Positions 1-64,000 of a DNA stretch of 64,000 nt are shown here, one piece after another. The position numbers and the translations under genes are program-made. Below the pieces are notes generated by a model. It did no database searches, was not told the origin of the DNA, and was given only the letters and a program-made list of their open reading frames with translations. This DNA is from Phycisphaerae bacterium RAS2 (lineage in GTDB: Bacteria; Planctomycetota; Phycisphaerae; UBA1845; UTPLA1): positions 4,093,306 through 4,157,305 of the forward strand of contig CP036352.1 in NCBI GenBank assembly GCA_007753915.1. Reading direction: 5' to 3'. Position 1 is the stretch's first letter. The number at the start of each line of letters is the position of its first letter.

Positions 1-494
1 TTCAGCGGGATCATGATCATCGTCATTTTTCGGCCGAGCATTTTCGCGTCGCGCTCGACCTTGCCGACATCGGTCAGCCCGGCGGCAATCTCGTTGAACG
101 ACTCCTGACCGATCTCCTGATGGAACCGCTCGCGGCCCTTGAAGATCATGGTGAACTGGACTTTGTCGCCGCGCGAGAGAAATTCGCGTGCGTGCTCCAG
201 CTTGATCTTCCGATCGTGCGGATCGGTTTTCGGGCGAATCCGCACCTCTTTCATCTTCTGCTCGTGATGTTTGTGCTTCTGCTTCTTGGACAGCAAGTAC
301 TTGTGCTTGCCATAGTCCATGATCTTGCACACCGGCGGGCGCTCGTTGGGCGAGACTTCCACCAGGTCCAGGCCGGCCTCCCGCGCCATGCGCAGGGCCT
401 CGGCTGTTTCAACTACGCCGCGCTGCTCGCCCTGATCGTCGATCAGGCGAATGGGCGACAGGCGTATCTGCTCGTTGCATCTCAAATTCGTAAT
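1..494 (-). CDS. infC: Translation initiation factor IF-3, 3' end outside window
   Basis: IF-3 binds the 30S subunit, prevents premature 50S joining and proofreads start-codon pairing. About 164 residues are visible. The N-terminal domain includes CNEQIRLSPIRLIDDQGE and LVEVSPNERPPVCKIMDYGK, followed by a Lys/His-rich linker and the C-terminal domain from VRIRPKTDPHD, ending in RKMTMIMIP at the window edge. The start is unusual. An in-frame TGA lies two codons upstream (TGA TCG ACC), and no ATG or GTG occurs before the conserved core, so the start is ATT at 494-492, or TTG three codons later. The sequence AAGGTGATC, a good anti-16S match, lies just upstream of ATT. AUU starts in infC are known in E. 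coli, where they support autoregulation. The gene follows thrS by 28 bases, the classical thrS-infC order; rpmI and rplT would be expected beyond the edge. Confidence 0.95.
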   Translation of the reverse strand, partial: MTNLRCNEQIRLSPIRLIDDQGEQRGVVETAEALRMAREAGLDLVEVSPNERPPVCKIMDYGKHKYLLSKKQKHKHHEQKMKEVRIRPKTDPHDRKIKLEHAREFLSRGDKVQFTMIFKGRERFHQEIGQESFNEIAAGLTDVGKVERDAKMLGRKMTMIMIPL

Positions 495-522
495 GGTCGA
501 TCACCTTCCTTTCTTATTGTTC

Positions 523-2700
523 TCACCGCGACGGCCCCGGGACACTCTCCCGCTTGAGCCGCTCCACAAACGCATCCAGTCCCATGTTCTCGCTCTTGCC
601 GGCGCGATCGTTCACGTTCACCGCGCGGGACGCAGCCTCCTGCTCGCCGACCACGACGATGTACGGAATCTTCATCTGCCGGGCGCGATGCTTCTTCGGG
701 CCGATCTTCTCCGCCGTGTCGTCCAGCTCGACGCGAAAGCCGCCATCCTTCAACCGCTGCGTCACCTCGCGCGCATACGGCTCGCTCTTCTCGCTGATGC
801 TCGCCACCACCGTCTGCACCGGCGCCAGCCAGACCGGGAACGCGCCCTCGAAATGCTCGATGAGAATCCCGATGAACCGCTCCATGCTCCCGAACGGCGC
901 CCGGTGGATCATCACAGGCCGATGCATGCGGTTGTCCCGCCCGACGTACTCCAGGCCGAACCGCTCCGGGCCGTTGTAATCGCACTGCACCGTGCCAAGC
1001 TGCCATTCGCGGCCGATGCAGTCTTTCACCACAAAGTCGATCTTCGGCCCGTAAAACGCCGCCTCGCCGACTTCCTCCGTTGCGCGCATGCCGCTGGCCG
1101 CCGCGGCCGCTCGAACCGCCGCCTCGGAATCAGCCCAGCCTTTGGGATTGTCAATAAACTTTTTGTCCTTCGGGTCGTGCAGGCCGATCCGCACGCGGTA
1201 CTCCGTCAAACCGAGCATCTCCAGCACGTAGCGCGTCAGGCTCAAGCACTTGGCCAGTTCATCCTGCAACTGCTCGGGCGCGCAGAACAAATGCGCGTCG
1301 TCCTGCGTGAAACCGCGAACGCGCGTCATGCCCGACAACTCGCCCGACTGCTCGTAGCGATAGACCGTGCCGAACTCGGCCAGCCGAAGCGGCAGATCGC
1401 GGTAGCTGCGCGGCTCGCTGGCGTACAGGCGCATGTGATGCGGGCAGTTCATCGGCTTGAGAAGGAAACCGTCTTCAACCTTCAGGTTCTCCCGGATCAC
1501 CGCGAGGTTGTGTTCGCGATTTCCCGGCGCGGGATGGAACCGCCGCGCCGCGGGCTGCTCCGCGTCGCCCAGCAGCTCATTCCATAGACGACCGTTCGCC
1601 GACTTCAGTTCATCGAGCAATCGCTGCTCGCCGGCCGGCATCGGTTGATCGTCACCGCGCTCGTACTCCGCGACCCACAACTCGTTGAGAATCCGCGCCG
1701 TGTCCGTCTCGTACAACGGGGGAAACTGCGCGTCGCGGTAATACGGGAAGTGACCGCTCGTGCGATACAACTCCAGACGACCGATGTGCGGTGTGAAAAC
1801 CGGCTGGTAACCCTGCTCGCGCAGCTTGTCGCGGAGATGCTCCTCGAGGAGCAGACGTACGATGGCGCCCTTGGGCTTCCAGAGGATGAGGCCGGACCCG
1901 GAGAGCGGATCGATCGTGAACAGGTTCAGCTCCTGCCCGATCTTTCGGTGATCGCGCTTTTTCGCTTCTTCGATGCGCGTCAGGTAGGCGGCCAGGTCTT
2001 TCTTGTTATGAAACGCCGTGCCGTGGACGCGCTGCAACTGTTGCTTCGTCGCGTCGCCGTGAAGGAACGCACCGGAGACGGTGAGAAGCTTGAACCCACC
2101 GACGCGGCCGGTGCTGGGGATGTGAGTCCCCATGCAGAGGTCTTCCCAGTTCCGGCCCGGTTCCGGCCCGGTGACATAGAAGCTCAACTTGTCGCCCTTT
2201 GCGCGCTCGGCGTTTTCCACCTTGTACGGGTTGCCCTCGCGGCGGACCTTTGCAAGCCCCTCGTCACGGCTCATTTCGTAGCGAGTGAAGGGCCGGTCCT
2301 CCGCGACGATCTTGGCCATCTCGGCCTCGATCGCGGGGAAGTCCTCGGGCGTCAGACGCTTGGGCAGATCGATGTCGTAGTAGTAGCCGTCCTCGACCGG
2401 CGGGCCGTAGACCAGTTTCGTCTCGGGCCACAACCGGCAGATCGCCTCGGCCATGATGTGCGCCGTGCTGTGACGCAGAATGGTCAGCGATTCATCGCTC
2501 TTGTCGGTGATCAGCCAGAGCTTGCAGTCGCCCGATAGCGGCGTCGCCAGATCGAGCATGGCCGGACCGTTTCCGAAATCGGCCTTCGCCCCGAGCGCTG
2601 CCTTGGCGAGGCCGGGGCCGATCTTCGCGGCGACGTCGCGCGCGGTCGCGCCATCGGCGTGTTCATGGACCGATCCATCGGGCAGGGTGACACGAATCAT
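523..2700 (-). CDS. thrS: Threonyl-tRNA synthetase with ~75-residue insertion
   Basis: This cytoplasmic class II synthetase charges tRNA-Thr. The 725 residues begin with a TGS domain (MIRVTLPDGSV). The editing domain with HSTAHIMAEA follows, then the catalytic core with motif 2 (RVRGFTQDDAHLF) and motif 3 (GSMERFIGILIEHF), and an anticodon-binding domain ending in GPSR. The zinc ligands are visible: Cys in MNCPHH, His in DDAHLF and His in HRAPFGSMER. The ATG at 2700 is preceded by GAGGAG at good spacing. The open frame extends upstream, but without homology. The family is usually near 640 residues; the excess is an insertion at about residues 330-408, between FPPLY and DGFLLKPMNCP, rich in Glu, Leu and Arg. 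infC follows closely, so the two are probably co-transcribed. Confidence 0.97.
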   Translation of the reverse strand: MIRVTLPDGSVHEHADGATARDVAAKIGPGLAKAALGAKADFGNGPAMLDLATPLSGDCKLWLITDKSDESLTILRHSTAHIMAEAICRLWPETKLVYGPPVEDGYYYDIDLPKRLTPEDFPAIEAEMAKIVAEDRPFTRYEMSRDEGLAKVRREGNPYKVENAERAKGDKLSFYVTGPEPGRNWEDLCMGTHIPSTGRVGGFKLLTVSGAFLHGDATKQQLQRVHGTAFHNKKDLAAYLTRIEEAKKRDHRKIGQELNLFTIDPLSGSGLILWKPKGAIVRLLLEEHLRDKLREQGYQPVFTPHIGRLELYRTSGHFPYYRDAQFPPLYETDTARILNELWVAEYERGDDQPMPAGEQRLLDELKSANGRLWNELLGDAEQPAARRFHPAPGNREHNLAVIRENLKVEDGFLLKPMNCPHHMRLYASEPRSYRDLPLRLAEFGTVYRYEQSGELSGMTRVRGFTQDDAHLFCAPEQLQDELAKCLSLTRYVLEMLGLTEYRVRIGLHDPKDKKFIDNPKGWADSEAAVRAAAAASGMRATEEVGEAAFYGPKIDFVVKDCIGREWQLGTVQCDYNGPERFGLEYVGRDNRMHRPVMIHRAPFGSMERFIGILIEHFEGAFPVWLAPVQTVVASISEKSEPYAREVTQRLKDGGFRVELDDTAEKIGPKKHRARQMKIPYIVVVGEQEAASRAVNVNDRAGKSENMGLDAFVERLKRESVPGPSR

Positions 2701-2897
2701 TCGATGGCGCTCCTCAACCCGGCGTATCCGAATCTTCCGGACGTGCGCGCGGAATCCACGGGCGCAGCCTGGCCGTTCAAGGCGCACAGCGGGTTGTGCA
2801 ACCCATGCGAAGTCACGATGTTCTGGATGTGCGGAACAAGATTGCGATCGCCACCGGTCAAAGGCCCAATGGGGCCGAACCCCCCGAAATCAACCAT
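2697..2897 (-). other. Possible 66-codon upstream ORF overlapping the thrS start
   Basis: An open frame starts with ATG at 2897, runs the full length of the thrS leader and stops at TGA overlapping the thrS ATG by four bases (ATGA). Its product would begin MVDFGGFGPIGPLTGG and shows no family resemblance. It is not Thr-rich, so it does not look like an attenuator peptide. The ATG lies only three bases after the candidate -10, so the mRNA may start inside or just after it. It could be a coupling ORF or an accident of high GC content. Confidence 0.2.
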
Positions 2898-2900
2898 TAC

Positions 2901-2928
2901 ACTATAACATCGGCAGGCCCGGCGTCAA
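2901..2928 (-). promoter_or_regulatory. Candidate promoter of thrS-infC
   Basis: On the minus strand TTGACG and TATAGT are separated by 16 bases. A transcript would start near 2894, leaving a leader of about 190 bases before thrS. The early leader contains GGGG/CCCC hairpin potential around 2875-2890. Confidence 0.5.
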
Positions 2929-2975
2929 GTTTCAACAGGGCGTACGAGCCAAAGACCTAACCCGTCATTTCGGAA

Positions 2976-4070
2976 TCAGGGGCCGACCTTAAAGCCGTCC
3001 GAAAGTCCGTATCGCTGCACCACGTCCGGCGCGATGTTGGACAGGTTGGCGGTTACGGTGTTCTGGGGCAGCCATTGATAAGGATTGGAGAAGTCCAGGT
3101 CGCCCAGCGTCGCGGCATGGCCGTCGAAATAGACGAGATTCCCCTGGTAGGAATTGGCCTTCGCGCCGCGGGGCGGTGTGCCGGTGCTGTGTCGGAAGCC
3201 GTAGATGCGGGCATCGACCGTCGCAGCCGATCCGCCGCCGTTCCCGGGAGCAAAACGTCGATCCCATGAACGCGAACCCGCGGTTGCTCCCAGGAAGTGC
3301 GGCCCGCGATCAGAAAACGCCCCGCCCCACGTGGCCGGCATGCTCAAGTCGTAGTCGGGCGCCACGTCGATTTCGGAGTACTTTCCGCCGTCAGCAAACA
3401 GCACCTTGTTCGCCGGATTGCCGATGAGGCTGGTCCGCGGCTTGTAGTTGCCGGGCATCTTTGTTTCGAACGAGCCGCTGTAGTACGACGTGCCGTTGCC
3501 GTCACCGGGAAAGCCCGCTTCAGCCGAGGATGTGGCGTTGATGTATAGAAAATAGACACCCATGTTATAGCTGATCATGCGGTTGGTGCCGGCGTTCGGC
3601 CCGGCGAAATGCGTGGCGAGAAACTCGTTCGACGCGCACATGAACGCCTTGTGCGTGCGAATCGCGTTAAACCGCCGAGCGACGCCGGGATTCGTGCCGT
3701 CCCCTTCGGGAAGCTCGACCCCCATGTCCTTCGCCAGCGGACCCATGAAATCCCAACGCTGCACGGCCGCACCGTATGCCACGGTCGGCATCGGCGAGCC
3801 CCAAAGATACGCCCCCGACGTGCTCGGCGCGCCGACAATCATGTCTTCGTTGGATGTCGACCAGGCTTGAGACGCCTGCGCGAGGCCCCGAAGCGTCGCC
3901 ATGCACGTGGTCTTTCGCGCGACCCGCATCGCGCCGGCCATCGCCGGCAACAGCAGCGACACCAGCAGCGCGATGATCGAGATGACCACCAACAGCTCAA
4001 TCAGCGTGAACCCGCGCGACACACGGCGGGGCCGGCACTCTTTCCGCTTCGCTGCGACAAGGGTCATCAC
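2976..4070 (-). CDS. Prepilin-type N-terminal methylation domain protein (pseudopilin-like)
   Basis: A 364-residue protein with a type IV pilin leader: basic residues, then [19 protein letters not shown], with peptidase cleavage expected after the Gly and the conserved Glu at +5. The hydrophobic helix continues to about residue 45. A large variable domain follows, ending near the C-terminus with [16 protein letters not shown], the type of motif seen in the expanded DUF1559-like pseudopilins of planctomycetes. It probably enters the inner membrane as a secretion or surface pseudopilin; its role is unknown. The start is GTG at 4070 or the next codon, ATG at 4067. GGAAGG lies 7 to 10 bases upstream, inside the end of the preceding gene, which stops four bases before, so the two are likely translationally coupled. 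Confidence 0.85.
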
Positions 4071-4074
4071 GCGA

Positions 4075-4518
4075 TTACCTTCCTTCCCGTGCGGCCGCCT
4101 CCATCAACTCCGCCGGCGGCTGTGGGTTGTGCCCCACGACTTCATGCCCGCAGTCCGGGCAGTAGGTCTTTTCTTCCGTTTCCGGGTCCACGCGGCGCTT
4201 CCACAGAACCCAGGTCGGTTTGGTCTTCGCCTTGGTGTATTCGCCGTTTTCGTCCTTCACCCAGTAGCAGGCCTCGCCGGCGTAGGCGTCCACCTTTTTG
4301 CAGATCTTGCACTTGATCGGCTCGACTTCACCTTCGTCGATCGTGTGCTCAAAGGACTTGCCCGACTCGGCACAAACATAGAAACGCTGCCGGGCGGACG
4401 CCACCGTCGGGTCGCCACCCAGATTGTACCACGCGACGACCCCCGCCAGAACGAAAATACCGCCCGCCGCGGCGAGTTTGACCTTGCTTTTGCCGTCGCC
4501 GGAGTCGTTGGCAGCCAA
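4075..4518 (-). CDS. Membrane-anchored protein with zinc-ribbon-like Cys pairs
   Basis: A 147-residue protein of no family I can name. After a short charged N-terminus there is one membrane segment (about residues 14-31, [17 protein letters not shown]). The soluble part carries two CxxC pairs, CKICKK near residue 70 and CPDCGHE near residue 118, spaced as in a zinc ribbon, plus an isolated Cys in FYVCAESGK. It would expose a small metal-binding domain at the membrane. It lies immediately upstream of the pseudopilin gene with a four-base gap, so a joint role in the pilin-like system is plausible but only inferred from position. Confidence 0.75.
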
Positions 4519-4982
4519 GATGCGCTCCCGGTTTTGCTTGCTTGCGGGCTGCCCCGTTCATGGCAACAGCCCTCATCATCCGATTCGCCACACGACCCGA
4601 TCGCGCCGGGCCGGAAAGACCAGACAGGCCGGGGCCGTAACCACCTATCAAGAAGCAGCAGCAACCCCGTTCAAAAGGGTAGTTTCACCAAGCCCGGCGG
4701 GTCTTGCAAGCGCGGGAAGGGTTAAGAATCAGTCAACGCGCAGAGCCACCCCGCCGCCATTGGTTGAAAACTCACAGGGCTGTCGCCGTGCGTCACATTC
4801 AGTTAGCAACCGCTCACATCTGGCTTTTCCGCTTGGCCATGGGCGATCAGCCCCAGTTCCGCCGGCTTGGCCCGGGCGGATTGGTATTGCTCGAAGCCGC
4901 TGGTTTTGCATTGCGCACCCCCGGCATTGCTGCATGGCCCATTCGCGGAACACGACCCAAGTTTCGGTTTCGGTCGAACGTG

Positions 4983-5005
4983 GTAGCACCGGCGTCTCGC
5001 CGGTG
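4983..5005 (+). repeat. REP-like hairpin with GTAG head
   Basis: GTAG immediately precedes a perfect 8-base inverted repeat, CACCGGCG and CGCCGGTG, with loop TCT. A GTAG tetranucleotide at the 5' foot of a hairpin is the hallmark of REP elements mobilised by Y1 (RAYT) transposases. Related hairpins occur elsewhere in this window. Confidence 0.55.
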
Positions 5006-5143
5006 AACATCACACTCCTCCCCGTGCAACTGCTTGAAGCAATGGCGCCCTCGGTTGACTCACCCCCACCGCATCACTGCAACCGACTTAGCAGAGCCTT
5101 CGACAAACAGCGGCACGCTTCATCGCCCGGAGGGCGCACGCAC

Positions 5144-5167
5144 GTAGCCGCCGGCTTCAGCCGCCGG
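5144..5167 (+). repeat. Second REP-like hairpin with GTAG head
   Basis: GTAG is followed by an imperfect palindrome, CCGCCGGCT and AGCCGCCGG with loop TC and one C-C mismatch. It lies about 140 bases from the previous element in the same intergenic stretch and the same orientation. Confidence 0.45.
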
Positions 5168-5312
5168 ACAAAGGTTCATCCAATAGATCTCGTCCGGAGG
5201 ACGAACGAAGATGAACTTTGACTCAAGATGCATTGGGTTCCGAGCGAGAAGGCATCGCCTTCGTCCGCCCCGCTGGGCGGTGATAAGCAAAAAGTCTAGA
5301 TAAGCCCGGTGC

Positions 5313-5348
5313 CCAGGGGCTTGCTCGCTTCGCTCGCCGCGCCCCTGG
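5313..5348. repeat. Inverted repeat CCAGGGGC / GCCCCTGG
   Basis: Perfect 8-base arms flank a 20-base spacer containing GCTCGCTTCGCTCGC, itself partly palindromic. It resembles dispersed intergenic repeats rather than a terminator, as no T-run follows. Confidence 0.4.
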
Positions 5349-5499
5349 CAACGTCCGTGCGCCCTGCGGGCGAAGAGCCGTTCGGCACTGTGCTGGGGCA
5401 CGTTCTAGCTGTCAAACAATAGAGATCAGAATCAAACAAGCTGCGCCCCCTTTGTTCCTCCCTCTCGACTCATGGCTTTTTTCCTTTGTCCCACATGTG

Positions 5500-5505
5500 T
5501 ATAAT
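5500..5505 (+). promoter_or_regulatory. -10 box TATAAT directly upstream of the PEP-CTERM gene
   Basis: A perfect TATAAT ends 8 bases before the ATG at 5514. Only a T-rich -35 (5477-5482) is visible at 17-base spacing. Transcription would start about two bases before the start codon, which implies a leaderless mRNA. Confidence 0.5.
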
Positions 5506-5513
5506 TAAACGTC

Positions 5514-6272
5514 ATGCGTGCCCTGTTCCGCTCACGCCTTGCCCTCATCGCTTCCGCGATGGCGGGCGCATTGCTGCCTGCCTGGTCTGTCCGCGCGCAA
5601 TTAATCTTCGAGGGAAGCATCATTCGGTCCAGGATTAACGTAGGAACTCCTACGCCTCCCTCTCATTCGCAAAGCTTGAACATTCAATCCTTCCCGGTTC
5701 ATACGACGCTTACGGCCCAGGTCGGCGACGCCGTTAACGCGTCCATGTTCGACATGGAGCTTAACGGAAACTTCGCTGATTGGCGGATGACTCCATCGCA
5801 CCGACTGACAGGAATCAATGGGTTTCTCACGTCCACGGGAGGCGTACTGATAAGGCCGTCCGTCGACAGCTTGTTCTCCGTCGATGCTTGGTTCAACTAC
5901 CATCATCCGAGTTCGTTCCTCGGCAATGCAGTCCTTTCTACAAGAATTCTCATTCCCGGGTCCGGTGGAAATCCGCCGCAGGTGCTTTTTACCGCGACTG
6001 ATTTCGACGGCACGTTCGGTCTCGGCCCACCTGTTGGCACGCTGGCTATCAACGGCTCCTACGTGCTCTCGGCGGGCGTCACTTACGAAATCGACTTCTT
6101 CGCTCGCTCCGACAATTATTCCATCCCACCGCCCGGTGCGGAGTGGCTCGGCAACGGCGAGCTTCACATCACCATCAATCCCATCCCCGAACCATCCACT
6201 CTCGCGCTGCTAGCCACTGCGGTTCCATTTCTGGTCCGTCACCGCAAATCGTGCGACGGGGCGCGACCCTGA
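5514..6272 (+). CDS. PEP-CTERM sorting domain exoprotein
   Basis: A 252-residue secreted protein. The signal peptide is LALIASAMAGALLPAWSVRAQ (about residues 9-29). The middle is a beta-rich domain without a recognisable family, and the C-terminus is a PEP-CTERM signal: PIPEPSTLALLATAVPFL followed by basic residues (RHRKS). PEP-CTERM proteins are recognised by exosortase, which removes the tail and releases or anchors the protein at the surface; they are common in planctomycetes and biofilm formers. No exosortase gene is in the window. No ribosome site is visible, which agrees with the near-leaderless promoter. Confidence 0.85.
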   Translation: MRALFRSRLALIASAMAGALLPAWSVRAQLIFEGSIIRSRINVGTPTPPSHSQSLNIQSFPVHTTLTAQVGDAVNASMFDMELNGNFADWRMTPSHRLTGINGFLTSTGGVLIRPSVDSLFSVDAWFNYHHPSSFLGNAVLSTRILIPGSGGNPPQVLFTATDFDGTFGLGPPVGTLAINGSYVLSAGVTYEIDFFARSDNYSIPPPGAEWLGNGELHITINPIPEPSTLALLATAVPFLVRHRKSCDGARP

Positions 6273-6416
6273 AGATCAGGCGCGGGGATGGGATTCGCTC
6301 TCCATCATTTAACGTAGTGCAAACCGCGGCGTGCAGGTATGATGCCCGCTTCGTTCTACCTGAATCGCCGCCCGGTTCGTGGGGCGGCCCAGCCGATTCG
6401 TTCACGGGAGTGACTC

Positions 6417-8630
<2,214 letters not shown>

Positions 8631-8794
8631 ATCACGCCGGCAATGCTTCGTGATCCGGAGAGGCCCCAGGCAAGTGCCCGGGGCTTGGGAAGCGGAGCGG
8701 CGCGCGATTCGTTCGCCGCGAGATACGTGCGACGCGCGATCCGTACTACGCGCGAAACGCACGAAGCGCGTTCGTGATTCTTGAGCCGATTGAC

Positions 8795-9220
8795 ATGCTT
8801 CGCATCAACGCCGAATTATCCATTCCGCTGCGCGAGCTGCGATTCACGTTCAGCCGCAGCAGCGGACCAGGCGGTCAGAACGTCAACAAAGTCTCGACGC
8901 GCGTCACGCTGCTGTTCGACGTGGCGAGCAGCCCTTCTTTATCCGATCTGCAGCGCGAACGAATCTCGCGGGCCCTGGCATCGCGCCTGACACAGGATGG
9001 CATCTTGCGAATCGACGCGGGCGAGGCGCGCTCGCAGGCCGCCAACCGCGAGATGGCCGTCGAGCGATTCACGCGGCTGCTGGCCGGCGCCCTGCGCGTT
9101 CGCAAGAAGCGAACAAAGACCAGGCCGACGCGCGCGTCCGTCGAGCGCCGACTGGGCGAGAAGTCCCGGCGCAGCGAGCGCAAGCGGTGGCGATCGGGAC
9201 GATCCGGCGATTCCGATTAA
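8795..9220 (+). CDS. arfB: Ribosome-rescue peptidyl-tRNA hydrolase ArfB-like
   Basis: A 141-residue, codon-independent release-factor homologue that frees stalled ribosomes. The catalytic GGQ loop is in SGPGGQNVNKVSTRVTL (about residues 22-38). The C-terminal tail is highly basic (KKRTKTRPTRASVERRLGEK), matching the part of ArfB that enters the empty mRNA channel. The start is taken as the ATG at 8795, where MLRINAELSIPLREL aligns with family N-termini; a GTG seven codons upstream is also possible. An inverted repeat, CACGAA/TTCGTG, lies just before the start. The gene is convergent with the MBL-fold gene. Confidence 0.9.
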   Translation: MLRINAELSIPLRELRFTFSRSSGPGGQNVNKVSTRVTLLFDVASSPSLSDLQRERISRALASRLTQDGILRIDAGEARSQAANREMAVERFTRLLAGALRVRKKRTKTRPTRASVERRLGEKSRRSERKRWRSGRSGDSD

Positions 9221-9267
9221 CGTGGAAGACTCGCGCAAGATTGCCTGCGCAATCGGCTCTTTGTGGG

Positions 9268-9918
9268 TCACGATACGAACGGATTATGCCGGCGCTCGCG
9301 GCCGATGGTCGTCACCGGCCCGTGCCCGCTGTAGGACTTCGTCTCATCGGGCAAGACCAGCAGCCGCTCCTTGATGTTGCGAATCAGCCGGTCGTGGTCG
9401 CTGTGATGGAAGTCGGTGCGACCGATGGAGCTGTGAAAGAGGGCATCGCCGACGATCACGACGCCCGCCGCGGCGCAGTACAGGCTGCGCCCGCCCGGCG
9501 AATGGCCCGAAGTGTCAAGGATGTGCCACGTCGAACCGTCCAGTTCAATCGAGCCGCCGTGCGGCAGATCAAGCGTTTCCTTCACGCCGGTCGAAAACGG
9601 AATGCCGATGTCCGCCGAGAGGTTCTCGCGCGGGTCGTTCAGCGCCTTGCTTTCCTCGTTGGCGATGTACACCGGCAGGCCGCTGAACTGCCCGAGAATC
9701 TCGGGAATCCCCGCGATGTGATCGGCGTGTGCATGGGTGAGCACGATTGCCGCGGGAGTCAGCTTGTTCGTGGTCACATATCGCGCGATCTCCGACGCCG
9801 ACGGCGGCAATCCGGGATCAATGATCCAGCACGCACCGCCCGCCCGGCACGAAACGATGTAAGCGTTCTCGCCGAAGCTCGGCTCGGTCACGCAGTGAAT
9901 CGAAACAGGGTTCGCCAT
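9268..9918 (-). CDS. MBL-fold metallo-hydrolase (glyoxalase II-like)
   Basis: A 216-residue metallo-beta-lactamase-fold protein. It has the metal motif THAHADHIAG (HxHxDH, about residues 56-65), then DTSGHSPG supplying a third His, GDALFHSSIGRTD with the bridging Asp, and a terminal GHGP His. The arrangement fits the YcbL/GloB-type hydrolases that act on thioesters such as S-lactoylglutathione, but the substrate cannot be read from sequence. The start ATG at 9918 is in-frame with a longer, unsupported extension. It follows the propeller gene by about 30 bases, so the two probably share a transcript. Confidence 0.9.
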   Translation of the reverse strand: MANPVSIHCVTEPSFGENAYIVSCRAGGACWIIDPGLPPSASEIARYVTTNKLTPAAIVLTHAHADHIAGIPEILGQFSGLPVYIANEESKALNDPRENLSADIGIPFSTGVKETLDLPHGGSIELDGSTWHILDTSGHSPGGRSLYCAAAGVVIVGDALFHSSIGRTDFHHSDHDRLIRNIKERLLVLPDETKSYSGHGPVTTIGRERRHNPFVS

Positions 9919-9949
9919 GGTGTTGCGCAAGGTTTCGGGGTGTACAAGG

Positions 9950-12900
9950 CTACCGCCCTGCAACGTAACCCAACACACGGCGACCGTCGAGCACGAGAAA
10001 GGCCCCGTCGCGAAGATACACGCCTCCGAACGCCGTCAGCGGCGGTGTCACAATCGACGCGCCACCCGCCGAGGTCTCTCCCTGTTTTTGCGCAACCCGC
10101 GTCCGCCTCGGCTGCCCGCTCTCCAGATCAAACGCGAGAATGCGAAGGCTTCGTGCCCGGTCGCGCGCCGCCGCGTCGTCCGGCATCGTCGTCGGCACAT
10201 CCGAAAGGGATCCGAACGCCGCGCGTTCTGCCCGCGCCTCCGCGGAGCCGGCCTCCACGACCGCAATCACCGAGTCGCGCGCGATTCGCGGCGGATCCAC
10301 GCGCAAAAGACCGTTCACCGTCTGCGACCAGAGGACGCTGCCATCGGCCGTGTCGAGCGCGGAAAGTCGATTCGACGACGCCGTGATGAGCCGCCCGTCG
10401 GAGAGCTCGGCCCAAAGCGGGTCGCCGCCCGATTCGACGAGCGGTTGCGAAGTCCAAACCGGCAGCCCGTCGCGCAGGTCATACTTGGAAATGCGACCGC
10501 CGTCGTGGCTGATCATCAAGCCATCGTCATCGACCTGAAGCGTGCCGAGCAGGAATCGCTCATCGCTAGTGAGGGTCCATGCCGTCGCACCGCTCGGCAG
10601 ATCGAAACAGGTGATGACATTGGACGCCACGGCCAGAAGCGTGTCGCGCGGGGTGAGCTGCACGGCCTGAATCGGCCAGTCGTCGCCCGGGCGCAGGGCG
10701 ACAATTGGGCGGCCCGACGCGGCCTCCAGCACGGTGATGGCCTGCGCCTTTTCCTGCCAGGATGTGTGACAGACGTATGTCTCACTTGCGGCGAGTTGTC
10801 CGCCGACAGGGAGCTTGACCCCCGTCCGCCAGCGCACCGCGCCATCGGCCGGGTCGACGGCGATTAACTCGCCGTGGTCATCGGCGCTGTAAAGCCCCGA
10901 CGGCGTGAGCACGTGCATGGCGAACGACGCGGACTCCTCGGGATCGGAGCGCGGATCGTGCGGCGAGTCCTCGCCGATGGACCATTCGACCCTGCCGGTG
11001 GAAGCCGAGACGGCAAAGAGCCGCTGCGGCGTGGCAAGGATCAAGCGCGTGCGGCCCATGCCGAGCAGCGTCGGCTGAACCGGGGAAGCCGGCGGATCGG
11101 GCCACGCCAGCCGTCCGGCCGCCGCGTCAAGCAAATTAATCCGCCCGTCTTCATAGAACACCGCCCCGCGCCAGGTGGTCTCGGGCCATCGGGGAAAGAC
11201 CGGTTCGAGGATCGCCGCGTGCCCATCGAAAACGCGCTGGTTCATCGCGCCGGCCTCGATGGTCGTGATGGCGTGCGCCGGCTCGCGCGGCGGCCCCTGC
11301 GGAAAGGCGGCCTGCATGAGCGAATCGAATGACTGCATCTCGCCGCGATGCTCGAACCGCGCGGCTGGAAATTGCCGCGCCCCGCGCGCCAGCCACTGCG
11401 CTGCGCTGCGCGTCTGCCCGGCCTCGCGCAACGCGTCGCACAACTCGACGTAGAGTGCGGGCCGTTCGGCGATGTCCGCGTGCCGCACGCTGCGGCGCAG
11501 CGCGTCCGTTGCTTCCGTCCAATCTCCCTGTCGCGCCGATGCCCGCGCGAAACGACGCAGCGCCTCCGTCGCCGACCTGCTGTTGGGAAACGCATCGGCC
11601 ACTTCCAGCAGATCCGCCGCGTCGGGCGACTTCGCTGCTCGGGCGAGTTGATCCCGGGCGCACTGCTCGATCGCATCGTAGACCTCGCCGCCGCTCTCAA
11701 TCCGCAGCCGCTCTAGGCAGAGCATCGCCACGTAACCGGCCGGCTGCCGCGGGACGGCGGACTCTCCAACCGGCTCAACCGGCGCAGCGGGCGGAAGCAG
11801 ATTTGCATCCAGCTCCACGCGCAGCCGGCGTAGCGCTGGCTGATTGAGAATTTGCTGATACGCCTCGGCCGCCTCACGCGGTTTGCGAAGCCGCCGTAAC
11901 ACAAACGCCCGCTCGAACCGGTTGACCGACTCCTCCTGCGGACCCGACGCGCACGCACCGGCCAGCTCCAGCAGCGCCGCCGAAGCCTCCCAGCCGCGAC
12001 GCGCCTCGTCTTCGTCCGCGCCGACCGGGCTGCGGGCCACACCGGCGTATTCCGTCAATTGTCTGTATAATGTCCGGCGTGCCGGGGCGTCCCGCAGACG
12101 ATCCAGCCCGCCAAGCCGTCGAACCGCCTCCTGCACGGCGCGCACCGCGCCTTCGTAGTCGCGCGTCGACAACAACAGCTCCGCCATCGCGAGCGCGGGC
12201 TGCGCCTCGTCCGGCCGCTCGCGCATGCGCGCGGCGATTCGCTTCACTGCCGAAGGATGCGAATCCAGGCTGCTGACGGTCAGCGCCGAGGCCGCCACGA
12301 TCTGATCGGGCAACACCAGGATGTTTCCCGCGTCCTCCATTGACCAGCGGTGAAGGCGCGGCGGGCCGCCGTCGAGGCTCATCTGCACCAGGGCGCGCTC
12401 CGTCGGAATCAACAACCCCTCGCTTGTCACCGCACCGCGGCCGAAGACCTGTCCGCTGTCGAGCGGACGCTGCCAGTCGATCCGCTGCGCGGCGAGGTCG
12501 TAACAAACGACCTGCGACCCGGCGAGATACAGCCGGTCGTTCGCCACGCCCAATGCCACTTCGGGCATGCTCAACGACTCCAGCGATACCCGGAACGCCT
12601 CACGCCCGGTCGGCGCGTCAAAGACCAGCAACTGCTCCGCATCCAGCGGCGAAACGATCAGCGAATCACGCCACACGATCGGCGGCTGGTAATGCCACGC
12701 CCGCGCCGGCCGGCCCATGCGCGTCGGCCAAAGTCCTTCCGGCGCTTCGGTGAACTGCGAGGTGTACGTCGACAGCCATTCGATGCGCCCGGTGTGACGG
12801 CTCACGGCGGCGACCGCACCGAGATTGGTCGCAACGTAAATCAGATCGCTCCACACCGCCGGATGAGCCAACGTCGCGCGGTGGTACCCGTAGCTTCCCG

Positions 12901-14413
12901 TCGCCGCCTCGGCGATCGGCGTTACGCCACGAAGCGCACCGTCTGCCGCGTTGAGCCGCAGCAGCAGGCATGCCTCGAAGCCGAATGCCTTTCGCCGGCG
13001 CGCGACGGCATAGAGCGTGCCATCGATCTGCAACGGCGCGCCATCGACGCGCAGGTGCTCGAATGCCCCGGCAAGCCCGTCGAGGTCGTTCCGCCAGAGG
13101 AGCTCGCCCGTTGCGGCGTTCAGGCAAACCAGCGTCGCGGCTCTTCCGCTCGACTCTCCCTCACGCGGCGGCGCGGGGCGCTCCAGATTCACATAAAGAC
13201 GCCCGTCATTTAACAGCGACGTAAACTGCGGGGGCATGTCGTCGTCCGACAACCAGCCGCCGCCGTCCTCCTCGGTGCCGGCCAGGGTGTATCGCCAGAC
13301 TTCGCGGCCGGGGTCGGCCGGATCGATCGCCCAGGCGCGCGTCGCGTCGTGCATGAATACAAGCGTCTGACCGCTGCCGCGCGATGCCTCTCCCGCCACG
13401 GCGCACGTCGCCAACAACCGTCCGCTCTGCACGGCGCGCATCATCGCGTCGCGCCGCGCCACGGAAGACTCGTATCCCTCGAACGCACGCTCCAGCGCGA
13501 GCCGATCCCAGTCGGCCACGCGCCATAGCCGGGCCTCTGCCCGCGCCGTCGTCCGATGTGCGTCGCGCCGCTCCAGCCCGCCGCCAAACACACCGGGCGA
13601 ACCGTTGAACGACTTTTCGTCCGGGCGAGGTTCAGTCATGCCTTCAAGATCGCGCAGCACGCCGCGCAGAAAATCCCGCAACAATTGCTCTCGCCCCGCC
13701 CACACCACTGTCGGGCCTCCGTCCGCCGCAAGCTCACTCGCCAGCTCTTTCAACGGCTTCACGTCGCCCGACCATGCCGCCGCGCATGCCGCCTTCGCGC
13801 GCCATCGAAGCCCGCTGCCGCCGCGTCCCGGATGCCGCACCGCCAGGTCCAGCCACCACCGCCGCGCCGATTGCAATTCACCGCGCGCCATCGCGCGCTC
13901 CGCCGCCTCGTCCAGCGCCTCGCCGCCCGCGCGGGTCACGAACGCGTCGTCCGCCAGCGCCAGCAGATCCTCCATTCCCGGCGACCGCCTCGCGCGGTTC
14001 AGCCGCTCCTGCGCCGCCGGGCCGACGGTCTCCTCCAGCGCCCTCAACCCTGCGTCCGGCCACGCGCCCATCATCCGATTCACGTGCCGCCGAACCGTCG
14101 TATGGACACCGTTCGGACCTTCGATCAGGAAGTCGCCGCTGTGCGTCGCCAGTTCGTACAGGGCGGTCGCCGCCGCCGCGTATCGGCCGCCATCAGCATG
14201 CCGCCCGGCCGCGACGAGCTTCTCTTGAACCTCGAAACTTGTATTCAAAAACGCGCCGGCGCTTTGGCGTGACGGTTCGCCCGGCTCGCCGGTCTGGCCC
14301 CTTGCGAGCGCCGGCCATAACAAGCAGACAACCAATAAGTGATGTGCAATTCGCACCGGTACTGCCCTGTTCCGGCCGCGACGAGCCGGCGCCGCGTGAT
14401 TCACGAACCCCAT
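9950..14413 (-). CDS. Giant PQQ-propeller / TPR secreted protein
   Basis: A 1487-residue protein. A hydrophobic signal follows arginines (IAHHLLVVCLLWPALARGQ), so export is expected. An N-terminal helical region precedes a first beta-propeller with PQQ-like repeats (WAIDPADPGREVWRY, ATGELLWRNDL). A middle section at roughly residues 750-1080 looks TPR-like. A second propeller follows, with GRVEWSIG, GAVRWRTG, GLPVWTS and GSVLWSQ. No catalytic residues are recognisable. Such propellers usually scaffold protein contacts, as BamB does; some bind quinones. The frame stays open upstream to 14545, but that part overlaps the terminator of the preceding gene, so I use the ATG at 14413. Function unknown. 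Confidence 0.8.
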   Translation of the reverse strand: MGFVNHAAPARRGRNRAVPVRIAHHLLVVCLLWPALARGQTGEPGEPSRQSAGAFLNTSFEVQEKLVAAGRHADGGRYAAAATALYELATHSGDFLIEGPNGVHTTVRRHVNRMMGAWPDAGLRALEETVGPAAQERLNRARRSPGMEDLLALADDAFVTRAGGEALDEAAERAMARGELQSARRWWLDLAVRHPGRGGSGLRWRAKAACAAAWSGDVKPLKELASELAADGGPTVVWAGREQLLRDFLRGVLRDLEGMTEPRPDEKSFNGSPGVFGGGLERRDAHRTTARAEARLWRVADWDRLALERAFEGYESSVARRDAMMRAVQSGRLLATCAVAGEASRGSGQTLVFMHDATRAWAIDPADPGREVWRYTLAGTEEDGGGWLSDDDMPPQFTSLLNDGRLYVNLERPAPPREGESSGRAATLVCLNAATGELLWRNDLDGLAGAFEHLRVDGAPLQIDGTLYAVARRRKAFGFEACLLLRLNAADGALRGVTPIAEAATGSYGYHRATLAHPAVWSDLIYVATNLGAVAAVSRHTGRIEWLSTYTSQFTEAPEGLWPTRMGRPARAWHYQPPIVWRDSLIVSPLDAEQLLVFDAPTGREAFRVSLESLSMPEVALGVANDRLYLAGSQVVCYDLAAQRIDWQRPLDSGQVFGRGAVTSEGLLIPTERALVQMSLDGGPPRLHRWSMEDAGNILVLPDQIVAASALTVSSLDSHPSAVKRIAARMRERPDEAQPALAMAELLLSTRDYEGAVRAVQEAVRRLGGLDRLRDAPARRTLYRQLTEYAGVARSPVGADEDEARRGWEASAALLELAGACASGPQEESVNRFERAFVLRRLRKPREAAEAYQQILNQPALRRLRVELDANLLPPAAPVEPVGESAVPRQPAGYVAMLCLERLRIESGGEVYDAIEQCARDQLARAAKSPDAADLLEVADAFPNSRSATEALRRFARASARQGDWTEATDALRRSVRHADIAERPALYVELCDALREAGQTRSAAQWLARGARQFPAARFEHRGEMQSFDSLMQAAFPQGPPREPAHAITTIEAGAMNQRVFDGHAAILEPVFPRWPETTWRGAVFYEDGRINLLDAAAGRLAWPDPPASPVQPTLLGMGRTRLILATPQRLFAVSASTGRVEWSIGEDSPHDPRSDPEESASFAMHVLTPSGLYSADDHGELIAVDPADGAVRWRTGVKLPVGGQLAASETYVCHTSWQEKAQAITVLEAASGRPIVALRPGDDWPIQAVQLTPRDTLLAVASNVITCFDLPSGATAWTLTSDERFLLGTLQVDDDGLMISHDGGRISKYDLRDGLPVWTSQPLVESGGDPLWAELSDGRLITASSNRLSALDTADGSVLWSQTVNGLLRVDPPRIARDSVIAVVEAGSAEARAERAAFGSLSDVPTTMPDDAAARDRARSLRILAFDLESGQPRRTRVAQKQGETSAGGASIVTPPLTAFGGVYLRDGAFLVLDGRRVLGYVAGR

Positions 14414-14462
14414 CGGATCATAAGCCCGCACATCGTTCGACTGTAGCGCGACTGCGCAAAAC

Positions 14463-14495
14463 AAAAAAAGCCGCGATCCCTCATGGGACCGCGGC
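14463..14495 (-). terminator. Intrinsic terminator of the small lipoprotein gene
   Basis: Read on the minus strand, arms GCCGCGGTCCC and GGGATCGCGGC enclose a 4-base loop and are followed by seven T residues. It ends the transcript of the lipoprotein gene at 14566-15096. Confidence 0.85.
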
Positions 14496-14565
14496 AAGGT
14501 GAGAACTTCAATTTTCCGGGCATTCGAACAACGGCCACTGGCCACTGCCTGCTGACCGCTGCTCC

Positions 14566-15096
14566 CTAGTCATCCCGCTTCTTGGCCTTCTTGCCGTGCT
14601 TCTCGAAGAACTTGCAAAGCTCCTCGGCCGACGACTCGGCCAGCGCGCCGTCGCCGGTGCGACTCGCCTCGCTCTTCGTCGCGATCTGCACGCGGCCGAC
14701 CTCGGCCCCGTTGGCCTTCAGGTAGTAAAGCACGATGGCGTGCTTATCAGGGAAGACCGATCCGCCCTTGTTGAACCACATGATGTGCGGCTCGACGGTC
14801 AGCGTCGGCGAACCGCCGCGGAACGGCGCGTCGTCGCCCGTGGTCAGTTCTTCCTTGAGCGCCTTGACCAGCTCGCTCTTGAAGCTCGTCGAGACGAGGC
14901 CGCCCAGTTCCGTCTGGGGCTGTTCGATGGTGACGCCGGCGTACTGCGAGTAGCCGCTGGCGCCGGTGCCCGGCACGATGTCAAAATCGCTGCTCGCGCC
15001 CTTGGCCTCCTTGAAGGCCCGCTTCGCGACGGTCGTGCAGCCCGAACCGGCCAGCACGGTCACAGCCAGAAATCCGCAGACGATGAACTTGCGCAT
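14566..15096 (-). CDS. Small lipoprotein, DUF4410-like
   Basis: A 176-residue exported lipoprotein. The signal (MRKFIVCGFLAVTVLAGSGC) ends in a lipobox with Cys at residue 20. The mature part contains YAGVTIEQPQTELGGL and a Lys/Asp-rich end (KHGKKAKKRDD). The repeat of a surface strand pattern and the late segment VEPHIMWFNKG resemble DUF4410-type lipoproteins, but this is weak. The ATG at 15096 has a strong ribosome site, GGAGG 8 bases upstream; the longer open frame to 15318 is unsupported. The gene stands alone between its own promoter and terminator. Confidence 0.75.
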   Translation of the reverse strand: MRKFIVCGFLAVTVLAGSGCTTVAKRAFKEAKGASSDFDIVPGTGASGYSQYAGVTIEQPQTELGGLVSTSFKSELVKALKEELTTGDDAPFRGGSPTLTVEPHIMWFNKGGSVFPDKHAIVLYYLKANGAEVGRVQIATKSEASRTGDGALAESSAEELCKFFEKHGKKAKKRDD

Positions 15097-15179
15097 GGTT
15101 TTTCCTCCTGTCGGTTGCGAGGTTCGCTTGGTCGATTTCGTGAACACGTTCGATGGACTGTCAAACGACAGCGGCTGGG

Positions 15180-15207
15180 ATTGTATGGCGAGGGGGCACA
15201 GCGTCAA
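15180..15207 (-). promoter_or_regulatory. Promoter of the small lipoprotein gene
   Basis: TTGACG and TACAAT on the minus strand are separated by 16 bases and lie about 85 bases upstream of the ATG at 15096. Confidence 0.6.
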
Positions 15208-15247
15208 TCGCGGGCTGTCCGTCGCAGAGTAACCATTCCCCGCCGAC

Positions 15248-15288
15248 AAAAAAGCCGTCCCGCCTGTCGAATCGACAAACGGGACGGC
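15248..15288 (-). terminator. Intrinsic terminator of the tandem lipoprotein pair
   Basis: On the minus strand a perfect 9-base stem (GCCGTCCCG with CGGGACGGC) is followed by six T residues. The 17-base loop contains a smaller palindrome, TGTCGATTCGACA. It closes the transcript of the two paralogues upstream. Confidence 0.85.
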
Positions 15289-15346
15289 GCGAGGAGTTAC
15301 GGCAAACCAATCCAACACAAACCGGCGGCGAGCCGGTGCGAGGACG

Positions 15347-16057
15347 TCACGCGATGATCACGATTCCCAACACCGCCTGAAGGATAAACAGGATCGTGCC
15401 CCAGAAGAAGAACCCGTAGAAAAATGTCGCCAGCAGCGCCGACACAAGGAAGTCGAATCCGCCGTCCAGCGCCTTCACGCCGCCGGTCGCCGCGTCGAGG
15501 CCGGAACTGTCGCCCGAAACAACCGATTGCCCGCCGATCGGTCCGCCGGCCTGCGCGTCCAGCGCGGCCGCCGCGTCGAGCAATTCCGCGTTGGCCTGCT
15601 TGAACGCATCGAGCGTGTTTTCGCCGGTTGTCGCGTTGCTCGTCCAGTCGGCCGGGCGGTTCCACACCGCGCCGTTGGAGTTGGCGATCCGCGTGATGTG
15701 CTTCGCGGCGTCCATCGAGACCTGAATCTGCTCGGCTCCGCGGCCGATCGTGATCTGCCGCAGCGCGACCGACTCGCCGGAATCAAATCGCCCGCTCATC
15801 TCCCGCGCGCTGTCGGGGAAGATCACGCGAAACGTGTTCGTCGTGGGGTTCACCAGCACGGCCGTCGCGCCGTCAAACGCGGTGCCGGCCAGCGACTGCG
15901 TCAGGGCATGGTCGGCCGTGAGCTGCACGAGGTACGAACCGTCGACCAGCGCGACCGGGGCCGCGCCGCAGCCGGCCCAGTATTGCACGTTGAGGATGAG
16001 AGCGATACAGACGATTGACTTCGATTTAGTCAACACGCGGCGCAGAGAGCGCTTCAT
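15347..16057 (-). CDS. Lipoprotein-like protein with C-terminal membrane helix (paralogue B)
   Basis: A 236-residue protein without a named family. An N-terminal hydrophobic segment ends in a lipobox-like WAGC (Cys about residue 30). The core is related to the neighbouring upstream gene: ADHALTQSLAGTAFDGATAVLVN here against ADHPLAQQLAGTPFDGATAIQVD there, and both continue into FRVIFPDS / FRLIYPDS. The C-terminus holds one long or two short membrane spans (FLVSALLATFFYGFFFWGTI and FILQAVLGIVIIA). AGGAGG lies 7 bases before the ATG. It follows its paralogue by 40 bases and shares the terminator at 15248-15288. Probably an envelope protein; role unknown. Confidence 0.7.
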   Translation of the reverse strand: MKRSLRRVLTKSKSIVCIALILNVQYWAGCGAAPVALVDGSYLVQLTADHALTQSLAGTAFDGATAVLVNPTTNTFRVIFPDSAREMSGRFDSGESVALRQITIGRGAEQIQVSMDAAKHITRIANSNGAVWNRPADWTSNATTGENTLDAFKQANAELLDAAAALDAQAGGPIGGQSVVSGDSSGLDAATGGVKALDGGFDFLVSALLATFFYGFFFWGTILFILQAVLGIVIIA

Positions 16058-16097
16058 CGGTTTCCTCCTGAAATGGGTTTACGCGGCCCGGTGATCC

Positions 16098-16784
16098 CTA
16101 GAGCACCAGGTCCAGCACGACAACAACCTGAAACACAAAATAAAGCGTGAGCAGAACGCCCCACGGCGCGAACCAGACGTAGCTCAACGCCAGAAACGCA
16201 AACGGAAACGACGAGGCCGTATCCTTGCCGACCTGCGCCCCGCCCTGATCATCAATCTGCTGCGCCATCGCGACCAGATCGGCGTTGGCGGCGAGGTAGG
16301 CATCCACGTCGGAGGTGACCGTCTTCGAGCCGGGCGCGCGGGGGGCAGTCGGGGCTGATGGCGCCGCCGTGCTGACGCGCTGCCAGCGCGCTCCCGCCGA
16401 CGTGTCGATGTCGGTGATCTCTTTCTGACTGTTGATGTTCAACGTCACGACCTGGCCGCCCTGGCCGATGGTGAACGAGCTGACGTAGGCCTGGCCGTCG
16501 GCGGTCGTCTCGAACTTCCCGGAAAGCTGCGTGTTCGAATCGGGGTAGATCAGCCGGAAGTTGGAAGTCGCCCGGTCAACCTGGATCGCCGTCGCGCCGT
16601 CGAAGGGCGTACCGGCCAGTTGCTGGGCCAGCGGATGATCGGCCGAAAGCTCGAGGGTCTCGGTCGATTCGGGCAGGAACAGAGCCGACTGGCCGCAGCC
16701 GGTGACGACGACGAGGTTGAAGACCAGCGCGACGCCCAGCAGGGCTTTGGCCTTGAACAGACAGGCTTTGGTTGTGGAACTCAT
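16098..16784 (-). CDS. Lipoprotein-like protein with C-terminal membrane helix (paralogue A)
   Basis: A 228-residue paralogue of the next gene. The N-terminal hydrophobic stretch ALLGVALVFNLVVVTGCG ends in a lipobox-like TGC. The shared core (about residues 45-135) is followed by a Pro/Ala/Ser linker, a short coil around VDAYLAANADLVAMAQQ and a hydrophobic C-terminus (FPFAFLALSYVWFAPWGVL to the end). The start ATG at 16784 has GGGAGGG about 10 bases upstream; the frame is open further, but without support. The pair looks like a recent tandem duplication. Anchoring at both ends would give an envelope protein bridging or looping at the membrane. Confidence 0.7.
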   Translation of the reverse strand: MSSTTKACLFKAKALLGVALVFNLVVVTGCGQSALFLPESTETLELSADHPLAQQLAGTPFDGATAIQVDRATSNFRLIYPDSNTQLSGKFETTADGQAYVSSFTIGQGGQVVTLNINSQKEITDIDTSAGARWQRVSTAAPSAPTAPRAPGSKTVTSDVDAYLAANADLVAMAQQIDDQGGAQVGKDTASSFPFAFLALSYVWFAPWGVLLTLYFVFQVVVVLDLVL

Positions 16785-17203
16785 GGTTGCAATCCCTCCC
16801 AGAGAAACAAATGACTGCATTGCACGAATGCTACTGTTGCTTCTTGCACCGGGCCGGAAAGAAGTCGGCCCGGTCCGACGGGTCCCCCCCGCCGTGGCGC
16901 GAAGCGCCCGATCCCGCGCGGCCCGCTGCGTGGTGCTGCGTCGGTCGTGCGGGATCAAACCGAATCGCATAAACGACTTATAACAAAAACGGGGCGGGAA
17001 AGTCAACGGATTTCGGATGCCGCGAAGGAGCATTATCGGCCTATCCACATACCCATCGACCCAACCTCTTGCGATTGCGATTTTCGACGCGACTTCACGG
17101 GCCCTACTTCATCTAGGCAATGTTCTCATGTTCACATCGCGGGATGATTTAAGCGGGGCCGTCGACACTGAATGACTCGGAGAATTGACTAAAATGGCGG
17201 ACG
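16785..17203. other. Divergent intergenic region
   Basis: It separates the minus-strand lipoprotein pair from the plus-strand accessory genes. Apart from the promoter at 16977-17006 I see no gene or structured element in it. Base composition drops in GC from about 16960 onward. Confidence 0.6.
16977..17006 (-). promoter_or_regulatory. Promoter of the tandem lipoprotein pair
   Basis: TTGACT and TATAAG on the minus strand are separated by 18 bases, upstream of the ATG at 16784 with a leader of about 185 bases. Confidence 0.55.
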
Positions 17204-17617
17204 ATGCCACTAACCGAAGCAGACATGATCTGGAATCGAGCTTGCGGTGACGACCAGCTGCGGGACTTGCCCGGCGATCGCGCCCTGGCAAACCTGCTTC
17301 GTGCGCACGGTCTCGTGATGAATGGCGGTGTTCAACACTCGGTGGAATGCTTGACGCCCGAGCAATTATCCGATGCAGAAGCCGGATATCGATACTATGG
17401 ATTCGATCGGGTTGCGTCACTGCTTTCTCGCGCACGACGCATCGATTCAGCGGGATACCATATTGAACACCTTGAACACTATGAGGTGGAATTCGATAAG
17501 GAGTATTCTCAATTAATCCCTGATGATGAGTTTCTTGCCGACCGTTTTGAGGAGCGGTTGAAGAGTAACCCGTCGGACTTCGCGCCGCTCAGGGCGAAAG
17601 ATATGGTCAAGGGCTAA
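17204..17617 (+). CDS. DUF4375/DMP19-like hypothetical protein
   Basis: A 137-residue soluble, acidic protein. The segment LLRAHGLVMNGGVQHSVECL followed by a Tyr/Phe-rich helix (AEAGYRYYGFDRVASLL) resembles the DMP19/DUF4375 pattern, in which NGG precedes an aromatic helix, but I could not verify this. The DMP19 name comes from a Neisseria protein reported to be a DNA mimic and antagonist of a repressor; most relatives are uncharacterised. A second possible start is the ATG at 17225. It opens a less GC-rich accessory stretch. Confidence 0.55.
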   Translation: MPLTEADMIWNRACGDDQLRDLPGDRALANLLRAHGLVMNGGVQHSVECLTPEQLSDAEAGYRYYGFDRVASLLSRARRIDSAGYHIEHLEHYEVEFDKEYSQLIPDDEFLADRFEERLKSNPSDFAPLRAKDMVKG

Positions 17618-17862
17618 CGACGCGAAGGTGGGATAGAATGCCCCCTTACTATCTTTCCCGCCCCGGCGGGGCGAAGGAAAACGCAGCTTCGCAAGGCTCG
17701 TTGTGCGGATCGAGAAGAACCCTACTGACGAGCTTCTTGGGCGAGATCGAAGCGTTAGCGGCAGAAACCTGAATGATTGTTTCGACGTTCTTGACTTGAT
17801 CCGGCTGTTTGCCGTATAGACAGACAGCAGTGAAGGTGTACGGATGGAATCGGAGGTGCCTT

Positions 17863-18114
17863 ATGCACAGGAACAACGACAACGAGAAACTCGATCAGGC
17901 CTGCTTTTGAGATCACGAGCAAGCGACGGCGCGGCTATCCTTCCGAGACGCAAGTCAAACGCGGAGATCGGGTCGTCCACGGCAACAAGGAACTGATCGA
18001 GAAGCTCGGCCGCAACGATCCATGTCCTTGCGGCTCGAACAAGCGCTTTCAAGAAGTGTTGCATGCGATCAGGTCGCTTTTGACGGCGTGAATCGCGGGC
18101 ACTACTCAAGATGA
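17863..18114 (+). pseudogene. SEC-C zinc-motif protein broken by three single-T insertions
   Basis: ATG at 17863 has an excellent ribosome site (GGAGG, 6 bases upstream), but the frame stops after 15 codons. Removing one T from each of three T-runs (17905-17908, 18047-18049 and 18078-18081) restores one reading frame of about 82 codons. It would contain [20 protein letters not shown] and end in the complete SEC-C motif [13 protein letters not shown] followed by MRSGRFDGVNR. SEC-C is the zinc-binding tail of SecA and of many small proteins. All three extra bases follow GC and extend a T-run. This is either a decayed gene or a cluster of homopolymer sequencing errors. Without correction, the last two Cys ligands are lost. 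Confidence 0.75.
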
Positions 18115-18223
18115 ACACCTACGACGGCTGGCGCCCCATGCGTCAGCCGTCTTTTGCTATTCAGTTCGATGCGCGCATCATGAGCGCATCGGACCGAGCG
18201 AAACGCGTGGAAAGGCCAATGGC

Positions 18224-18610
18224 ATGTCCAAGCGACAGTTCCCATTCGACGACTTTGAAGCGGTGATCCGCATCTTCAGCGCGGCAGAGGGTGGGCGATG
18301 CACGCCCCTCTTCAACGGAATTCGCTGCGATTTTGAATACGCGGAGGATCCGCCGCACGACATGTTGTACATGATCTGCCCGGACTTCATGGATGAAAAC
18401 GGCGACTCTCGCAGCAACAGCTTTCCGCTCCCTATCGGTGAGAAGTTGCCCGCGCGCATGATGATCCTCTCAGACGAGTTGCGCGAGCAGGTTCACCGTA
18501 AGTGCATTGTCCCCGGCGTGCGCTTTTATTGCCGAGAAGGCCCGAGGCGCATCGCCGAAGGCGTCGTAACTCGGATCACCGGACTATTTGAACCTCGCCC
18601 AGCTTCCTAG
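18224..18610 (+). CDS. Stand-alone protein resembling EF-Tu domain 3
   Basis: A 128-residue soluble protein. Its N-terminal third (FEAVIRIFSAAEGGRCTPLF, then NGIRCDFEY) matches the start of EF-Tu domain 3 (E. coli EGGRHTPFFKGYRPQFYF). Its end (PGVRFYCREG then AEGVVTRI) matches the domain's last strands (DGLRFAIREGGRTVGAGVV). There is no GTPase domain and no domain 2. Domain 3 of EF-Tu contacts the tRNA T-stem and EF-Ts, so a tRNA- or ribosome-linked role is possible but unproven. GGAAAGG lies 8 bases upstream of the ATG. The neighbours are the broken SEC-C gene and the DUF4375-like gene. Confidence 0.65.
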   Translation: MSKRQFPFDDFEAVIRIFSAAEGGRCTPLFNGIRCDFEYAEDPPHDMLYMICPDFMDENGDSRSNSFPLPIGEKLPARMMILSDELREQVHRKCIVPGVRFYCREGPRRIAEGVVTRITGLFEPRPAS

Positions 18611-18694
18611 CGGTTGCTGCGCGGCTCACGACGAGCGACGGTAACCACTGAATAAGCGGACACGGCCATTCACTCGAATCCCGCTGGCTCCATC

Positions 18695-18715
18695 GGTGGG
18701 CAGTGCCCACCCTAC
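18695..18715 (-). repeat. REP-like hairpin with GTAG head
   Basis: Arms GGTGGGC and GCCCACC with loop AGT are followed by CTAC, so on the minus strand the element reads GTAG then the hairpin. It lies in the 300-base gap between the accessory genes and the ABC ATPase gene; apart from the promoter, I see nothing else in this gap. Confidence 0.6.
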
Positions 18716-18843
18716 AACTACTGCCGTCCATTGCCCCGTCGGGGCTTGTCCCACCTCGCCCTAGCGAATTCGCCTCGTCGGGCACGGTTGGGAGGGTCGG
18801 CTCGCCCCGTGGCCAACCGCCCCGGTTTGCGATAAAATCCTGA

Positions 18844-18884
18844 TTGACAAGCGCTAACGGTTAAATACAATCGCGGGGTTAGCG
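18844..18884 (+). promoter_or_regulatory. Strong promoter with flanking inverted repeat
   Basis: TTGACA (18844-18849), 16-base spacer, TACAAT (18866-18871). A 7-base inverted repeat, CGCTAAC (18852-18858) and GTTAGCG (18878-18884), brackets the -10 box and would suit a repressor dimer. It drives the ABC ATPase gene starting at 18913. Confidence 0.7.
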
Positions 18885-18912
18885 GTTGGGTTATCCGGTT
18901 GTCGTCTCACGC

Positions 18913-20091
18913 ATGGCCAGCGTAACCTTGACGGACGTGACGAAGGTTTACCCGGGCGGCGTGAAAGCGGTCGACCGGGTCAATCTGTCCATTGGCGATC
19001 GGGAACTGGTCGTGCTCGTCGGGCCCTCGGGCTGCGGCAAGAGCACGACGCTTCGCATGGTTGCCGGTCTGGAGGAGATCAGCGGCGGGGCGATCCGCAT
19101 CGGTGAGCGGGTCGTGAATGACGTGGCTCCGAAGGATCGCGACATCGCGATGGTATTTCAGAACTACGCCTTGTACCCGCATATGTCGGTGTACAAGAAC
19201 ATGGCCTTCAGCCTCAACCTTCGCCGGCGCGAGTTGGGGCTGTCCAAGGCCGACATCGACAGGAAGGTCCGTCAGGCCGCATCGACGCTGGGCATCGAAG
19301 CCCTGCTCGATCGCAAGCCGCGGGCCTTGTCCGGCGGGCAGCGGCAGCGTGTCGCGGTCGGCCGGGCGATTGTGCGAAGCCCGAAGGCGTTTTTGTTTGA
19401 CGAGCCGTTGTCAAACCTCGACGCCAAGCTTCGGGTCGAGATGCGAAGCGAGATCAAGCGGCTTCAGCGTCAGTTGAAGACCACGACGATCTACGTGACG
19501 CACGACCAGGAAGAAGCCATGACGCTGGGCGACCGCGTCGTGGTGATGAAGGACGGCATCATCCACCAGGCGGCCCCGCCGCTCGAGGTGTATGAGCGGC
19601 CGGCCAATCGTTTCGTCGCGGCGTTCGTGGGAATGCCGCCGATGAGCTTCCTCGAAGGCCGCCTCGCCACGGACGGCGGCAAACGGTCGTTCACGGATGG
19701 ACGCGAGACGATTCCGCTTTCGCCGCGCGTGGCGCAGTGCGTAGCGGATCGAGCAGACGGGCCGATCGTGATCGGCATTCGGCCCGACGCGTTTTCGCCC
19801 CGGCCACACGGCGGGTCGGACGCGGCCGATGGAAACAACGCCCGACTGGCGGTGACAATCTCGCTGGTCGAGCCTTTGGGAGATCGAAAGGACGTTTACA
19901 TGACCACGTCGGCCGGTCATCGGCTGGTGGGTCGCGTGGACGCCCGATCAGGTTTGCAGGAAGGACAGGAGGTTTCGATGTTCATCGACATGAACCGTGT
20001 CCACCTGTTTGAGACGGGCGAGACCGGCCGGAATCTGACGGCCGCCGCGTCCGCGAAGAATGCCTCGAAGGAAAGCGGCCGTGCCGAGTAA
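18913..20091 (+). CDS. ABC transporter ATPase, MalK/UgpC (CUT1) type
   Basis: A 392-residue ATP-hydrolysing subunit of an importer. It has Walker A GPSGCGKST (about 36-44), Q-loop in VFQNYALYPHMSV, signature LSGGQRQRVAVGRA, Walker B FLFDEPLSNLD and H-loop THDQEEAM. The C-terminal part (about 240-392) has TOBE-like segments (VIGIRPDAF, VEPLGDRKDVYM) as in sugar and glycerol-3-phosphate importers. No permease or binding protein is adjacent, so it may be a shared ATPase serving several CUT1 importers, as MsmK does. The start is set at MASVTLTDVTKVYPGG; a TTG nine codons earlier is in frame. The promoter and inverted repeat lie just upstream. Confidence 0.93.
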   Translation: MASVTLTDVTKVYPGGVKAVDRVNLSIGDRELVVLVGPSGCGKSTTLRMVAGLEEISGGAIRIGERVVNDVAPKDRDIAMVFQNYALYPHMSVYKNMAFSLNLRRRELGLSKADIDRKVRQAASTLGIEALLDRKPRALSGGQRQRVAVGRAIVRSPKAFLFDEPLSNLDAKLRVEMRSEIKRLQRQLKTTTIYVTHDQEEAMTLGDRVVVMKDGIIHQAAPPLEVYERPANRFVAAFVGMPPMSFLEGRLATDGGKRSFTDGRETIPLSPRVAQCVADRADGPIVIGIRPDAFSPRPHGGSDAADGNNARLAVTISLVEPLGDRKDVYMTTSAGHRLVGRVDARSGLQEGQEVSMFIDMNRVHLFETGETGRNLTAAASAKNASKESGRAE

Positions 20092-20104
20092 GCCGGCTGC
20101 TTTT

Positions 20105-20257
20105 GAGTCCCCGTATGGGGTGCGCACCCCGGTCCAATCCGCGAGGAGGGATCGCATGGTGTAGTCGCCGAGCGACATCGCACTCCTGCACGGGGCGACC
20201 GCGGCCCGATGGCAATCCGCGGTCAGGAAGTGGGCATCGACGTCGGCCCGCTTTTTT
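20105..20257 (+). other. Possible structured leader or small RNA before nusA
   Basis: The gap between the ABC gene and nusA (20092-20366) holds a run of hairpins. These are GGGGTGCGCACCCC near 20117, GTCGC/GCGAC at 20164-20176, and a perfect 8-base stem, GACCGCGG/CCGCGGTC, at 20197-20224 with loop CCCGATGGCAAT. They end in a terminator-like hairpin and T-run. This could be the 3' end of the ABC transcript, a small RNA or an attenuation leader for nusA. No known riboswitch motif was recognised. Confidence 0.35.
20232..20257 (+). terminator. Intrinsic terminator between the ABC gene and nusA
   Basis: GGGC and GCCC arms around the palindrome CGACGTCG are followed by CGC and six T residues. The stem has a two-base bulge but is GC-rich. 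Confidence 0.55.
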
Positions 20258-20366
20258 GTTTGGTTGACATAGAGCGACGCGCGACACGCCATCGTCGCCC
20301 ATCGCTCACACCGGCGAGCGCGGCCGCGGAAACCGCCGCGCGACAAGTGAATAGGAAAGACAAGAC

Positions 20367-21740
20367 ATGAATCCTGAAATGATCCGCATTGTCGACGGGC
20401 TGGCCCGCGACAAGAACATCGACAAAGACCTGGTTCTAGGCGACCTCGAAGCCGCCATGGAATCAGCCATTCGCAAGAAGTTCGGCCAGGACGAAGAAGT
20501 GACCGTGGCCATCGACCGGATCACCGGCGCGATCGAGGCGACGGTGAACGGCGAGCCGATCAGCATGGCCGACCTAGGCCGCATCGCGGCGCAGACGGCG
20601 AAGCAGGTGATGATCCAGCGCATCCGCGAGGCGGAGCGCGGCAGCATCTTCGAGGAGTACACCGAGCGCAAGGGGACGATCGTGACGGGAACGGTCGCCC
20701 GGGTCGAAGGCGGCGCGCTGATCGTGAACGTCGGGCGCACCGAGGGCTTTCTGCCGCGCAGCGAGCAGATCCCCGGCGAAACGCACCAGCCGGGCGAGCG
20801 CGTGCGATGCCTCATCCTCGACGTGCGCGAAGCGCCGCACCAGGTGAAAATCATCCTCTCGCGCAGCCATCCGGACTTCATCCGGCGGTTGTTCGAGCTG
20901 GAAGTGCCCGAAGTGGCCGAGAAGATCATCGAGATCAAGGCCCTGTCGCGCGAGGCGGGCTACCGCACCAAAGTGGCCGTGTCGTCGATTGATACAAAAG
21001 TCGATGCCGTCGGCGCGTGCGTCGGCGTGCGCGGCAGCCGCATCAAGAACATCGTGGACGAATTAAACAACGAGAAAATCGACATCGTCCGGTGGAACGA
21101 GTCGTCGCAGATTCTGATCAGCAACGCGTTGAAGCCGGCCGAGATTCAGGACACGGCCCTGTGCTTCGAGTTGGGCCGGGCGACGGTGGTCGTGCCCGAG
21201 GAGCAGTTGTCGCTGGCGATCGGCAAGCGCGGGCAGAACGTTCGCCTCGCGGCGCGGCTGACCGGGTGGGACATCGATATCCTGACGCCGAAGGAATACA
21301 ACAAGGGCCTGGATCGCCTCGCGTCGACGCTGAAGAAGATCGAGGGCGTGGACGAGATGATCGCCGAGCGCATCAGTCTGCTCGGCATGATCAGTGTGGC
21401 CGACGTGTCGGAAGTGGGCACCAAGCCGCTGATCGAGGAATTGAGCCTGGCCGAGGATCTCGCGGCGAAGATCGTCGAAGCCTGCGGGACCGAATCGAAA
21501 CTGGTGGAGCAGGAGGTCGCGGCGGAGAAGTCGGCGGCGGCCCAGGCGCTGGCGGAAGCCGCCGCGCGGCAGGCGGCAGCGCCGGCCGAAGCTGAAACTG
21601 CTCCCGAGGCAGCGAGCGACGGCGCGGCGTCGGCCGATTCGACCGAGTCGTCCGCGTCATCGGAAGCAATCGGCGAATCAACGGTGGAAGGAAGCGAAAG
21701 CGCAACGACGAACGGGGAATCGCCGGCGACGGTGTCCTGA
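20367..21740 (+). CDS. nusA: Transcription elongation/termination factor NusA
   Basis: A 457-residue RNA polymerase-binding factor affecting pausing, termination and antitermination. The N-terminal polymerase-binding domain (1-105) keeps the conserved QTAKQVMIQRIREAERG but lacks about 30 residues present in the middle of the E. coli domain. S1 follows (about 106-175, TGTVARVEGGALIVNVG), then KH1 (VGACVGVRGSRIKNIVDEL) and KH2 (LSLAIGKRGQNVRLAARLTGWDI), a helix-hairpin-helix-like stretch, and an Ala/Glu/Ser tail from about 385. rimP, the usual gene upstream, is absent here. It heads the cluster nusA-infB-ylxP-rbfA. Confidence 0.97.
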   Translation: MNPEMIRIVDGLARDKNIDKDLVLGDLEAAMESAIRKKFGQDEEVTVAIDRITGAIEATVNGEPISMADLGRIAAQTAKQVMIQRIREAERGSIFEEYTERKGTIVTGTVARVEGGALIVNVGRTEGFLPRSEQIPGETHQPGERVRCLILDVREAPHQVKIILSRSHPDFIRRLFELEVPEVAEKIIEIKALSREAGYRTKVAVSSIDTKVDAVGACVGVRGSRIKNIVDELNNEKIDIVRWNESSQILISNALKPAEIQDTALCFELGRATVVVPEEQLSLAIGKRGQNVRLAARLTGWDIDILTPKEYNKGLDRLASTLKKIEGVDEMIAERISLLGMISVADVSEVGTKPLIEELSLAEDLAAKIVEACGTESKLVEQEVAAEKSAAAQALAEAAARQAAAPAEAETAPEAASDGAASADSTESSASSEAIGESTVEGSESATTNGESPATVS

Positions 21741-21788
21741 TAAGCGTGGAAAGCGGTTAGAGGGTTTGAGGGCGTTTGGAGAAACGGT

Positions 21789-24551
21789 TTGGCTGACAAA
21801 AAGCTGCGAATTCATAACCTTTCGAAGGAACTGTCGGTGAGCAATCAAGCCATCATCGACAAGTGCCGCGCGGAAGGGATCGACGTCAAGAACCACATGC
21901 ACGTGCTCTCGGCCGGCTTGGCCGCGACCATTCGCGAGTGGTTCAGCGAGGGCGCGCAACACACGGCACTGGAGGAAGCCAAGCCCGTCGACCTCGAGAA
22001 AGTGCGCGTGCGCCCGAAGCGCGCGACGAAGTCCAAGAAGGCCGATGGCGGCGAAGCCGAAGGCGACTCGGCTGTCGCCGTTGAAGAAGCCGCGCCGCCT
22101 GCCAAGCCGTCGCGCGCCAAGCCGACCGCGAAACCGGCCGACGTCGCGCCACTGCCCGAGCCGATGCCGGATGTTGCAGCGCTTGAACAACCTGCCCCGA
22201 TTGCTCCGATTGACGCGCCCCAAACGGCGGCGACAGAGATCGAGCCAGAATTGCCTGCGGAGCAGCCGGCAGTCGCGGCCGAAGCCCCGGCCACGACCGA
22301 CGCATCACCCGCCAAGCCGCAGCCGCAGAAGGCTGTCGCCGGACCGCAGAATGTTCCCATGCCGGCGAAGCTCTCCGGTCCGCGCATTGTTCGCATCGAC
22401 AAGCCCGACGTGATTGCGCCGCCTCGACCGGCTCTGCGCTCGCCGCGCATGGGTCCGCGCCCGGGCGGTCCGCCGATGATGCGCGGCCCCGCCGCGCCGC
22501 CGGGTGATGAAGCCCGGCCCGGCGCCCCGCGCCACGGCCGCCCGAAGGGCGAAGGCGAACCGGGTGTCGACGAAGCCGCCGAGAAGAAGGTGCCCAAGCG
22601 AGGCGGCATCAAGGACCACAGCGACGAAGTCAACGAGAAGCTCCGCGAATGGCGCGATCGCGACCTGATCGAGCGGCGCGATCGCCTTGCGCACGCTTCG
22701 GGTCGCGGCATCGGCGGCCTCCGCGCCGACGAAAAAGCGCCCACCCGGCGCGGCGGCGGCAGTCAGCGCTCCACGCCGATGGCGCGCAAGACCGCGGCCA
22801 CCGTCACCGAACCGATTTACATCAAGGACCTGTCGCGCGAGGCCGGCATCCAGGTCAGCGATCTCGTCAAGAAGCTCATGAACGACTTCGGCGAGCTGGC
22901 GACGATCAACAGCGTCATCGACACCGACCGGGCGCAGCTCATCGCATCCGAATTCGGAATCGAGCTGACGGTCGTCAAGGCCAAGACCGGTCTGGAACGT
23001 CTGGCCGAGGAATACGCCGAGTTGAATCGCGCCAAGCTGGCCACGCGACCCCCCGTCGTCACGGTGCTGGGCCACGTCGACCACGGCAAGACCAGCCTGC
23101 TCGACCGCATCCGCAGCGCCAACGTCGCCGCGGGCGAGGCCGGCGGCATCACGCAGCACATCGGTGCCTACCGCGTCAAGGTCGGCGACCGCTGGGTCAC
23201 CTTCCTCGACACGCCGGGACACACCGCCTTCACCGCCATGCGCGCACGCGGCACGAACATGACCGACGTCGTCGTGCTGGTGGTCGCTGCCGATGACGGC
23301 GTCATGCCGACGACGGTGGAGGCGATCAACCACGCCAAGGCCGCCGGCACGCCGATCGTGGTCGCGCTGAACAAGATCGACCTGCCGCACGACATCAACA
23401 AGATCTACGGCCAGCTCGCCGCCGAAGGCCTCTCGCCCAGCGAGTGGGGCGGCGAAACCGACGTGATCAAGACCTCGGCCATTTCCGGCGAGGGCATTGA
23501 CGATCTGCTTAGCCACCTCGCCACGCTTAGCGAAGTGCTCGACCTGAAGGCCGACGCGTCGCTTCCGGCCTCGGGCACGGTGATCGAGGCGCAGCGCACC
23601 GAAGGCGCCGGCAACGTCGCGCGCGTTCTTGTTCAGGAAGGCACGCTCAAGGCGGGGGATGTCGTCGTATGCGGTGCGGGCCATGGCCGCGTGCGCGCCT
23701 TGAAGGACGACCGCGGCAAGGCGATCAAGCAGGCGGGGCCGTCTACACCGGTCGAAGTGATGGGTCTTTCCGATGTGCCGCACGCCGGCGATCGGCTGCT
23801 GGTAGTCGATAGCGCCCAGCGCGCGAAGGAAATCGCCGAAGAAACCGCCCGCCTGCGGCGCGAGGCTGCTTTGATTCGCTCGGCCAAGCCGACGAATCTC
23901 GAAGCCATGCTCGCCAAGGCGAGCGAGGGGCAGATTCCCGAGCTGCGCGTCATCATTCGCGCCGACGTGCAGGGCAGCGTCGACGTGCTCCGCAAGACGC
24001 TTTCGGAGTTCCCGGCCGATCAGGTCAAGCTGTTTATCCTCCACGCCGGCGTCGGCACCGTGACCGAGAGCGACGTGGTCCTGGCCGAGGCGAGCAGCGC
24101 CATCATCATCGGGTTCCACGTCGTGCCCGATGCCGCGGTGACGCGCCTGGCCGAGTCGAGCGGCGTGGACATCCGCACCTATCGCATCATCTACAACGTC
24201 ATTGACGACATCCGCAAGGCGCTCGAAGGCCTGCTGACCCCGGATGAGAAGATCGAGTCGCGCGGCCGGGCCGAGGTCCGCGAGGTGTTCAACATCTCGC
24301 GCGTCGGTCGCATCGCCGGCTGCTTCGTGCGCGACGGCGTGATTCAGCGGTCGCACAAGGTGCGCGTGCTGCGCGACGGCGTGATCGTGAAGGACATGGG
24401 CAGCCTCGATTCGCTCAAGCGATTCAAGGACGACGTGAAGGAAGTGAAGGCCGGCTTCGAGTGCGGTATTCGCGTCGAGAACTTCGACGACGTGAAACCG
24501 GGTGACGTGATCGAGGCCCTGGAAGTCACCAAGGTGGCGCGAACCTTGTAA
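21789..24551 (+). CDS. infB: Translation initiation factor IF-2 with TTG start
   Basis: A 920-residue GTPase that brings fMet-tRNA to the 30S subunit and promotes subunit joining. The start is TTG at 21789: GGAG lies 7 bases upstream and no ATG or GTG is available in frame. The N-terminal IF2_N domain is followed by a long Ala/Pro/Arg linker (about 75-320) and a second IF2_N-like segment ([20 protein letters not shown], about 338-358). The G domain comes next, with G1 GHVDHGKT near residue 430, G3 DTPG, G4 NKID and G5 SAISG. Domains II, III and IV follow, ending [14 protein letters not shown]. The ylxR and ylxQ genes often found between nusA and infB are missing. Confidence 0.97.
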
Positions 24552-24608
24552 CGCTGATTGGATCGGCACGGCGCGCGGGCGATTCGCGCGCGACGCGAAC
24601 AGGCAAAC

Positions 24609-24890
24609 ATGGTGGTGGGCGTGCTGCAACTGTCTCTCGCGATTCCGGGAGCGATGTCGCTCAAGGACAAGCGCCGGGCCATCAAGAGCCTGAAGGATCG
24701 TCTGGCGGCGCGGCACAACGTTAGCGTGGCTGAGGTGGATCAACTGGACGCCCTGCGTCAGTCGGTGATCGCGGTGGCAATGGTGTCCAACGATCGGCGG
24801 TTCACCGAGTCGTGCCTGGCGAAGATCGTGGACGAAGTACAGATGCACCGGGACGTGGTGCTTCAGGACTATGGCATCGAATTGAGTTGA
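24609..24890 (+). CDS. ylxP: YlxP/DUF503 family protein
   Basis: A 93-residue ferredoxin-fold-like protein of the DUF503 family, recognisable by MVVGVLQLSLAIPGAMSLKD, then KRRAIKSLKDRL and the late VSNDRRFTESCLAKIVD. The family is almost always between infB and rbfA, as here, and is thought to touch ribosome maturation or RNA, though its function is not settled. The ATG at 24609 is used because the family starts there; the upstream extension is unsupported. AGG lies about 5 bases upstream. Confidence 0.88.
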   Translation: MVVGVLQLSLAIPGAMSLKDKRRAIKSLKDRLAARHNVSVAEVDQLDALRQSVIAVAMVSNDRRFTESCLAKIVDEVQMHRDVVLQDYGIELS

Positions 24891-24936
24891 AGGCGGACGC
24901 GCCCGCGGCACTGGTCTCCGCGGCGGTCTTGGATCT

Positions 24937-25383
24937 ATGTCGCATCGAATCGGTCGGGTTGCACACGTGATACGGGACGTGGTCAGCGATTGCATCGCCA
25001 ATCGCCTGTCCGACCCGCGCATTCAGCGCTTCACCAGCGTGACGCGGGTTGAAGTTTCGCCCGACCTGCGCATCGCCGCGGTGCACGTCAGCGTCATGGG
25101 CACCGCCGCCGAAGCGCGCACGACCATGCAGGGCCTGGACAGCGCCCGCGGCATGATTCAGACGCGCCTGGCCAAACAGCTCGACATGCGCCAGTGCCCG
25201 CTGATCCGTTTCATCCTCGACGAAGGCCTGAAGAAAGCCGCCGACCTCATTCGCCAGATCGATGAGACGATGGCACAGGACGCCGCGGCCCACGGAGCGA
25301 AGGAAGCCGATCCCGACGACCTCGACTTCCCTGACGATTTTGATCCTTTGGATGACAACGGCCGCGACGCCCGCGGCAGATAA
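24937..25383 (+). CDS. rbfA: Ribosome-binding factor A
   Basis: A 148-residue factor that binds the 30S subunit near helix 1 of 16S rRNA during late maturation. The KH-like fold is visible: RVAHVIRDVVSDCIANRLSD, VTRVEVSPDLRIAAVHVSV and LRFILDEG-like LIRFILDEGLKKAADLIRQI. After residue 115 there is an acidic tail rich in Asp and Pro. It closes the core nusA-infB-ylxP-rbfA series, with truB replaced by an unrelated downstream gene. Confidence 0.95.
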   Translation: MSHRIGRVAHVIRDVVSDCIANRLSDPRIQRFTSVTRVEVSPDLRIAAVHVSVMGTAAEARTTMQGLDSARGMIQTRLAKQLDMRQCPLIRFILDEGLKKAADLIRQIDETMAQDAAAHGAKEADPDDLDFPDDFDPLDDNGRDARGR

Positions 25384-25403
25384 GCCCTCGGAGACGACCC
25401 TCG

Positions 25404-26207
25404 ATGAAGCAACATGCGGAACACGCGGCAAAGGTGCGGCGGCTGGTCAGCCGAATGAAGAAGGAAGAAGCCGCGCCCGAACCGGCCGAGATGAAAGACA
25501 TGATGGATCTGCTGCTGCACTGCATCTTGAGCACGCGGGCGGCCGAATCGCGCGCCCACAGCTCCGTCAGCCGGCTGCGCTCGGGCACGGTTGACCTCAA
25601 CGACCTGCGCGTCAGCAGCCCGACCGAGGTCGTCGAACTGATCGGCGCCGATTACCCGATGTGCCGCCCGGCCGCGGAGGAAATCTGCGCGACGATGACA
25701 TCGGTCTTCAACCGCCGGCATAGCCTCGACCTTGAGTTCCTGGAGAAGAGCTCGCGCAAGGCCGCGGAGACGTTTTTGAATTCTCTCGCCGGCCTCGGCG
25801 CGCACGCCAAGGCGCTCTTCATCCTCCGTTCGGGCAAGGGGAAGGCCCTGCCGATCGATTGGCACATGTACGCGTACCTGCAAAAGAGCGGGGCCGTGCC
25901 GATGGAGATGGACATCGACGAGGCGCACAAGTTCATGGCGGCGCACGTCAAGGAAGCCGAGATGGAAAGCTTCTACCTGAAGCTCAAGAAGTTCGCCGGG
26001 GCGCACGCGCCCAAGAAATGGCCCGAGGCCAAAGCGCCCGAACCGGAGACGAAGCCGGCCCCAGCCGCGGCGCCGCCTGCGCGAAAGTCGGTCAAGGAAA
26101 TGGCGAAGGAAATCGTCCGCAAGCGAAAAGCATCCGACGCGAAGCCCAGCCGAACCGCCGGCAAGTCGACAGCTCGATCCGGCAAGTCCGCCGCGCGGAA
26201 GAAGTAG
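25404..26207 (+). CDS. Endonuclease III-like (HhH-GPD fold) protein lacking catalytic Lys
   Basis: A 267-residue protein. Residues about 30-165 follow the layout of endonuclease III: LLLHCILSTRAAESRAHSSV for the first helix with the Q/T-rich loop, SLAGLGAHAKALFILRSGKG for the helix-hairpin-helix, and LPIDWHMYAYLQKSGAV for the VDTHVxRVxxRLG element. The general-base Asp is kept (D152), but the position of the catalytic Lys is His134. The C-terminal iron-sulfur Cys cluster is absent, replaced by a Lys/Ala/Pro tail resembling histone H1 (residues 205-267). It would bind DNA or RNA rather than excise bases; this is inference. It starts 20 bases after rbfA, suggesting co-expression with translation genes. 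Confidence 0.6.
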   Translation: MKQHAEHAAKVRRLVSRMKKEEAAPEPAEMKDMMDLLLHCILSTRAAESRAHSSVSRLRSGTVDLNDLRVSSPTEVVELIGADYPMCRPAAEEICATMTSVFNRRHSLDLEFLEKSSRKAAETFLNSLAGLGAHAKALFILRSGKGKALPIDWHMYAYLQKSGAVPMEMDIDEAHKFMAAHVKEAEMESFYLKLKKFAGAHAPKKWPEAKAPEPETKPAPAAAPPARKSVKEMAKEIVRKRKASDAKPSRTAGKSTARSGKSAARKK

Positions 26208-26303
26208 CGAGCTACTTCGGCTCGTCCGCCCTGCAACGGCTGCGCTGTCCCGGGATATACTCTCCTGCGACGGGCGATGTCCCCCCGGCAAGGCGGCGAA
26301 AGC

Positions 26304-29300
26304 ATGACCACTCACCTTTGCAGGCCCCCGAACGGCGGCGCGACGCGGGCGCTACTCATCGGGCTGATTTGTTGCGCTAGCTGCGCAACGCCGAATGCAC
26401 CTTCTCTCGACGATTCATCGACGACCGCGACCGACGCTGCCCCAAGCGACGCATCGCCTCAAAAGGCGGACCGCGCCCGCATGGCCCTCGACGAGATTCG
26501 ACCGATCCCCGACTTCCCCGCGCTCATGGCCCCGGCCGATGCATCGCCTTCGACTTCGGACCTTGCCGCGGCCCAGCGCGAGCTGTCTCGCGCAAAGCAA
26601 TTGTTTGGCGAGCAACTCTGGCCCGACGCGCTCGAAGCCGCATCGCGTGTCATCGCCCTCGACCCGACGAACATCGACGCGCGCGTGCTGCTGGCCCGCG
26701 CTGCCATTCAACTGGGTGACACGACCAAAGCGCGGACAGCCCTGGAGGAAGCGCAGCGCCGAAGCCCGCGAAGCGCCGCCGTGCATTACTGGCTCGGTGA
26801 ACTGGCCTGGCAGGAGCAGAACGCATCGGTCGCCATCGCGCACTTTCGACTCGCGTTCCGCTCGGCAACGGATCCGGCGGTTGAACCGTGTCTCATCCTC
26901 GCGCACTTGTCATTGGCGCAGGCACTTCAGCGCGAGGGCTATCTCTCGGCCGCAGCACGGCAGTGGCAGGCCTATCTCGACGCGGTGAAGGCTCCCCCAC
27001 CCGCGGCGCGCACCTTGCCCGAATTGCAGCAGGTTATTTCCCTCTATCGCGGCAAGGCGGCTGCGCAACTGGGCGACCTGTATTCGCAACTGGAGCAACC
27101 CGCGCAGGCTGCCGACGCCTACCGGCGCGCAATGGAGGAGCAACCGAAAGAATCGAGCTATCGTGCGGCGTACGCACTGGCACTTGCGCGAGCCGGCCGC
27201 GCGGAGGATGCACTCGCCGCCGTGCGCGAAACGGCTGCTCAATCGGGTGACGCCGCCGCGACGATTAAGCTTCTCGAACAGGTCTGTGACGCGCTCAAGC
27301 AGCCGAATCGATTCGCGACGGAGCTGACTGCGCTGGCCCAGCAAAGCAGCGACCCGGCACTGCGCCTGCGGGCCGTGGAGGCGCTCAAGAGCGCGAATCA
27401 ATCCGAGGCCGCGGCGCGATTGCTGGAAACTTACGTCGCAACCCATTGCGACGATGTGGCGAAGCAGCTTGAGCTGGCGAGCCTCTGGGGTCGGTCAAAA
27501 AAGCCTGATCTGGCCCTGGAGGTACTAGCGCGAATTCTGACGGCGCGGGCAGCGGCCTACCGCGACGCGACGGCACTGCTCCTCGAATGGGGCGGCGGCG
27601 ACGCATCGCCTGCGTGGATCGATGCATCGCACCGGCGCATCACGCTACCGCATGAAGGCGCACGCAACGCGGGACTGGAAAAGTTCATGCTCGGAGTGCT
27701 GCTCGCAGGCGCCGGGAAGCCCGACCTTGCCGGCGAACAATTTCAATCCGCCGCAACGGCTGACCCGCCGTTCGCGCCTGCGTGGGTCATGCTCGCGCGG
27801 CAGGCGGCCGATCGCGAAGACTGGTCCGGCGTACTCGATGTCGCGGGGAAGGCCATCGCCGCCGGATGCGAGGACTCGCAGGCACTTCTGCTCAAGGGTC
27901 GCGCGCACGAAGCGCTTGATGAAATGGAATCCGCCGAAACCGCGCTCATGGAGGCGTTCGCGAAGGACACGAAGAACTCCGAGCCGCTGCGCGTGCTGGC
28001 CGATGCCGCCGAACATCGCGGCGATGCCCGCCGCTGCGAGCAGTTGAGCCGGCGCATCGTGGAAGACGTGGATCCGCGCGACGCCGCCGCGCGCGAAAAG
28101 CTCGTCCGCCTCTACGTCAACGCCGGGCGCATCGACGACGCCCAGCAACATTTCTCCGACTTCGAGCGGCTCGGGCAGACCGGTGCGGCCGTCGATCGTT
28201 GCAAGGCGCTGTTGGATTTCGTCACCAGTCGTTCGCCGTCGGGGCAGCGCCGGCTCGGCAGCTACCGCCGCGCGCTGCGAAAGCTGCTGGAAAAGCATCC
28301 CGACGACGCCGACACGCGCGTCGATCTTGCGCTGAGCCATCTGGCGGAGGGCAACTACGATTCCGCCGAGAAAGAGCTGCGCGCGGCGATGGAGAAGTCC
28401 CCCGCCGATCGCCGCGCGCTGCAGATGCTCGCCACGGCACAGTCGCGCCAGCTTGATTTCGAAGCCGCCGAGCGAACCGTCCGCCAACTGCTCAAGCGCC
28501 GCCCGCGCGACCTGGGCTATCTCCAGCAACTGGCCGAATTGCTCGTCGATCAGGACCGATTCGATGACGCGATCGAGATTCTCGACAAACTGCTTGAACG
28601 CAGCGATCTCAAGGCCTCGCGCCCGCTCTACACCGCGCGGCTGCTCGACGTGCTTCTCGCCGGCAAGCGCTTCGACCGCGCGATCGAGGTCGCCCGCCGC
28701 TGGCTCGACGAGGAATCAGGCGACACCGCGCGAAGGCAGGCCTACCTCGTCACGCTCAACCGCGCCAAGCGATACGATGACGCCATCGCCGCCGTCGAAG
28801 GCTGGCTCAAGACCGAGCCGACCAGCGACACGCTTCGCGCCGTCTATCTCGATCAATTGCGCCAGGCGCGGCGCATCGACGAGGGCCTCGCGCGCGTGCT
28901 CGACTGGCTCGCCGAAGAACCCGATGACCCCGGACTGAACCAGGCGCTCGTGCGGCTCCTCTGGGCCGCGCGCGACTGGGACAGCGCGATCGAAGTCGCA
29001 ACGACCGCCGCCGAGCATCCGCCGCACCGCGCGCGCTTCGAGGCCATGCTCGGCACGACCTATCAACTCGCGCGCCGTTACGACGACGCCATCGCCTTCT
29101 ACCGCCGCCGCATCGACCGCGACGAGGGCGAAGCAGCTTATCGCGAACTCATTCTCATCCTCATGATCGCCGAGCGCTACGGCGAAGCCGAGAAGACGAT
29201 TAACTTCCGCCTCTCGGCCTTGCAACAACTCCGCGACACCGGCGAGGGAAACGTCGACGGTCCCATGTACTGGCTGCGAAGTCGCCTCGCGCAGGTCTAT

Positions 29301-29912
29301 CAGCAGACGGGGCGGCCCACGCAGGCCATCCAGCAACTTGAATTGATCCTCCGCGATCTGCCGACCGACGCCGGCATCAACAACGACCTCGGCTACACCT
29401 ACGCCGATCTCGGCCTCAAGCTCGACAAGGCCGAGCGGATGATTCGCCTCGCCCTCGCCGAGCAGCCGCGCAACGCCGCCTACCTCGACAGCCTCGGCTG
29501 GGTGTTCTACAAGCGTGGAGATTTTCCCCGCGCCGTGTCGTTCATCCAGCGCGCCGTACGGTTGCAGGAAGACGATCCCGACCCGATTCTCTACGACCAT
29601 TTTGCGGACGCGCTCTACCGCGCCGATCGGCCCGACGAGGCGCGGATCAACTGGCAACGGGCTTTGTCGATTCGCGGCCAGAGCGAATCGGCCGAAGGCG
29701 ACGATCAAACCGACGGCGCAGCATCACAACCGGCGACCCAGCCGGCCACCCAACCTGCTGATGACGCCGCCGATTCGGAGACGGATCGCCCACCGACGGC
29801 CGAAGAGCGCCGCGTGCTGGAGCGCATCCGCGAGAAGCTTCGTCAACTCGATGCGGGACAGACCGTTGACACCGCGGCCGTCGGGGAGGATACCGGCGAC
29901 GACGAACCATAG
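26304..29912 (+). CDS. Large TPR-repeat lipoprotein
   Basis: A 1202-residue exported protein. A short signal (ALLIGLICCASC, lipobox Cys about residue 27) is followed by a Ser/Ala/Asp linker. An almost continuous array of tetratricopeptide repeats follows, for example ALEAASRVIALDPTNIDARVL, DSAEKELRAAMEKSPADRRAL and KAERMIRLALAEQPRNAAYL near residue 1045. The last 80 residues are a low-complexity Ala/Thr/Gln/Pro stretch and an acidic coil. TPR arrays mediate protein contacts; no enzyme domain is visible. The start at 26304 has AAGG in range; ATG at 26277 is an alternative. It probably sits in the envelope. Confidence 0.85.
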   Translation: MTTHLCRPPNGGATRALLIGLICCASCATPNAPSLDDSSTTATDAAPSDASPQKADRARMALDEIRPIPDFPALMAPADASPSTSDLAAAQRELSRAKQLFGEQLWPDALEAASRVIALDPTNIDARVLLARAAIQLGDTTKARTALEEAQRRSPRSAAVHYWLGELAWQEQNASVAIAHFRLAFRSATDPAVEPCLILAHLSLAQALQREGYLSAAARQWQAYLDAVKAPPPAARTLPELQQVISLYRGKAAAQLGDLYSQLEQPAQAADAYRRAMEEQPKESSYRAAYALALARAGRAEDALAAVRETAAQSGDAAATIKLLEQVCDALKQPNRFATELTALAQQSSDPALRLRAVEALKSANQSEAAARLLETYVATHCDDVAKQLELASLWGRSKKPDLALEVLARILTARAAAYRDATALLLEWGGGDASPAWIDASHRRITLPHEGARNAGLEKFMLGVLLAGAGKPDLAGEQFQSAATADPPFAPAWVMLARQAADREDWSGVLDVAGKAIAAGCEDSQALLLKGRAHEALDEMESAETALMEAFAKDTKNSEPLRVLADAAEHRGDARRCEQLSRRIVEDVDPRDAAAREKLVRLYVNAGRIDDAQQHFSDFERLGQTGAAVDRCKALLDFVTSRSPSGQRRLGSYRRALRKLLEKHPDDADTRVDLALSHLAEGNYDSAEKELRAAMEKSPADRRALQMLATAQSRQLDFEAAERTVRQLLKRRPRDLGYLQQLAELLVDQDRFDDAIEILDKLLERSDLKASRPLYTARLLDVLLAGKRFDRAIEVARRWLDEESGDTARRQAYLVTLNRAKRYDDAIAAVEGWLKTEPTSDTLRAVYLDQLRQARRIDEGLARVLDWLAEEPDDPGLNQALVRLLWAARDWDSAIEVATTAAEHPPHRARFEAMLGTTYQLARRYDDAIAFYRRRIDRDEGEAAYRELILILMIAERYGEAEKTINFRLSALQQLRDTGEGNVDGPMYWLRSRLAQVYQQTGRPTQAIQQLELILRDLPTDAGINNDLGYTYADLGLKLDKAERMIRLALAEQPRNAAYLDSLGWVFYKRGDFPRAVSFIQRAVRLQEDDPDPILYDHFADALYRADRPDEARINWQRALSIRGQSESAEGDDQTDGAASQPATQPATQPADDAADSETDRPPTAEERRVLERIREKLRQLDAGQTVDTAAVGEDTGDDEP

Positions 29913-29979
29913 GCTCGTGCGGCCTGCATCGGAGCAAGTCAATCAACTTCACGCCAACGACATCGCTCATGCCGAATCC

Positions 29980-30006
29980 GTCATTCCCGTGAAGACGGGA
30001 ATCCAG
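29980..30006. repeat. Palindromic repeat ATTCCCGT / ACGGGAAT
   Basis: Perfect 8-base arms with loop GAAG, flanked by GTC and CCAG. The sequence type (GTCATTCCCG ... CGGGAATCC) is a widely dispersed bacterial intergenic palindrome. It sits between two convergent genes and could also act as a terminator hairpin. Confidence 0.6.
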
Positions 30007-30009
30007 ATT

Positions 30010-30028
30010 GGTGCGTTCGGAACGCACC

Positions 30029-30032
<4 letters not shown>
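30010..30032 (-). repeat. REP-like hairpin with GTAG head
   Basis: Perfect 8-base arms GGTGCGTT and AACGCACC with loop CGG, then CTAC. On the minus strand it reads GTAG plus hairpin. It ends just before the feoB stop codon. Confidence 0.6.
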
Positions 30033-32253
<2,221 letters not shown>

Positions 32254-32254
<1 letters not shown>

Positions 32255-32496
32255 TACTCGTTCCCGAGACTGACGCTCCGGGCCTCGCCCTTGCGGACGC
32301 TCAAGCGATAGCCGCGCACATCCAGCTCGATGGGATCACCCAGCGGCGCGACGCGAACCAGCCGAACCGCCGTGCCGCGCGTCAGGCCCATTTCGAGCAG
32401 ACGCATGCGGACTTCGGGCAGGCCTTCCACGCGAGCAATGTGACCGGACTCGCCGGGATGCAGATCGGCCAGGCTTCGAAAGGTTTGGGCAACCAT
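32254..32496 (-). CDS. feoA: Ferrous iron transport accessory protein FeoA
   Basis: An 80-residue SH3-like protein (SLADLHPGESGHIARVEGLP, then MRLLEMGLTRGTAVRLVRVAPLGDPIEL), the usual partner that modulates FeoB. First gene of the feoAB pair. A Fur-type palindrome overlaps the predicted transcription start about 65 bases upstream, pointing to iron repression. Confidence 0.95.
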
Positions 32497-32557
32497 GATG
32501 AACCGCGCCTCGCTTCACTCAACGGGTCCGGGCCTAACCGGGCCGGAGACTCGTTGT

Positions 32558-32608
32558 AATTGAGACTCAATTTCAATTAAGCCTAGCAGCCGAAACCACC
32601 CCTGTCAA
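32558..32608 (-). promoter_or_regulatory. feoAB promoter with Fur-type palindrome
   Basis: On the minus strand TTGACA (32608-32603) and a weak -10 TAGGCT (32585-32580) are separated by 17 bases. Just downstream lies a perfect 7-1-7 palindrome, AATTGAG-A-CTCAATT (32558-32572), covering the expected transcription start. Its geometry matches Fur-family operators, though the bases differ from the E. coli consensus. Confidence 0.6.
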
Positions 32609-32785
32609 TCAGGCGGACGCCGTCTGGAAGCAGGGAATTTAGAGGATGCGGCTCGATGAGATAGGGGAATACAAGATCGCCGGCAGGAAATACCGGAGCC
32701 GGATCCCGCCTGGGAACTGGTCCCGAATCGCTTATGTCATTGCTTGGGATTGGGTTACAGGCGGAAAACGAGACCCGAGCGACCG

Positions 32786-33121
32786 TCACGTGCTCGAAGG
32801 GGTGGGCGACGGGCGTGAACTCCCGCTGCCGTCATGGTCGATCCCCAGTCGCATCTTCATGACGCGGCCGACCTTGAATTTCACCGTTCGCTTCTGCGGG
32901 ACTTCGACGCGTTCAAGTGTCTTGGGGTTCTGTGCCGTGCGAGCCGCGCGGACCTTGCTCTCAAACACGCCGAAGTCGCGGAATTCCAAGCGGTTGCCGC
33001 GACCCAGCTCATCAATAATATCATCCAAAAAGCCCTGAATAATGCGCTTTACAACCACGCGCTTCTGGCCGGTCTTGTCCGCGAGGCGGTCAATCAGGTC
33101 TTTCTTCGTGATCGTGTTCAT
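32786..33121 (-). CDS. HU/IHF-family DNA-binding protein
   Basis: A 111-residue nucleoid protein. It begins MNTITKKDLIDRLADKTGQK and contains VVKRIIQGFLDDIIDELGRG, FRDFGVFESKVRAARTAQNPKT (the DNA-contacting arm with the conserved R and NP) and VPQKRTVKFKVGRVMK. The body is of normal length, with a 20-residue Ser/Pro/Gly tail. The ATG at 33121 is preceded by AGGTG. It probably bends or compacts DNA as a dimer; HU versus IHF alpha/beta identity cannot be settled. Confidence 0.92.
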   Translation of the reverse strand: MNTITKKDLIDRLADKTGQKRVVVKRIIQGFLDDIIDELGRGNRLEFRDFGVFESKVRAARTAQNPKTLERVEVPQKRTVKFKVGRVMKMRLGIDHDGSGSSRPSPTPSST

Positions 33122-33269
33122 GGCAAACACCTGCTGTCAGGGCGATTGGAGAAAGCAACCGAGTGCTCAATCGGTCTTCCGGTGATTTCAACAACTCACC
33201 GCGTCTCCGGGATCGAGCAACCGTTGCAGGATCACTCGGCTAGCCCCGGTCGAAACGCTTGTAACCTAT

Positions 33270-33297
33270 CCTATAGCAACTAGTTGGTGACTTGCAA
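33270..33297 (-). promoter_or_regulatory. Promoter of the HU-family gene
   Basis: TTGCAA and TATAGG on the minus strand are separated by 16 bases. The spacer contains the palindrome CAACTAGTTG, a possible operator. The leader would be about 140 bases. Confidence 0.5.
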
Positions 33298-33366
33298 GCC
33301 TGACTGCGAGGCAACTTTGCCGGCAATGCGGTTGCAAGTCTCGCGGTACCACAAAGATAGGTGAAT

Positions 33367-33945
33367 TCAGGCATCCCGGAGCGAATAGGGGGTTTTCCCG
33401 ATTTTGGCCACTAAGCCATTGTCAACAATACATTTAAGCGAATCCTCGGTAGGCCTCCCAGGCCAGGTGGCGTACCCGGTGAGAATGACCTCTCGGCTGC
33501 TGTGAAAAATCCCGGAAACGCGACCAATCGTCGGGCCGCGAAGCGCGCCGGGAACCTCTCCGGTCTCGGCAGCAGCAACCGAGGGGTGCCACTTTGATGA
33601 CACTATCCGCATCGGGTGCCCTTTCCGACACTCGATCACGAGCCAGGTCAACGCTTCCGCGAGCGGCTCGCCGACGGCCAGTGCGCCCGTTGCATCCGCC
33701 CTGCTCCAAGCCGCCGGGGCGTCGGGATGCGAATGGTAGAGGGCGGTGATCGGGTCGGCGGTCGATTGCGATTCAAACAGGGCGACGACATCGGCGGCGG
33801 AGAACTCGAAGCGATCGGGCCGAAGATCGATGTTCCGGCAGCGACGGACGCGCCCGGATTGATGAATCATGCCGCAGCATTCGCGCGGGTTCTCGGCGGC
33901 TGCGTGCTCGCAAAGCTCGGCAAGCGTGGAATCGGAGAGAATCAT
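33367..33945 (-). CDS. JAMM/MPN-domain metallopeptidase
   Basis: A 192-residue protein. The JAMM zinc motif is complete: Glu22 in NPRECCG, then HSHPDAPAAWSRAD with His71, His73, Ser81 and Asp84. Bacterial members (Mec+/CysO-cysteine peptidase type) cleave isopeptide or peptide bonds after ubiquitin-like sulfur carriers. No ThiS-like partner is nearby. The first 140 residues cover the domain; the last 50 (from GRVSGIFHSS) form an extension I do not recognise. The start ATG at 33945 is chosen where homology begins; the open frame extends to 34116, overlapping the permease gene. It lies 95 bases after that gene. Confidence 0.85.
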   Translation of the reverse strand: MILSDSTLAELCEHAAAENPRECCGMIHQSGRVRRCRNIDLRPDRFEFSAADVVALFESQSTADPITALYHSHPDAPAAWSRADATGALAVGEPLAEALTWLVIECRKGHPMRIVSSKWHPSVAAAETGEVPGALRGPTIGRVSGIFHSSREVILTGYATWPGRPTEDSLKCIVDNGLVAKIGKTPYSLRDA

Positions 33946-34040
33946 CTTCGTACACAGCGCCGAGCAAGCTCGGCGGCTAAACAAGACGTATCGGCACCCA
34001 TCGCAACTTGTTGCGACCGGGCGCGGCGCGAGCATCCAAT

Positions 34041-36836
34041 CTAAAGGCTCGACAGCACCGCGACCACGTTCGAACGGCTTGCGCGTCGCGCGGGGACAAG
34101 CGCGGCGAGCAGGCACAGCACGGTCGACAGGGCAGCGCTCGCGGCGACCAGCGCCCAGGGAATATGAAACGGCGGCTGGAAGCCGGACAGCAGATACGTC
34201 ATGTGGTTGCTCGTTCGGCCAAGCAGCATCCCCAGGGCCAGGCCCATCGCGCTGCCAAGCAGCCCCAGCACCATTGCCTCACCGATGACCATTCGCAGCA
34301 CCTGGCTGCGCGTGGTGCCCAGCGACCGCAGCACGGCAATCTGCCTGGAGCGGCTGGCGACGTTCGCCGCCATCAGATTGGCAAGCCCCAGCGCGGCAAC
34401 GACCAGCCCGACGAACGGAATCGCCGAGAGCAGGAGCGTGACGCGGTCGATGTTGCGGTCGATCTGCTGCTTCAGCTCGCGCGCGGTGACAAAGGCCTTC
34501 GACGGGTAGCCGAGGCGCTCAAGCATTTGATTGACGATTCGTTCCTCCGGGCCGTCGCCGGGAATCGGCCCGGGGCCGAGCGAGAAATTCGGCCGGGCGC
34601 CGAGTTTCACGTCCGACTGGCGCACGACGGCGGGCGTGCCGCCGGCGACGCGCGAGGGATCGTTCGCGGCGAAGTCGAAGTTGAAAAGCATCAGCTTGCC
34701 GTAGCGGCGGCCGAACTTCGCCTGCGCATCGGCCTGTGTCAGAATCATTGCACCGACCGCGTAGAACTGAAAGTACTCGCTGGCGTTGAAGAAGCTGATG
34801 GCGATGTCCAGCCCGGGCGAGGCAATGACGCCGGCGATTTTGAACGTCGCCCTCGTTTCATCGACCCAGATCGTGATGCTGTCGCCAAGATGCTTGCGCC
34901 GCGCCTGGGCAAACTCGCGCGTGACGAGGGCATGCCCGCCGGCATTGAGCTTCTGCAGCGCGTCGGCTTCGTTGCCTTCCAGAAACGTGAGCTTGACGAT
35001 CTGGAACCCTTCTTCCGGCTCGATCGCGAGGCAGCGCTGGCTGGGGTCCATCTGCTGCATGGCCCGGAAGATGCTTAAGCGGCTCGGTTTGGTGAAGGTG
35101 AACGCGAAGTCATCGGCGACGGTGAACTTCGTGATGCCCGGCATCGTCGCCAGTCCGCGGACCTCGTCGAGCGGCAGGGAGTCATAGCTATACAACAGCG
35201 CATCGGGGAACTCCTTGGGGAACTCCCATCCCGCCTTCACGCTTCGCGCCCAGACGACCAGCCCGACGATGAGCGAGAGGCCGACCATCAAGCCGCAGCA
35301 GACGGCGGCGGATCGAATTGGCGCTTTGTCGATTTCCTCGCCGAGCAACTGGGGGCGCAATCGCAGGGCGAGCGCGGCCACGCGAACAAAGAGCCTGCCG
35401 ATCAGCGCGACGCAGATAGGCGCGAAAAACGCGAAGCCGGCGTAGAGCGTCATGAGTGAAGCGAGCGCCATCGCGTCGAACGCGCCCGGCGCATCACCGG
35501 CGTCGGTTGGAATGCGCGCCTTGATCAGCTCGTGCGCCGCGATGAGCGCCGCACCAAGAATCGACGAGATCACCAGCAGCCGCTGCGGGGCGCTGGTCGC
35601 ATGAGGCCGCGTCGCATCGACCGGCGAAACAAGAAACGCGCCGACCGCCGGGACGGCCCCACCCAGCACGGTCGCGCCAAGCCCGCCGGCGACCGCCAGG
35701 GCCAGCCCCCAGCCGCTTATAGCCATTTGTCCTAAATAATCGCTCGCGATCTGCACCGTAATCCATTGAAGCGCCAGGCCCAGCGGCAGGCCGACCAGCG
35801 TGCCGATCAGCCCGATGGGCAGCGTCTGGCAGAGCACAAGCACGGCCGCCTGCATGCGCGTCACGCCGACGCAACGGAGCAGGCCCAGTTCGGTGATCTG
35901 CTCGGTGACGCCCATGCCCATTGACGCGAGGATGATGAACAGGGCCGTGAGCAGCACGACGCATCCGAGCAGCATCATGATGAATTGCAGCAGGCCGCGC
36001 GCCGCGCCAAGCCGCTGATGCTGCGCTTCGGTGGTCTTCACTTCCAGCGATTCGATGGTTCCATTCGCGCCGGCAGCCGCTTTGAGCTTCTTTTCGCGCT
36101 CGGCAAGCCGCGTGCGAATCACGTCGGCCGTCGCGCGGATGTTTTCCAGCGACGCGTCGTGGAGCATGATGTCCACGCCTTTGATCTTCCCCGGCAAGGT
36201 GCAAAGTGACTGAACGTCTTTCAGCGCCGCCCACGTCATGACGGCCTGGTTCAGACTCGCGCGCCGCCGGTCAATGAGGCCGACGATCTTGAACGCGGTC
36301 GGCGGGCCGGGCGGATCGTTGTCGCGCAGGAAGATCGTGTCGCCCAGGCCGAGTTTGAATTCGTCGGCGATGAGCTTCTCGACGAGGATTTCGCCGCGCG
36401 CGGCCGGGTCGAGAAACCGCCCGGCGGCGAGTTTGTACGTGCGGAACGTCAGCTCTTTCTCCGGCGCAACGCCCGTTACTTCAATGCGGATGAACTGGTC
36501 ATCGGACGGCGCGCGGCCCGTGGCGCGGTCGGGCGGCGCGGCATACACATACTCGCGCGTGCGAACGGTCGTCGCCTTGACCCCCGGAACCTGCGCGGCG
36601 ATTGAATCGACGTCCTCCCCGAAGAACGCCCAAACGCCCTCGGTCGCCTCGATGATGACGTGACTTCGGCCGATCCATTCCAGCACGACGTGCGTGACGC
36701 TGCGCTGGACCGACTCGTAGCAGCAGGTGACCCACGCGACGACGCCGACGCCCAGCGCGACGGCCAGCGTCGCCAGCGCTGCGCGGCCGGGCCTAGCCCG
36801 CCAGTTGCGCGTAGCGATCTGCAACCAGTGCTGCAT
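34041..36836 (-). CDS. ABC transporter permease with two FtsX domains
   Basis: A 931-residue membrane protein of the MacB/LolCE type, with an N-terminal span (AALATLAVALGVGVVAWVTC), a large periplasmic MacB-like domain and a first FtsX block (LLQFIMMLLGCVVLLTALFI, near residue 290). A second spanning set and periplasmic domain follow, then a terminal FtsX block (AIPFVGLVVAALGLANLMA, then VLGLLGSAMGLALGMLLG). Such permeases move lipoproteins, peptides or drugs by mechanotransmission. AAGGAG lies 6 bases before the ATG at 36836. The gene overlaps its ATPase gene by 44 bases in another frame, so both are co-expressed. Confidence 0.9.
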   Translation of the reverse strand: MQHWLQIATRNWRARPGRAALATLAVALGVGVVAWVTCCYESVQRSVTHVVLEWIGRSHVIIEATEGVWAFFGEDVDSIAAQVPGVKATTVRTREYVYAAPPDRATGRAPSDDQFIRIEVTGVAPEKELTFRTYKLAAGRFLDPAARGEILVEKLIADEFKLGLGDTIFLRDNDPPGPPTAFKIVGLIDRRRASLNQAVMTWAALKDVQSLCTLPGKIKGVDIMLHDASLENIRATADVIRTRLAEREKKLKAAAGANGTIESLEVKTTEAQHQRLGAARGLLQFIMMLLGCVVLLTALFIILASMGMGVTEQITELGLLRCVGVTRMQAAVLVLCQTLPIGLIGTLVGLPLGLALQWITVQIASDYLGQMAISGWGLALAVAGGLGATVLGGAVPAVGAFLVSPVDATRPHATSAPQRLLVISSILGAALIAAHELIKARIPTDAGDAPGAFDAMALASLMTLYAGFAFFAPICVALIGRLFVRVAALALRLRPQLLGEEIDKAPIRSAAVCCGLMVGLSLIVGLVVWARSVKAGWEFPKEFPDALLYSYDSLPLDEVRGLATMPGITKFTVADDFAFTFTKPSRLSIFRAMQQMDPSQRCLAIEPEEGFQIVKLTFLEGNEADALQKLNAGGHALVTREFAQARRKHLGDSITIWVDETRATFKIAGVIASPGLDIAISFFNASEYFQFYAVGAMILTQADAQAKFGRRYGKLMLFNFDFAANDPSRVAGGTPAVVRQSDVKLGARPNFSLGPGPIPGDGPEERIVNQMLERLGYPSKAFVTARELKQQIDRNIDRVTLLLSAIPFVGLVVAALGLANLMAANVASRSRQIAVLRSLGTTRSQVLRMVIGEAMVLGLLGSAMGLALGMLLGRTSNHMTYLLSGFQPPFHIPWALVAASAALSTVLCLLAALVPARRASRSNVVAVLSSL

Positions 36837-37533
36837 CGCCGGCTCCTTGTGACTCGATGACGCCGGTGAATCGGCCCTCGCGCAGGACGTGAACCCGGTC
36901 GGCGAATGCGGCGGCGGCCGGTTCGTGCGTGACCATGAGCACGGTGGTGGCGGTTTGCAGCGCGAGATCGCGCAGTAGCCGCCAGATCTCCTCGGACGAA
37001 GTCGGATCGAGGTTGCCCGTCGGCTCGTCAGCGAGGATGACATCCGGCTCGTTCATGAGCGCGCGGGCGATGGCGACGCGCTGCTGCTCGCCGCCGGAGA
37101 GTATTGCAGGGCGATGGCGCAAGCGGTGTTCCAAGCGCACCGTCTTGAGCAATTCACGGGCGCGGGACTCGGCGCGGGCAGCCGGCATTCCGTCGATGAG
37201 CCGCGGCAGCATGACGTTTTCCAGCGACGTAAGCGTGGGCAGGAGATTGAACGCCTGAAACACGATGCCTAGCCGCCGGCGACGAAAGAGCGTGCGCGCT
37301 TCATCGGACAGGCGCGAGAGGTGCTGCTCGGCGACGATGATCTCGCCGCGGTCGGGAAGGTCCAACCCGCCGACCAGATGCAGGAGTGTTGTCTTGCCGG
37401 AGCCGCTCGCTCCCATGATGGCGACGAACTCACCGCGATGGACCGTCAGACTGACGCCTTGCAGGGCGCGGATGGCCTCGTCGCCGAGGTGGTAGGTCTT
37501 GTGAACGTCGGCGATGGCGATGACCTGGGCCAT
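36793..37533 (-). CDS. ABC transporter ATPase, LolD/MacB type
   Basis: A 246-residue ATPase partner of the overlapping FtsX permease. Walker A is GASGSGKTT, the Q-loop is VFQAFNLLPTLT, the signature is LSGGEQQRVAIARA, Walker B is VILADEPTGNLD and the H-loop is THEP. The LolD-type tail is short. The start is ATG at 37533 (MAQVIAIADVHKTY); upstream extension lacks support. There is no clear ribosome site. Substrate unknown; a lipoprotein- or macrolide-exporter role would fit the family. Confidence 0.93.
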   Translation of the reverse strand: MAQVIAIADVHKTYHLGDEAIRALQGVSLTVHRGEFVAIMGASGSGKTTLLHLVGGLDLPDRGEIIVAEQHLSRLSDEARTLFRRRRLGIVFQAFNLLPTLTSLENVMLPRLIDGMPAARAESRARELLKTVRLEHRLRHRPAILSGGEQQRVAIARALMNEPDVILADEPTGNLDPTSSEEIWRLLRDLALQTATTVLMVTHEPAAAAFADRVHVLREGRFTGVIESQGAGDAALVADRYAQLAG

Positions 37534-37608
37534 GGGGTCGCGTTGTCGGGAGGTTTTGTCGGCGGCTATGATGGGATTACCTGCCGATCGAACGGGCGTT
37601 TGGGAACC

Positions 37609-38541
37609 ATGCGCATTCTTCTCACGTCGGACCTGCATTACAACATCGCGCGAAGCCAGGAGCCGACGCGCGACGTGGCGCGCCGAATTTGTCAGGCCGG
37701 GGGCGACTGCCTCGTCTTTGTGGGAGACAGCGCCTCGTGCAACCTCGCGATTCTAGACGAGGTATTCGGACTTTTCGAGGCGTTCCCGGGGCCGCGACTC
37801 GCCGTCGCGGGCAATCACGAGTTGTGGGTGCCGCGCGGACGCGCCGCAGCCGGCAACGGAAGCGGCAGCAACGGCCACGTCGGCGCGTGTGCCGTGCCCG
37901 GAGGCGACTCACTGCACCGCTATGAGAACGAAATCGCAGAAGCTTGCGTTCGCAGCGGCGTGCATTACCTCGATGCATCGCCGTTTTATCTGGGAGACGT
38001 GGCCATCGTCGGCAACGTCGGGTGGTACGATTTTTCCTACCGGCCCAGCGCGATGCGTGTGCCGCTGCGGTTCTATCAGCATAAAGTCGCGCCCGGCGCG
38101 GCGGCGTACTTCGAGGAGCATCGGCACCTGCTCGACGGGCACGAGGACGTCGGTCCGATCGGGCGCGAAATCACCTGTCGATGGATGGACGGCGTGCACG
38201 TGAAGCTGCCGATGAGCGACGTGGCGTTCACGCAGCATCTGGCGGACAAACTGCGGCGGCATTTGGAAGAGGCGTCGGCGCGGGCGAGCCGCGTCGTGGC
38301 GGCGGTGCATCACCTGCCGTTCGCTGATCTTGTGCCGCACAGCCCGATCCCGAATTGGGAGTTTGCAACGGGGTTTCTGGGAAGCGAACTGTTCGGTGAG
38401 CTGCTGCTGGATCATCCGAAAGTGTCGCACGCGTTCTGCGGGCACTCGCACCGCTCGCGCCGCTGTCGCAAACAAGGGCTGGAATGCGTAAGCATCGGTT
38501 CGACGTATCGGGAGAAGCAGTACGAGGTGCTTGAGATATGA
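37609..38541 (+). CDS. Calcineurin-like metallophosphoesterase
   Basis: A 310-residue phosphoesterase with the dinuclear metal motifs in order: DLHYN (residues 8-12), VGDSAS (GD), GNHELW (GNH), AAVHHLPF (H) and GHSHRS (GHxH). The substrate is not deducible. A small Gly/Asn/Ser insertion lies near residue 85. The start ATG begins the first strand (MRILLTSDLH); the frame upstream is not supported. The stop overlaps the HtrA gene start by four bases (ATGA). Confidence 0.9.
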   Translation: MRILLTSDLHYNIARSQEPTRDVARRICQAGGDCLVFVGDSASCNLAILDEVFGLFEAFPGPRLAVAGNHELWVPRGRAAAGNGSGSNGHVGACAVPGGDSLHRYENEIAEACVRSGVHYLDASPFYLGDVAIVGNVGWYDFSYRPSAMRVPLRFYQHKVAPGAAAYFEEHRHLLDGHEDVGPIGREITCRWMDGVHVKLPMSDVAFTQHLADKLRRHLEEASARASRVVAAVHHLPFADLVPHSPIPNWEFATGFLGSELFGELLLDHPKVSHAFCGHSHRSRRCRKQGLECVSIGSTYREKQYEVLEI

Positions 38542-40049
38542 ATGGCGAATTGCGAATAGCGAAGAGCGAATTGCATCGCGCAGATTACGAGAGAAGCGCC
38601 TTCAAGTTCAAAGCGATCGCGCCCGCCCTGAACCGTCGAGCGGCGCGAGCGCGGCTTGGCCGTTTGGCGGGATGCGCGCTGGCGATGCTGACTGTTTTCG
38701 CGCCCGCGTTGATTGCCCCGGCCCGCGCCCAATCCGGCGAACGCTCGCGCGAGCAAAGTCGCGCTGCCCGCGAGACGCCCGTCTCGCGCGTGTTCGCGCA
38801 GGCCAGTCCGGCGGTGGTCAACCTTTCCACGACGCAGATCGTCACCGTGCGTGACCCGCTCAACGAGATCTTCAACATGCCGATGTTCGCCCCGCGCCGC
38901 TACCAGACACACTCGGTCGGCTCGGGCTTCATCATTCACCCGGACGGTTTTCTCGTAACCAATGCGCACGTGGTCGCACAGGCTGCCGAGTGCAAGGCGC
39001 TCTTCGCCGACGGGCGGGAGTTGCCCGTGGAGGAAGTCGCGATCGACCGGGCACACGACATCGCCGTCATGCGCGTGCGCGCCGAGCAGCCGCTGCCGGC
39101 GCTGCGACTGGGTCGAAGCGATGACCTGATGCCGGGCGAGGCGGTTGTCGCAATCGGCAATCCGATGGGGCTGGGTCACACCGTGACGACCGGCATCGTC
39201 AGCGCCTTGAATCGCGAGTTGAAATTCGGGCGCGGCGTGACGTACGACGGGCTGATTCAGATCGACGCGCCCATCAACCCCGGCAACTCCGGCGGGCCGT
39301 TGCTCAACGTGCTGGGCGAGGTGATCGGCGTGAACTCGGCCATTCGCGGCGATGCGCAGAACATCGGCTTCGCGATTCCCGCCGATCGGGTGTGCGCGTT
39401 GCTGCCGGAGCTGCTCGACGTCGAGCGCGTGCGCGGCGTGTCGCTCGGCGCGAAGTTCGAGGGACCGGCCGGCCTGAAGTCGCAACCCGCATCGACGGCC
39501 GACCTCTCGCACGGCGTGCGCGTGCGCGCCGTGGAGCCGGGTTCGCCGGCGGCGAAGGCCGGTCTGGCGGCGGGCGATGTGATCACCGAGATCGACGGGA
39601 CCGCGACCCGCGACTACATCGACGCGTTCGGCGTCTTGCGCACCGCGCCGACCGGCCGCGCGATGCCGCTGCGTGTGCTGCGCGACGGGAAACCGCGGCA
39701 GGTCAAGCTTGCGCTGGAACCGCAAAGCGGCATTGAGACGCAGAAGGTGCTCTGGGCGCGGTTCGGCCTGCGTCTGGCCGACCTGAAGCCCGACGAAATG
39801 AAGCGGCTTGGTATGAGCCGCGCGCTGGGGCTGCTGGTGAAGGAAGTGCAGAACGGTTCGCCGGCGGCGCGCGTCGGCATCGCGCCGGGGCATGTCATCA
39901 CGATGTTCGGCGGGTGGCCCGTCGAATCGCTCGAGAAGCTCGCGCCGCTGCTGGCGCAGGTCAATCGCGGCGACGGCATTCCGTTTCGCATTCTGCAAAT
40001 CACGGTCGAGGGTTGGTCGCGCGACGATGTGATCGTCGCTGCAAGGTAG
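38538..40049 (+). CDS. HtrA/DegP-type serine protease with two PDZ domains
   Basis: A 503-residue envelope quality-control protease. After a hydrophobic export segment (GCALAMLTVFAPALIAPARAQ, about 46-65) the trypsin domain has His in TNAHVVA, Asp in AHDIAVM and Ser in GNSGGPL. PDZ1 (about 315-395) and PDZ2 (about 410-500, ALGLLVKEVQNGSPAARVGI) follow. The N-terminus is doubtful: the first 15 codons (MNGELRIAKSEL) come from an AT-richer, repetitive GCGAATnG sequence, the kind of dispersed repeat that translates as ELRIAN, and no ribosome site is visible. The true start may be an in-frame TTG or the ATG of MLTVFAP at residue 50. Confidence 0.9.
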   Translation: MNGELRIAKSELHRADYERSAFKFKAIAPALNRRAARARLGRLAGCALAMLTVFAPALIAPARAQSGERSREQSRAARETPVSRVFAQASPAVVNLSTTQIVTVRDPLNEIFNMPMFAPRRYQTHSVGSGFIIHPDGFLVTNAHVVAQAAECKALFADGRELPVEEVAIDRAHDIAVMRVRAEQPLPALRLGRSDDLMPGEAVVAIGNPMGLGHTVTTGIVSALNRELKFGRGVTYDGLIQIDAPINPGNSGGPLLNVLGEVIGVNSAIRGDAQNIGFAIPADRVCALLPELLDVERVRGVSLGAKFEGPAGLKSQPASTADLSHGVRVRAVEPGSPAAKAGLAAGDVITEIDGTATRDYIDAFGVLRTAPTGRAMPLRVLRDGKPRQVKLALEPQSGIETQKVLWARFGLRLADLKPDEMKRLGMSRALGLLVKEVQNGSPAARVGIAPGHVITMFGGWPVESLEKLAPLLAQVNRGDGIPFRILQITVEGWSRDDVIVAAR

Positions 40050-40057
40050 TCGCCGCC

Positions 40058-41164
40058 ATGCACGTGGTCATCGCGCCGGACAAGTTCAAGGGTGTGCTTT
40101 CGGCGCGCGAAGCGGCCGACGCGATCGCCGTCGGCGTTCGTCGTGCGCGGCCCGATGCGACGGTGACGCTGCAACCGATGGCCGACGGCGGCGAGGGGAC
40201 GCTGGACATTCTCGTTGATGCGGCGCGGGGAAATCGACGGCACGTCGAGGCGCACGGCCCGCTGGGCGATCCGGTCACCGTGGTCGTTGGGCTGGTGGAT
40301 CAGGCGTCGCGCGCGGTGGTGGAGCTGGCGCGCGTGAGCGGTCTGTCGCTTGTGCCGCCGTCGCGGCGCGACGTGATGCGCGCGAGCACGTTCGGCCTCG
40401 GCGAGGTGCTTCGCCGCGTGGTGGAGAGCGATCTGGACCGGGTGACGCTGGCGGTCGGCGGCAGCGCGACGGTCGACGGCGGCGCGGGCATGATGCAGGC
40501 GCTGGGGGCGACGTTCTACGACCATCGCGGGCATGTGATCGAGCGGCCGATCGGCGGGGGCGATTTACTTGACATTCGTCGCTTTGTTTGGGATCGCGCG
40601 CCGGAAGGAATCGCGGACGCGGTGTTTACGATCGCCGTCGACGTGCTCAATCCGGCGACGGGGCTGAGCGGCGCGGCGGCTGTTTTCGCGCCGCAGAAGG
40701 GCGCCGATGCCGACGGCGTGAAGCGGCTGGAGGCGGGCTTGACGCATTGGGCCGATCTGCTGGCGGAAGCAACCGGGCGCGATGGGCGACACGAACCAGG
40801 CACCGGCGCGGCCGGCGGCGTGGCGCTGCCGTTGCTGGCGCTCTGCTCGACGCAGATCGAGCCGGGGATTGATCTCGTGATGGAGGCGACGCAGTTCGCC
40901 GCGGCGCTGTCGTCGGCCGATCTGCTGATCACGGGCGAGGGCCGGCTGGATCGGCAGTCGACGATGGGCAAGGTCGTGGGGACGCTGGCGCGAATGGCGC
41001 GGGCGGCCGACGTCCCGGTGGCGGCGATTGTCGGCGCGGTGGGTGAGGGCGCGGACGAGTGCCTCGCGATGCTGGATGGATGCTATGAGTTAGGCGGGCC
41101 GCTCGAGGAGACGGCGGCGCGCTTGGCGGCGATGGGCGAGCGCGCGGCGAAAGAGATGTTATAA
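40058..41164 (+). CDS. Glycerate kinase (GlxK/GarK family)
   Basis: A 368-residue kinase phosphorylating glycerate, feeding glyoxylate or serine carbon into glycolysis. Family marks are MHVVIAPDKFKGVLSAREAA at the start, PMADGGEGT, GGSATVDGGAGMMQALGA, and GEGRLDRQSTMGKV near residue 300. Length is normal. The start is ATG at 40058, eight bases after the HtrA stop, with AAGG in range. It ends the phosphoesterase-HtrA-kinase row; a bidirectional terminator follows. Confidence 0.92.
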   Translation: MHVVIAPDKFKGVLSAREAADAIAVGVRRARPDATVTLQPMADGGEGTLDILVDAARGNRRHVEAHGPLGDPVTVVVGLVDQASRAVVELARVSGLSLVPPSRRDVMRASTFGLGEVLRRVVESDLDRVTLAVGGSATVDGGAGMMQALGATFYDHRGHVIERPIGGGDLLDIRRFVWDRAPEGIADAVFTIAVDVLNPATGLSGAAAVFAPQKGADADGVKRLEAGLTHWADLLAEATGRDGRHEPGTGAAGGVALPLLALCSTQIEPGIDLVMEATQFAAALSSADLLITGEGRLDRQSTMGKVVGTLARMARAADVPVAAIVGAVGEGADECLAMLDGCYELGGPLEETAARLAAMGERAAKEML

Positions 41165-41262
41165 GAATGCGGAACGGAGAAGGGGTTGGCGTCGAGCCGG
41201 CGAATCTCCGGTCTCGGTCCAAGATTTCTTTATTCGCAATTCTGCATGCGCAATTTCAAAGG

Positions 41263-41300
41263 AAAGGCCCGCCGACGCGATTGCGCCGACGGGCCTTCTT
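41263..41300. terminator. Bidirectional terminator-like hairpin
   Basis: Arms AAGGCCCG (41264-41271) and CGGGCCTT (41290-41297), with inner pairing CG/CG and a short loop, lie between the convergent kinase and DUF1579 genes. T-rich bases flank both sides (TTCTT on plus; TTTCC on minus). Confidence 0.6.
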
Positions 41301-41335
41301 CGATTGGTCATACAATGAGAATGTGCGAAGCGAGA

Positions 41336-41932
41336 TCAGGCCTTGCGCTTCGATACGCCCTTGCCTTCCCAGCACTTGGTCTTCGCGCCGAGAAAGCCGA
41401 CGGTTGATTCGGTCATCTCCCAGTTCATCGTGTTATTGTCGGGCATGGTAATCGTGCCGCAGAACTCGGTCGGCTTACCGGTCATCGGGCTGATGTAATT
41501 CGACTTCATGCACCAGCACTTCTTGGCCTCATCCCACCACATCGTGCCGTTGCTGGCCTCGCCCATGCTGCTGAACCAAGAGGACTTGAACTTCTTCGTG
41601 ACCGGGCAGTACGTAAAGATGCCCATGCCCTGCATGGTGCCCATCTCGCCCATCGAGAACGTGCTGCGCTCGATGACGACGCGCTTGTCGAGGTCCCATG
41701 TGGATTCCGAGCTTCCTGTGCCCGTCATCTTGCTGCCATCGGGCATGGTCATTTCGGCCGTGGTCTCCCACTTGCCGACCCACGGGTTGAGCTGATCCAA
41801 TTCAGCCGGGCGCGGCGGGGGCTGCATCGCCGAGGGGTCCATGTTGTTCATGCCCTGCTGCTGCGAGCAGCCGGCGAGAACAGCAAAGCAACAGGCGCAA
41901 CACAGCGCAAGGGCGGACAATCGTCGGGTCAT
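41336..41932 (-). CDS. DUF1579-family lipoprotein
   Basis: A 198-residue exported lipoprotein. The signal ends in AVLAGC (Cys about residue 22), then a Met/Gln/Pro-rich linker. The DUF1579 body follows: LDQLNPWVGKWETTAEM, VIERSTFSMGEMGTMQGMGI and WMTESTVGF-like EMTESTVGFLGAK. The family is built on a lipocalin-like barrel and has no settled function. The mature part is rich in Met and Cys, which may suit a metal or redox role; this is inference only. GAAGGAG lies 7 bases before the ATG. Confidence 0.85.
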   Translation of the reverse strand: MTRRLSALALCCACCFAVLAGCSQQQGMNNMDPSAMQPPPRPAELDQLNPWVGKWETTAEMTMPDGSKMTGTGSSESTWDLDKRVVIERSTFSMGEMGTMQGMGIFTYCPVTKKFKSSWFSSMGEASNGTMWWDEAKKCWCMKSNYISPMTGKPTEFCGTITMPDNNTMNWEMTESTVGFLGAKTKCWEGKGVSKRKA

Positions 41933-42051
41933 GGGAAGGCTCCTTCAATAGAATGGGGTTGATGGGTACATCGAACGACTCACCGGGGGCATAGTGTATC
42001 GCCGGCGGCGCGGTTGCATAGGGCTTGCCGGGGCCGGGAGGCCTGTTTTCA

Positions 42052-43251
42052 ATGGTCGCCATGGCGGAACGACCGTTCGATGCGATGGTTCTGGGGGTGG
42101 GCGCGATGGGGGCCGCCGCCTGCTACCACTTGGCCCAGCGAGGCTTGCGCGTCGTCGGGCTGGAGCAGTTCGACCTTTGTCACGACCGGGGGAGTTCGCA
42201 CGGCCGATCGCGCGTCTTTCGCAAGGCGTATTTTGAAGACCCGCGGTACGTGCCGCTGTTGCACGAGGCGTACGCGGCCTGGGGCCGGCTCGAGCAGGAG
42301 ACCGGGCAAACGCTTCTTAATTTCGTCGGATGTCTTAATATCGGGCGGGCCGATCATCCGTGCCTTCGCGGGGTGCGCGCCAGCGTCACGCAACACGGGC
42401 TGGCGCACGAAGTGCTCTCGGCCGAGGAGGTGCGCCGGCGGCATCCAGCGTTTGAGCCGCCGCCGGATCACGTCGCGGTGTACGAGGCCGACGCGGGATA
42501 TCTCTGCCCGGAGGACTGCGTGCGCGCGATGGCTGATCGGGCGCGGCGCGCCGGCGCGGAGCTGCGTGAGCGAACGGTCGTGCGAAGCTGGCGCGCGCTC
42601 AAGCCGGCGGGCGCGGGCGGCGCGGCTGTGCGTGTCGAGACCGACGACGGCGCGATCGTGGCGGGCGCGCTGGTCATCACGGCCGGGGCGTGGCTGCCGA
42701 GCATCGCCGCGGAGCTGGGCCTGCCGCTGACCGTCGAGCGACAGGTGCAGGCGTGGTTCACGCCGAAGGAGCCAGCGCGCTTCGCGCCGGGCACGATGCC
42801 GGTGTTCATTCACTTTCTGGATGGTGACGTAAACACGGCATCTGCGAGCGCCGCGAACCTGTCCGGCGCGTTCTACGGGATTCCCGATCACGGCCAAGGC
42901 GTGAAGATCGCCCGGCATCACGGCGGCACGGCGACCACCGCCGACACGGTCGATCGCGCCGCGCATCCCGCCGACGAGGCCGACATCCGGCGATACATCC
43001 GCGCGCACATGCCGACGGCCGACGGGCCGCTGCGCGACGCGAAGGTCTGCCTGTACACCAACACGCCGGATGACCATTTCGTGATCGACCGCCATCCGTC
43101 GCACGAGAACGTCTTCCTCGCCGGCGGCTTCAGCGGCCACGGCTTCAAGTTCGCCCCCGTCGTCGGCGAAGCGCTGGCCGATCTCGTGACCACCGGTCAT
43201 TCGCGCCTGCCGGGAGAGTTGTTTGCGATGGGGCGATTTGCGATGCGATAG
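42052..43251 (+). CDS. FAD-dependent amine oxidase, monomeric sarcosine oxidase family
   Basis: A 399-residue flavoenzyme oxidising N-methyl amino acids (sarcosine or N-methyltryptophan type). The dinucleotide motif is VLGVGAMGAAACYHLAQRG. The covalent-flavin Cys is kept in VCLYTNTPDDHFVID, as in MSOX (CMYTNTPDEHF), and the C-terminal FAD loop is LAGGFSGHGFKFAP. GGAGG lies 10 bases before the ATG at 42052; ATG at 42061 is a second choice. It stands alone; the exact substrate is open. Confidence 0.9.
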   Translation: MVAMAERPFDAMVLGVGAMGAAACYHLAQRGLRVVGLEQFDLCHDRGSSHGRSRVFRKAYFEDPRYVPLLHEAYAAWGRLEQETGQTLLNFVGCLNIGRADHPCLRGVRASVTQHGLAHEVLSAEEVRRRHPAFEPPPDHVAVYEADAGYLCPEDCVRAMADRARRAGAELRERTVVRSWRALKPAGAGGAAVRVETDDGAIVAGALVITAGAWLPSIAAELGLPLTVERQVQAWFTPKEPARFAPGTMPVFIHFLDGDVNTASASAANLSGAFYGIPDHGQGVKIARHHGGTATTADTVDRAAHPADEADIRRYIRAHMPTADGPLRDAKVCLYTNTPDDHFVIDRHPSHENVFLAGGFSGHGFKFAPVVGEALADLVTTGHSRLPGELFAMGRFAMR

Positions 43252-43408
43252 CCTTACCCTGAAGCGCCCAATCTCCATAAGGGAGGGCGCGAGGGCTCAG
43301 CATCTGGCACTTGCCTGCTGGACCCGACCTGCTCATGGATAAGGAAGTGCTCTCGGGCGAAGCCCGCTGCAGATGGTGGGAAAGGGGAGCAAGATGGAGT
43401 CAATTAGA

Positions 43409-43436
43409 TTGCAATTAGTAAAATAAAGAATACAAT
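43409..43436 (+). promoter_or_regulatory. Promoter of the kinase-YbjN gene
   Basis: TTGCAA and TACAAT separated by 16 bases, in an AT-rich stretch unlike the surrounding DNA. The leader would be about 65 bases. Confidence 0.6.
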
Positions 43437-43509
43437 TCACACTCTTGCAAAATAGGCACGAGACTCCCGATGCACTTAAGACCTGCTAAGCAAAGAGAAA
43501 GGATGGGCG

Positions 43510-44877
43510 ATGCCACTTACATTCTCACCAGGCCAACACATTGGGGGCTTTATTGTTGAAGACGGCATACCTACGGGGGAATTTAGCGAAACGTGGAGGT
43601 GTCGCAATCCGATCTCTGGGCGAGTCGGAATTCTAAAGGGACTAAAGTGCGAACTCCTGAATCCAAACGTTGAGGTGCTTAAGCAGCTGGATTTGGTAAC
43701 TCGGGGCCGCGAGGAAGTGAAGATACTAACTGCTCTCTTTGACCGCAAGTTAGCCTTTATCCCAAACGTCTACGATGTATTTGAAGTTCCAGATGGCAGA
43801 GTGTTTTTTCTATCCGAGTTCATTCCTGGCCGCTCAATTCAATCCATAATCCCCGATCAGACAGTTCCCATGGAGAGCAGGGCAAAGATTGCGTTTCTTC
43901 TTCTATCTGCTCTTAAGCGCGTCCACTCTCTTGGAATCATCCATCGAGATATCGCGCCGGATAACCTTATAGCACGAGACGATTTTAGTATTGCATTGTT
44001 AGATTTCGGGTTGGCGAAGATAAAATCTGAAGTTCTGTTGAGAAAATACTCGGCTCGCACTCTCACTCCAATTTCCAAAATAAAATACACTCCTCCGTAT
44101 TGCTTGCTTGGCATACATAGCGGTCGCTCGGTTGAATCCAATGAATCTTGGGACTTGTATGCAGCTGGAGTCGTAATCTACGAGTTGTTTTCTCGCAACC
44201 TGCTGCCTGGGCCAACTGTAAATCTGTCGAACGACGAAATTCAAAGTGTACCATGCGTCGATACGTTAAGGGCGTTATTGGCTCACGCTCAGCCAAACGC
44301 AAAATCAACTGCAGAGACTTTGCTCGATTCACTATATGACGAACTTCGCCAAGCTAACTTGCATCAAGACATCGAGATGAGTGCTCCCAGTGATCTAATT
44401 GAAAAAATGAAAAGTGACATGGCGATGATGAAGGCAGAGCTTAAGCGCGGCCGAGAGCCTATCAGTTTCGAAACCGTTGTTCAGTACTTAACACGATTCG
44501 GAGTCGTCTTTGAGGCGAATCCCAGTGACGAATTTGTCAAGATATCTTCAGATAGCGGTGCCGGGCCAATGACCGTGGTGATAGACGCGCAACACTTGAA
44601 GAAACAGACTCTACTATTCGTAATGCCTAGTTTGAGGCGATGCAGACCTTCACCGAAGGTGCGAGGATTCATCAATGATTGCAATATCGCCGTTCGTCAC
44701 GGAAGGTTTCTATGGTCGGAGGTGGATGAGGGGATCAGGTTTGCCGACGGGTATCTACTTCCTGACGGCTACCTTGCCTATGACGACTTCAGAAGAGTAC
44801 TCGCCCAGACCTTTACGACCGGCGTCGATTCCTCAAAGGAGTTTGATAAGCGGTTTGAGAAGCGCAGCACGAAATGA
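43510..44877 (+). CDS. Ser/Thr protein kinase fused to a YbjN-like domain
   Basis: A 455-residue protein. The kinase part (about 1-275) has ILKGLK as the ATP-lysine strand, HRDIAPDN (145-152) as catalytic loop, DFG (165-167) and the SWDLYAAGVVIYEL helix, so the catalytic residues are present. The glycine loop is poor (DGIPTGEFSETW). After a coil (about 290-315) the C-terminal part (318-455) resembles the YbjN fold, a relative of type III secretion chaperones: FETVVQYLTRFGVVFE, GPMTVVIDAQ, NDCNIAVRHGRF and the final helix. GC content is clearly lower and codon use differs from neighbours, suggesting recent transfer. GAAAGG precedes the ATG. No partner gene is obvious. Confidence 0.8.
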   Translation: MPLTFSPGQHIGGFIVEDGIPTGEFSETWRCRNPISGRVGILKGLKCELLNPNVEVLKQLDLVTRGREEVKILTALFDRKLAFIPNVYDVFEVPDGRVFFLSEFIPGRSIQSIIPDQTVPMESRAKIAFLLLSALKRVHSLGIIHRDIAPDNLIARDDFSIALLDFGLAKIKSEVLLRKYSARTLTPISKIKYTPPYCLLGIHSGRSVESNESWDLYAAGVVIYELFSRNLLPGPTVNLSNDEIQSVPCVDTLRALLAHAQPNAKSTAETLLDSLYDELRQANLHQDIEMSAPSDLIEKMKSDMAMMKAELKRGREPISFETVVQYLTRFGVVFEANPSDEFVKISSDSGAGPMTVVIDAQHLKKQTLLFVMPSLRRCRPSPKVRGFINDCNIAVRHGRFLWSEVDEGIRFADGYLLPDGYLAYDDFRRVLAQTFTTGVDSSKEFDKRFEKRSTK

Positions 44878-44939
44878 TGAGTTACTCGTGCCCGTGTGTT
44901 TGCATTGTCTGCATATAGCACAGGACGTGTTTAAATGGG

Positions 44940-44978
44940 GCGAAGTGCCTCCCGGAGAGAATTGGGGAGGTGCTTCGC
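44940..44978 (+). terminator. Hairpin after the kinase gene
   Basis: Arms GCGAAG-TG-CCTCCC and GGGAGG-TG-CTTCGC form two 6-base stems separated by a two-base mismatch, 60 bases after the kinase stop. There is no T-run, so termination is uncertain. Confidence 0.4.
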
Positions 44979-45066
44979 ATTAACTCGCAAGTTGTTTGGT
45001 GTGCATCAGAGTTTCACGGGCTAGTTTCAAAATGCAGACCACTTTTCTCTGAAATTTGAGATCCCC

Positions 45067-45597
45067 TCACGGTTCCTTCCACTGCACCTCCACCCAGTAA
45101 TCCAGTCCGAGAGACAGGGCCTTGCGGACTGGCGCGGTGACGAGATAGAGGCACAGGGCCGAGGCGGCGATGAAACCTCGCCAGAGCCAGGGGCGCGACG
45201 GCGCGGGGAAGACCCACAGCATCGCGATGAGATACAACCCGGTGATCAGCGCCATGCTGACGTACATGAACAGCCACGTGTCCGGCTCGCGGCGGCGCAG
45301 CGCCAGGCCGCACACAGCGCAGCATTCGCGGACCGGCCGATGCCACGCCATTCGCCGCAGCCGGCGTGGTGCGCCGCTCGAAGATGACGGCGGATTGTTC
45401 GCGTCGGGCGCACGGGGCGCGTTGGTTCCATCGGGTGCGCTTGGCGCATCGCTCGGATCGCGCTCGGCGGGTGCGTCCGTCGTTTCGTTCGGATCAAGCG
45501 CGTCGTGCGGGTCTTCAAAGATCGCGCCGTCCCCACATCGCGGGCAGCGCAGCCGCAGGCAGGAATTGAAGATTCGAATGGCGTCACGAAATGGCAT
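45067..45597 (-). CDS. DUF983-family membrane protein with low-complexity insert
   Basis: A 176-residue inner-membrane protein. The DUF983 zinc-ribbon-like halves are present: LRCPRCGDGAIFE near residue 20 and CCAVCGLALRRREPD near 100. Two membrane segments follow (WLFMYVSMALITGLYLIAML and GFIAASALCLYLV). The Cys pairs are separated by about 60 residues rich in Asp, Pro, Ala and Asn, where family members usually have a short loop. Function of the family is unknown. No ribosome site is evident. Confidence 0.8.
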   Translation of the reverse strand: MPFRDAIRIFNSCLRLRCPRCGDGAIFEDPHDALDPNETTDAPAERDPSDAPSAPDGTNAPRAPDANNPPSSSSGAPRRLRRMAWHRPVRECCAVCGLALRRREPDTWLFMYVSMALITGLYLIAMLWVFPAPSRPWLWRGFIAASALCLYLVTAPVRKALSLGLDYWVEVQWKEP

Positions 45598-45657
45598 GAT
45601 GAGAGTTCATTCGCACGGTGCATCGGGGGCACGCCATTTGGTTGTGCGGCATTGGAT

Positions 45658-45680
45658 GGTGCGTCGAGGACGCACCCTAC
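45658..45680 (-). repeat. REP-like hairpin with GTAG head
   Basis: Perfect 8-base arms GGTGCGTC and GACGCACC with loop GAG, then CTAC; on the minus strand GTAG plus hairpin. Almost identical in form to the element at 30010-30032. Confidence 0.6.
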
Positions 45681-45698
45681 GACTCACGCATCACGCCG

Positions 45699-46454
45699 CT
45701 ACGCCCACTTCCACGCGCGCATCTTTTCCAGCAGCGGCGCATCGGTGAGGTTCAGGTGCAGCGGCGTGACGCACACGTACCCCTGGCGCACGACGTGCAG
45801 ATCGGTCTCGATCGCGTCGTCCAGTTCGCCGAAATCGCCGCTCAACCAGAAATACTCGCGGCCCGATGGATCGGTCCGCCGCTCCAACGTCTCCAGCGTT
45901 GACTGCGTGCTCTGCGGCGCGATGCGCACGCCGAGCGGCCAGCCCGGCCGCAGTTCTGGAATGTTCACGTTGAACACCTGCCGCGGCAGCGGCGACTTGG
46001 CGGCGATCTGCGCGATGATGTCCTTCGCGATGGCGCCCGCACGATCAAAGTCCATGTCGCGATACAGTTTGAGCGAGACCGCGACGGCCGGCACACCGAG
46101 GATCGCGCCTTCGATCGCCGCGGCGACCGTGCCGGAGTAGAGCACGTGGATGCCGGTGTTCAGTCCGGCGTTGATGCCGGAGACGACGAGGTCCGGGCGT
46201 TGCGGCAGCAGCGCGTGCAGGGCGAGCTTCACGCAGTCGGCGGGCGTGCCGTGGACGCTGGTTCCCTCGAACTTGCCGCTGACGTGAACGCGCTGGCAGG
46301 TCAGCGGGCTGCGGATGGTGATGGCGTGCGAGCCGCCGGATTGGACATTCTCCGGCGCGACGACATCGACCTGGTGCGACGCGGCAAGTTGCGCGTGCAT
46401 GGCCATGATGCCGGGTGCGAAGATACCGTCGTCGTTGGTAAGCAGGATGCGCAT
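45699..46454 (-). CDS. surE: 5'-nucleotidase SurE
   Basis: A 251-residue metal-dependent phosphatase acting on nucleoside monophosphates and short polyphosphates, linked to stationary-phase survival. The N-terminal metal site MRILLTNDDG is intact, followed by VVAPENVQSGGSHAIT, VSGINAGLNTGIHVLYSGTV (with the catalytic Asn) and AAAIEGAILGVPAVAVSL. Length is typical. It is divergent from the GT-C gene pair. Confidence 0.96.
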   Translation of the reverse strand: MRILLTNDDGIFAPGIMAMHAQLAASHQVDVVAPENVQSGGSHAITIRSPLTCQRVHVSGKFEGTSVHGTPADCVKLALHALLPQRPDLVVSGINAGLNTGIHVLYSGTVAAAIEGAILGVPAVAVSLKLYRDMDFDRAGAIAKDIIAQIAAKSPLPRQVFNVNIPELRPGWPLGVRIAPQSTQSTLETLERRTDPSGREYFWLSGDFGELDDAIETDLHVVRQGYVCVTPLHLNLTDAPLLEKMRAWKWA

Positions 46455-46556
46455 GGGGGCGAATTGTAGGTCGCGCGGGGCGCGGCTACAATTTCGACCG
46501 CCCGGCCAAGCTCTTCACGCCGCGCCGTCGCCGGGCCGATCCCGATCGTCGACACC

Positions 46557-48545
46557 ATGGCAACCGATCCGCCGATTGCTCGCCCGATTTCAGCGCCGAC
46601 CGTTCCGACGGCCGGCCTGCGCTTCCTGCCGGTCTTTCTCGGCGCGGCGACGATCGGGGCCTCGGTCTTCGCGGCGTTTCACCCCGCGCTCACGGCCGGC
46701 ATGGTCGGCTCGGCCGACCGCGCGATCCTTGTGGAGTCGCAGCGCGACGCGTGGATGATGTGCTCGGACGCGAAGCGGTTCTCTGTCCAACTCGTGTCGC
46801 CGCGCCGAGCCGCCGTGTCGCTCTCGCCGCTGACGCGCGTGTCGTATGCCGTGGACGCGTACCTGTCCGATACGCCGCTGGTGCAGCCGTTTCAGGTGCG
46901 GCTGACGAACCTGACGCTGCACACGCTCAATGCGATTCTGTTGTTTGTCATCGCCGCGCGATGGTCGGGCCGGGTGTGGATCGGGCTGGCGGCGGGATTG
47001 CTCTTCGCGCTGCATCCGTTGCAGGCCGAGTCGGTCGCGTCGTTCAGCCGGCGCGAGGTGCTGCTCGGCGGGTTCTTCACGTTGCTCATGATTTCCGCGT
47101 ACTTACGCTTCGTGCGTGACGCGCGGCTGCGCTGGACGCTGCCGGTGTACGGCTGGTATCTGATGGCGGCGCTCGCCAGTCCGTTGTACGTGGCTGCGCC
47201 GCTGGTGCTTGTGCTGCTGGATGTGTGGCCGCTGCGCCGGGCCGGGCTGCAAAGCCTGCTGGAAAAATCCCCGATGCTGGTATTCCTCGCGACGGCGATC
47301 GGGATGACCGCCTGGGGCGCGGCGCCGGCCGGCGGTTCCACCGCGCGGGACCTCGGCTGGGGCGAATGGCTGTCGTTGAACGTCGTGTCGGCCGTGGGGC
47401 GCGTGGTGTGGCCGGTGCGGTTGTCGCCGTTCTATCCGTTGAGCGAATCGGTGGGCGTGTGGCCGATGGTGGCGGCGGCGGTGCTGGCGGCGGGATGGTT
47501 GATGACATTATTGAGGCGTCGCGCGGCGTTCTCGGCGGCGACCGGGGCGGCGGCGCTGACGGCGCCGGCCCTTTGGTGGAGCGGCTCGAGCGGGGAATTG
47601 CTTCACGATGCGTGGTTGTATGCGGTCGCGGTCGTGCCGCTGCTGTGCCTCGCGTCGGCCTGTCGAGCGGAGCCGACGGAAGTGCCGGACCGCGCAGGCG
47701 CGCCGTTGCCGCGAAGCGCGGGAATGTCGCGCGGCGCGGGGTTGTCGCGCGTGGCCCCGCTCGTGACGGCGGCGCTGATCGTGACGCTCGGTGTACTGGC
47801 CTACGGGCAGACGCTGATCTGGGACAACAGTCGCGATTTGTACGCACAGGTGCTGGCGCGTTACCCGCGCTGGACCGGTGGCCACATCGGCATCATCGAG
47901 GCGTGCATCGATGAGAACGATCTGGACGGCGCTCTGCGGCACGCGCGACGCGCGATCGATCTCGCGCCGACCGATCCGCAGACGCAGTTCTATCTCGGCA
48001 CCGTGCTGTTGCTGCATCGGGATCATCGCGCGGCCGAAGCCGTCGCGCCGCTGCGCCGCGCGCTGGAGAGCAACCGCGACTGGATCGCGTGCCTGCAGAA
48101 CCTCGGCGTCGCCCTGGCGCGGACGGGACAGACCGACGACGCCATTCGCTTTCTTGAGCGGGCGCGCGATCTGGACCCGAACTCGGCGGCCATTCACGTC
48201 GGCCTCGGTCACGCCTACCTGCGTGTCGAGCGCGCGGCCTCGGCGCGGCGTGAGTTTCAGGAAGCGCTGCGCGTGCGCAGCGATTGGGTGGTGAACCTCG
48301 GCCTGGCGGCGGCATGGGCCATGAATGACAACGTGGAGCTGGCGCGACGGCACCTTGCGATGGCCGTTGCACAGGAGCCGTCGGCCTCGGCACGCGCGGC
48401 GACGTTTGACGCCTTGCGACGGCTGCACGACCATCCCGGTTTCGAGGCGTTGATTGATTTGAGTGCCGCGCCGCCGACGGTGCTGGAAGGCGTCGAATGG
48501 CTGCCGGCGACCGGCGCGCGAGGGCGGCAGGGGCAGGGCGCGTGA
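46557..48545 (+). CDS. GT-C-like multispanning membrane protein with TPR tail (1)
   Basis: A 662-residue inner-membrane protein. Residues about 25-440 hold many membrane spans and the segment LLFALHPLQAESVASFSRRE, typical of TMTC/DUF1736-like O-glycosyltransferase relatives. The C-terminus (about 450-640) contains TPR repeats such as LDGALRHARRAIDLAPTDPQT and AIRFLERARDLDPNSAAIHV. The acidic motif normally found in the first outside loop (DD, seen in the next gene) is missing here; this region reads ESQRDAWMMCSDAKRF. It may therefore be a non-catalytic partner. It overlaps the next gene in GTGA, so they are co-translated. Confidence 0.75.
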   Translation: MATDPPIARPISAPTVPTAGLRFLPVFLGAATIGASVFAAFHPALTAGMVGSADRAILVESQRDAWMMCSDAKRFSVQLVSPRRAAVSLSPLTRVSYAVDAYLSDTPLVQPFQVRLTNLTLHTLNAILLFVIAARWSGRVWIGLAAGLLFALHPLQAESVASFSRREVLLGGFFTLLMISAYLRFVRDARLRWTLPVYGWYLMAALASPLYVAAPLVLVLLDVWPLRRAGLQSLLEKSPMLVFLATAIGMTAWGAAPAGGSTARDLGWGEWLSLNVVSAVGRVVWPVRLSPFYPLSESVGVWPMVAAAVLAAGWLMTLLRRRAAFSAATGAAALTAPALWWSGSSGELLHDAWLYAVAVVPLLCLASACRAEPTEVPDRAGAPLPRSAGMSRGAGLSRVAPLVTAALIVTLGVLAYGQTLIWDNSRDLYAQVLARYPRWTGGHIGIIEACIDENDLDGALRHARRAIDLAPTDPQTQFYLGTVLLLHRDHRAAEAVAPLRRALESNRDWIACLQNLGVALARTGQTDDAIRFLERARDLDPNSAAIHVGLGHAYLRVERAASARREFQEALRVRSDWVVNLGLAAAWAMNDNVELARRHLAMAVAQEPSASARAATFDALRRLHDHPGFEALIDLSAAPPTVLEGVEWLPATGARGRQGQGA

Positions 48546-50509
48546 GTGAAGTGAATCGCAACGATGGGCCGGCGGCCGCCTCGGACTCGGCCATGCAAGG
48601 CATGGCGCGGCGCATCGGCTGGGGGCTGTTCATCGCCACGCTGCTCGTTTATGGCGCGAGTTTGCGGTTTGACTTCATGCGACTGGATGACTTCCAGTAC
48701 GTCGTGGACAACCCGCGCGTGCGCGAGCCTTCGCTCGACGGGTTGAAGGCGTTTTTTACCGAAGTGCTCCATCCGCAGACCGTCGATGGCTACTACCAGC
48801 CGCTGACGATGGCCTCGCTGATGCTTGATTCGCTCGTCGCCGGTCGCCCCGACGCCGGACCGGGTTTGTTTCACTTTACCAATATCCTGATCCACGCCTT
48901 CAACGCGATGCTGGTCTTTGCCCTGCTGCGAACGGTCCTGTCGCTCCACCGCGCGCCGACCGGTGCGGCGGAAGGCGGGGAACCGCTCTTCGCGCCGGCC
49001 TTCGCGGCGGCGATTTTCGCGCTGCATCCGGCACAAGTCGAAGCGGTCTGCTGGATCGCGCAGCGCAAGACCGTGCTGGCGACGTTTTTCGCGATCCTTT
49101 CGATTCACAGCTACCTGCGGCACGGCGCGCGACGCGGCGGCGGGGTCGCATGGACCGCCTGCGGGTGGTACGCCCTCGCGACGCTCGCAAAACCGACAAC
49201 GGTCTTGTTGCCGCTGGTCTGCCCGCTGCTGGATCGCTGGCCGCTGCGAAACCGGATCGCGCCGCATCTGACATCGAAGTGGCCCTTTGCCGCGTGGATG
49301 GTTGTAACGGCCTGGGTCGCGTGGGAGTCACAGGCGTCGGCGCCCGACGCGCTCGCCGTGCCGTCGGCCCAGAGCTGGGCGGTGACGCTGCGCCTTGGCG
49401 GATTGATCGCGTACAACCTCATGCTCTATCTGGGCAATCTCGTCTGGCCGATGCACCTGTCGCCCTATCGCGCCATTCCCGAGGATCTGACTTTTGCCAA
49501 TCCTGCGATCATCGCGGGGGTCGCCTGCGCGGCGTCAATTGGCTTGCTCGTGCTGGCGGCGCGCCGGCGCTGGCCGCCGCTGTTCAGCGGGCTGGTCGCG
49601 TTTCTGTTGTTGCTCTCACCGACGCTGGGCGGGATTCGCTTCACCGGCACCTGCGTCGCGGATCGATTTCTCTATCTTCCGGTTATCTTTCTCCTGATGC
49701 CGCTGACGGTCCTGCTTTGGCATGGCGACTTGTTCATGCGCCGGCGAAGCGGCGCTTTTCGAATGGCGGTTGCGCTCACGCTCGTCCCATTCATCATTCT
49801 CACGCGGGCCCAGCAAAACGTGTGGGCCGATGCAAAGGCGTTCTACTCGCACGTGACGCTTTCATCACCGCGACAGGGAAAGCTGTTCATGCATCTGGCG
49901 ACGATCTCGCTTGACGAGGAAGACGCCGCCGAAGCGCTGCGACTTTCCTCCCGCGCCGCCGAACTGCTTCCGACCGACAGCGAAGTCTGGGGCGTGTACG
50001 GCCTTGCGCTGCGAAAGTGCGGCCGCCCACAGGAGAGCGTGATGGCGATCCGTCGCGCGCTGGAGATCGGGCTGGGGCGAAATCAGTCGCGCGGCTGGAT
50101 CGAGTTGGCCAAGTCGCACGCGCACCTGGGCGAGTTTGATGGCGTGCGCGCCGCCTTGCGCGAAGCCGCCGCACGCGGGCGCGACGCGGCGGAGGTCCTG
50201 GCCGAGGTGGCGGACGAAGCCATGCACCGCGCGAAACGCGCGGACCTCGCGCTGGCGCTGTACCGCGAGTCGGTCGCATCCGACCCGACCAACGCCACCG
50301 TCACCTGGAACCTCGGCACGGCCCTGATTGCAATGGGGCGTCCGACCGAAGCGCTGGAGTGCTATGAACGCGCCCTCGTGCTGCGTCGGCAGGCGGGGCT
50401 TTCCACGGCGGAGCTGGACGCAACGGTGGCACAACTTCGATCAAGGGCAACGACGCAATCCACCGCAACCTCCGCGCCGGCCAGCGCCCCGGCCGCGAAT
50501 CGACCATGA
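48542..50509 (+). CDS. GT-C-like multispanning membrane protein with TPR tail (2)
   Basis: A 655-residue paralogue of the upstream gene. The first outside loop has FDFMRLDDFQYVVDNP, with the acidic pair expected for a lipid-sugar-dependent glycosyltransferase, followed by FALHPAQVEAVCWIAQRKT and about ten membrane spans. TPR repeats occupy about residues 450-640 (AMGRPTEALECYERALVLRR). It may glycosylate exported proteins, as TMTC enzymes do; substrate unknown. The start is GTG at 48542, overlapping the preceding stop; an ATG at MQGMARRIGWG is an alternative. Its stop overlaps nnrE in ATGA. Confidence 0.78.
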   Translation: MSEVNRNDGPAAASDSAMQGMARRIGWGLFIATLLVYGASLRFDFMRLDDFQYVVDNPRVREPSLDGLKAFFTEVLHPQTVDGYYQPLTMASLMLDSLVAGRPDAGPGLFHFTNILIHAFNAMLVFALLRTVLSLHRAPTGAAEGGEPLFAPAFAAAIFALHPAQVEAVCWIAQRKTVLATFFAILSIHSYLRHGARRGGGVAWTACGWYALATLAKPTTVLLPLVCPLLDRWPLRNRIAPHLTSKWPFAAWMVVTAWVAWESQASAPDALAVPSAQSWAVTLRLGGLIAYNLMLYLGNLVWPMHLSPYRAIPEDLTFANPAIIAGVACAASIGLLVLAARRRWPPLFSGLVAFLLLLSPTLGGIRFTGTCVADRFLYLPVIFLLMPLTVLLWHGDLFMRRRSGAFRMAVALTLVPFIILTRAQQNVWADAKAFYSHVTLSSPRQGKLFMHLATISLDEEDAAEALRLSSRAAELLPTDSEVWGVYGLALRKCGRPQESVMAIRRALEIGLGRNQSRGWIELAKSHAHLGEFDGVRAALREAAARGRDAAEVLAEVADEAMHRAKRADLALALYRESVASDPTNATVTWNLGTALIAMGRPTEALECYERALVLRRQAGLSTAELDATVAQLRSRATTQSTATSAPASAPAANRP

Positions 50510-51222
50510 GCAACGAACTTGTTCTTTCTCGCGAGCAGGTACGGCGAGTCGATCAACGCGCGATCGAAGCCTACGGCGTTCCCGGCATCGTGCTGATGGA
50601 GAACGCCGGGCGCGGGGCGGCGGAGATCATCCGCGCAGCGTGTCCCTCCGCGCAGCGCGTGCTCATCGCCTGCGGCCCGGGCAACAACGGCGGAGATGGT
50701 TTCGTCATCGCGCGCCACCTTGCCAACGCGGGATGGATGGTTGAACTGCTGCTCGCCTGCCCGGCGGATCGCATCACCGGCGACGCGCAGGGCAACCACG
50801 AAATCATTCGTCGCATGAACCTGCCGTGCGCCGTGATGGCTGACGCGAGAGACCTCGAGGCCGCGAACGATCGCTTCGCAACCGCCGACGTGATCGTCGA
50901 TGCATTGCTCGGCACCGGCGCGAGCGGCCCTCCGCGGGAGCCGATCGCATCGCTCATTCGCGCGATCAACGAAGCGCATCGGCGCGTCTCTGCGCAGCCG
51001 GCGCCCTCCGTCTTCGCCGTAGACATCCCCTCCGGTCTTGATTGTGACACCGGCGAGGCGGCGAACCCGACCGTTCGCGCGGATCACACCATCACGTTTG
51101 TCGCCCGGAAGATCGGCTTCAGAAATCCGGCCGCAAGAGACTTGCTTGGCCGCGTGCATGTTGTTGACATCGGTGCGCCGCGCGCGGCGATTCAGGACGC
51201 TTTGACGGGCAAGTCCGGATGA
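50506..51222 (+). CDS. nnrE: NAD(P)H-hydrate epimerase (YjeF N-terminal domain)
   Basis: A 238-residue repair enzyme that interconverts R and S forms of hydrated NAD(P)H. Motifs: the N-terminal helix VRRVDQRAIEAYGVPGIVLMENAGRG (read over residues 12-37), the loop CGPGNNGGDGFVIARHL, VDALLGTGASGPPREP and VDIPSGLDCDTG. Only the epimerase is present; the NnrD dehydratase often fused behind it is absent. It overlaps the GT-C gene by four bases and its 3' end overlaps the convergent hydrolase gene by about 30 bases. Confidence 0.95.
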   Translation: MSNELVLSREQVRRVDQRAIEAYGVPGIVLMENAGRGAAEIIRAACPSAQRVLIACGPGNNGGDGFVIARHLANAGWMVELLLACPADRITGDAQGNHEIIRRMNLPCAVMADARDLEAANDRFATADVIVDALLGTGASGPPREPIASLIRAINEAHRRVSAQPAPSVFAVDIPSGLDCDTGEAANPTVRADHTITFVARKIGFRNPAARDLLGRVHVVDIGAPRAAIQDALTGKSG

Positions 51223-51998
51223 AGAAACCGCCGCAGCCATGCCACGCTGCCCTCGATGATCTGCTCGGTCGCCAAGACCGTGCGCATGCCGTGATCGGCG
51301 GACTCCACTGAAACGAACTTCGCCTCGACCCCCCTCGCTCGCGCCACGGTCTCGTACGCCTGACCCTGCTCCGGCGGCACGGCATGGTCCTGGCTGCCGT
51401 GATAGATCAACAACGGCCTCATCCACGGCGCGAGGCGCGCCGGCCCGTTCTCCGTCGGCAGCGAGTCCAGAAAGCCCGCGCCAAGTTTCTGCCCGTGATG
51501 ATCGATCCAGCCCTGCTTCCGCACGAGCGACCAGGCGGCCTCGCTCATGTCGCGCGCGATCAGCGCGGCCGGATCGGCCACCGGCGCGAGGAACACGAGA
51601 CTCCGCAAACTGGGAATGCGATTGGCGCACATGGAGATTGTGAACGCACCGAAGCTGCTGCCGATCATGCCGACGCAGGTCGGGTCGCAGTTCGGCAGGT
51701 GATCAACGGCGGCCATGACGGCGAGCAAGTCCTCCTGCAGCGACGCCGCCGTGACATCCTCAAAGCGACCGTCGCTCTCACCACAGCCGCGAAAGTCGAA
51801 CCGCAGACAGGCGATGTTCTCCGCGACGAGCCGACGGGCCAGCGTCACATACCGATAGGACGACCCGACACGCGTGCCGGTCAGGCCGTGACAGCAGACG
51901 ACGACCGGCGCGGCGACGGCCGACTTGCCGGGGTCGGGCCGGTGCAGACAGGCGGCGATCTTTTGCCGCCCGACGGTGATCTCCAGACTGCTTTGCAT
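51192..51998 (-). CDS. Alpha/beta hydrolase (serine aminopeptidase-like)
   Basis: A 268-residue cytoplasmic hydrolase. HG oxyanion element CCHGLTGTRVGS, nucleophile elbow GMIGSSFGAFT (Ser near residue 120), Asp in YHGSQDHAVPPEQ and His in ESADHGMRT complete the triad. Resembles S33/BAAT-type esterases or peptidases; substrate unknown. The ATG at 51998 follows GAGG by 7 bases. A longer in-frame extension reaches into the pdxJ promoter and is unlikely. Confidence 0.88.
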   Translation of the reverse strand: MQSSLEITVGRQKIAACLHRPDPGKSAVAAPVVVCCHGLTGTRVGSSYRYVTLARRLVAENIACLRFDFRGCGESDGRFEDVTAASLQEDLLAVMAAVDHLPNCDPTCVGMIGSSFGAFTISMCANRIPSLRSLVFLAPVADPAALIARDMSEAAWSLVRKQGWIDHHGQKLGAGFLDSLPTENGPARLAPWMRPLLIYHGSQDHAVPPEQGQAYETVARARGVEAKFVSVESADHGMRTVLATEQIIEGSVAWLRRFLHPDLPVKAS

Positions 51999-52066
51999 GC
52001 GAGACCTCGCGCGAGGAAGGGGCATTCTATATCGCGGCGGCCGGATGGAGACAAGGCCCGTGGAAA

Positions 52067-52094
52067 TTGAGACCCGCCGCCGTTCATCTATAAT
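52067..52094 (+). promoter_or_regulatory. Promoter of pdxJ-dapA
   Basis: TTGAGA and a perfect TATAAT separated by 16 bases. The -10 ends 10 bases before the pdxJ ATG, so the mRNA leader would be only about four bases. Confidence 0.65.
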
Positions 52095-52104
52095 GTGGGG
52101 GACC

Positions 52105-52836
52105 ATGGCACAACTTGGCGTCAACATTGATCACGTGGCGACCGTCCGCCAAGCCCGGCGCACCGATGAGCCTGACCCGGTTTGGGCGGCCGTCGAGGCC
52201 CAGCTGGGCGGTGCGGCTTGCATCACCTTCCACCTGCGCGAGGACCGGCGACACATCATCGACCGCGACGTGCCCGCGCTGAAGGAAGTCGTCAACGTCA
52301 AGCTGAACATGGAAATGGCTATCGCCCCGGAGATTGTGGACATCGCCATCCGCAATCGCCCCACGCAGTGCACGCTCGTGCCCGAGCGGCGCGAGGAGAT
52401 CACCACCGAAGGCGGGTTGGACGTGGTGGGCCTCGGCCCGCGGCTCAAGAGCGTCGTCGATCGGCTGCGCGGCGCGGGCATCGTCTGCAGCGCGTACATC
52501 GAGCCGGTTGCCGATCAGATCCGCGCCTCGGCCGACATGGGTTTCGAAGCGATTGAGCTTTGGACCGGAGGCTATGCCAACGCAAAATCGCCGGCCGACC
52601 GGCAGAAGCGCCTCGCCGACTTGCAGGCGGGGCTGGAGCTGGGATTGGGATCGCGGCTGGAGGTCCACGCCGGGCACGGCCTGACCTATCGCAACGTCGC
52701 GCCGGTTGCGGCGATGCGGGGCTTTTGCGAATTCAACATCGGCCATAGCATCATCGCGCGAGCGATCTTCACCGGGCTTCGCGCGGCCGTCAGCGAGATG
52801 AACCAACTGCTGTTGCAGCACAGCCCGAAGGAATAG
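52105..52836 (+). CDS. pdxJ: Pyridoxine 5'-phosphate synthase
   Basis: A 243-residue TIM-barrel enzyme that condenses 1-deoxyxylulose 5-phosphate with aminoacetone phosphate in vitamin B6 synthesis. Marks: LGVNIDHVATVRQARRTDEP at the start, ITFHLREDRRHI, the catalytic Glu in LNMEMA, VPERREEITTEGGLDV, HAGHGLTYRN and FNIGHSIIARAI. GGGG precedes the ATG, but the promoter is so close that translation may start without a leader. dapA follows after three bases. Confidence 0.97.
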   Translation: MAQLGVNIDHVATVRQARRTDEPDPVWAAVEAQLGGAACITFHLREDRRHIIDRDVPALKEVVNVKLNMEMAIAPEIVDIAIRNRPTQCTLVPERREEITTEGGLDVVGLGPRLKSVVDRLRGAGIVCSAYIEPVADQIRASADMGFEAIELWTGGYANAKSPADRQKRLADLQAGLELGLGSRLEVHAGHGLTYRNVAPVAAMRGFCEFNIGHSIIARAIFTGLRAAVSEMNQLLLQHSPKE

Positions 52837-52839
52837 GTC

Positions 52840-53724
52840 ATGTTCAAGGGAACGTATGTCGCGCTGGTCACGCCGTTCGCCGATGGGGCGGTCGATTTTC
52901 GCGCGTTGGATGAGCTGGTCGATTACGTCATCGCCGGCGGTGTCAGCGGCCTGGTGCCATGCGGCACGACCGGCGAGTCGCCGACGCTTTCGGACGAGGA
53001 GCAGGCGCAGATCATTGCGGCTGTCGTGAAGCGGGCGCGCGGTCGCGTGCCGGTGCTGGCCGGCGCGGGAAGCAATTGCACCGAGCACGCCCTGGCCCTG
53101 GCGCAGGCGGCGATGAAGGCCGGCGCAACTGGTGTCATGATCGTGTCGCCCTATTACAACCGGCCCAGCCCGCGCGGGCTGTATCAGCATTTCAGCTACC
53201 TCGCCTCGGCTCTGGGCGCGCCGATGGTGCTGTACAATATTCCGGGGCGAACGGGCGTGGAGATTTCCATCGAGACCATCGCTCGGCTGCGCGCCGATCA
53301 TTCCAACATCGTCGCGGTCAAGCACGCGACGGGTTCCATCGACGGCGCGAGCGAACTGGCCGCCGCCAGCGACATCGCCATCTTGAGCGGGGACGACACG
53401 CTGACCGCCTCCCTCATGGCGGTCGGCGCGGTCGGTTCGGTCAGCGTCGTTGCGAATCTCCTGCCGCGCGAGACGGCAGCCATCACGACCGCGGCCGCGG
53501 CAGGCGATCTCAACGCAGCCCGCGCCGCCCATCAGAAGCTGTTCCCCATTGCCCGCGCGCTGATGCGGCTGGACACCAATCCCGTGCCGATCAAGACGGC
53601 CCTCGCGCTGGGCGGCATGATGGCCGAAGAGTTCCGCCTGCCGCTCTGCACGATGGACCCGGCCAAACGCCGTGAGTTACAGACACTTGTCGCGCCGTTG
53701 CTCGGCACCCGGCAACCCGCGTGA
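52840..53724 (+). CDS. dapA: 4-hydroxy-tetrahydrodipicolinate synthase
   Basis: A 294-residue class I aldolase condensing pyruvate with aspartate semialdehyde, the first step to lysine and diaminopimelate. GTTGESPTL binds pyruvate, the catalytic Tyr is in YYNRPSPRGLY / LYNIPGRTG, and the Schiff-base Lys is in VAVKHATGS. Length is normal. AAGGA lies 7 bases before the ATG. Tight packing with pdxJ suggests one operon. Confidence 0.96.
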   Translation: MFKGTYVALVTPFADGAVDFRALDELVDYVIAGGVSGLVPCGTTGESPTLSDEEQAQIIAAVVKRARGRVPVLAGAGSNCTEHALALAQAAMKAGATGVMIVSPYYNRPSPRGLYQHFSYLASALGAPMVLYNIPGRTGVEISIETIARLRADHSNIVAVKHATGSIDGASELAAASDIAILSGDDTLTASLMAVGAVGSVSVVANLLPRETAAITTAAAAGDLNAARAAHQKLFPIARALMRLDTNPVPIKTALALGGMMAEEFRLPLCTMDPAKRRELQTLVAPLLGTRQPA

Positions 53725-53738
53725 CCAAGGCCCTCACC

Positions 53739-54680
53739 ATGACCGACGCCTCGCCTGCGACCGCCCACCACGCTCACAGCGCAGGCCGCACGTTGATTCG
53801 ACAAATCCGCCTGCTGTCGGGCCTGGCCGTTGCCGCCGCCATCTTCTGGTACGTCGGCCCGTGGGCCCTGGGGCATGTTGATCCCGGCGGCCCCGTCTCG
53901 CTCATTGATGTGCCCAGCGGCCTGATCACCATGGCCGAGTTACTCGGTCTGGCAATCGTGTCGAGCGGGCTGGCGGTTGCCATCGCCGGCGCCGGCTCGG
54001 CCGCGCGCGGGCCGTTGGCGGTGGCGGTCGGCCTCGCGGCGCTCGCCGCGCGCGGGGCGCAGATGGACAAACTGGTGCTCCAGCGTGTCAGCATGGTGGC
54101 ATCCGCCGCGGCCGGCGGCGGATCACTGCCCGACCCCTATCCCACGTGGGGCCTCGCCGCCGAGACCTGGCTCTGGCTCGGCCTGATCGCCGTCGGCTAC
54201 GTTGCCGGGCGCTGGGTCGACGGCTGGTTCGAGACCCGCCCCGCCGAGCCTCGGCCCGTTGGTCCGTCGGACATCCGCCAGTCGGCCGGAGCGGTCGCGA
54301 TCTCGACCGTTGTCGCATGGCTCGTTATCTCCTTTGCCATCGGCCGGGAAAACGCACCGATCCTGCGCGGCCAGGTCTACTTCGCCGTCGCCTTCGGCTT
54401 TGTCACCGCGGCGCTCGTCGCGCACGCCTGCTTCGATCTGCGCTCAAGCCTCTGGGCGCTGCTTTGCGTCGGCATCGTCGCGACCGTCGCGTTTGTCGTC
54501 GGCGCGCCGAGCAGCGCCGCCGTCGCGCAGTCGGTCAAGACCGGCAGCTACCTGATGCTCCGCCCCATGACGCGCCCGCTGCCGATCGAATACGCCGCCC
54601 TCGGCGCGATCGGCGCGCTGATCCAGCAGGATGCCCGTGTCGTTCTCCGGGCGACGTTCGGAATGAGTGCGCAGGGGTGA
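53739..54680 (+). CDS. Multispanning membrane protein of unknown function
   Basis: A 313-residue protein with about seven or eight hydrophobic spans (for example LSGLAVAAAIFWYVGPWAL, GLAVAIAGAG, WLWLGLIAVGYVAGRWVDG, AVAISTVVAWLVISFAIG, ALLCVGIVATVAFVVGA). The N-terminus has a His-containing stretch (TAHHAHSAG). No family is recognised. AAGG lies 8 bases before the ATG at 53739; a GTG at 53721, overlapping the dapA stop in GTGA, would add six residues. It ends the pdxJ-dapA row. Confidence 0.7.
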   Translation: MTDASPATAHHAHSAGRTLIRQIRLLSGLAVAAAIFWYVGPWALGHVDPGGPVSLIDVPSGLITMAELLGLAIVSSGLAVAIAGAGSAARGPLAVAVGLAALAARGAQMDKLVLQRVSMVASAAAGGGSLPDPYPTWGLAAETWLWLGLIAVGYVAGRWVDGWFETRPAEPRPVGPSDIRQSAGAVAISTVVAWLVISFAIGRENAPILRGQVYFAVAFGFVTAALVAHACFDLRSSLWALLCVGIVATVAFVVGAPSSAAVAQSVKTGSYLMLRPMTRPLPIEYAALGAIGALIQQDARVVLRATFGMSAQG

Positions 54681-54701
54681 CCACGCAGCAACCGCTGCGC
54701 G

Positions 54702-55184
54702 TCAGCGCGATCGGATGTTCTTCAGAATCGCTTCCAATTCCAGCGCGACTTGCAAGTCTTTCGCGCGACCCAATGCGCGCTTCGCGTCGATCAGTGCGGC
54801 GAGGTCGATCACGCGGCAAACCAGCCCCTGAACGGTCATCGACGTGCTGCGCCGGGTCACTTCCGCGAATGCCCCAATCCCCGTGATGTCACTCAAAACG
54901 TCCAATTGCCCCAAGTCGGTTGACAAATACAGGTTGCGATAGGTTGTGAGAATCGCCGGGTCGCGGCTCAACGGAATCGGGCGAGCCTGCATGCGAAGCA
55001 TCGGTCGCAGCCCATCGAGCGACGCGATCAGTCGGCCGAGATTCTCGCTCGTAAACGGTGCGCAAACGTCGAGGTCTTCAGTGACCTGGCTGGCGCCATG
55101 AAGCACACCGGCCATCCCGCCGACCAGCACGAACTCAACGTTCGCCTGCTGAAGTCGACGAAGGATGTCGAGGGTCGAAGCCAT
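54702..55184 (-). CDS. Nucleotidyltransferase-fold protein (AbiEii/MNT-like)
   Basis: A 160-residue protein of the polymerase-beta-like nucleotidyltransferase superfamily. The helix LRRLQQANVEFVLVGGMAG gives the GG pair, and TEDLDV supplies the paired acids; VIDLAALIDAKRALGRAKD matches the end of the stand-alone family often annotated DUF6036/AbiEii. These proteins frequently form two-gene modules with a small partner. The gene overlaps the small upstream gene by 50 bases, so the two are co-expressed. Toxin-antitoxin activity is possible, not shown. Confidence 0.75.
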   Translation of the reverse strand: MASTLDILRRLQQANVEFVLVGGMAGVLHGASQVTEDLDVCAPFTSENLGRLIASLDGLRPMLRMQARPIPLSRDPAILTTYRNLYLSTDLGQLDVLSDITGIGAFAEVTRRSTSMTVQGLVCRVIDLAALIDAKRALGRAKDLQVALELEAILKNIRSR

Positions 55185-55377
55185 AATGAGCGATTCCCGC
55201 GGCGCGCAGCGCACGCACCAGCTCCAGCGCCTGCTCGTGCCGTTCGAGCCGCTGCGTCGGCGTCAGCGTCAGGAGATACTGCGTGAGTGACACATCGATG
55301 CCGAATTCGCGCGCGGCCTGCCACGGATCGGATTCCGGCGGATCGGGCAACACGGCGTCTTCATGCGAATTCGTCAT
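55135..55377 (-). CDS. Small partner of the nucleotidyltransferase
   Basis: An 80-residue acidic protein. The segment DVSLTQYLLTLTPTQRLERH followed by EQALELVRALRAAG is a pattern I recognise from small proteins encoded just before stand-alone nucleotidyltransferases. It overlaps that gene by 50 bases in another frame. It may be the regulatory or antitoxin member of the pair. No ribosome site is seen. Confidence 0.6.
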   Translation of the reverse strand: MTNSHEDAVLPDPPESDPWQAAREFGIDVSLTQYLLTLTPTQRLERHEQALELVRALRAAGIAHYGFDPRHPSSTSAGER

Positions 55378-55465
55378 GACGGGGACATTCTATCGCGATG
55401 GCCACGGTGACACGAATCACCTTTTGGTGCGTCGAATCTTGAGCCTTCGGCGTGCGGGCGTTTCG

Positions 55466-56779
55466 TCAGCCCTTCACTGTCGGGCGGCCGATTGAGTAGT
55501 ACGTGAACCCCAGCCGCTTGAGGTAAGCCGGGTCGTACAGATTGCGCCCGTCGAAGATGACCGGTGACTTGAGCGACGACTTGATCCGCTCGAAGTCCGG
55601 CGTGCGATACTCGTTCCACTCGGTGCAGATCGCCAGTGCATCGGCTCCCGTCAGCGCGTCGTAGGCGTCTCCGCAGTATGCGATCTTGTCGCCGAACTCC
55701 TTGCGCAGATTGTCCAGCGACTTCGGATCGGCCGCGCGAACCTTCGCCCCCGCCCCAAGCAGAATCTCAATGATCCGCAATGCCGGCGCCTCGCGGATGT
55801 CGTCCGTGCGCGGTTTGAACGCAATGCCCCACACGGCGAAGGTCTTGCCCGCGAGCTTGTCTCCAAAGTGCGCGCGAATCCGATCCGCGAGCAACGACTT
55901 CTGCCGCTCGTTGATCGCGTGCACCATCTCAAGCAGTTCGCCGTCCGCGCCGGCCTGCCGGGCGACGTGTGCCAGCGCCTGCACGTCCTTCGGGAAGCAG
56001 CTTCCGCCGTAGCCGATGCCGGGGTACATGAAGTGTGAACCGATACGCACGTCGTAGCCGACGCCCTGGCGCACTTCGTTCACGTCGATCCCGAGTTTCT
56101 CGCAGATGTTGGCGATGTGATTGATGAAGCTGATGCGCGTGGCGAGGTAACAGTTCGCCGTGTACTTCACCATCTCCGACGCCGCCCGGCGCACGACGAT
56201 GACCGGATTGTTGTTCCGCACGAACGGCTGATACAACTGCTTCATGACGGCCGCCGCGTCTTCGTCCTCGGTGCCGATGACGACGCGATCGGGCTTCTGA
56301 AAATCGTTGACCGCCGTGCCCTCTTTGAGGAACTCCGGATTGCTGATGACCGTGATCGGGTGCCGGGCCAGCGGCGCGACGAGGCTCTCCACCCATTGGC
56401 CCGTCCCCACCGGCACCGTCGACTTCATCACGAGGATGACCTTCCTGTTCACCGCCCGCGCGATGTCCTGCACGGCCTTCTCGATGTACGACAGATCGGC
56501 CGAGCCGTCGGCCTTCGGCGGCGTGCCGATGCAAATGAAGATCACTTCGGCATGCTGAACGGCCTCGACCAGATTCGTCGTGAGTTTGAATCGCCCGGCG
56601 GTCAGATTCGTGACCAGCAGATCGGTCAGCCCCGGCTCGAAGATCGTGCACTCACCACGCGATAACCGCGCGACCTTGTCCGGGTCGATGTCCAGCCCCA
56701 CGACGTGGTTGCCCGTGTCCGCAAGGCAGACACCGGTGACAAGGCCGACGTATCCGGTTCCGACGACGGTGATCTTCAC
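55466..56779 (-). CDS. ugd: UDP-glucose 6-dehydrogenase
   Basis: A 437-residue enzyme oxidising UDP-glucose to UDP-glucuronate for surface polysaccharide. The NAD motif is VGTGYVGLVTGVCLADTG, the central domain has MKSTVPVGTG and NPEFLKEGTAV, and the catalytic Cys lies in GYGGSCFPKDVQAL. The C-terminal NDP-sugar domain contains AFKPRTDDIREAPAL. Full length. GDP-mannose dehydrogenase activity cannot be excluded, but the sequence fits Ugd best. First of several nucleotide-sugar genes. Confidence 0.95.
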   Translation of the reverse strand: MKITVVGTGYVGLVTGVCLADTGNHVVGLDIDPDKVARLSRGECTIFEPGLTDLLVTNLTAGRFKLTTNLVEAVQHAEVIFICIGTPPKADGSADLSYIEKAVQDIARAVNRKVILVMKSTVPVGTGQWVESLVAPLARHPITVISNPEFLKEGTAVNDFQKPDRVVIGTEDEDAAAVMKQLYQPFVRNNNPVIVVRRAASEMVKYTANCYLATRISFINHIANICEKLGIDVNEVRQGVGYDVRIGSHFMYPGIGYGGSCFPKDVQALAHVARQAGADGELLEMVHAINERQKSLLADRIRAHFGDKLAGKTFAVWGIAFKPRTDDIREAPALRIIEILLGAGAKVRAADPKSLDNLRKEFGDKIAYCGDAYDALTGADALAICTEWNEYRTPDFERIKSSLKSPVIFDGRNLYDPAYLKRLGFTYYSIGRPTVKG

Positions 56780-56892
56780 GACGTTGCTCCCCTGCCAGAT
56801 TGAGCACGATCGGCACGATGAGTCAGCCCAACATTATCGAGCATCCCGCGCCCGCAATCCAGTGCTGCGTCGCGCGCGGTGTCTTTGAGGAG

Positions 56893-58299
56893 TTATTGGA
56901 ACGTGTCGAAAAGTACGCTCGCCAGGTCGGCGGCCTGGCCGCGTAACTCCGGCACGGCCGTGCTTTCCCAGGTAAGCGGTTTTTGCGGCGGACCGACGGT
57001 GAAGAGAATGGTGGAAGGCGAGCCGTCGCGGTCGATCAGCGCGCCGCGCGAAGTGCAATCCAGACCAATCCGCAGCAAGTCAGGCCGAATCAACCCGTCG
57101 GCGAGCAACTGCTGAATCAGGGGATCGGTCACGCGCGTGAAGTCGGCGTTCGGCCCGGTGCAGTTGATAACACGATGAACATCCAGTGTGATCGCTGACC
57201 GACCATGACCCGCGCGCGGATGGATCTCAACGGCCACGCCATCGGGCTTGAGTCGGTACGCGGCGATCCGCGCAGCGTGAACCTGCACGCGGCCGCTCTG
57301 CACGAGATCGCTGAACACCGCCGCCACGTCCGGCGCGATCCGATGACGATGGATCTCCCAGAAGTGTCGCACGTGCCGAAAGAACTGCCGGCGCTGATCA
57401 AGCGTGAACCGCTGCCAGAGCGGGGCCGTCGCACCGCGCAGGCCGTCGACGATCGCGCGCCAATCGCCGCCCTGCTCCGCCACCTCGCGCACGCGCCGGC
57501 GAATCGCGCGCAGCAGCGGCTGCGGCGCACTGGGCAACTCCTCGACCGATGAGGGCAACGGCGCGACGGGTGATCGAAGGTGCGCCTGCGGCATCAGGCC
57601 GTGGCGGCTCACGGCGTGGATCGTCCCGGTGTGCCCCCCCGCCGCCAGTCGCAGTACGATATCGACCGCTGTCAATCCGGTGCCGATGATCAGCACGGGT
57701 CGGGCCGGGTCGATGCGCTGGTAGCGCGGGTCGTCCCACGGATCGCGCAGATAAAAGTTCGTTTCATAAATCGCGTCGCCGGCGGCGCGCACATCCAGCG
57801 GCGCGTAATTGCCCGGTGCGAGCACGACGCGGTTCGCTTCGATCGGCGGCGACCCCGCAAACTCAACCCGCGCCGAGGACTCGCACCCGTCCGGCCGCAC
57901 GCTGCGCACGTCGTCCTTCAGCAGGGTCACGTCGATCTGCGGGCAGCCGACCTGCGCCTCGGCCAGGAGATGCTTGATGTAGTGTCGATACGTACGCCGT
58001 GGCAGGAAGGAATACCCCTCGACGGACGGTCGTTGCGACCGCGCCCAGTTGAGAAAATCGTCGGGCGCATCGGGGAAGGCGCTCATGCGGGCCGTCGGCA
58101 CATTCAACAAGTGTTCGTAGTGGTTGGTGCCGTACGCGACGCCCGCACCGAATCGCCCGGTCCGCTCGACGAGCACCAGTCGCAGAGGTTGCGGTGAAAG
58201 TGGTTTGCCCTCGGCAATCGACTGGGCCGCGCGGCGCAGGAGATTGACCGCCGTCAGCGTGCCGCTGAATCCCGCCCCGATGATGACAATGGTTCGCAT
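56893..58299 (-). CDS. FAD/NAD(P)-binding protein (NAD_binding_9-like)
   Basis: A 468-residue flavoprotein. The FAD motif is IIGAGFSGTLTAVNLL at the N-terminus, followed by GVAYGTNHYEHLLNVPTARM, typical of a family often annotated as FAD-NAD(P)-binding or hydroxyacylglutathione-like. A second dinucleotide site is VLIIGTGLTAVDIVLRLAAGG. The ending INCTGPNADFTRV fits the same group. Substrate unknown. The gene is 25 bases after the cysteine dioxygenase gene, which suggests a joint oxidative reaction on a sulfur compound; this is inference. The ATG at 58299 is chosen at the Rossmann strand. Confidence 0.85.
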   Translation of the reverse strand: MRTIVIIGAGFSGTLTAVNLLRRAAQSIAEGKPLSPQPLRLVLVERTGRFGAGVAYGTNHYEHLLNVPTARMSAFPDAPDDFLNWARSQRPSVEGYSFLPRRTYRHYIKHLLAEAQVGCPQIDVTLLKDDVRSVRPDGCESSARVEFAGSPPIEANRVVLAPGNYAPLDVRAAGDAIYETNFYLRDPWDDPRYQRIDPARPVLIIGTGLTAVDIVLRLAAGGHTGTIHAVSRHGLMPQAHLRSPVAPLPSSVEELPSAPQPLLRAIRRRVREVAEQGGDWRAIVDGLRGATAPLWQRFTLDQRRQFFRHVRHFWEIHRHRIAPDVAAVFSDLVQSGRVQVHAARIAAYRLKPDGVAVEIHPRAGHGRSAITLDVHRVINCTGPNADFTRVTDPLIQQLLADGLIRPDLLRIGLDCTSRGALIDRDGSPSTILFTVGPPQKPLTWESTAVPELRGQAADLASVLFDTFQ

Positions 58300-58324
58300 G
58301 GGAACGTTCAGGTGAGCTGGCGGA

Positions 58325-58954
58325 TCAAGCCCGCCGCGCCCGGGACGGGCGGCCGGCTCCGGCGAGCGGTCGCTTGGTGGTGCGTTCGGCAACCCGCAAC
58401 GTCGCGGCGGGTGCGGTCGCAATCCTGCGACGGCGGCTGGGGGTCACTTTCACGACAAGATCCTCGGAGTAGAACTTCATTCCAGTGAGAGCGGGCGAAT
58501 AGATGTGGAGCGAGATGAGATCGTTCGCCGCATCAGGAAGGCAGCCCATCGCATGAATGTCGGCATCGATTGATGCGATGACGGTACCGGTCGGATGAGT
58601 TTTTGCTCGGCCGCGCACCAACCGCCCGTCGCGCCGCTTGCGATAGGGGGTTTCGGTCGCAACACCCTGAATGACGCGCACGCCGCAGGCCGAACCAGTG
58701 TGATCGTGGATCGGGCTGAACTGCCCTCGCTTCCAGCAAAGCAGCCATGCCTGATAGCCCGGGCCGGTGTGAATGAGATTCCGCCGGTACTTTCCCCGAT
58801 GAAAGGCCTGGTACTTGGAAAGTTCCCCTGCCGCGGGCCGAAATCGTTCCAATGCCGAGAAGAGATCGGCCGGCCGCACCGGGCCGTGACACTCATCAAG
58901 CTTCAATAGGAGTCTTTTAAGAGTGTACTTGTCGCTGGTTCTTGAATTCGCCAC
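58325..58954 (-). CDS. Cysteine dioxygenase type I family protein
   Basis: A 209-residue cupin that would oxidise a thiol such as cysteine to its sulfinate using Fe(II). The metal ligands are His83 and His85 in SPIHDHTGSACG and His134 in DADIHAMG. Cys90, in the position of the crosslinked Cys, and Tyr152 in HIYSP are both present. After residue 170 there is an Arg-rich tail of about 40 residues not usual for the family. The start is GTG (58954-58952) with GGAG 7 bases upstream. That ribosome site is one arm of the palindrome at 58961-58974, so a protein bound there would block translation or transcription. Confidence 0.85.
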   Translation of the reverse strand: MANSRTSDKYTLKRLLLKLDECHGPVRPADLFSALERFRPAAGELSKYQAFHRGKYRRNLIHTGPGYQAWLLCWKRGQFSPIHDHTGSACGVRVIQGVATETPYRKRRDGRLVRGRAKTHPTGTVIASIDADIHAMGCLPDAANDLISLHIYSPALTGMKFYSEDLVVKVTPSRRRRIATAPAATLRVAERTTKRPLAGAGRPSRARRA

Positions 58955-58960
58955 AGTTAT

Positions 58961-58974
58961 ACTCCATTCGGAGT
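58961..58974. promoter_or_regulatory. Palindrome ACTCC-N4-GGAGT before the cysteine dioxygenase gene
   Basis: A perfect 5-base inverted repeat with 4-base spacer, between the RHH gene stop and the dioxygenase GTG, containing the ribosome site. Same half-sites and spacing as the palindrome upstream of the RHH gene. Confidence 0.5.
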
Positions 58975-58975
58975 G

Positions 58976-59221
58976 TTAGTCAATGTAACCAAGTGATCGA
59001 AGCCGCTCACGCACTGCAATAGACGCTTCTATAGGAGTGTTATTTGACTCCTTGTTCAGGGCTCCGTTCGAAGCGACATCCCGAAGGACGTGTATCGCGA
59101 ACTCAGTAACACTCCGAAAGCCTGTCCCCTCGATCAGACGCGCCAAGTTGTTGTACAACTCGTCAGGGATCTTGAGCGTCACGGTCTTAACGGGGTTCCC
59201 TTTTCTCAAAACTGCAGGCAT
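58976..59221 (-). CDS. Ribbon-helix-helix DNA-binding protein
   Basis: An 81-residue likely repressor or antitoxin. The strand NPVKTVTLKIPDELYNNLARL, then helices GFRSVTEFAIHVLRDVAS, give the RHH/CopG layout; the C-terminus contains EASIAVRERLRSLGYID. The ATG at 59221 has AGGAG 7 bases upstream. It is the first gene of a row with the dioxygenase and FAD enzyme. Palindromes sharing ACTCC/GGAGT half-sites lie at its ribosome site, upstream of it and downstream of it, as expected for an autoregulated RHH repressor. No toxin gene is adjacent. Confidence 0.75.
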   Translation of the reverse strand: MPAVLRKGNPVKTVTLKIPDELYNNLARLIEGTGFRSVTEFAIHVLRDVASNGALNKESNNTPIEASIAVRERLRSLGYID

Positions 59222-59226
59222 TTTGC

Positions 59227-59268
59227 ACTCCTGTAAGAGCCTTATGCTAATCTCTTCTCCTATAGGAG
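59227..59268. promoter_or_regulatory. Operator-like palindromes upstream of the RHH gene
   Basis: A perfect 12-base palindrome CTCCTATAGGAG (59257-59268) and a degraded copy ACTCC-TGTA-AGAGC (59227-59240), which overlaps the RHH ribosome site. A further half-match, CTTC-TATA-GGAGT, lies inside the gene at 59026-59038. All keep a 4-base spacer. Confidence 0.5.
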
Positions 59269-59407
59269 TCAACCCCATTATCTACTGCGCCATTGGCCGC
59301 TGAAAACCGCGGAATTGGTAACCGTCGATTGATCGGGGCGGCCAGACAGGCTTTAATCTCCGATCGTAACTCGGGCACAGTCCGTTCGCCAGCCCAAAAG
59401 GACCCGA

Positions 59408-59953
59408 ATGTCCCGCAGCACGCCTGATTCTGCCGATTCCTCGCCTCTGCGAGTTGTCCACCACGATGAGGGCCTTTTGGTTCGAGGCCGGTCGGGGCTG
59501 ATTGAGGGAGTCGCTGCCCGCCGGGCGAAGGTCATCCCTGATGAACGCGGCCGCCTGGGGGAGATTCTACGGGCCGATGACCCGTGGTTCACCAAGTTCG
59601 GGCAGGTTTACTTTACGACCACTTACCCTGGTGTCGTGAAGGCCTGGCATTACCACAAGCTTCAAACGGACCATTTTTACTGCGTGCGCGGAACGATCAA
59701 GCTCGCTTTGTACGATGCCCGCACGGATTCCAAGACGCGCGGCGAAGTGAATGAGGTCTATTTGAGCGAACACCTGCCCGCGCTGGTGCGCGTACCGCCC
59801 GGTGTGTACCACGGGTGGATGTGCGTGTCCGACAACGAGGCGATGGTGATCAATGTCACCACCGAGTGCTACAACTACGCGCAGCCCGATGAATTTCGCG
59901 CGGCTCCGCACGGCGGTGAGATTCCGTACGTCTGGGCGCGCCGCGACGGATGA
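59408..59953 (+). CDS. RmlC-like sugar 3,5-epimerase family cupin
   Basis: A 181-residue cupin related to dTDP-4-dehydrorhamnose 3,5-epimerase. It contains IPDERGRLGEILRADDPWF, TTTYPGVVKAWHYHKLQTDH with the substrate-pocket His residues, YCVRGTIKLALYDAR and PPGVYHGWMCVSD. The match is to the group annotated as dTDP-sugar epimerases rather than to classical RmlC, so the exact sugar is uncertain. It precedes rmlA and rmlB and probably acts with them. Confidence 0.85.
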   Translation: MSRSTPDSADSSPLRVVHHDEGLLVRGRSGLIEGVAARRAKVIPDERGRLGEILRADDPWFTKFGQVYFTTTYPGVVKAWHYHKLQTDHFYCVRGTIKLALYDARTDSKTRGEVNEVYLSEHLPALVRVPPGVYHGWMCVSDNEAMVINVTTECYNYAQPDEFRAAPHGGEIPYVWARRDG

Positions 59954-60087
59954 TATCCGAGTGGTATCCGAACTCTAATGAGCCGATTGCGCGAGCAATC
60001 GAGGCGTACGAATATGCGATTGCGCAAGTAATCGAAGCGTTTGGAAAAGCTGACGCGTCATTTAGCCGGCGGGTTTGCCCGCCGTAG
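59950..60087 (+). CDS. Possible 45-residue peptide with internal repeat
   Basis: An ORF overlapping the stop of the epimerase gene in ATGA. Its product contains an 11-residue repeat, IARAIEAYEYA then IAQVIEAFGKA, predicted amphipathic. At DNA level this is a 23-base direct repeat (59985-60007 and 60018-60040; 33-base period). The repeat period is a multiple of three, which supports coding, but there is no ribosome site and the stop lies in a hairpin. It may be a chance ORF. Confidence 0.3.
   Translation: MISEWYPNSNEPIARAIEAYEYAIAQVIEAFGKADASFSRRVCPP
60067..60084. repeat. Perfect hairpin CGGCGGG / CCCGCCG
   Basis: Seven-base arms with loop TTTG, just before rmlA. It resembles dispersed palindromes but lacks the GTAG foot and any T-run. 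Confidence 0.45.
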
Positions 60088-60125
60088 GCCGGTCGCGGAA
60101 CCGATCGGACTTGTCAGGAGACTTC

Positions 60126-60845
60126 ATGCTTAAGGGCGTCGTACTCGCGGGCGGGACCGGCAGCCGGCTCTTGCCGCTCACCAAGGTGACGAACAAGCAC
60201 CTGCTGCCCGTCGGCCGCAAGCCGATGATCTTTCACCCGATTGAGAAGCTGCGCGGCGCGGGCATCGAAGAGATACTGATCGTCTCGGGCGTAGAGCACA
60301 TGGGCGACATGGTCGAGCTGCTCGGCTCGGGGCGCGAGTTTGGCGTGCGATTCACGTACAAGATTCAGGACGAGGCCGGCGGCATCGCGCAGGCGCTGGG
60401 TCTTGCGGAGCATTTCTGCGCCGGCGGGCGGCTGGCGGTGATCCTCGGCGACAATATCTTTGAGGACGACCTGGCGAGCGAAGCGGCGGCCTATCGCGCG
60501 CAGCAGCGGGGGGCGCGCTTGCTCCTGAAGCAAGTGCCCGATCCGCATCGGTTCGGGGTGGCGGACGTCGTAGGTGACAAGATCGTGTCCATCGAGGAGA
60601 AGCCGAAGTCGCCCAGGTCGCACTTCGCGGTGACGGGGATTTACTTTTTCGACGCCGCGGTGTTCGACATCATTCGCACGCTGAAGCCGTCTGGCCGCGG
60701 CGAGCTGGAAATCACCGACGTGAACAATGCCTATCTGAAGCGCGGGGAATTGACGTTCGGAACGCTACGCGGCTGGTGGAGCGACGCGGGGACGTTTGAG
60801 AGCCTCGCGCGCGTGCAGCAACTCGTGATGGGGAGTGGAGCGTGA
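60126..60845 (+). CDS. rmlA: Glucose-1-phosphate thymidylyltransferase (short RmlA type)
   Basis: A 239-residue nucleotidyltransferase making dTDP-glucose. The signature MLKGVVLAGGTGSRLLPLT starts the protein, followed by NKHLLPVGRKPMIFHPIEKL, VILGDNIFEDD and VTGIYFFDAAVF. It is shorter than the 290-residue E. coli enzyme but matches the compact form. AGGAG lies just before the ATG at 60126. It overlaps rmlB in GTGA. Confidence 0.93.
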   Translation: MLKGVVLAGGTGSRLLPLTKVTNKHLLPVGRKPMIFHPIEKLRGAGIEEILIVSGVEHMGDMVELLGSGREFGVRFTYKIQDEAGGIAQALGLAEHFCAGGRLAVILGDNIFEDDLASEAAAYRAQQRGARLLLKQVPDPHRFGVADVVGDKIVSIEEKPKSPRSHFAVTGIYFFDAAVFDIIRTLKPSGRGELEITDVNNAYLKRGELTFGTLRGWWSDAGTFESLARVQQLVMGSGA

Positions 60846-61969
60846 GCGGCGCGAACGATGGCCACGTGCCGGGTTCGTCGCACCATTCCGCGAGCGGAGG
60901 CGAGGCGCTTGCTCCGCGCGGGGTTATGGTGACCGGCGGGGCGGGTTTCATCGGTTCGAACTTCGTGCGGATGCTGCTGAAGGGAGAATTGGGCGACGGG
61001 CCGGTCGCGCGCGTGGTGAATGTCGATGCGCTGACGTATGCGGGCAACCTTGAGAATCTGGCGGACGTGGCCGGCGACGCGCGGCACACGTTCATTCGTG
61101 CGGACATCTGCGACACCGACGCCATGACGGCCGCCTGCCGCGCGCACGGCGTCGAGGCGATCATCAACTTCGCTGCCGAAAGCCACGTCGATCGGTCGAT
61201 CACCGGGCCGCACGCCTTTGTTAAGACAAACGTCGAAGGCACGCTGTCGCTGCTGCTGGCGGCGCGCGATGCGGGCGTGAAGCGCTTCGTGCAGATCAGC
61301 ACCGACGAAGTCTACGGCTCGCTCGGCGAGACGGGCGCCTTCACCGAGGACACGTCGCTCGATCCGCACTCGCCCTACAGCGCGTCGAAGGCCGGGGCCG
61401 ATCATCTGGTGCTCGCCTTCGGCACGACGTACGGTCTGCCCGTGCAGATCACGCGCTGCTCGAACAACTACGGGCCGTTTCAGTTCCCCGAGAAAATGAT
61501 CCCGCTGATGATCCACAACGCGCGGCAGGACAAACCGCTGCCGGTCTATGGCGACGGGCGGAACGTGCGCGACTGGATTCACGTGGAGGATCATTGCCGG
61601 GCGATCTGGGCCGTGCTGACGCGCGGGCGGACGCAGCGGGTGTACAACATCGGCGGGAGCGGCGAGCGCGGGGGTGGTGGGCGCGGAAGCTGTGAGCGGT
61701 CGAATCTGGAGGTCGTGCGGGCGATTCTGGCGGCGATGGGCAAGCCGGAAAGCTTTTTGACGTTTGTCAAAGATCGGCCGGGGCACGATTTTCGCTATGC
61801 GATTGATTCCTCGCGCGTGCGCGCCGAGACGGGGTGGAAGCCGGCGGTGGATTTTGAAACGGGCCTGACGCGAACGATTGAGTGGTATTTGGGCAATTCG
61901 TCGTGGCTGGACCACGTCACGAGCGGGGCGTATCAGAAGTATTACGAGCAGATGTACGCGGGGCGGTAG
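60842..61969 (+). CDS. rmlB: dTDP-glucose 4,6-dehydratase
   Basis: A 375-residue SDR-type enzyme converting dTDP-glucose to the 4-keto-6-deoxy sugar. Marks: VTGGAGFIGSNFVRML, AESHVDRSITGP, ISTDEVYGSLGE with the Thr-Asp-Glu catalytic set, and YSASKAGADHL with the Tyr/Lys pair. It has a 25-residue N-terminal extension and a Gly/Arg/Ser insertion (ERGGGGRGSCER) near residue 280, not usual in the family. The start is GTG at 60842. No rmlD follows in the window. Confidence 0.95.
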   Translation: MSGANDGHVPGSSHHSASGGEALAPRGVMVTGGAGFIGSNFVRMLLKGELGDGPVARVVNVDALTYAGNLENLADVAGDARHTFIRADICDTDAMTAACRAHGVEAIINFAAESHVDRSITGPHAFVKTNVEGTLSLLLAARDAGVKRFVQISTDEVYGSLGETGAFTEDTSLDPHSPYSASKAGADHLVLAFGTTYGLPVQITRCSNNYGPFQFPEKMIPLMIHNARQDKPLPVYGDGRNVRDWIHVEDHCRAIWAVLTRGRTQRVYNIGGSGERGGGGRGSCERSNLEVVRAILAAMGKPESFLTFVKDRPGHDFRYAIDSSRVRAETGWKPAVDFETGLTRTIEWYLGNSSWLDHVTSGAYQKYYEQMYAGR

Positions 61970-62027
61970 GGGCTGATCGCGCCAGTGAATCCGAGCCCCG
62001 AGCGCCAGCGAGCGGGCTCCGGGTGCA

Positions 62028-62092
62028 GTAGGGTGGGCATTTCCCACCAAATGGTGCTGACGGCGGGAATCGGTAAGCAGTGCCCACTCTAC
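62028..62092. repeat. REP-like pair: GTAG hairpin and a degraded inverted copy
   Basis: GTAG then arms GGTGGG and CCCACC (62028-62048), and on the opposite strand GTAG-AGTGGGCACTGC (62078-62092). The two face each other in the gap between convergent rmlB and miaA, as REP pairs often do. Confidence 0.55.
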
Positions 62093-63066
62093 GGCGTGAT
62101 TGACAATTGAATCATTTCGAGCAGGCGGCGTGAGACGGATTCGTCCGGTTCATCCTCGCGTACATCCACCCATTGCGTCATCGGGAACTTGCGGAACCAC
62201 GTGCGCTGGTGCTTGGCGAGCCGCCGCGTGTTGATTTTGATCTGTTCGATGGCGTCGTCCAACGAGCATTCGCCGCGCAGGTGCGCGAGGATCTCGGCGT
62301 AGCCGACGGCCTGGCGAGCCTGCTCGCTTAGCGGTGCACCCTCACCCCGGCCCTCTCCCTTGAAGGGAGAGGGGGTTGTTTCATCGCGCTGCTCACCGAG
62401 CAGCGAGCGGACTTCGTCAAAAAGACCCGCGTCGATCATTTGCCGCACGCGATGATTGATTCGGCGCGACGTGTCTTCCTTTTCGCGCCGGATGCCGACC
62501 ACCACGGCCGGGTAGCGCAGGTGGGCCGCGTCCCACTGGGTCTGCATGGCGCTAAGCGGCCGGCCGGTGAGGCGATGGACCTCCAGCGCCCGCTCGATGC
62601 GTTTGAGATCGTTCGGATGAATGCGCGCCGCGGCGGCCGGATCAGTTGCCGTCAGTTCCACATGCAGGGCCGGCGTGCCTTCGCGAGCCGCCCGCTCTCG
62701 CAAGGCCGCACGAAACGACTCATCGGCCGACGGCCCATCGAACATGCCGTACATCAGCCCCATCAGGTAAAGCGGCGTGCCTGCGACGGCCAGCACGGAC
62801 TTGCCCCGCGCCGTGATGTCGGCAATGGCTGCATCGGCCAGTTCCACGAATCGCGCGACGCTGAACGATTCGCTCGGCTCGACCACATCGATGAGGTGGT
62901 GCCGCGCGGCGGCGCGTTCGGCGGGCGTCGGCTTGGCGGTACCGATGTCCATGCGGCGATAGACCTGCATGGAGTCGATGCTGACTATTTCAGCGCTTAT
63001 AAGCGGGGCGAGGGCGAGGGCGGCGGCGGTCTTTCCAGTGGCAGTGGTTCCCAACAGGAGGACCAT
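62089..63066 (-). CDS. miaA: tRNA dimethylallyltransferase with in-frame repeat insertion
   Basis: A 325-residue enzyme adding an isopentenyl group to A37 of tRNAs reading UNN codons. The P-loop is LLGTTATGKTAAALALA, then DSMQVYRRMDIGTAKP and HLIDVVEPSESFSVARF, all diagnostic. Near residue 230, between DEVRSLLGEQRDE and APLSEQARQAVGYAEI, there is TTPSPFKGEGRGEG. This is the translation of a dispersed palindromic DNA repeat inserted in frame. The start is taken at the ATG of MVLLLGTTATG; GTG at 63108, 14 codons earlier, is also possible. Confidence 0.93.
   Translation of the reverse strand: MVLLLGTTATGKTAAALALAPLISAEIVSIDSMQVYRRMDIGTAKPTPAERAAARHHLIDVVEPSESFSVARFVELADAAIADITARGKSVLAVAGTPLYLMGLMYGMFDGPSADESFRAALRERAAREGTPALHVELTATDPAAAARIHPNDLKRIERALEVHRLTGRPLSAMQTQWDAAHLRYPAVVVGIRREKEDTSRRINHRVRQMIDAGLFDEVRSLLGEQRDETTPSPFKGEGRGEGAPLSEQARQAVGYAEILAHLRGECSLDDAIEQIKINTRRLAKHQRTWFRKFPMTQWVDVREDEPDESVSRRLLEMIQLSITP
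62338..62377 (-). repeat. Palindromic repeat inside miaA
   Basis: Arms CCCTCTCCCT (62351-62360) and AGGGAGAGGG (62364-62373) with a 3-base loop, flanked by CACCCTCACCCCGG. This is a well-known intergenic palindrome type in many bacteria; here it lies in frame within a gene. Confidence 0.7.
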
Positions 63067-63468
63067 ACGGGGCCGGAGCGGGTCGGTGATCGGAGATTTC
63101 GCAGTCACAACCGTGAAATATAAAGTCCGCTGGCTCCATGAGATAGTGACGCGGACAAGCACCAGCATGACGTTGCCGGTGAAGGCGTCCGCTGAAAGGT
63201 GGAATAGGCGGGCTATTGGGGTGGTTTTATATGGCGGGTGGTCGAGGCCCGCGGGGCAGACGGACCTGTTGCGCGATTGTTTCACAGGGAGTTTGGCGAA
63301 ACCGGGGGCAGGATCGTAACGTATGAGTCTTCTGACAGCGTCGCGGGGCGCCGGGCCGGCTGCCGGGCGCATGTGAACGAAATGGAAATCAGGCGAGGGG
63401 CGGCAAGCGGCTGCGTGGCCGCGGGATTGCCCCTGCCGACGGCAATGCGAGTCGAACGGGAGATTGCG

Positions 63469-64000
63469 ATGATGAAGCGAATGGTTTGTGGAGCGTTGGC
63501 TGTCGCGGTCGTGTGTTGTCTGAACACGATGGCGCTGGCCGGCCCGGGCTGCTGCAAAGATAAATCGGCCGCCAAGGGAACGACGGTGGCGGCGAAGGAC
63601 GGCTGCTGCAAGAGCAAGGACGGCGCCCAGGTGACGATGGCGTCGATGAAGGAAGGCTGCTGCTCGAAGTCGGGCATGCCGACGATGGCGATGAAGGTCG
63701 GCGACAAGTCGTACAACTGCCCGATGGAAGCCGGCAAGGCGGCTGAGGCGTCGAAGGGCAAGATCGTTTACGTCGTGGCGGGCGAGTCGTACGAGTGCAA
63801 GGACAAGGCCGAGGCGGCGCTGGTCGCGGCATCGGAGGAGTTCATCACCAAGTTCACGACGATCGCCTGCGTGAAGGATGGCGAGATCAGCTACTGCAAC
63901 GACAAGCAGATGGCGTCGTGCAGCAAGACGAAGACGGCGGCTGCCCCCTGCTCGAAGAAGGGCGAAGGCGAGCCGGCCGTTCAGACGACGAAGGTCAACA
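63469..64000 (+). CDS. Secreted Cys-rich protein, truncated by window end
   Basis: At least 177 residues; the stop is outside the window. A signal peptide (MVCGALAVAVVCCLNTMALAG) precedes repeated Cys-Cys units, GCCKDKSA, GCCKSKDG and GCCSKSGM, spaced about 20 residues apart. Further single Cys residues follow (SYNCPMEAG, SYECKDKAE, IACVKDGEISYCND, MASCSKTK). Lys and Met are abundant. It could bind metals or form a disulfide-rich coat; no family is recognised. The segment KVGDKSYNCPMEAGKAAEAS resembles metal-site regions of YHS-like or copper-related domains only loosely. GGGAG lies 6 bases before the ATG. Confidence 0.75.
   Translation, partial: MMKRMVCGALAVAVVCCLNTMALAGPGCCKDKSAAKGTTVAAKDGCCKSKDGAQVTMASMKEGCCSKSGMPTMAMKVGDKSYNCPMEAGKAAEASKGKIVYVVAGESYECKDKAEAALVAASEEFITKFTTIACVKDGEISYCNDKQMASCSKTKTAAAPCSKKGEGEPAVQTTKVN

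Follow-up and report, generated by a model that had tools for sequence, protein, structure and literature searches.

To our knowledge, most described regulators of sulfur metabolism come from Proteobacteria, Bacillota and Actinobacteria. MetJ, a methionine repressor with the ribbon-helix-helix (RHH) fold, is autoregulatory and acts at tandem operators made of 8-bp met boxes. An excerpt of PMC5343134 describes its control of methionine genes in Gammaproteobacteria. In part of PMC545781, the sulfate-reduction regulon of HcpR, a regulator of the CRP/FNR type, is characterized by a palindrome TTGTGA-N6-TCACAA before sat. In Palaeococcus pacificus, the CopG regulator PAP_09880 and sat (PAP_09885) are both upregulated on elemental sulfur, according to a section of PMC6981617, and from their consecutive locus tags the two genes apparently adjoin each other. 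In the open-licence literature we found no description of an ACTCC-N4-GGAGT operator or its sulfur regulon, and the RHH family, operator and regulon considered here appear to be undescribed in the literature searched.

The window, i.e. the whole 64-kb stretch of DNA that was analysed, carries copies of this palindrome around an RHH gene and a cysteine dioxygenase (CDO) gene. On the basis of sequence comparison we consider it highly probable that these palindromes serve as DNA operators for the neighbouring RHH protein, which would repress its own gene and cotranscribed genes, mostly of sulfur metabolism. The genes, promoter elements and sites of the locus are as follows.

58976..59221, minus strand: RHH regulator gene, 81 aa, ATG at 59221
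58325..58954, minus strand: CDO gene, GTG start (PF05995 CDO_I, 67.9 bits, cut-off 23)
56893..58299, minus strand: FAD/NAD(P)-binding oxidoreductase gene (PF13454, 122.3 bits)
59267..59272, minus strand: -35 hexamer TTGACT of the RHH promoter, from a promoter scan, unchanged in G001
59244..59249, minus strand: -10 hexamer TAGCAT of the RHH promoter, from a promoter scan, 17-bp spacer to TTGACT
58956..58983, minus strand: promoter-like TTGACT-N16-TATAAC around O3, read from the sequence and not reported by the promoter scan
59256-59269, plus strand: O1, putative operator TCTCCTATAGGAGT, 1 mismatch, overlapping the -35 hexamer of the RHH promoter
59227-59240, plus strand: O2, putative operator ACTCCTGTAAGAGC, 2 mismatches, including the RHH ribosome-binding site
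58961-58974, plus strand: O3, putative operator ACTCCATTCGGAGT, exact, between the RHH and CDO genes and including the CDO ribosome-binding site
59025-59038, plus strand: O4, putative weak operator GCTTCTATAGGAGT, 2 mismatches, in the 3' end of the RHH coding sequence
58900-58913, plus strand: O5, possible weak site GCTTCAATAGGAGT, 2 mismatches, in the CDO coding sequence

The RHH protein most likely starts at ATG 59221 rather than at the upstream ATG 59278, because the close relative L003 shows an ATG at this position but lacks any in-frame ATG, GTG or TTG further upstream. CDO also follows the RHH gene in G001 (the sister genome) and G017, and the order RHH-CDO-PF13454 is repeated in both (G017/L106), the PF13454 gene probably being the third gene of the operon. 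The promoter-like sequence around O3 is uncertain, because transcription starting 7 nt downstream of it would begin just within the CDO frame. The CDO protein has a Cys in HDHTGSAC and a Tyr in LHIYSP, which we take to resemble the cross-linked Cys-Tyr pair of mammalian CDO.

At two or fewer mismatches, the motif matches five times in the 411 bp from 58880 to 59290, a stretch picked because of the finding itself, whereas 0.19 matches are expected from the mean of shuffled sequences and none of 5000 shuffles contained five or more. The scan recovered all sites noticed in the sequence-only reading of this DNA (58961-58974, 59227-59240, 59257-59268 and a weaker one at 59026-59038) and added a fifth, O5. 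That reading had also placed two of the sites on ribosome sites, which is borne out by the sequence: on the minus strand, GGAGT (58965-58961) lies 6 nt ahead of the CDO GTG at 58954, and AGGAGT (59232-59227) lies 5 nt ahead of the RHH ATG at 59221. The core of O1 (59257-59268, CTCCTATAGGAG) is a perfect palindrome, and the position of O1 relative to TTGACT is the same in relatives. The genome-wide search that the same reading had proposed returned no exact copy other than 58961-58974 anywhere in the 4.32-Mb genome, and no overall excess of the motif (53 matches at up to one mismatch versus 71 for a reversed control pattern). The whole 64-kb window likewise holds 22 matches at up to two mismatches versus 20.6 expected. 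We rejected a genome-wide regulon in the window's genome (G000), where the palindrome is not in excess and the sat gene has no site at one mismatch or fewer.

By the terms of the sequence-only reading, absence of the palindromes in close relatives with the same gene pair would count against it; they do recur, in part as degenerate copies. G001 has only such copies at matching places, namely ACTCCTAATAGAGC and TCTCTTAAAGGAGT before the RHH gene (2 mismatches each; O2 aligns with a similar site there) and GCTCTTATAGGAGC before the dioxygenase gene (3 mismatches). G017 has the palindrome ACTCCTATAAGAGT (1 mismatch) before its RHH-dioxygenase pair, and no site was seen between those two genes. The four codons within O4 (ACT CCT ATA GAA) are all unchanged in G001, whereas the RHH genes overall share 22 of 63 comparable codons, and ATA accounts for 5 of the 143 Ile codons in eight other genes of the window. 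Because four codons including the rare ATA are kept in the sister genome, these small numbers suggest that O4 may be held at the DNA level too. O5 may be a chance match; at its place, G001 has no site at up to two mismatches.

Across the order, at least one site with no more than one mismatch was found upstream of the RHH gene at 24 of 30 loci (38 sites in all) versus none of 30 control stretches (260 bp each, beginning 300 bp after the match and mostly coding), although these counts and those across phyla given below are not independent, because the loci were chosen by RHH similarity and are mutually related. Elsewhere within the order loci, many of which are metagenome bins labelled mostly as Phycisphaerae, Phycisphaerales or Planctomycetota, 7 such sites occur in 86,082 bp. 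In six loci no site reaches this threshold: the best has two mismatches in L003, L009, L021 and L022 and three in L013, and L004 (also L105; G044, RHH protein 67% identical) has no site at up to two mismatches, a single 3-mismatch match that is likely due to chance, and, of the sulfur genes tested, none following on the same strand.

At 20 of the 30 loci the upstream region holds a pair of sites totalling four or fewer mismatches (three of the 20 score 4); the best score among 600 shuffled upstream stretches, for which fewer spacings were allowed, was 5, reached six times. The two sites are 22 bp apart in 17 of these loci, 23 bp in one, and 29 and 30 bp in the window's genome and its sister. 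In 17 of the 20, TTG immediately precedes the first site (forming TTGACT, or TTGACC in one) and supplies a -35 hexamer. The second site likewise starts with TACACT, TATACT or TAGACT (TANACT) in 17 of 20, matching a -10 hexamer, and in 15 the pair overlaps both hexamers. The RHH family is thus preceded by what an autoregulatory repressor is expected to have, a conserved palindrome over its own promoter. In the window, the first site stays on TTGACT and the second is shifted downstream to the RHH ribosome site, and a further putative operator lies in the short gap before CDO.

Gene context was compared at 76 non-redundant loci, which were left of 102 after removal of repeats by RHH DNA and came from the order, from a phylum sample (44 of 392 genomes matched, 30 of which were given loci) and from a named genome collection (43 loci). 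The upstream stretches (107-320 bp; run of N in L134) contain a site at one mismatch or fewer in 53 of the 76 loci, 24 of them exact, whereas the 76 controls contain no site of either grade; like those of the order, these controls were mostly coding, but in short loci they began 50 bp after the match. Relaxing the threshold to two mismatches gives 65 of 76 versus 3 of 76. In 60 of the 76, a sulfur gene in the same orientation follows inside 3 kb or before the locus ends (phylum loci extend only 1.5 kb downstream, and no more than 276 and 212 bp follow the gene in L119 and L143, respectively). Sulfur neighbours were called from tblastn hits scoring 60 bits or more against a single query for each family, and were counted without a chance expectation; they comprise sat (30), a sulfate-type binding protein (16), TauE (8), the PAPS-reductase/CysD family (4) and CDO (3), with one locus counted twice, and the binding-protein and permease counts could be inflated because generic ABC proteins may match the queries. 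Curated NCBIfam models nevertheless agreed for the example proteins put to them: all four binding proteins exceeded the cut-off of TIGR00971 (sulfate ABC binding protein), all three permeases that of CysT TIGR02139, and one protein each that of sulfate adenylyltransferase NF003166 (L134) and CysD NF003587 (L141). In G017, a single gene run of RHH, dioxygenase, FAD protein and sulfate-binding protein joins the dioxygenase and sulfate-uptake contexts in one locus.

The phylum labels come from the record titles of metagenome bins, some of them on short contigs, and could be wrong. The four archaeal loci L137, L141, L145 and L146 have best sites with 2, 3, 2 and 3 mismatches, respectively, and none at one or fewer; the variant sites are ACTACAATCGTAGT in L145 and ACTACAATCAGAGT in L137 (2 mismatches each). 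In two archaeal loci an EF-Tu-type GTPase gene comes next, as expected of CysN. The archaeal PAPS-reductase/CysD-family proteins beside the RHH gene in all four loci have (K/R)LRALGY-like tails resembling the RHH C-terminus, which may be a coincidence.

Several other features of these loci were seen. A relative of PF01663 (type I phosphodiesterase/nucleotide pyrophosphatase) is encoded downstream of the RHH gene in 8 of the 76 loci (L127, L132, L134, L136, L139, L140, L142 and L144), in six of them after sat. A single reading frame of L146 matches both a PF01663 domain and one of the PAPS-reductase type. After the RHH gene, L118 (3527-4777) and L120 (1871-4374) encode SBP_bac_11 binding-protein-like domains followed by a C-terminal DsrE/DsrF-like domain. 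The Bacillota-labelled L143 has three tandem palindromes 18 bp apart ahead of its RHH gene.

We also searched 114 whole genomes for site pairs at up to two mismatches. Fourteen of the 17 matches lie just upstream of RHH genes, and the other three precede the CDO gene of G010, precede an ABC ATPase gene of G041, or are stray (G085). In a table of 101 genomes, a pair occurs in 15 of the 31 genomes that match RHH strongly versus 1 of 70 others (Fisher p 1.3e-8), 2 of the 15 pairs (G010 and G041) being away from the RHH gene. In G041 (contig C119; L100 4332-4367) the pair is followed by the ABC ATPase gene and then by a class V aminotransferase gene. Pair matches with three mismatches away from the RHH gene (in G011, G012, G021 and others) look stray and were set aside, since the reversed control also gave hits in 7 of the 114 genomes. 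Among these 3-mismatch pairs, L103 and L104 lie within predicted reading frames.

Thirty of 57 CDO match rows were given loci, and 4 of these 30 have a site at one mismatch or fewer in the 400 bp upstream (the window, G008, G010 and G001, the last at -103 within its RHH gene); six more have 2-mismatch matches only, which are likely due to chance. In G008 and G010 an operator pair, ACTCCTATAGGAGT with its partner site spaced at 23 or 22 bp, precedes a CDO gene on a contig other than that of the RHH gene, which in draft genomes does not prove distance; the G010 CDO gene lies at least 70 kb from either contig end. In G010 the gene of a SulP-type sulfate permease ends where the pair begins. These CDO pairs, with the upstream sites of the order, support the suggestion of the sequence-only reading that the RHH protein controls both its own gene and the dioxygenase gene through the sites. 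In 12 genomes of the order, no site at one mismatch or fewer accompanies any of the 12 sat loci or any of the 4 loci, from 3 genomes, of the PAPS-reductase family, and the predicted regulon in those genomes is therefore small. Searches at E of 1e-3 or lower turned up homologs of neither the sulfate-binding protein of L122 nor the TauE protein of L112 in G000, G001, G008 and G010.

The palindromes might instead act in RNA, as hairpins that hide the ribosome site of CDO or RHH. Two of those in the window do include ribosome sites whose GGAGT can pair with the upstream ACTCC, and folding 58925-59000 (minus strand) gives the 5-bp GGAGT/ACTCC hairpin, but the folds of the two leader stretches are not clearly better than those of shuffled sequences (z -0.85 and -0.65). 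At the fifth base pair of 47 distinct upstream sites, T-G, which pairs in RNA, occurs 13 times and C-A, which breaks pairing, 10 times, a near symmetry as in a DNA site; mismatches outnumber wobbles overall (28 versus 18), and the palindromes lie on promoter hexamers in the 15 pair loci noted above. Between DNA-level action and RNA pairing, both of which the sequence-only reading had allowed, the comparison favours DNA, and we rejected RNA hairpin control, which is very unlikely, on the fold scores and the near-symmetric base-pair changes. Chance, or a by-product of purine-rich ribosome sites and promoter hexamers, would fit the lack of a genome-wide excess but is scarcely credible given the clustering, the conservation, the 22-bp spacing and the absence of control matches at one mismatch or fewer.

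It is also unlikely that a different regulator binds the sites and that the RHH gene is merely one of its targets. Such a regulator might explain why pairs precede genes that do not adjoin RHH (CDO in G008 and G010, the ABC ATPase gene in G041), but the concentration of pairs in genomes with a strong RHH match, and just before the RHH gene itself, points to the RHH protein. Some RHH proteins activate, and the coding-sequence site at 59025 and the tandem sites permit other geometries, so that activation of some targets can be imagined; we regard this as improbable, because covering both hexamers, as most pairs do, is the classic position of a repressor.

The reading that we prefer, repression by the RHH protein at DNA operators, rests on a protein that known families place poorly. 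Relatives were found in 36 of 101 genomes at E of 1e-3 or lower, 31 of them at 1.2e-17 or better, while Pfam RHH_1 matches the window protein at only 14 bits (E 0.05; cut-off 20.5). The predicted monomer (mean pLDDT 69.7) has helices at 20-29 and 38-51 and a third at 64-77 but no called strand; this C-terminal helix is conserved and ends in RLRALGY-like residues. All four structural matches with Z of at least 5 are RHH proteins, NikR among them (Z 5.7, rmsd 2.4, 46 aligned), although every match to the model has Z below 6 and Foldseek E values are 0.44 or worse. A profile search against the sequences of solved structures gave four matches (E 0.62-1.2), no RHH protein among them. The model thus resembles RHH chains best, with modest Z scores, and sequence models place it there only weakly. 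By family models the protein is neither NikR, for which the NCBIfam models score 12.8 and 12.5 bits, far under their cut-offs of 83 and 175, nor MetJ, of which family the Pfam and NCBIfam searches gave no match at E up to 1.

We infer from the sequence comparisons that the binder is the RHH protein, acting as a repressor and not as an activator, and that its repression is lifted by a sulfur metabolite. RHH dimers would bind ACTCC-N4-GGAGT. At the usual kind of promoter, the 22-bp spacing amounts to roughly two turns of the helix, so that both palindromes would lie on the same face of the DNA, cover the -35 and -10 hexamers and shut out RNA polymerase. Targets cotranscribed with RHH would be sat, cysD(N), the sulfate ABC transporter or the TauE exporter in different lineages, and CDO and the FAD protein in the window's family. 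The polarity is hard to guess, because sulfate uptake and activation point one way and cysteine breakdown and sulfite export the other; derepression upon sulfur shortage is our best guess, held slightly above even chances. The compact autoregulatory circuit of the sequence-only reading is supported as to autoregulation, but it would not be merely local, since sites and sulfur genes recur across the 76 loci. The window circuit looks like its own lineage's version of a wider RHH-sulfur system, in which the repressor has likely been recruited to CDO. We lean, with only modest conviction, towards one RHH family and operator common to Bacteria and Archaea, a general switch for the genes that take up and activate sulfate, which was reused for CDO in the window's lineage. 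On the same modest footing, taken jointly, RHH would go with sat in Planctomycetota and Armatimonadota, with cysD(N) in archaea, where the operator takes a variant form like ACTAC-N4-GTAGT, and with the sulfate ABC transporter or TauE in Phycisphaerae.

If correct, these results would provide a predicted sulfur regulon, traceable by a single RHH operator, for the largely uncultured Planctomycetota and Armatimonadota and perhaps for archaea, as well as an example of one operator system that served sulfate uptake and activation and was then handed on to the breakdown of cysteine. The prediction can be checked with one purified 81-aa protein and 40-bp pieces of DNA.

Among described systems, HcpR shares with the RHH system a palindrome ahead of sat, but its CRP/FNR-type protein and its TTGTGA-N6-TCACAA motif are both unrelated to the RHH protein and its site. 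PAP_09880 is likened to the window protein by description only, the section of PMC6981617 concerned giving no operator or regulon for it. NikR and the CopG/Arc/ParD proteins are similar in predicted fold, and NikR differs in its family scores from the window protein, which has just 81 aa. MetJ comes closest in logic as an RHH repressor of a sulfur pathway that is autoregulatory and has tandem operators, although its met boxes are unlike ACTCC-N4-GGAGT, and by analogy the protein described here may act in the manner of MetJ and other autoregulatory RHH repressors.
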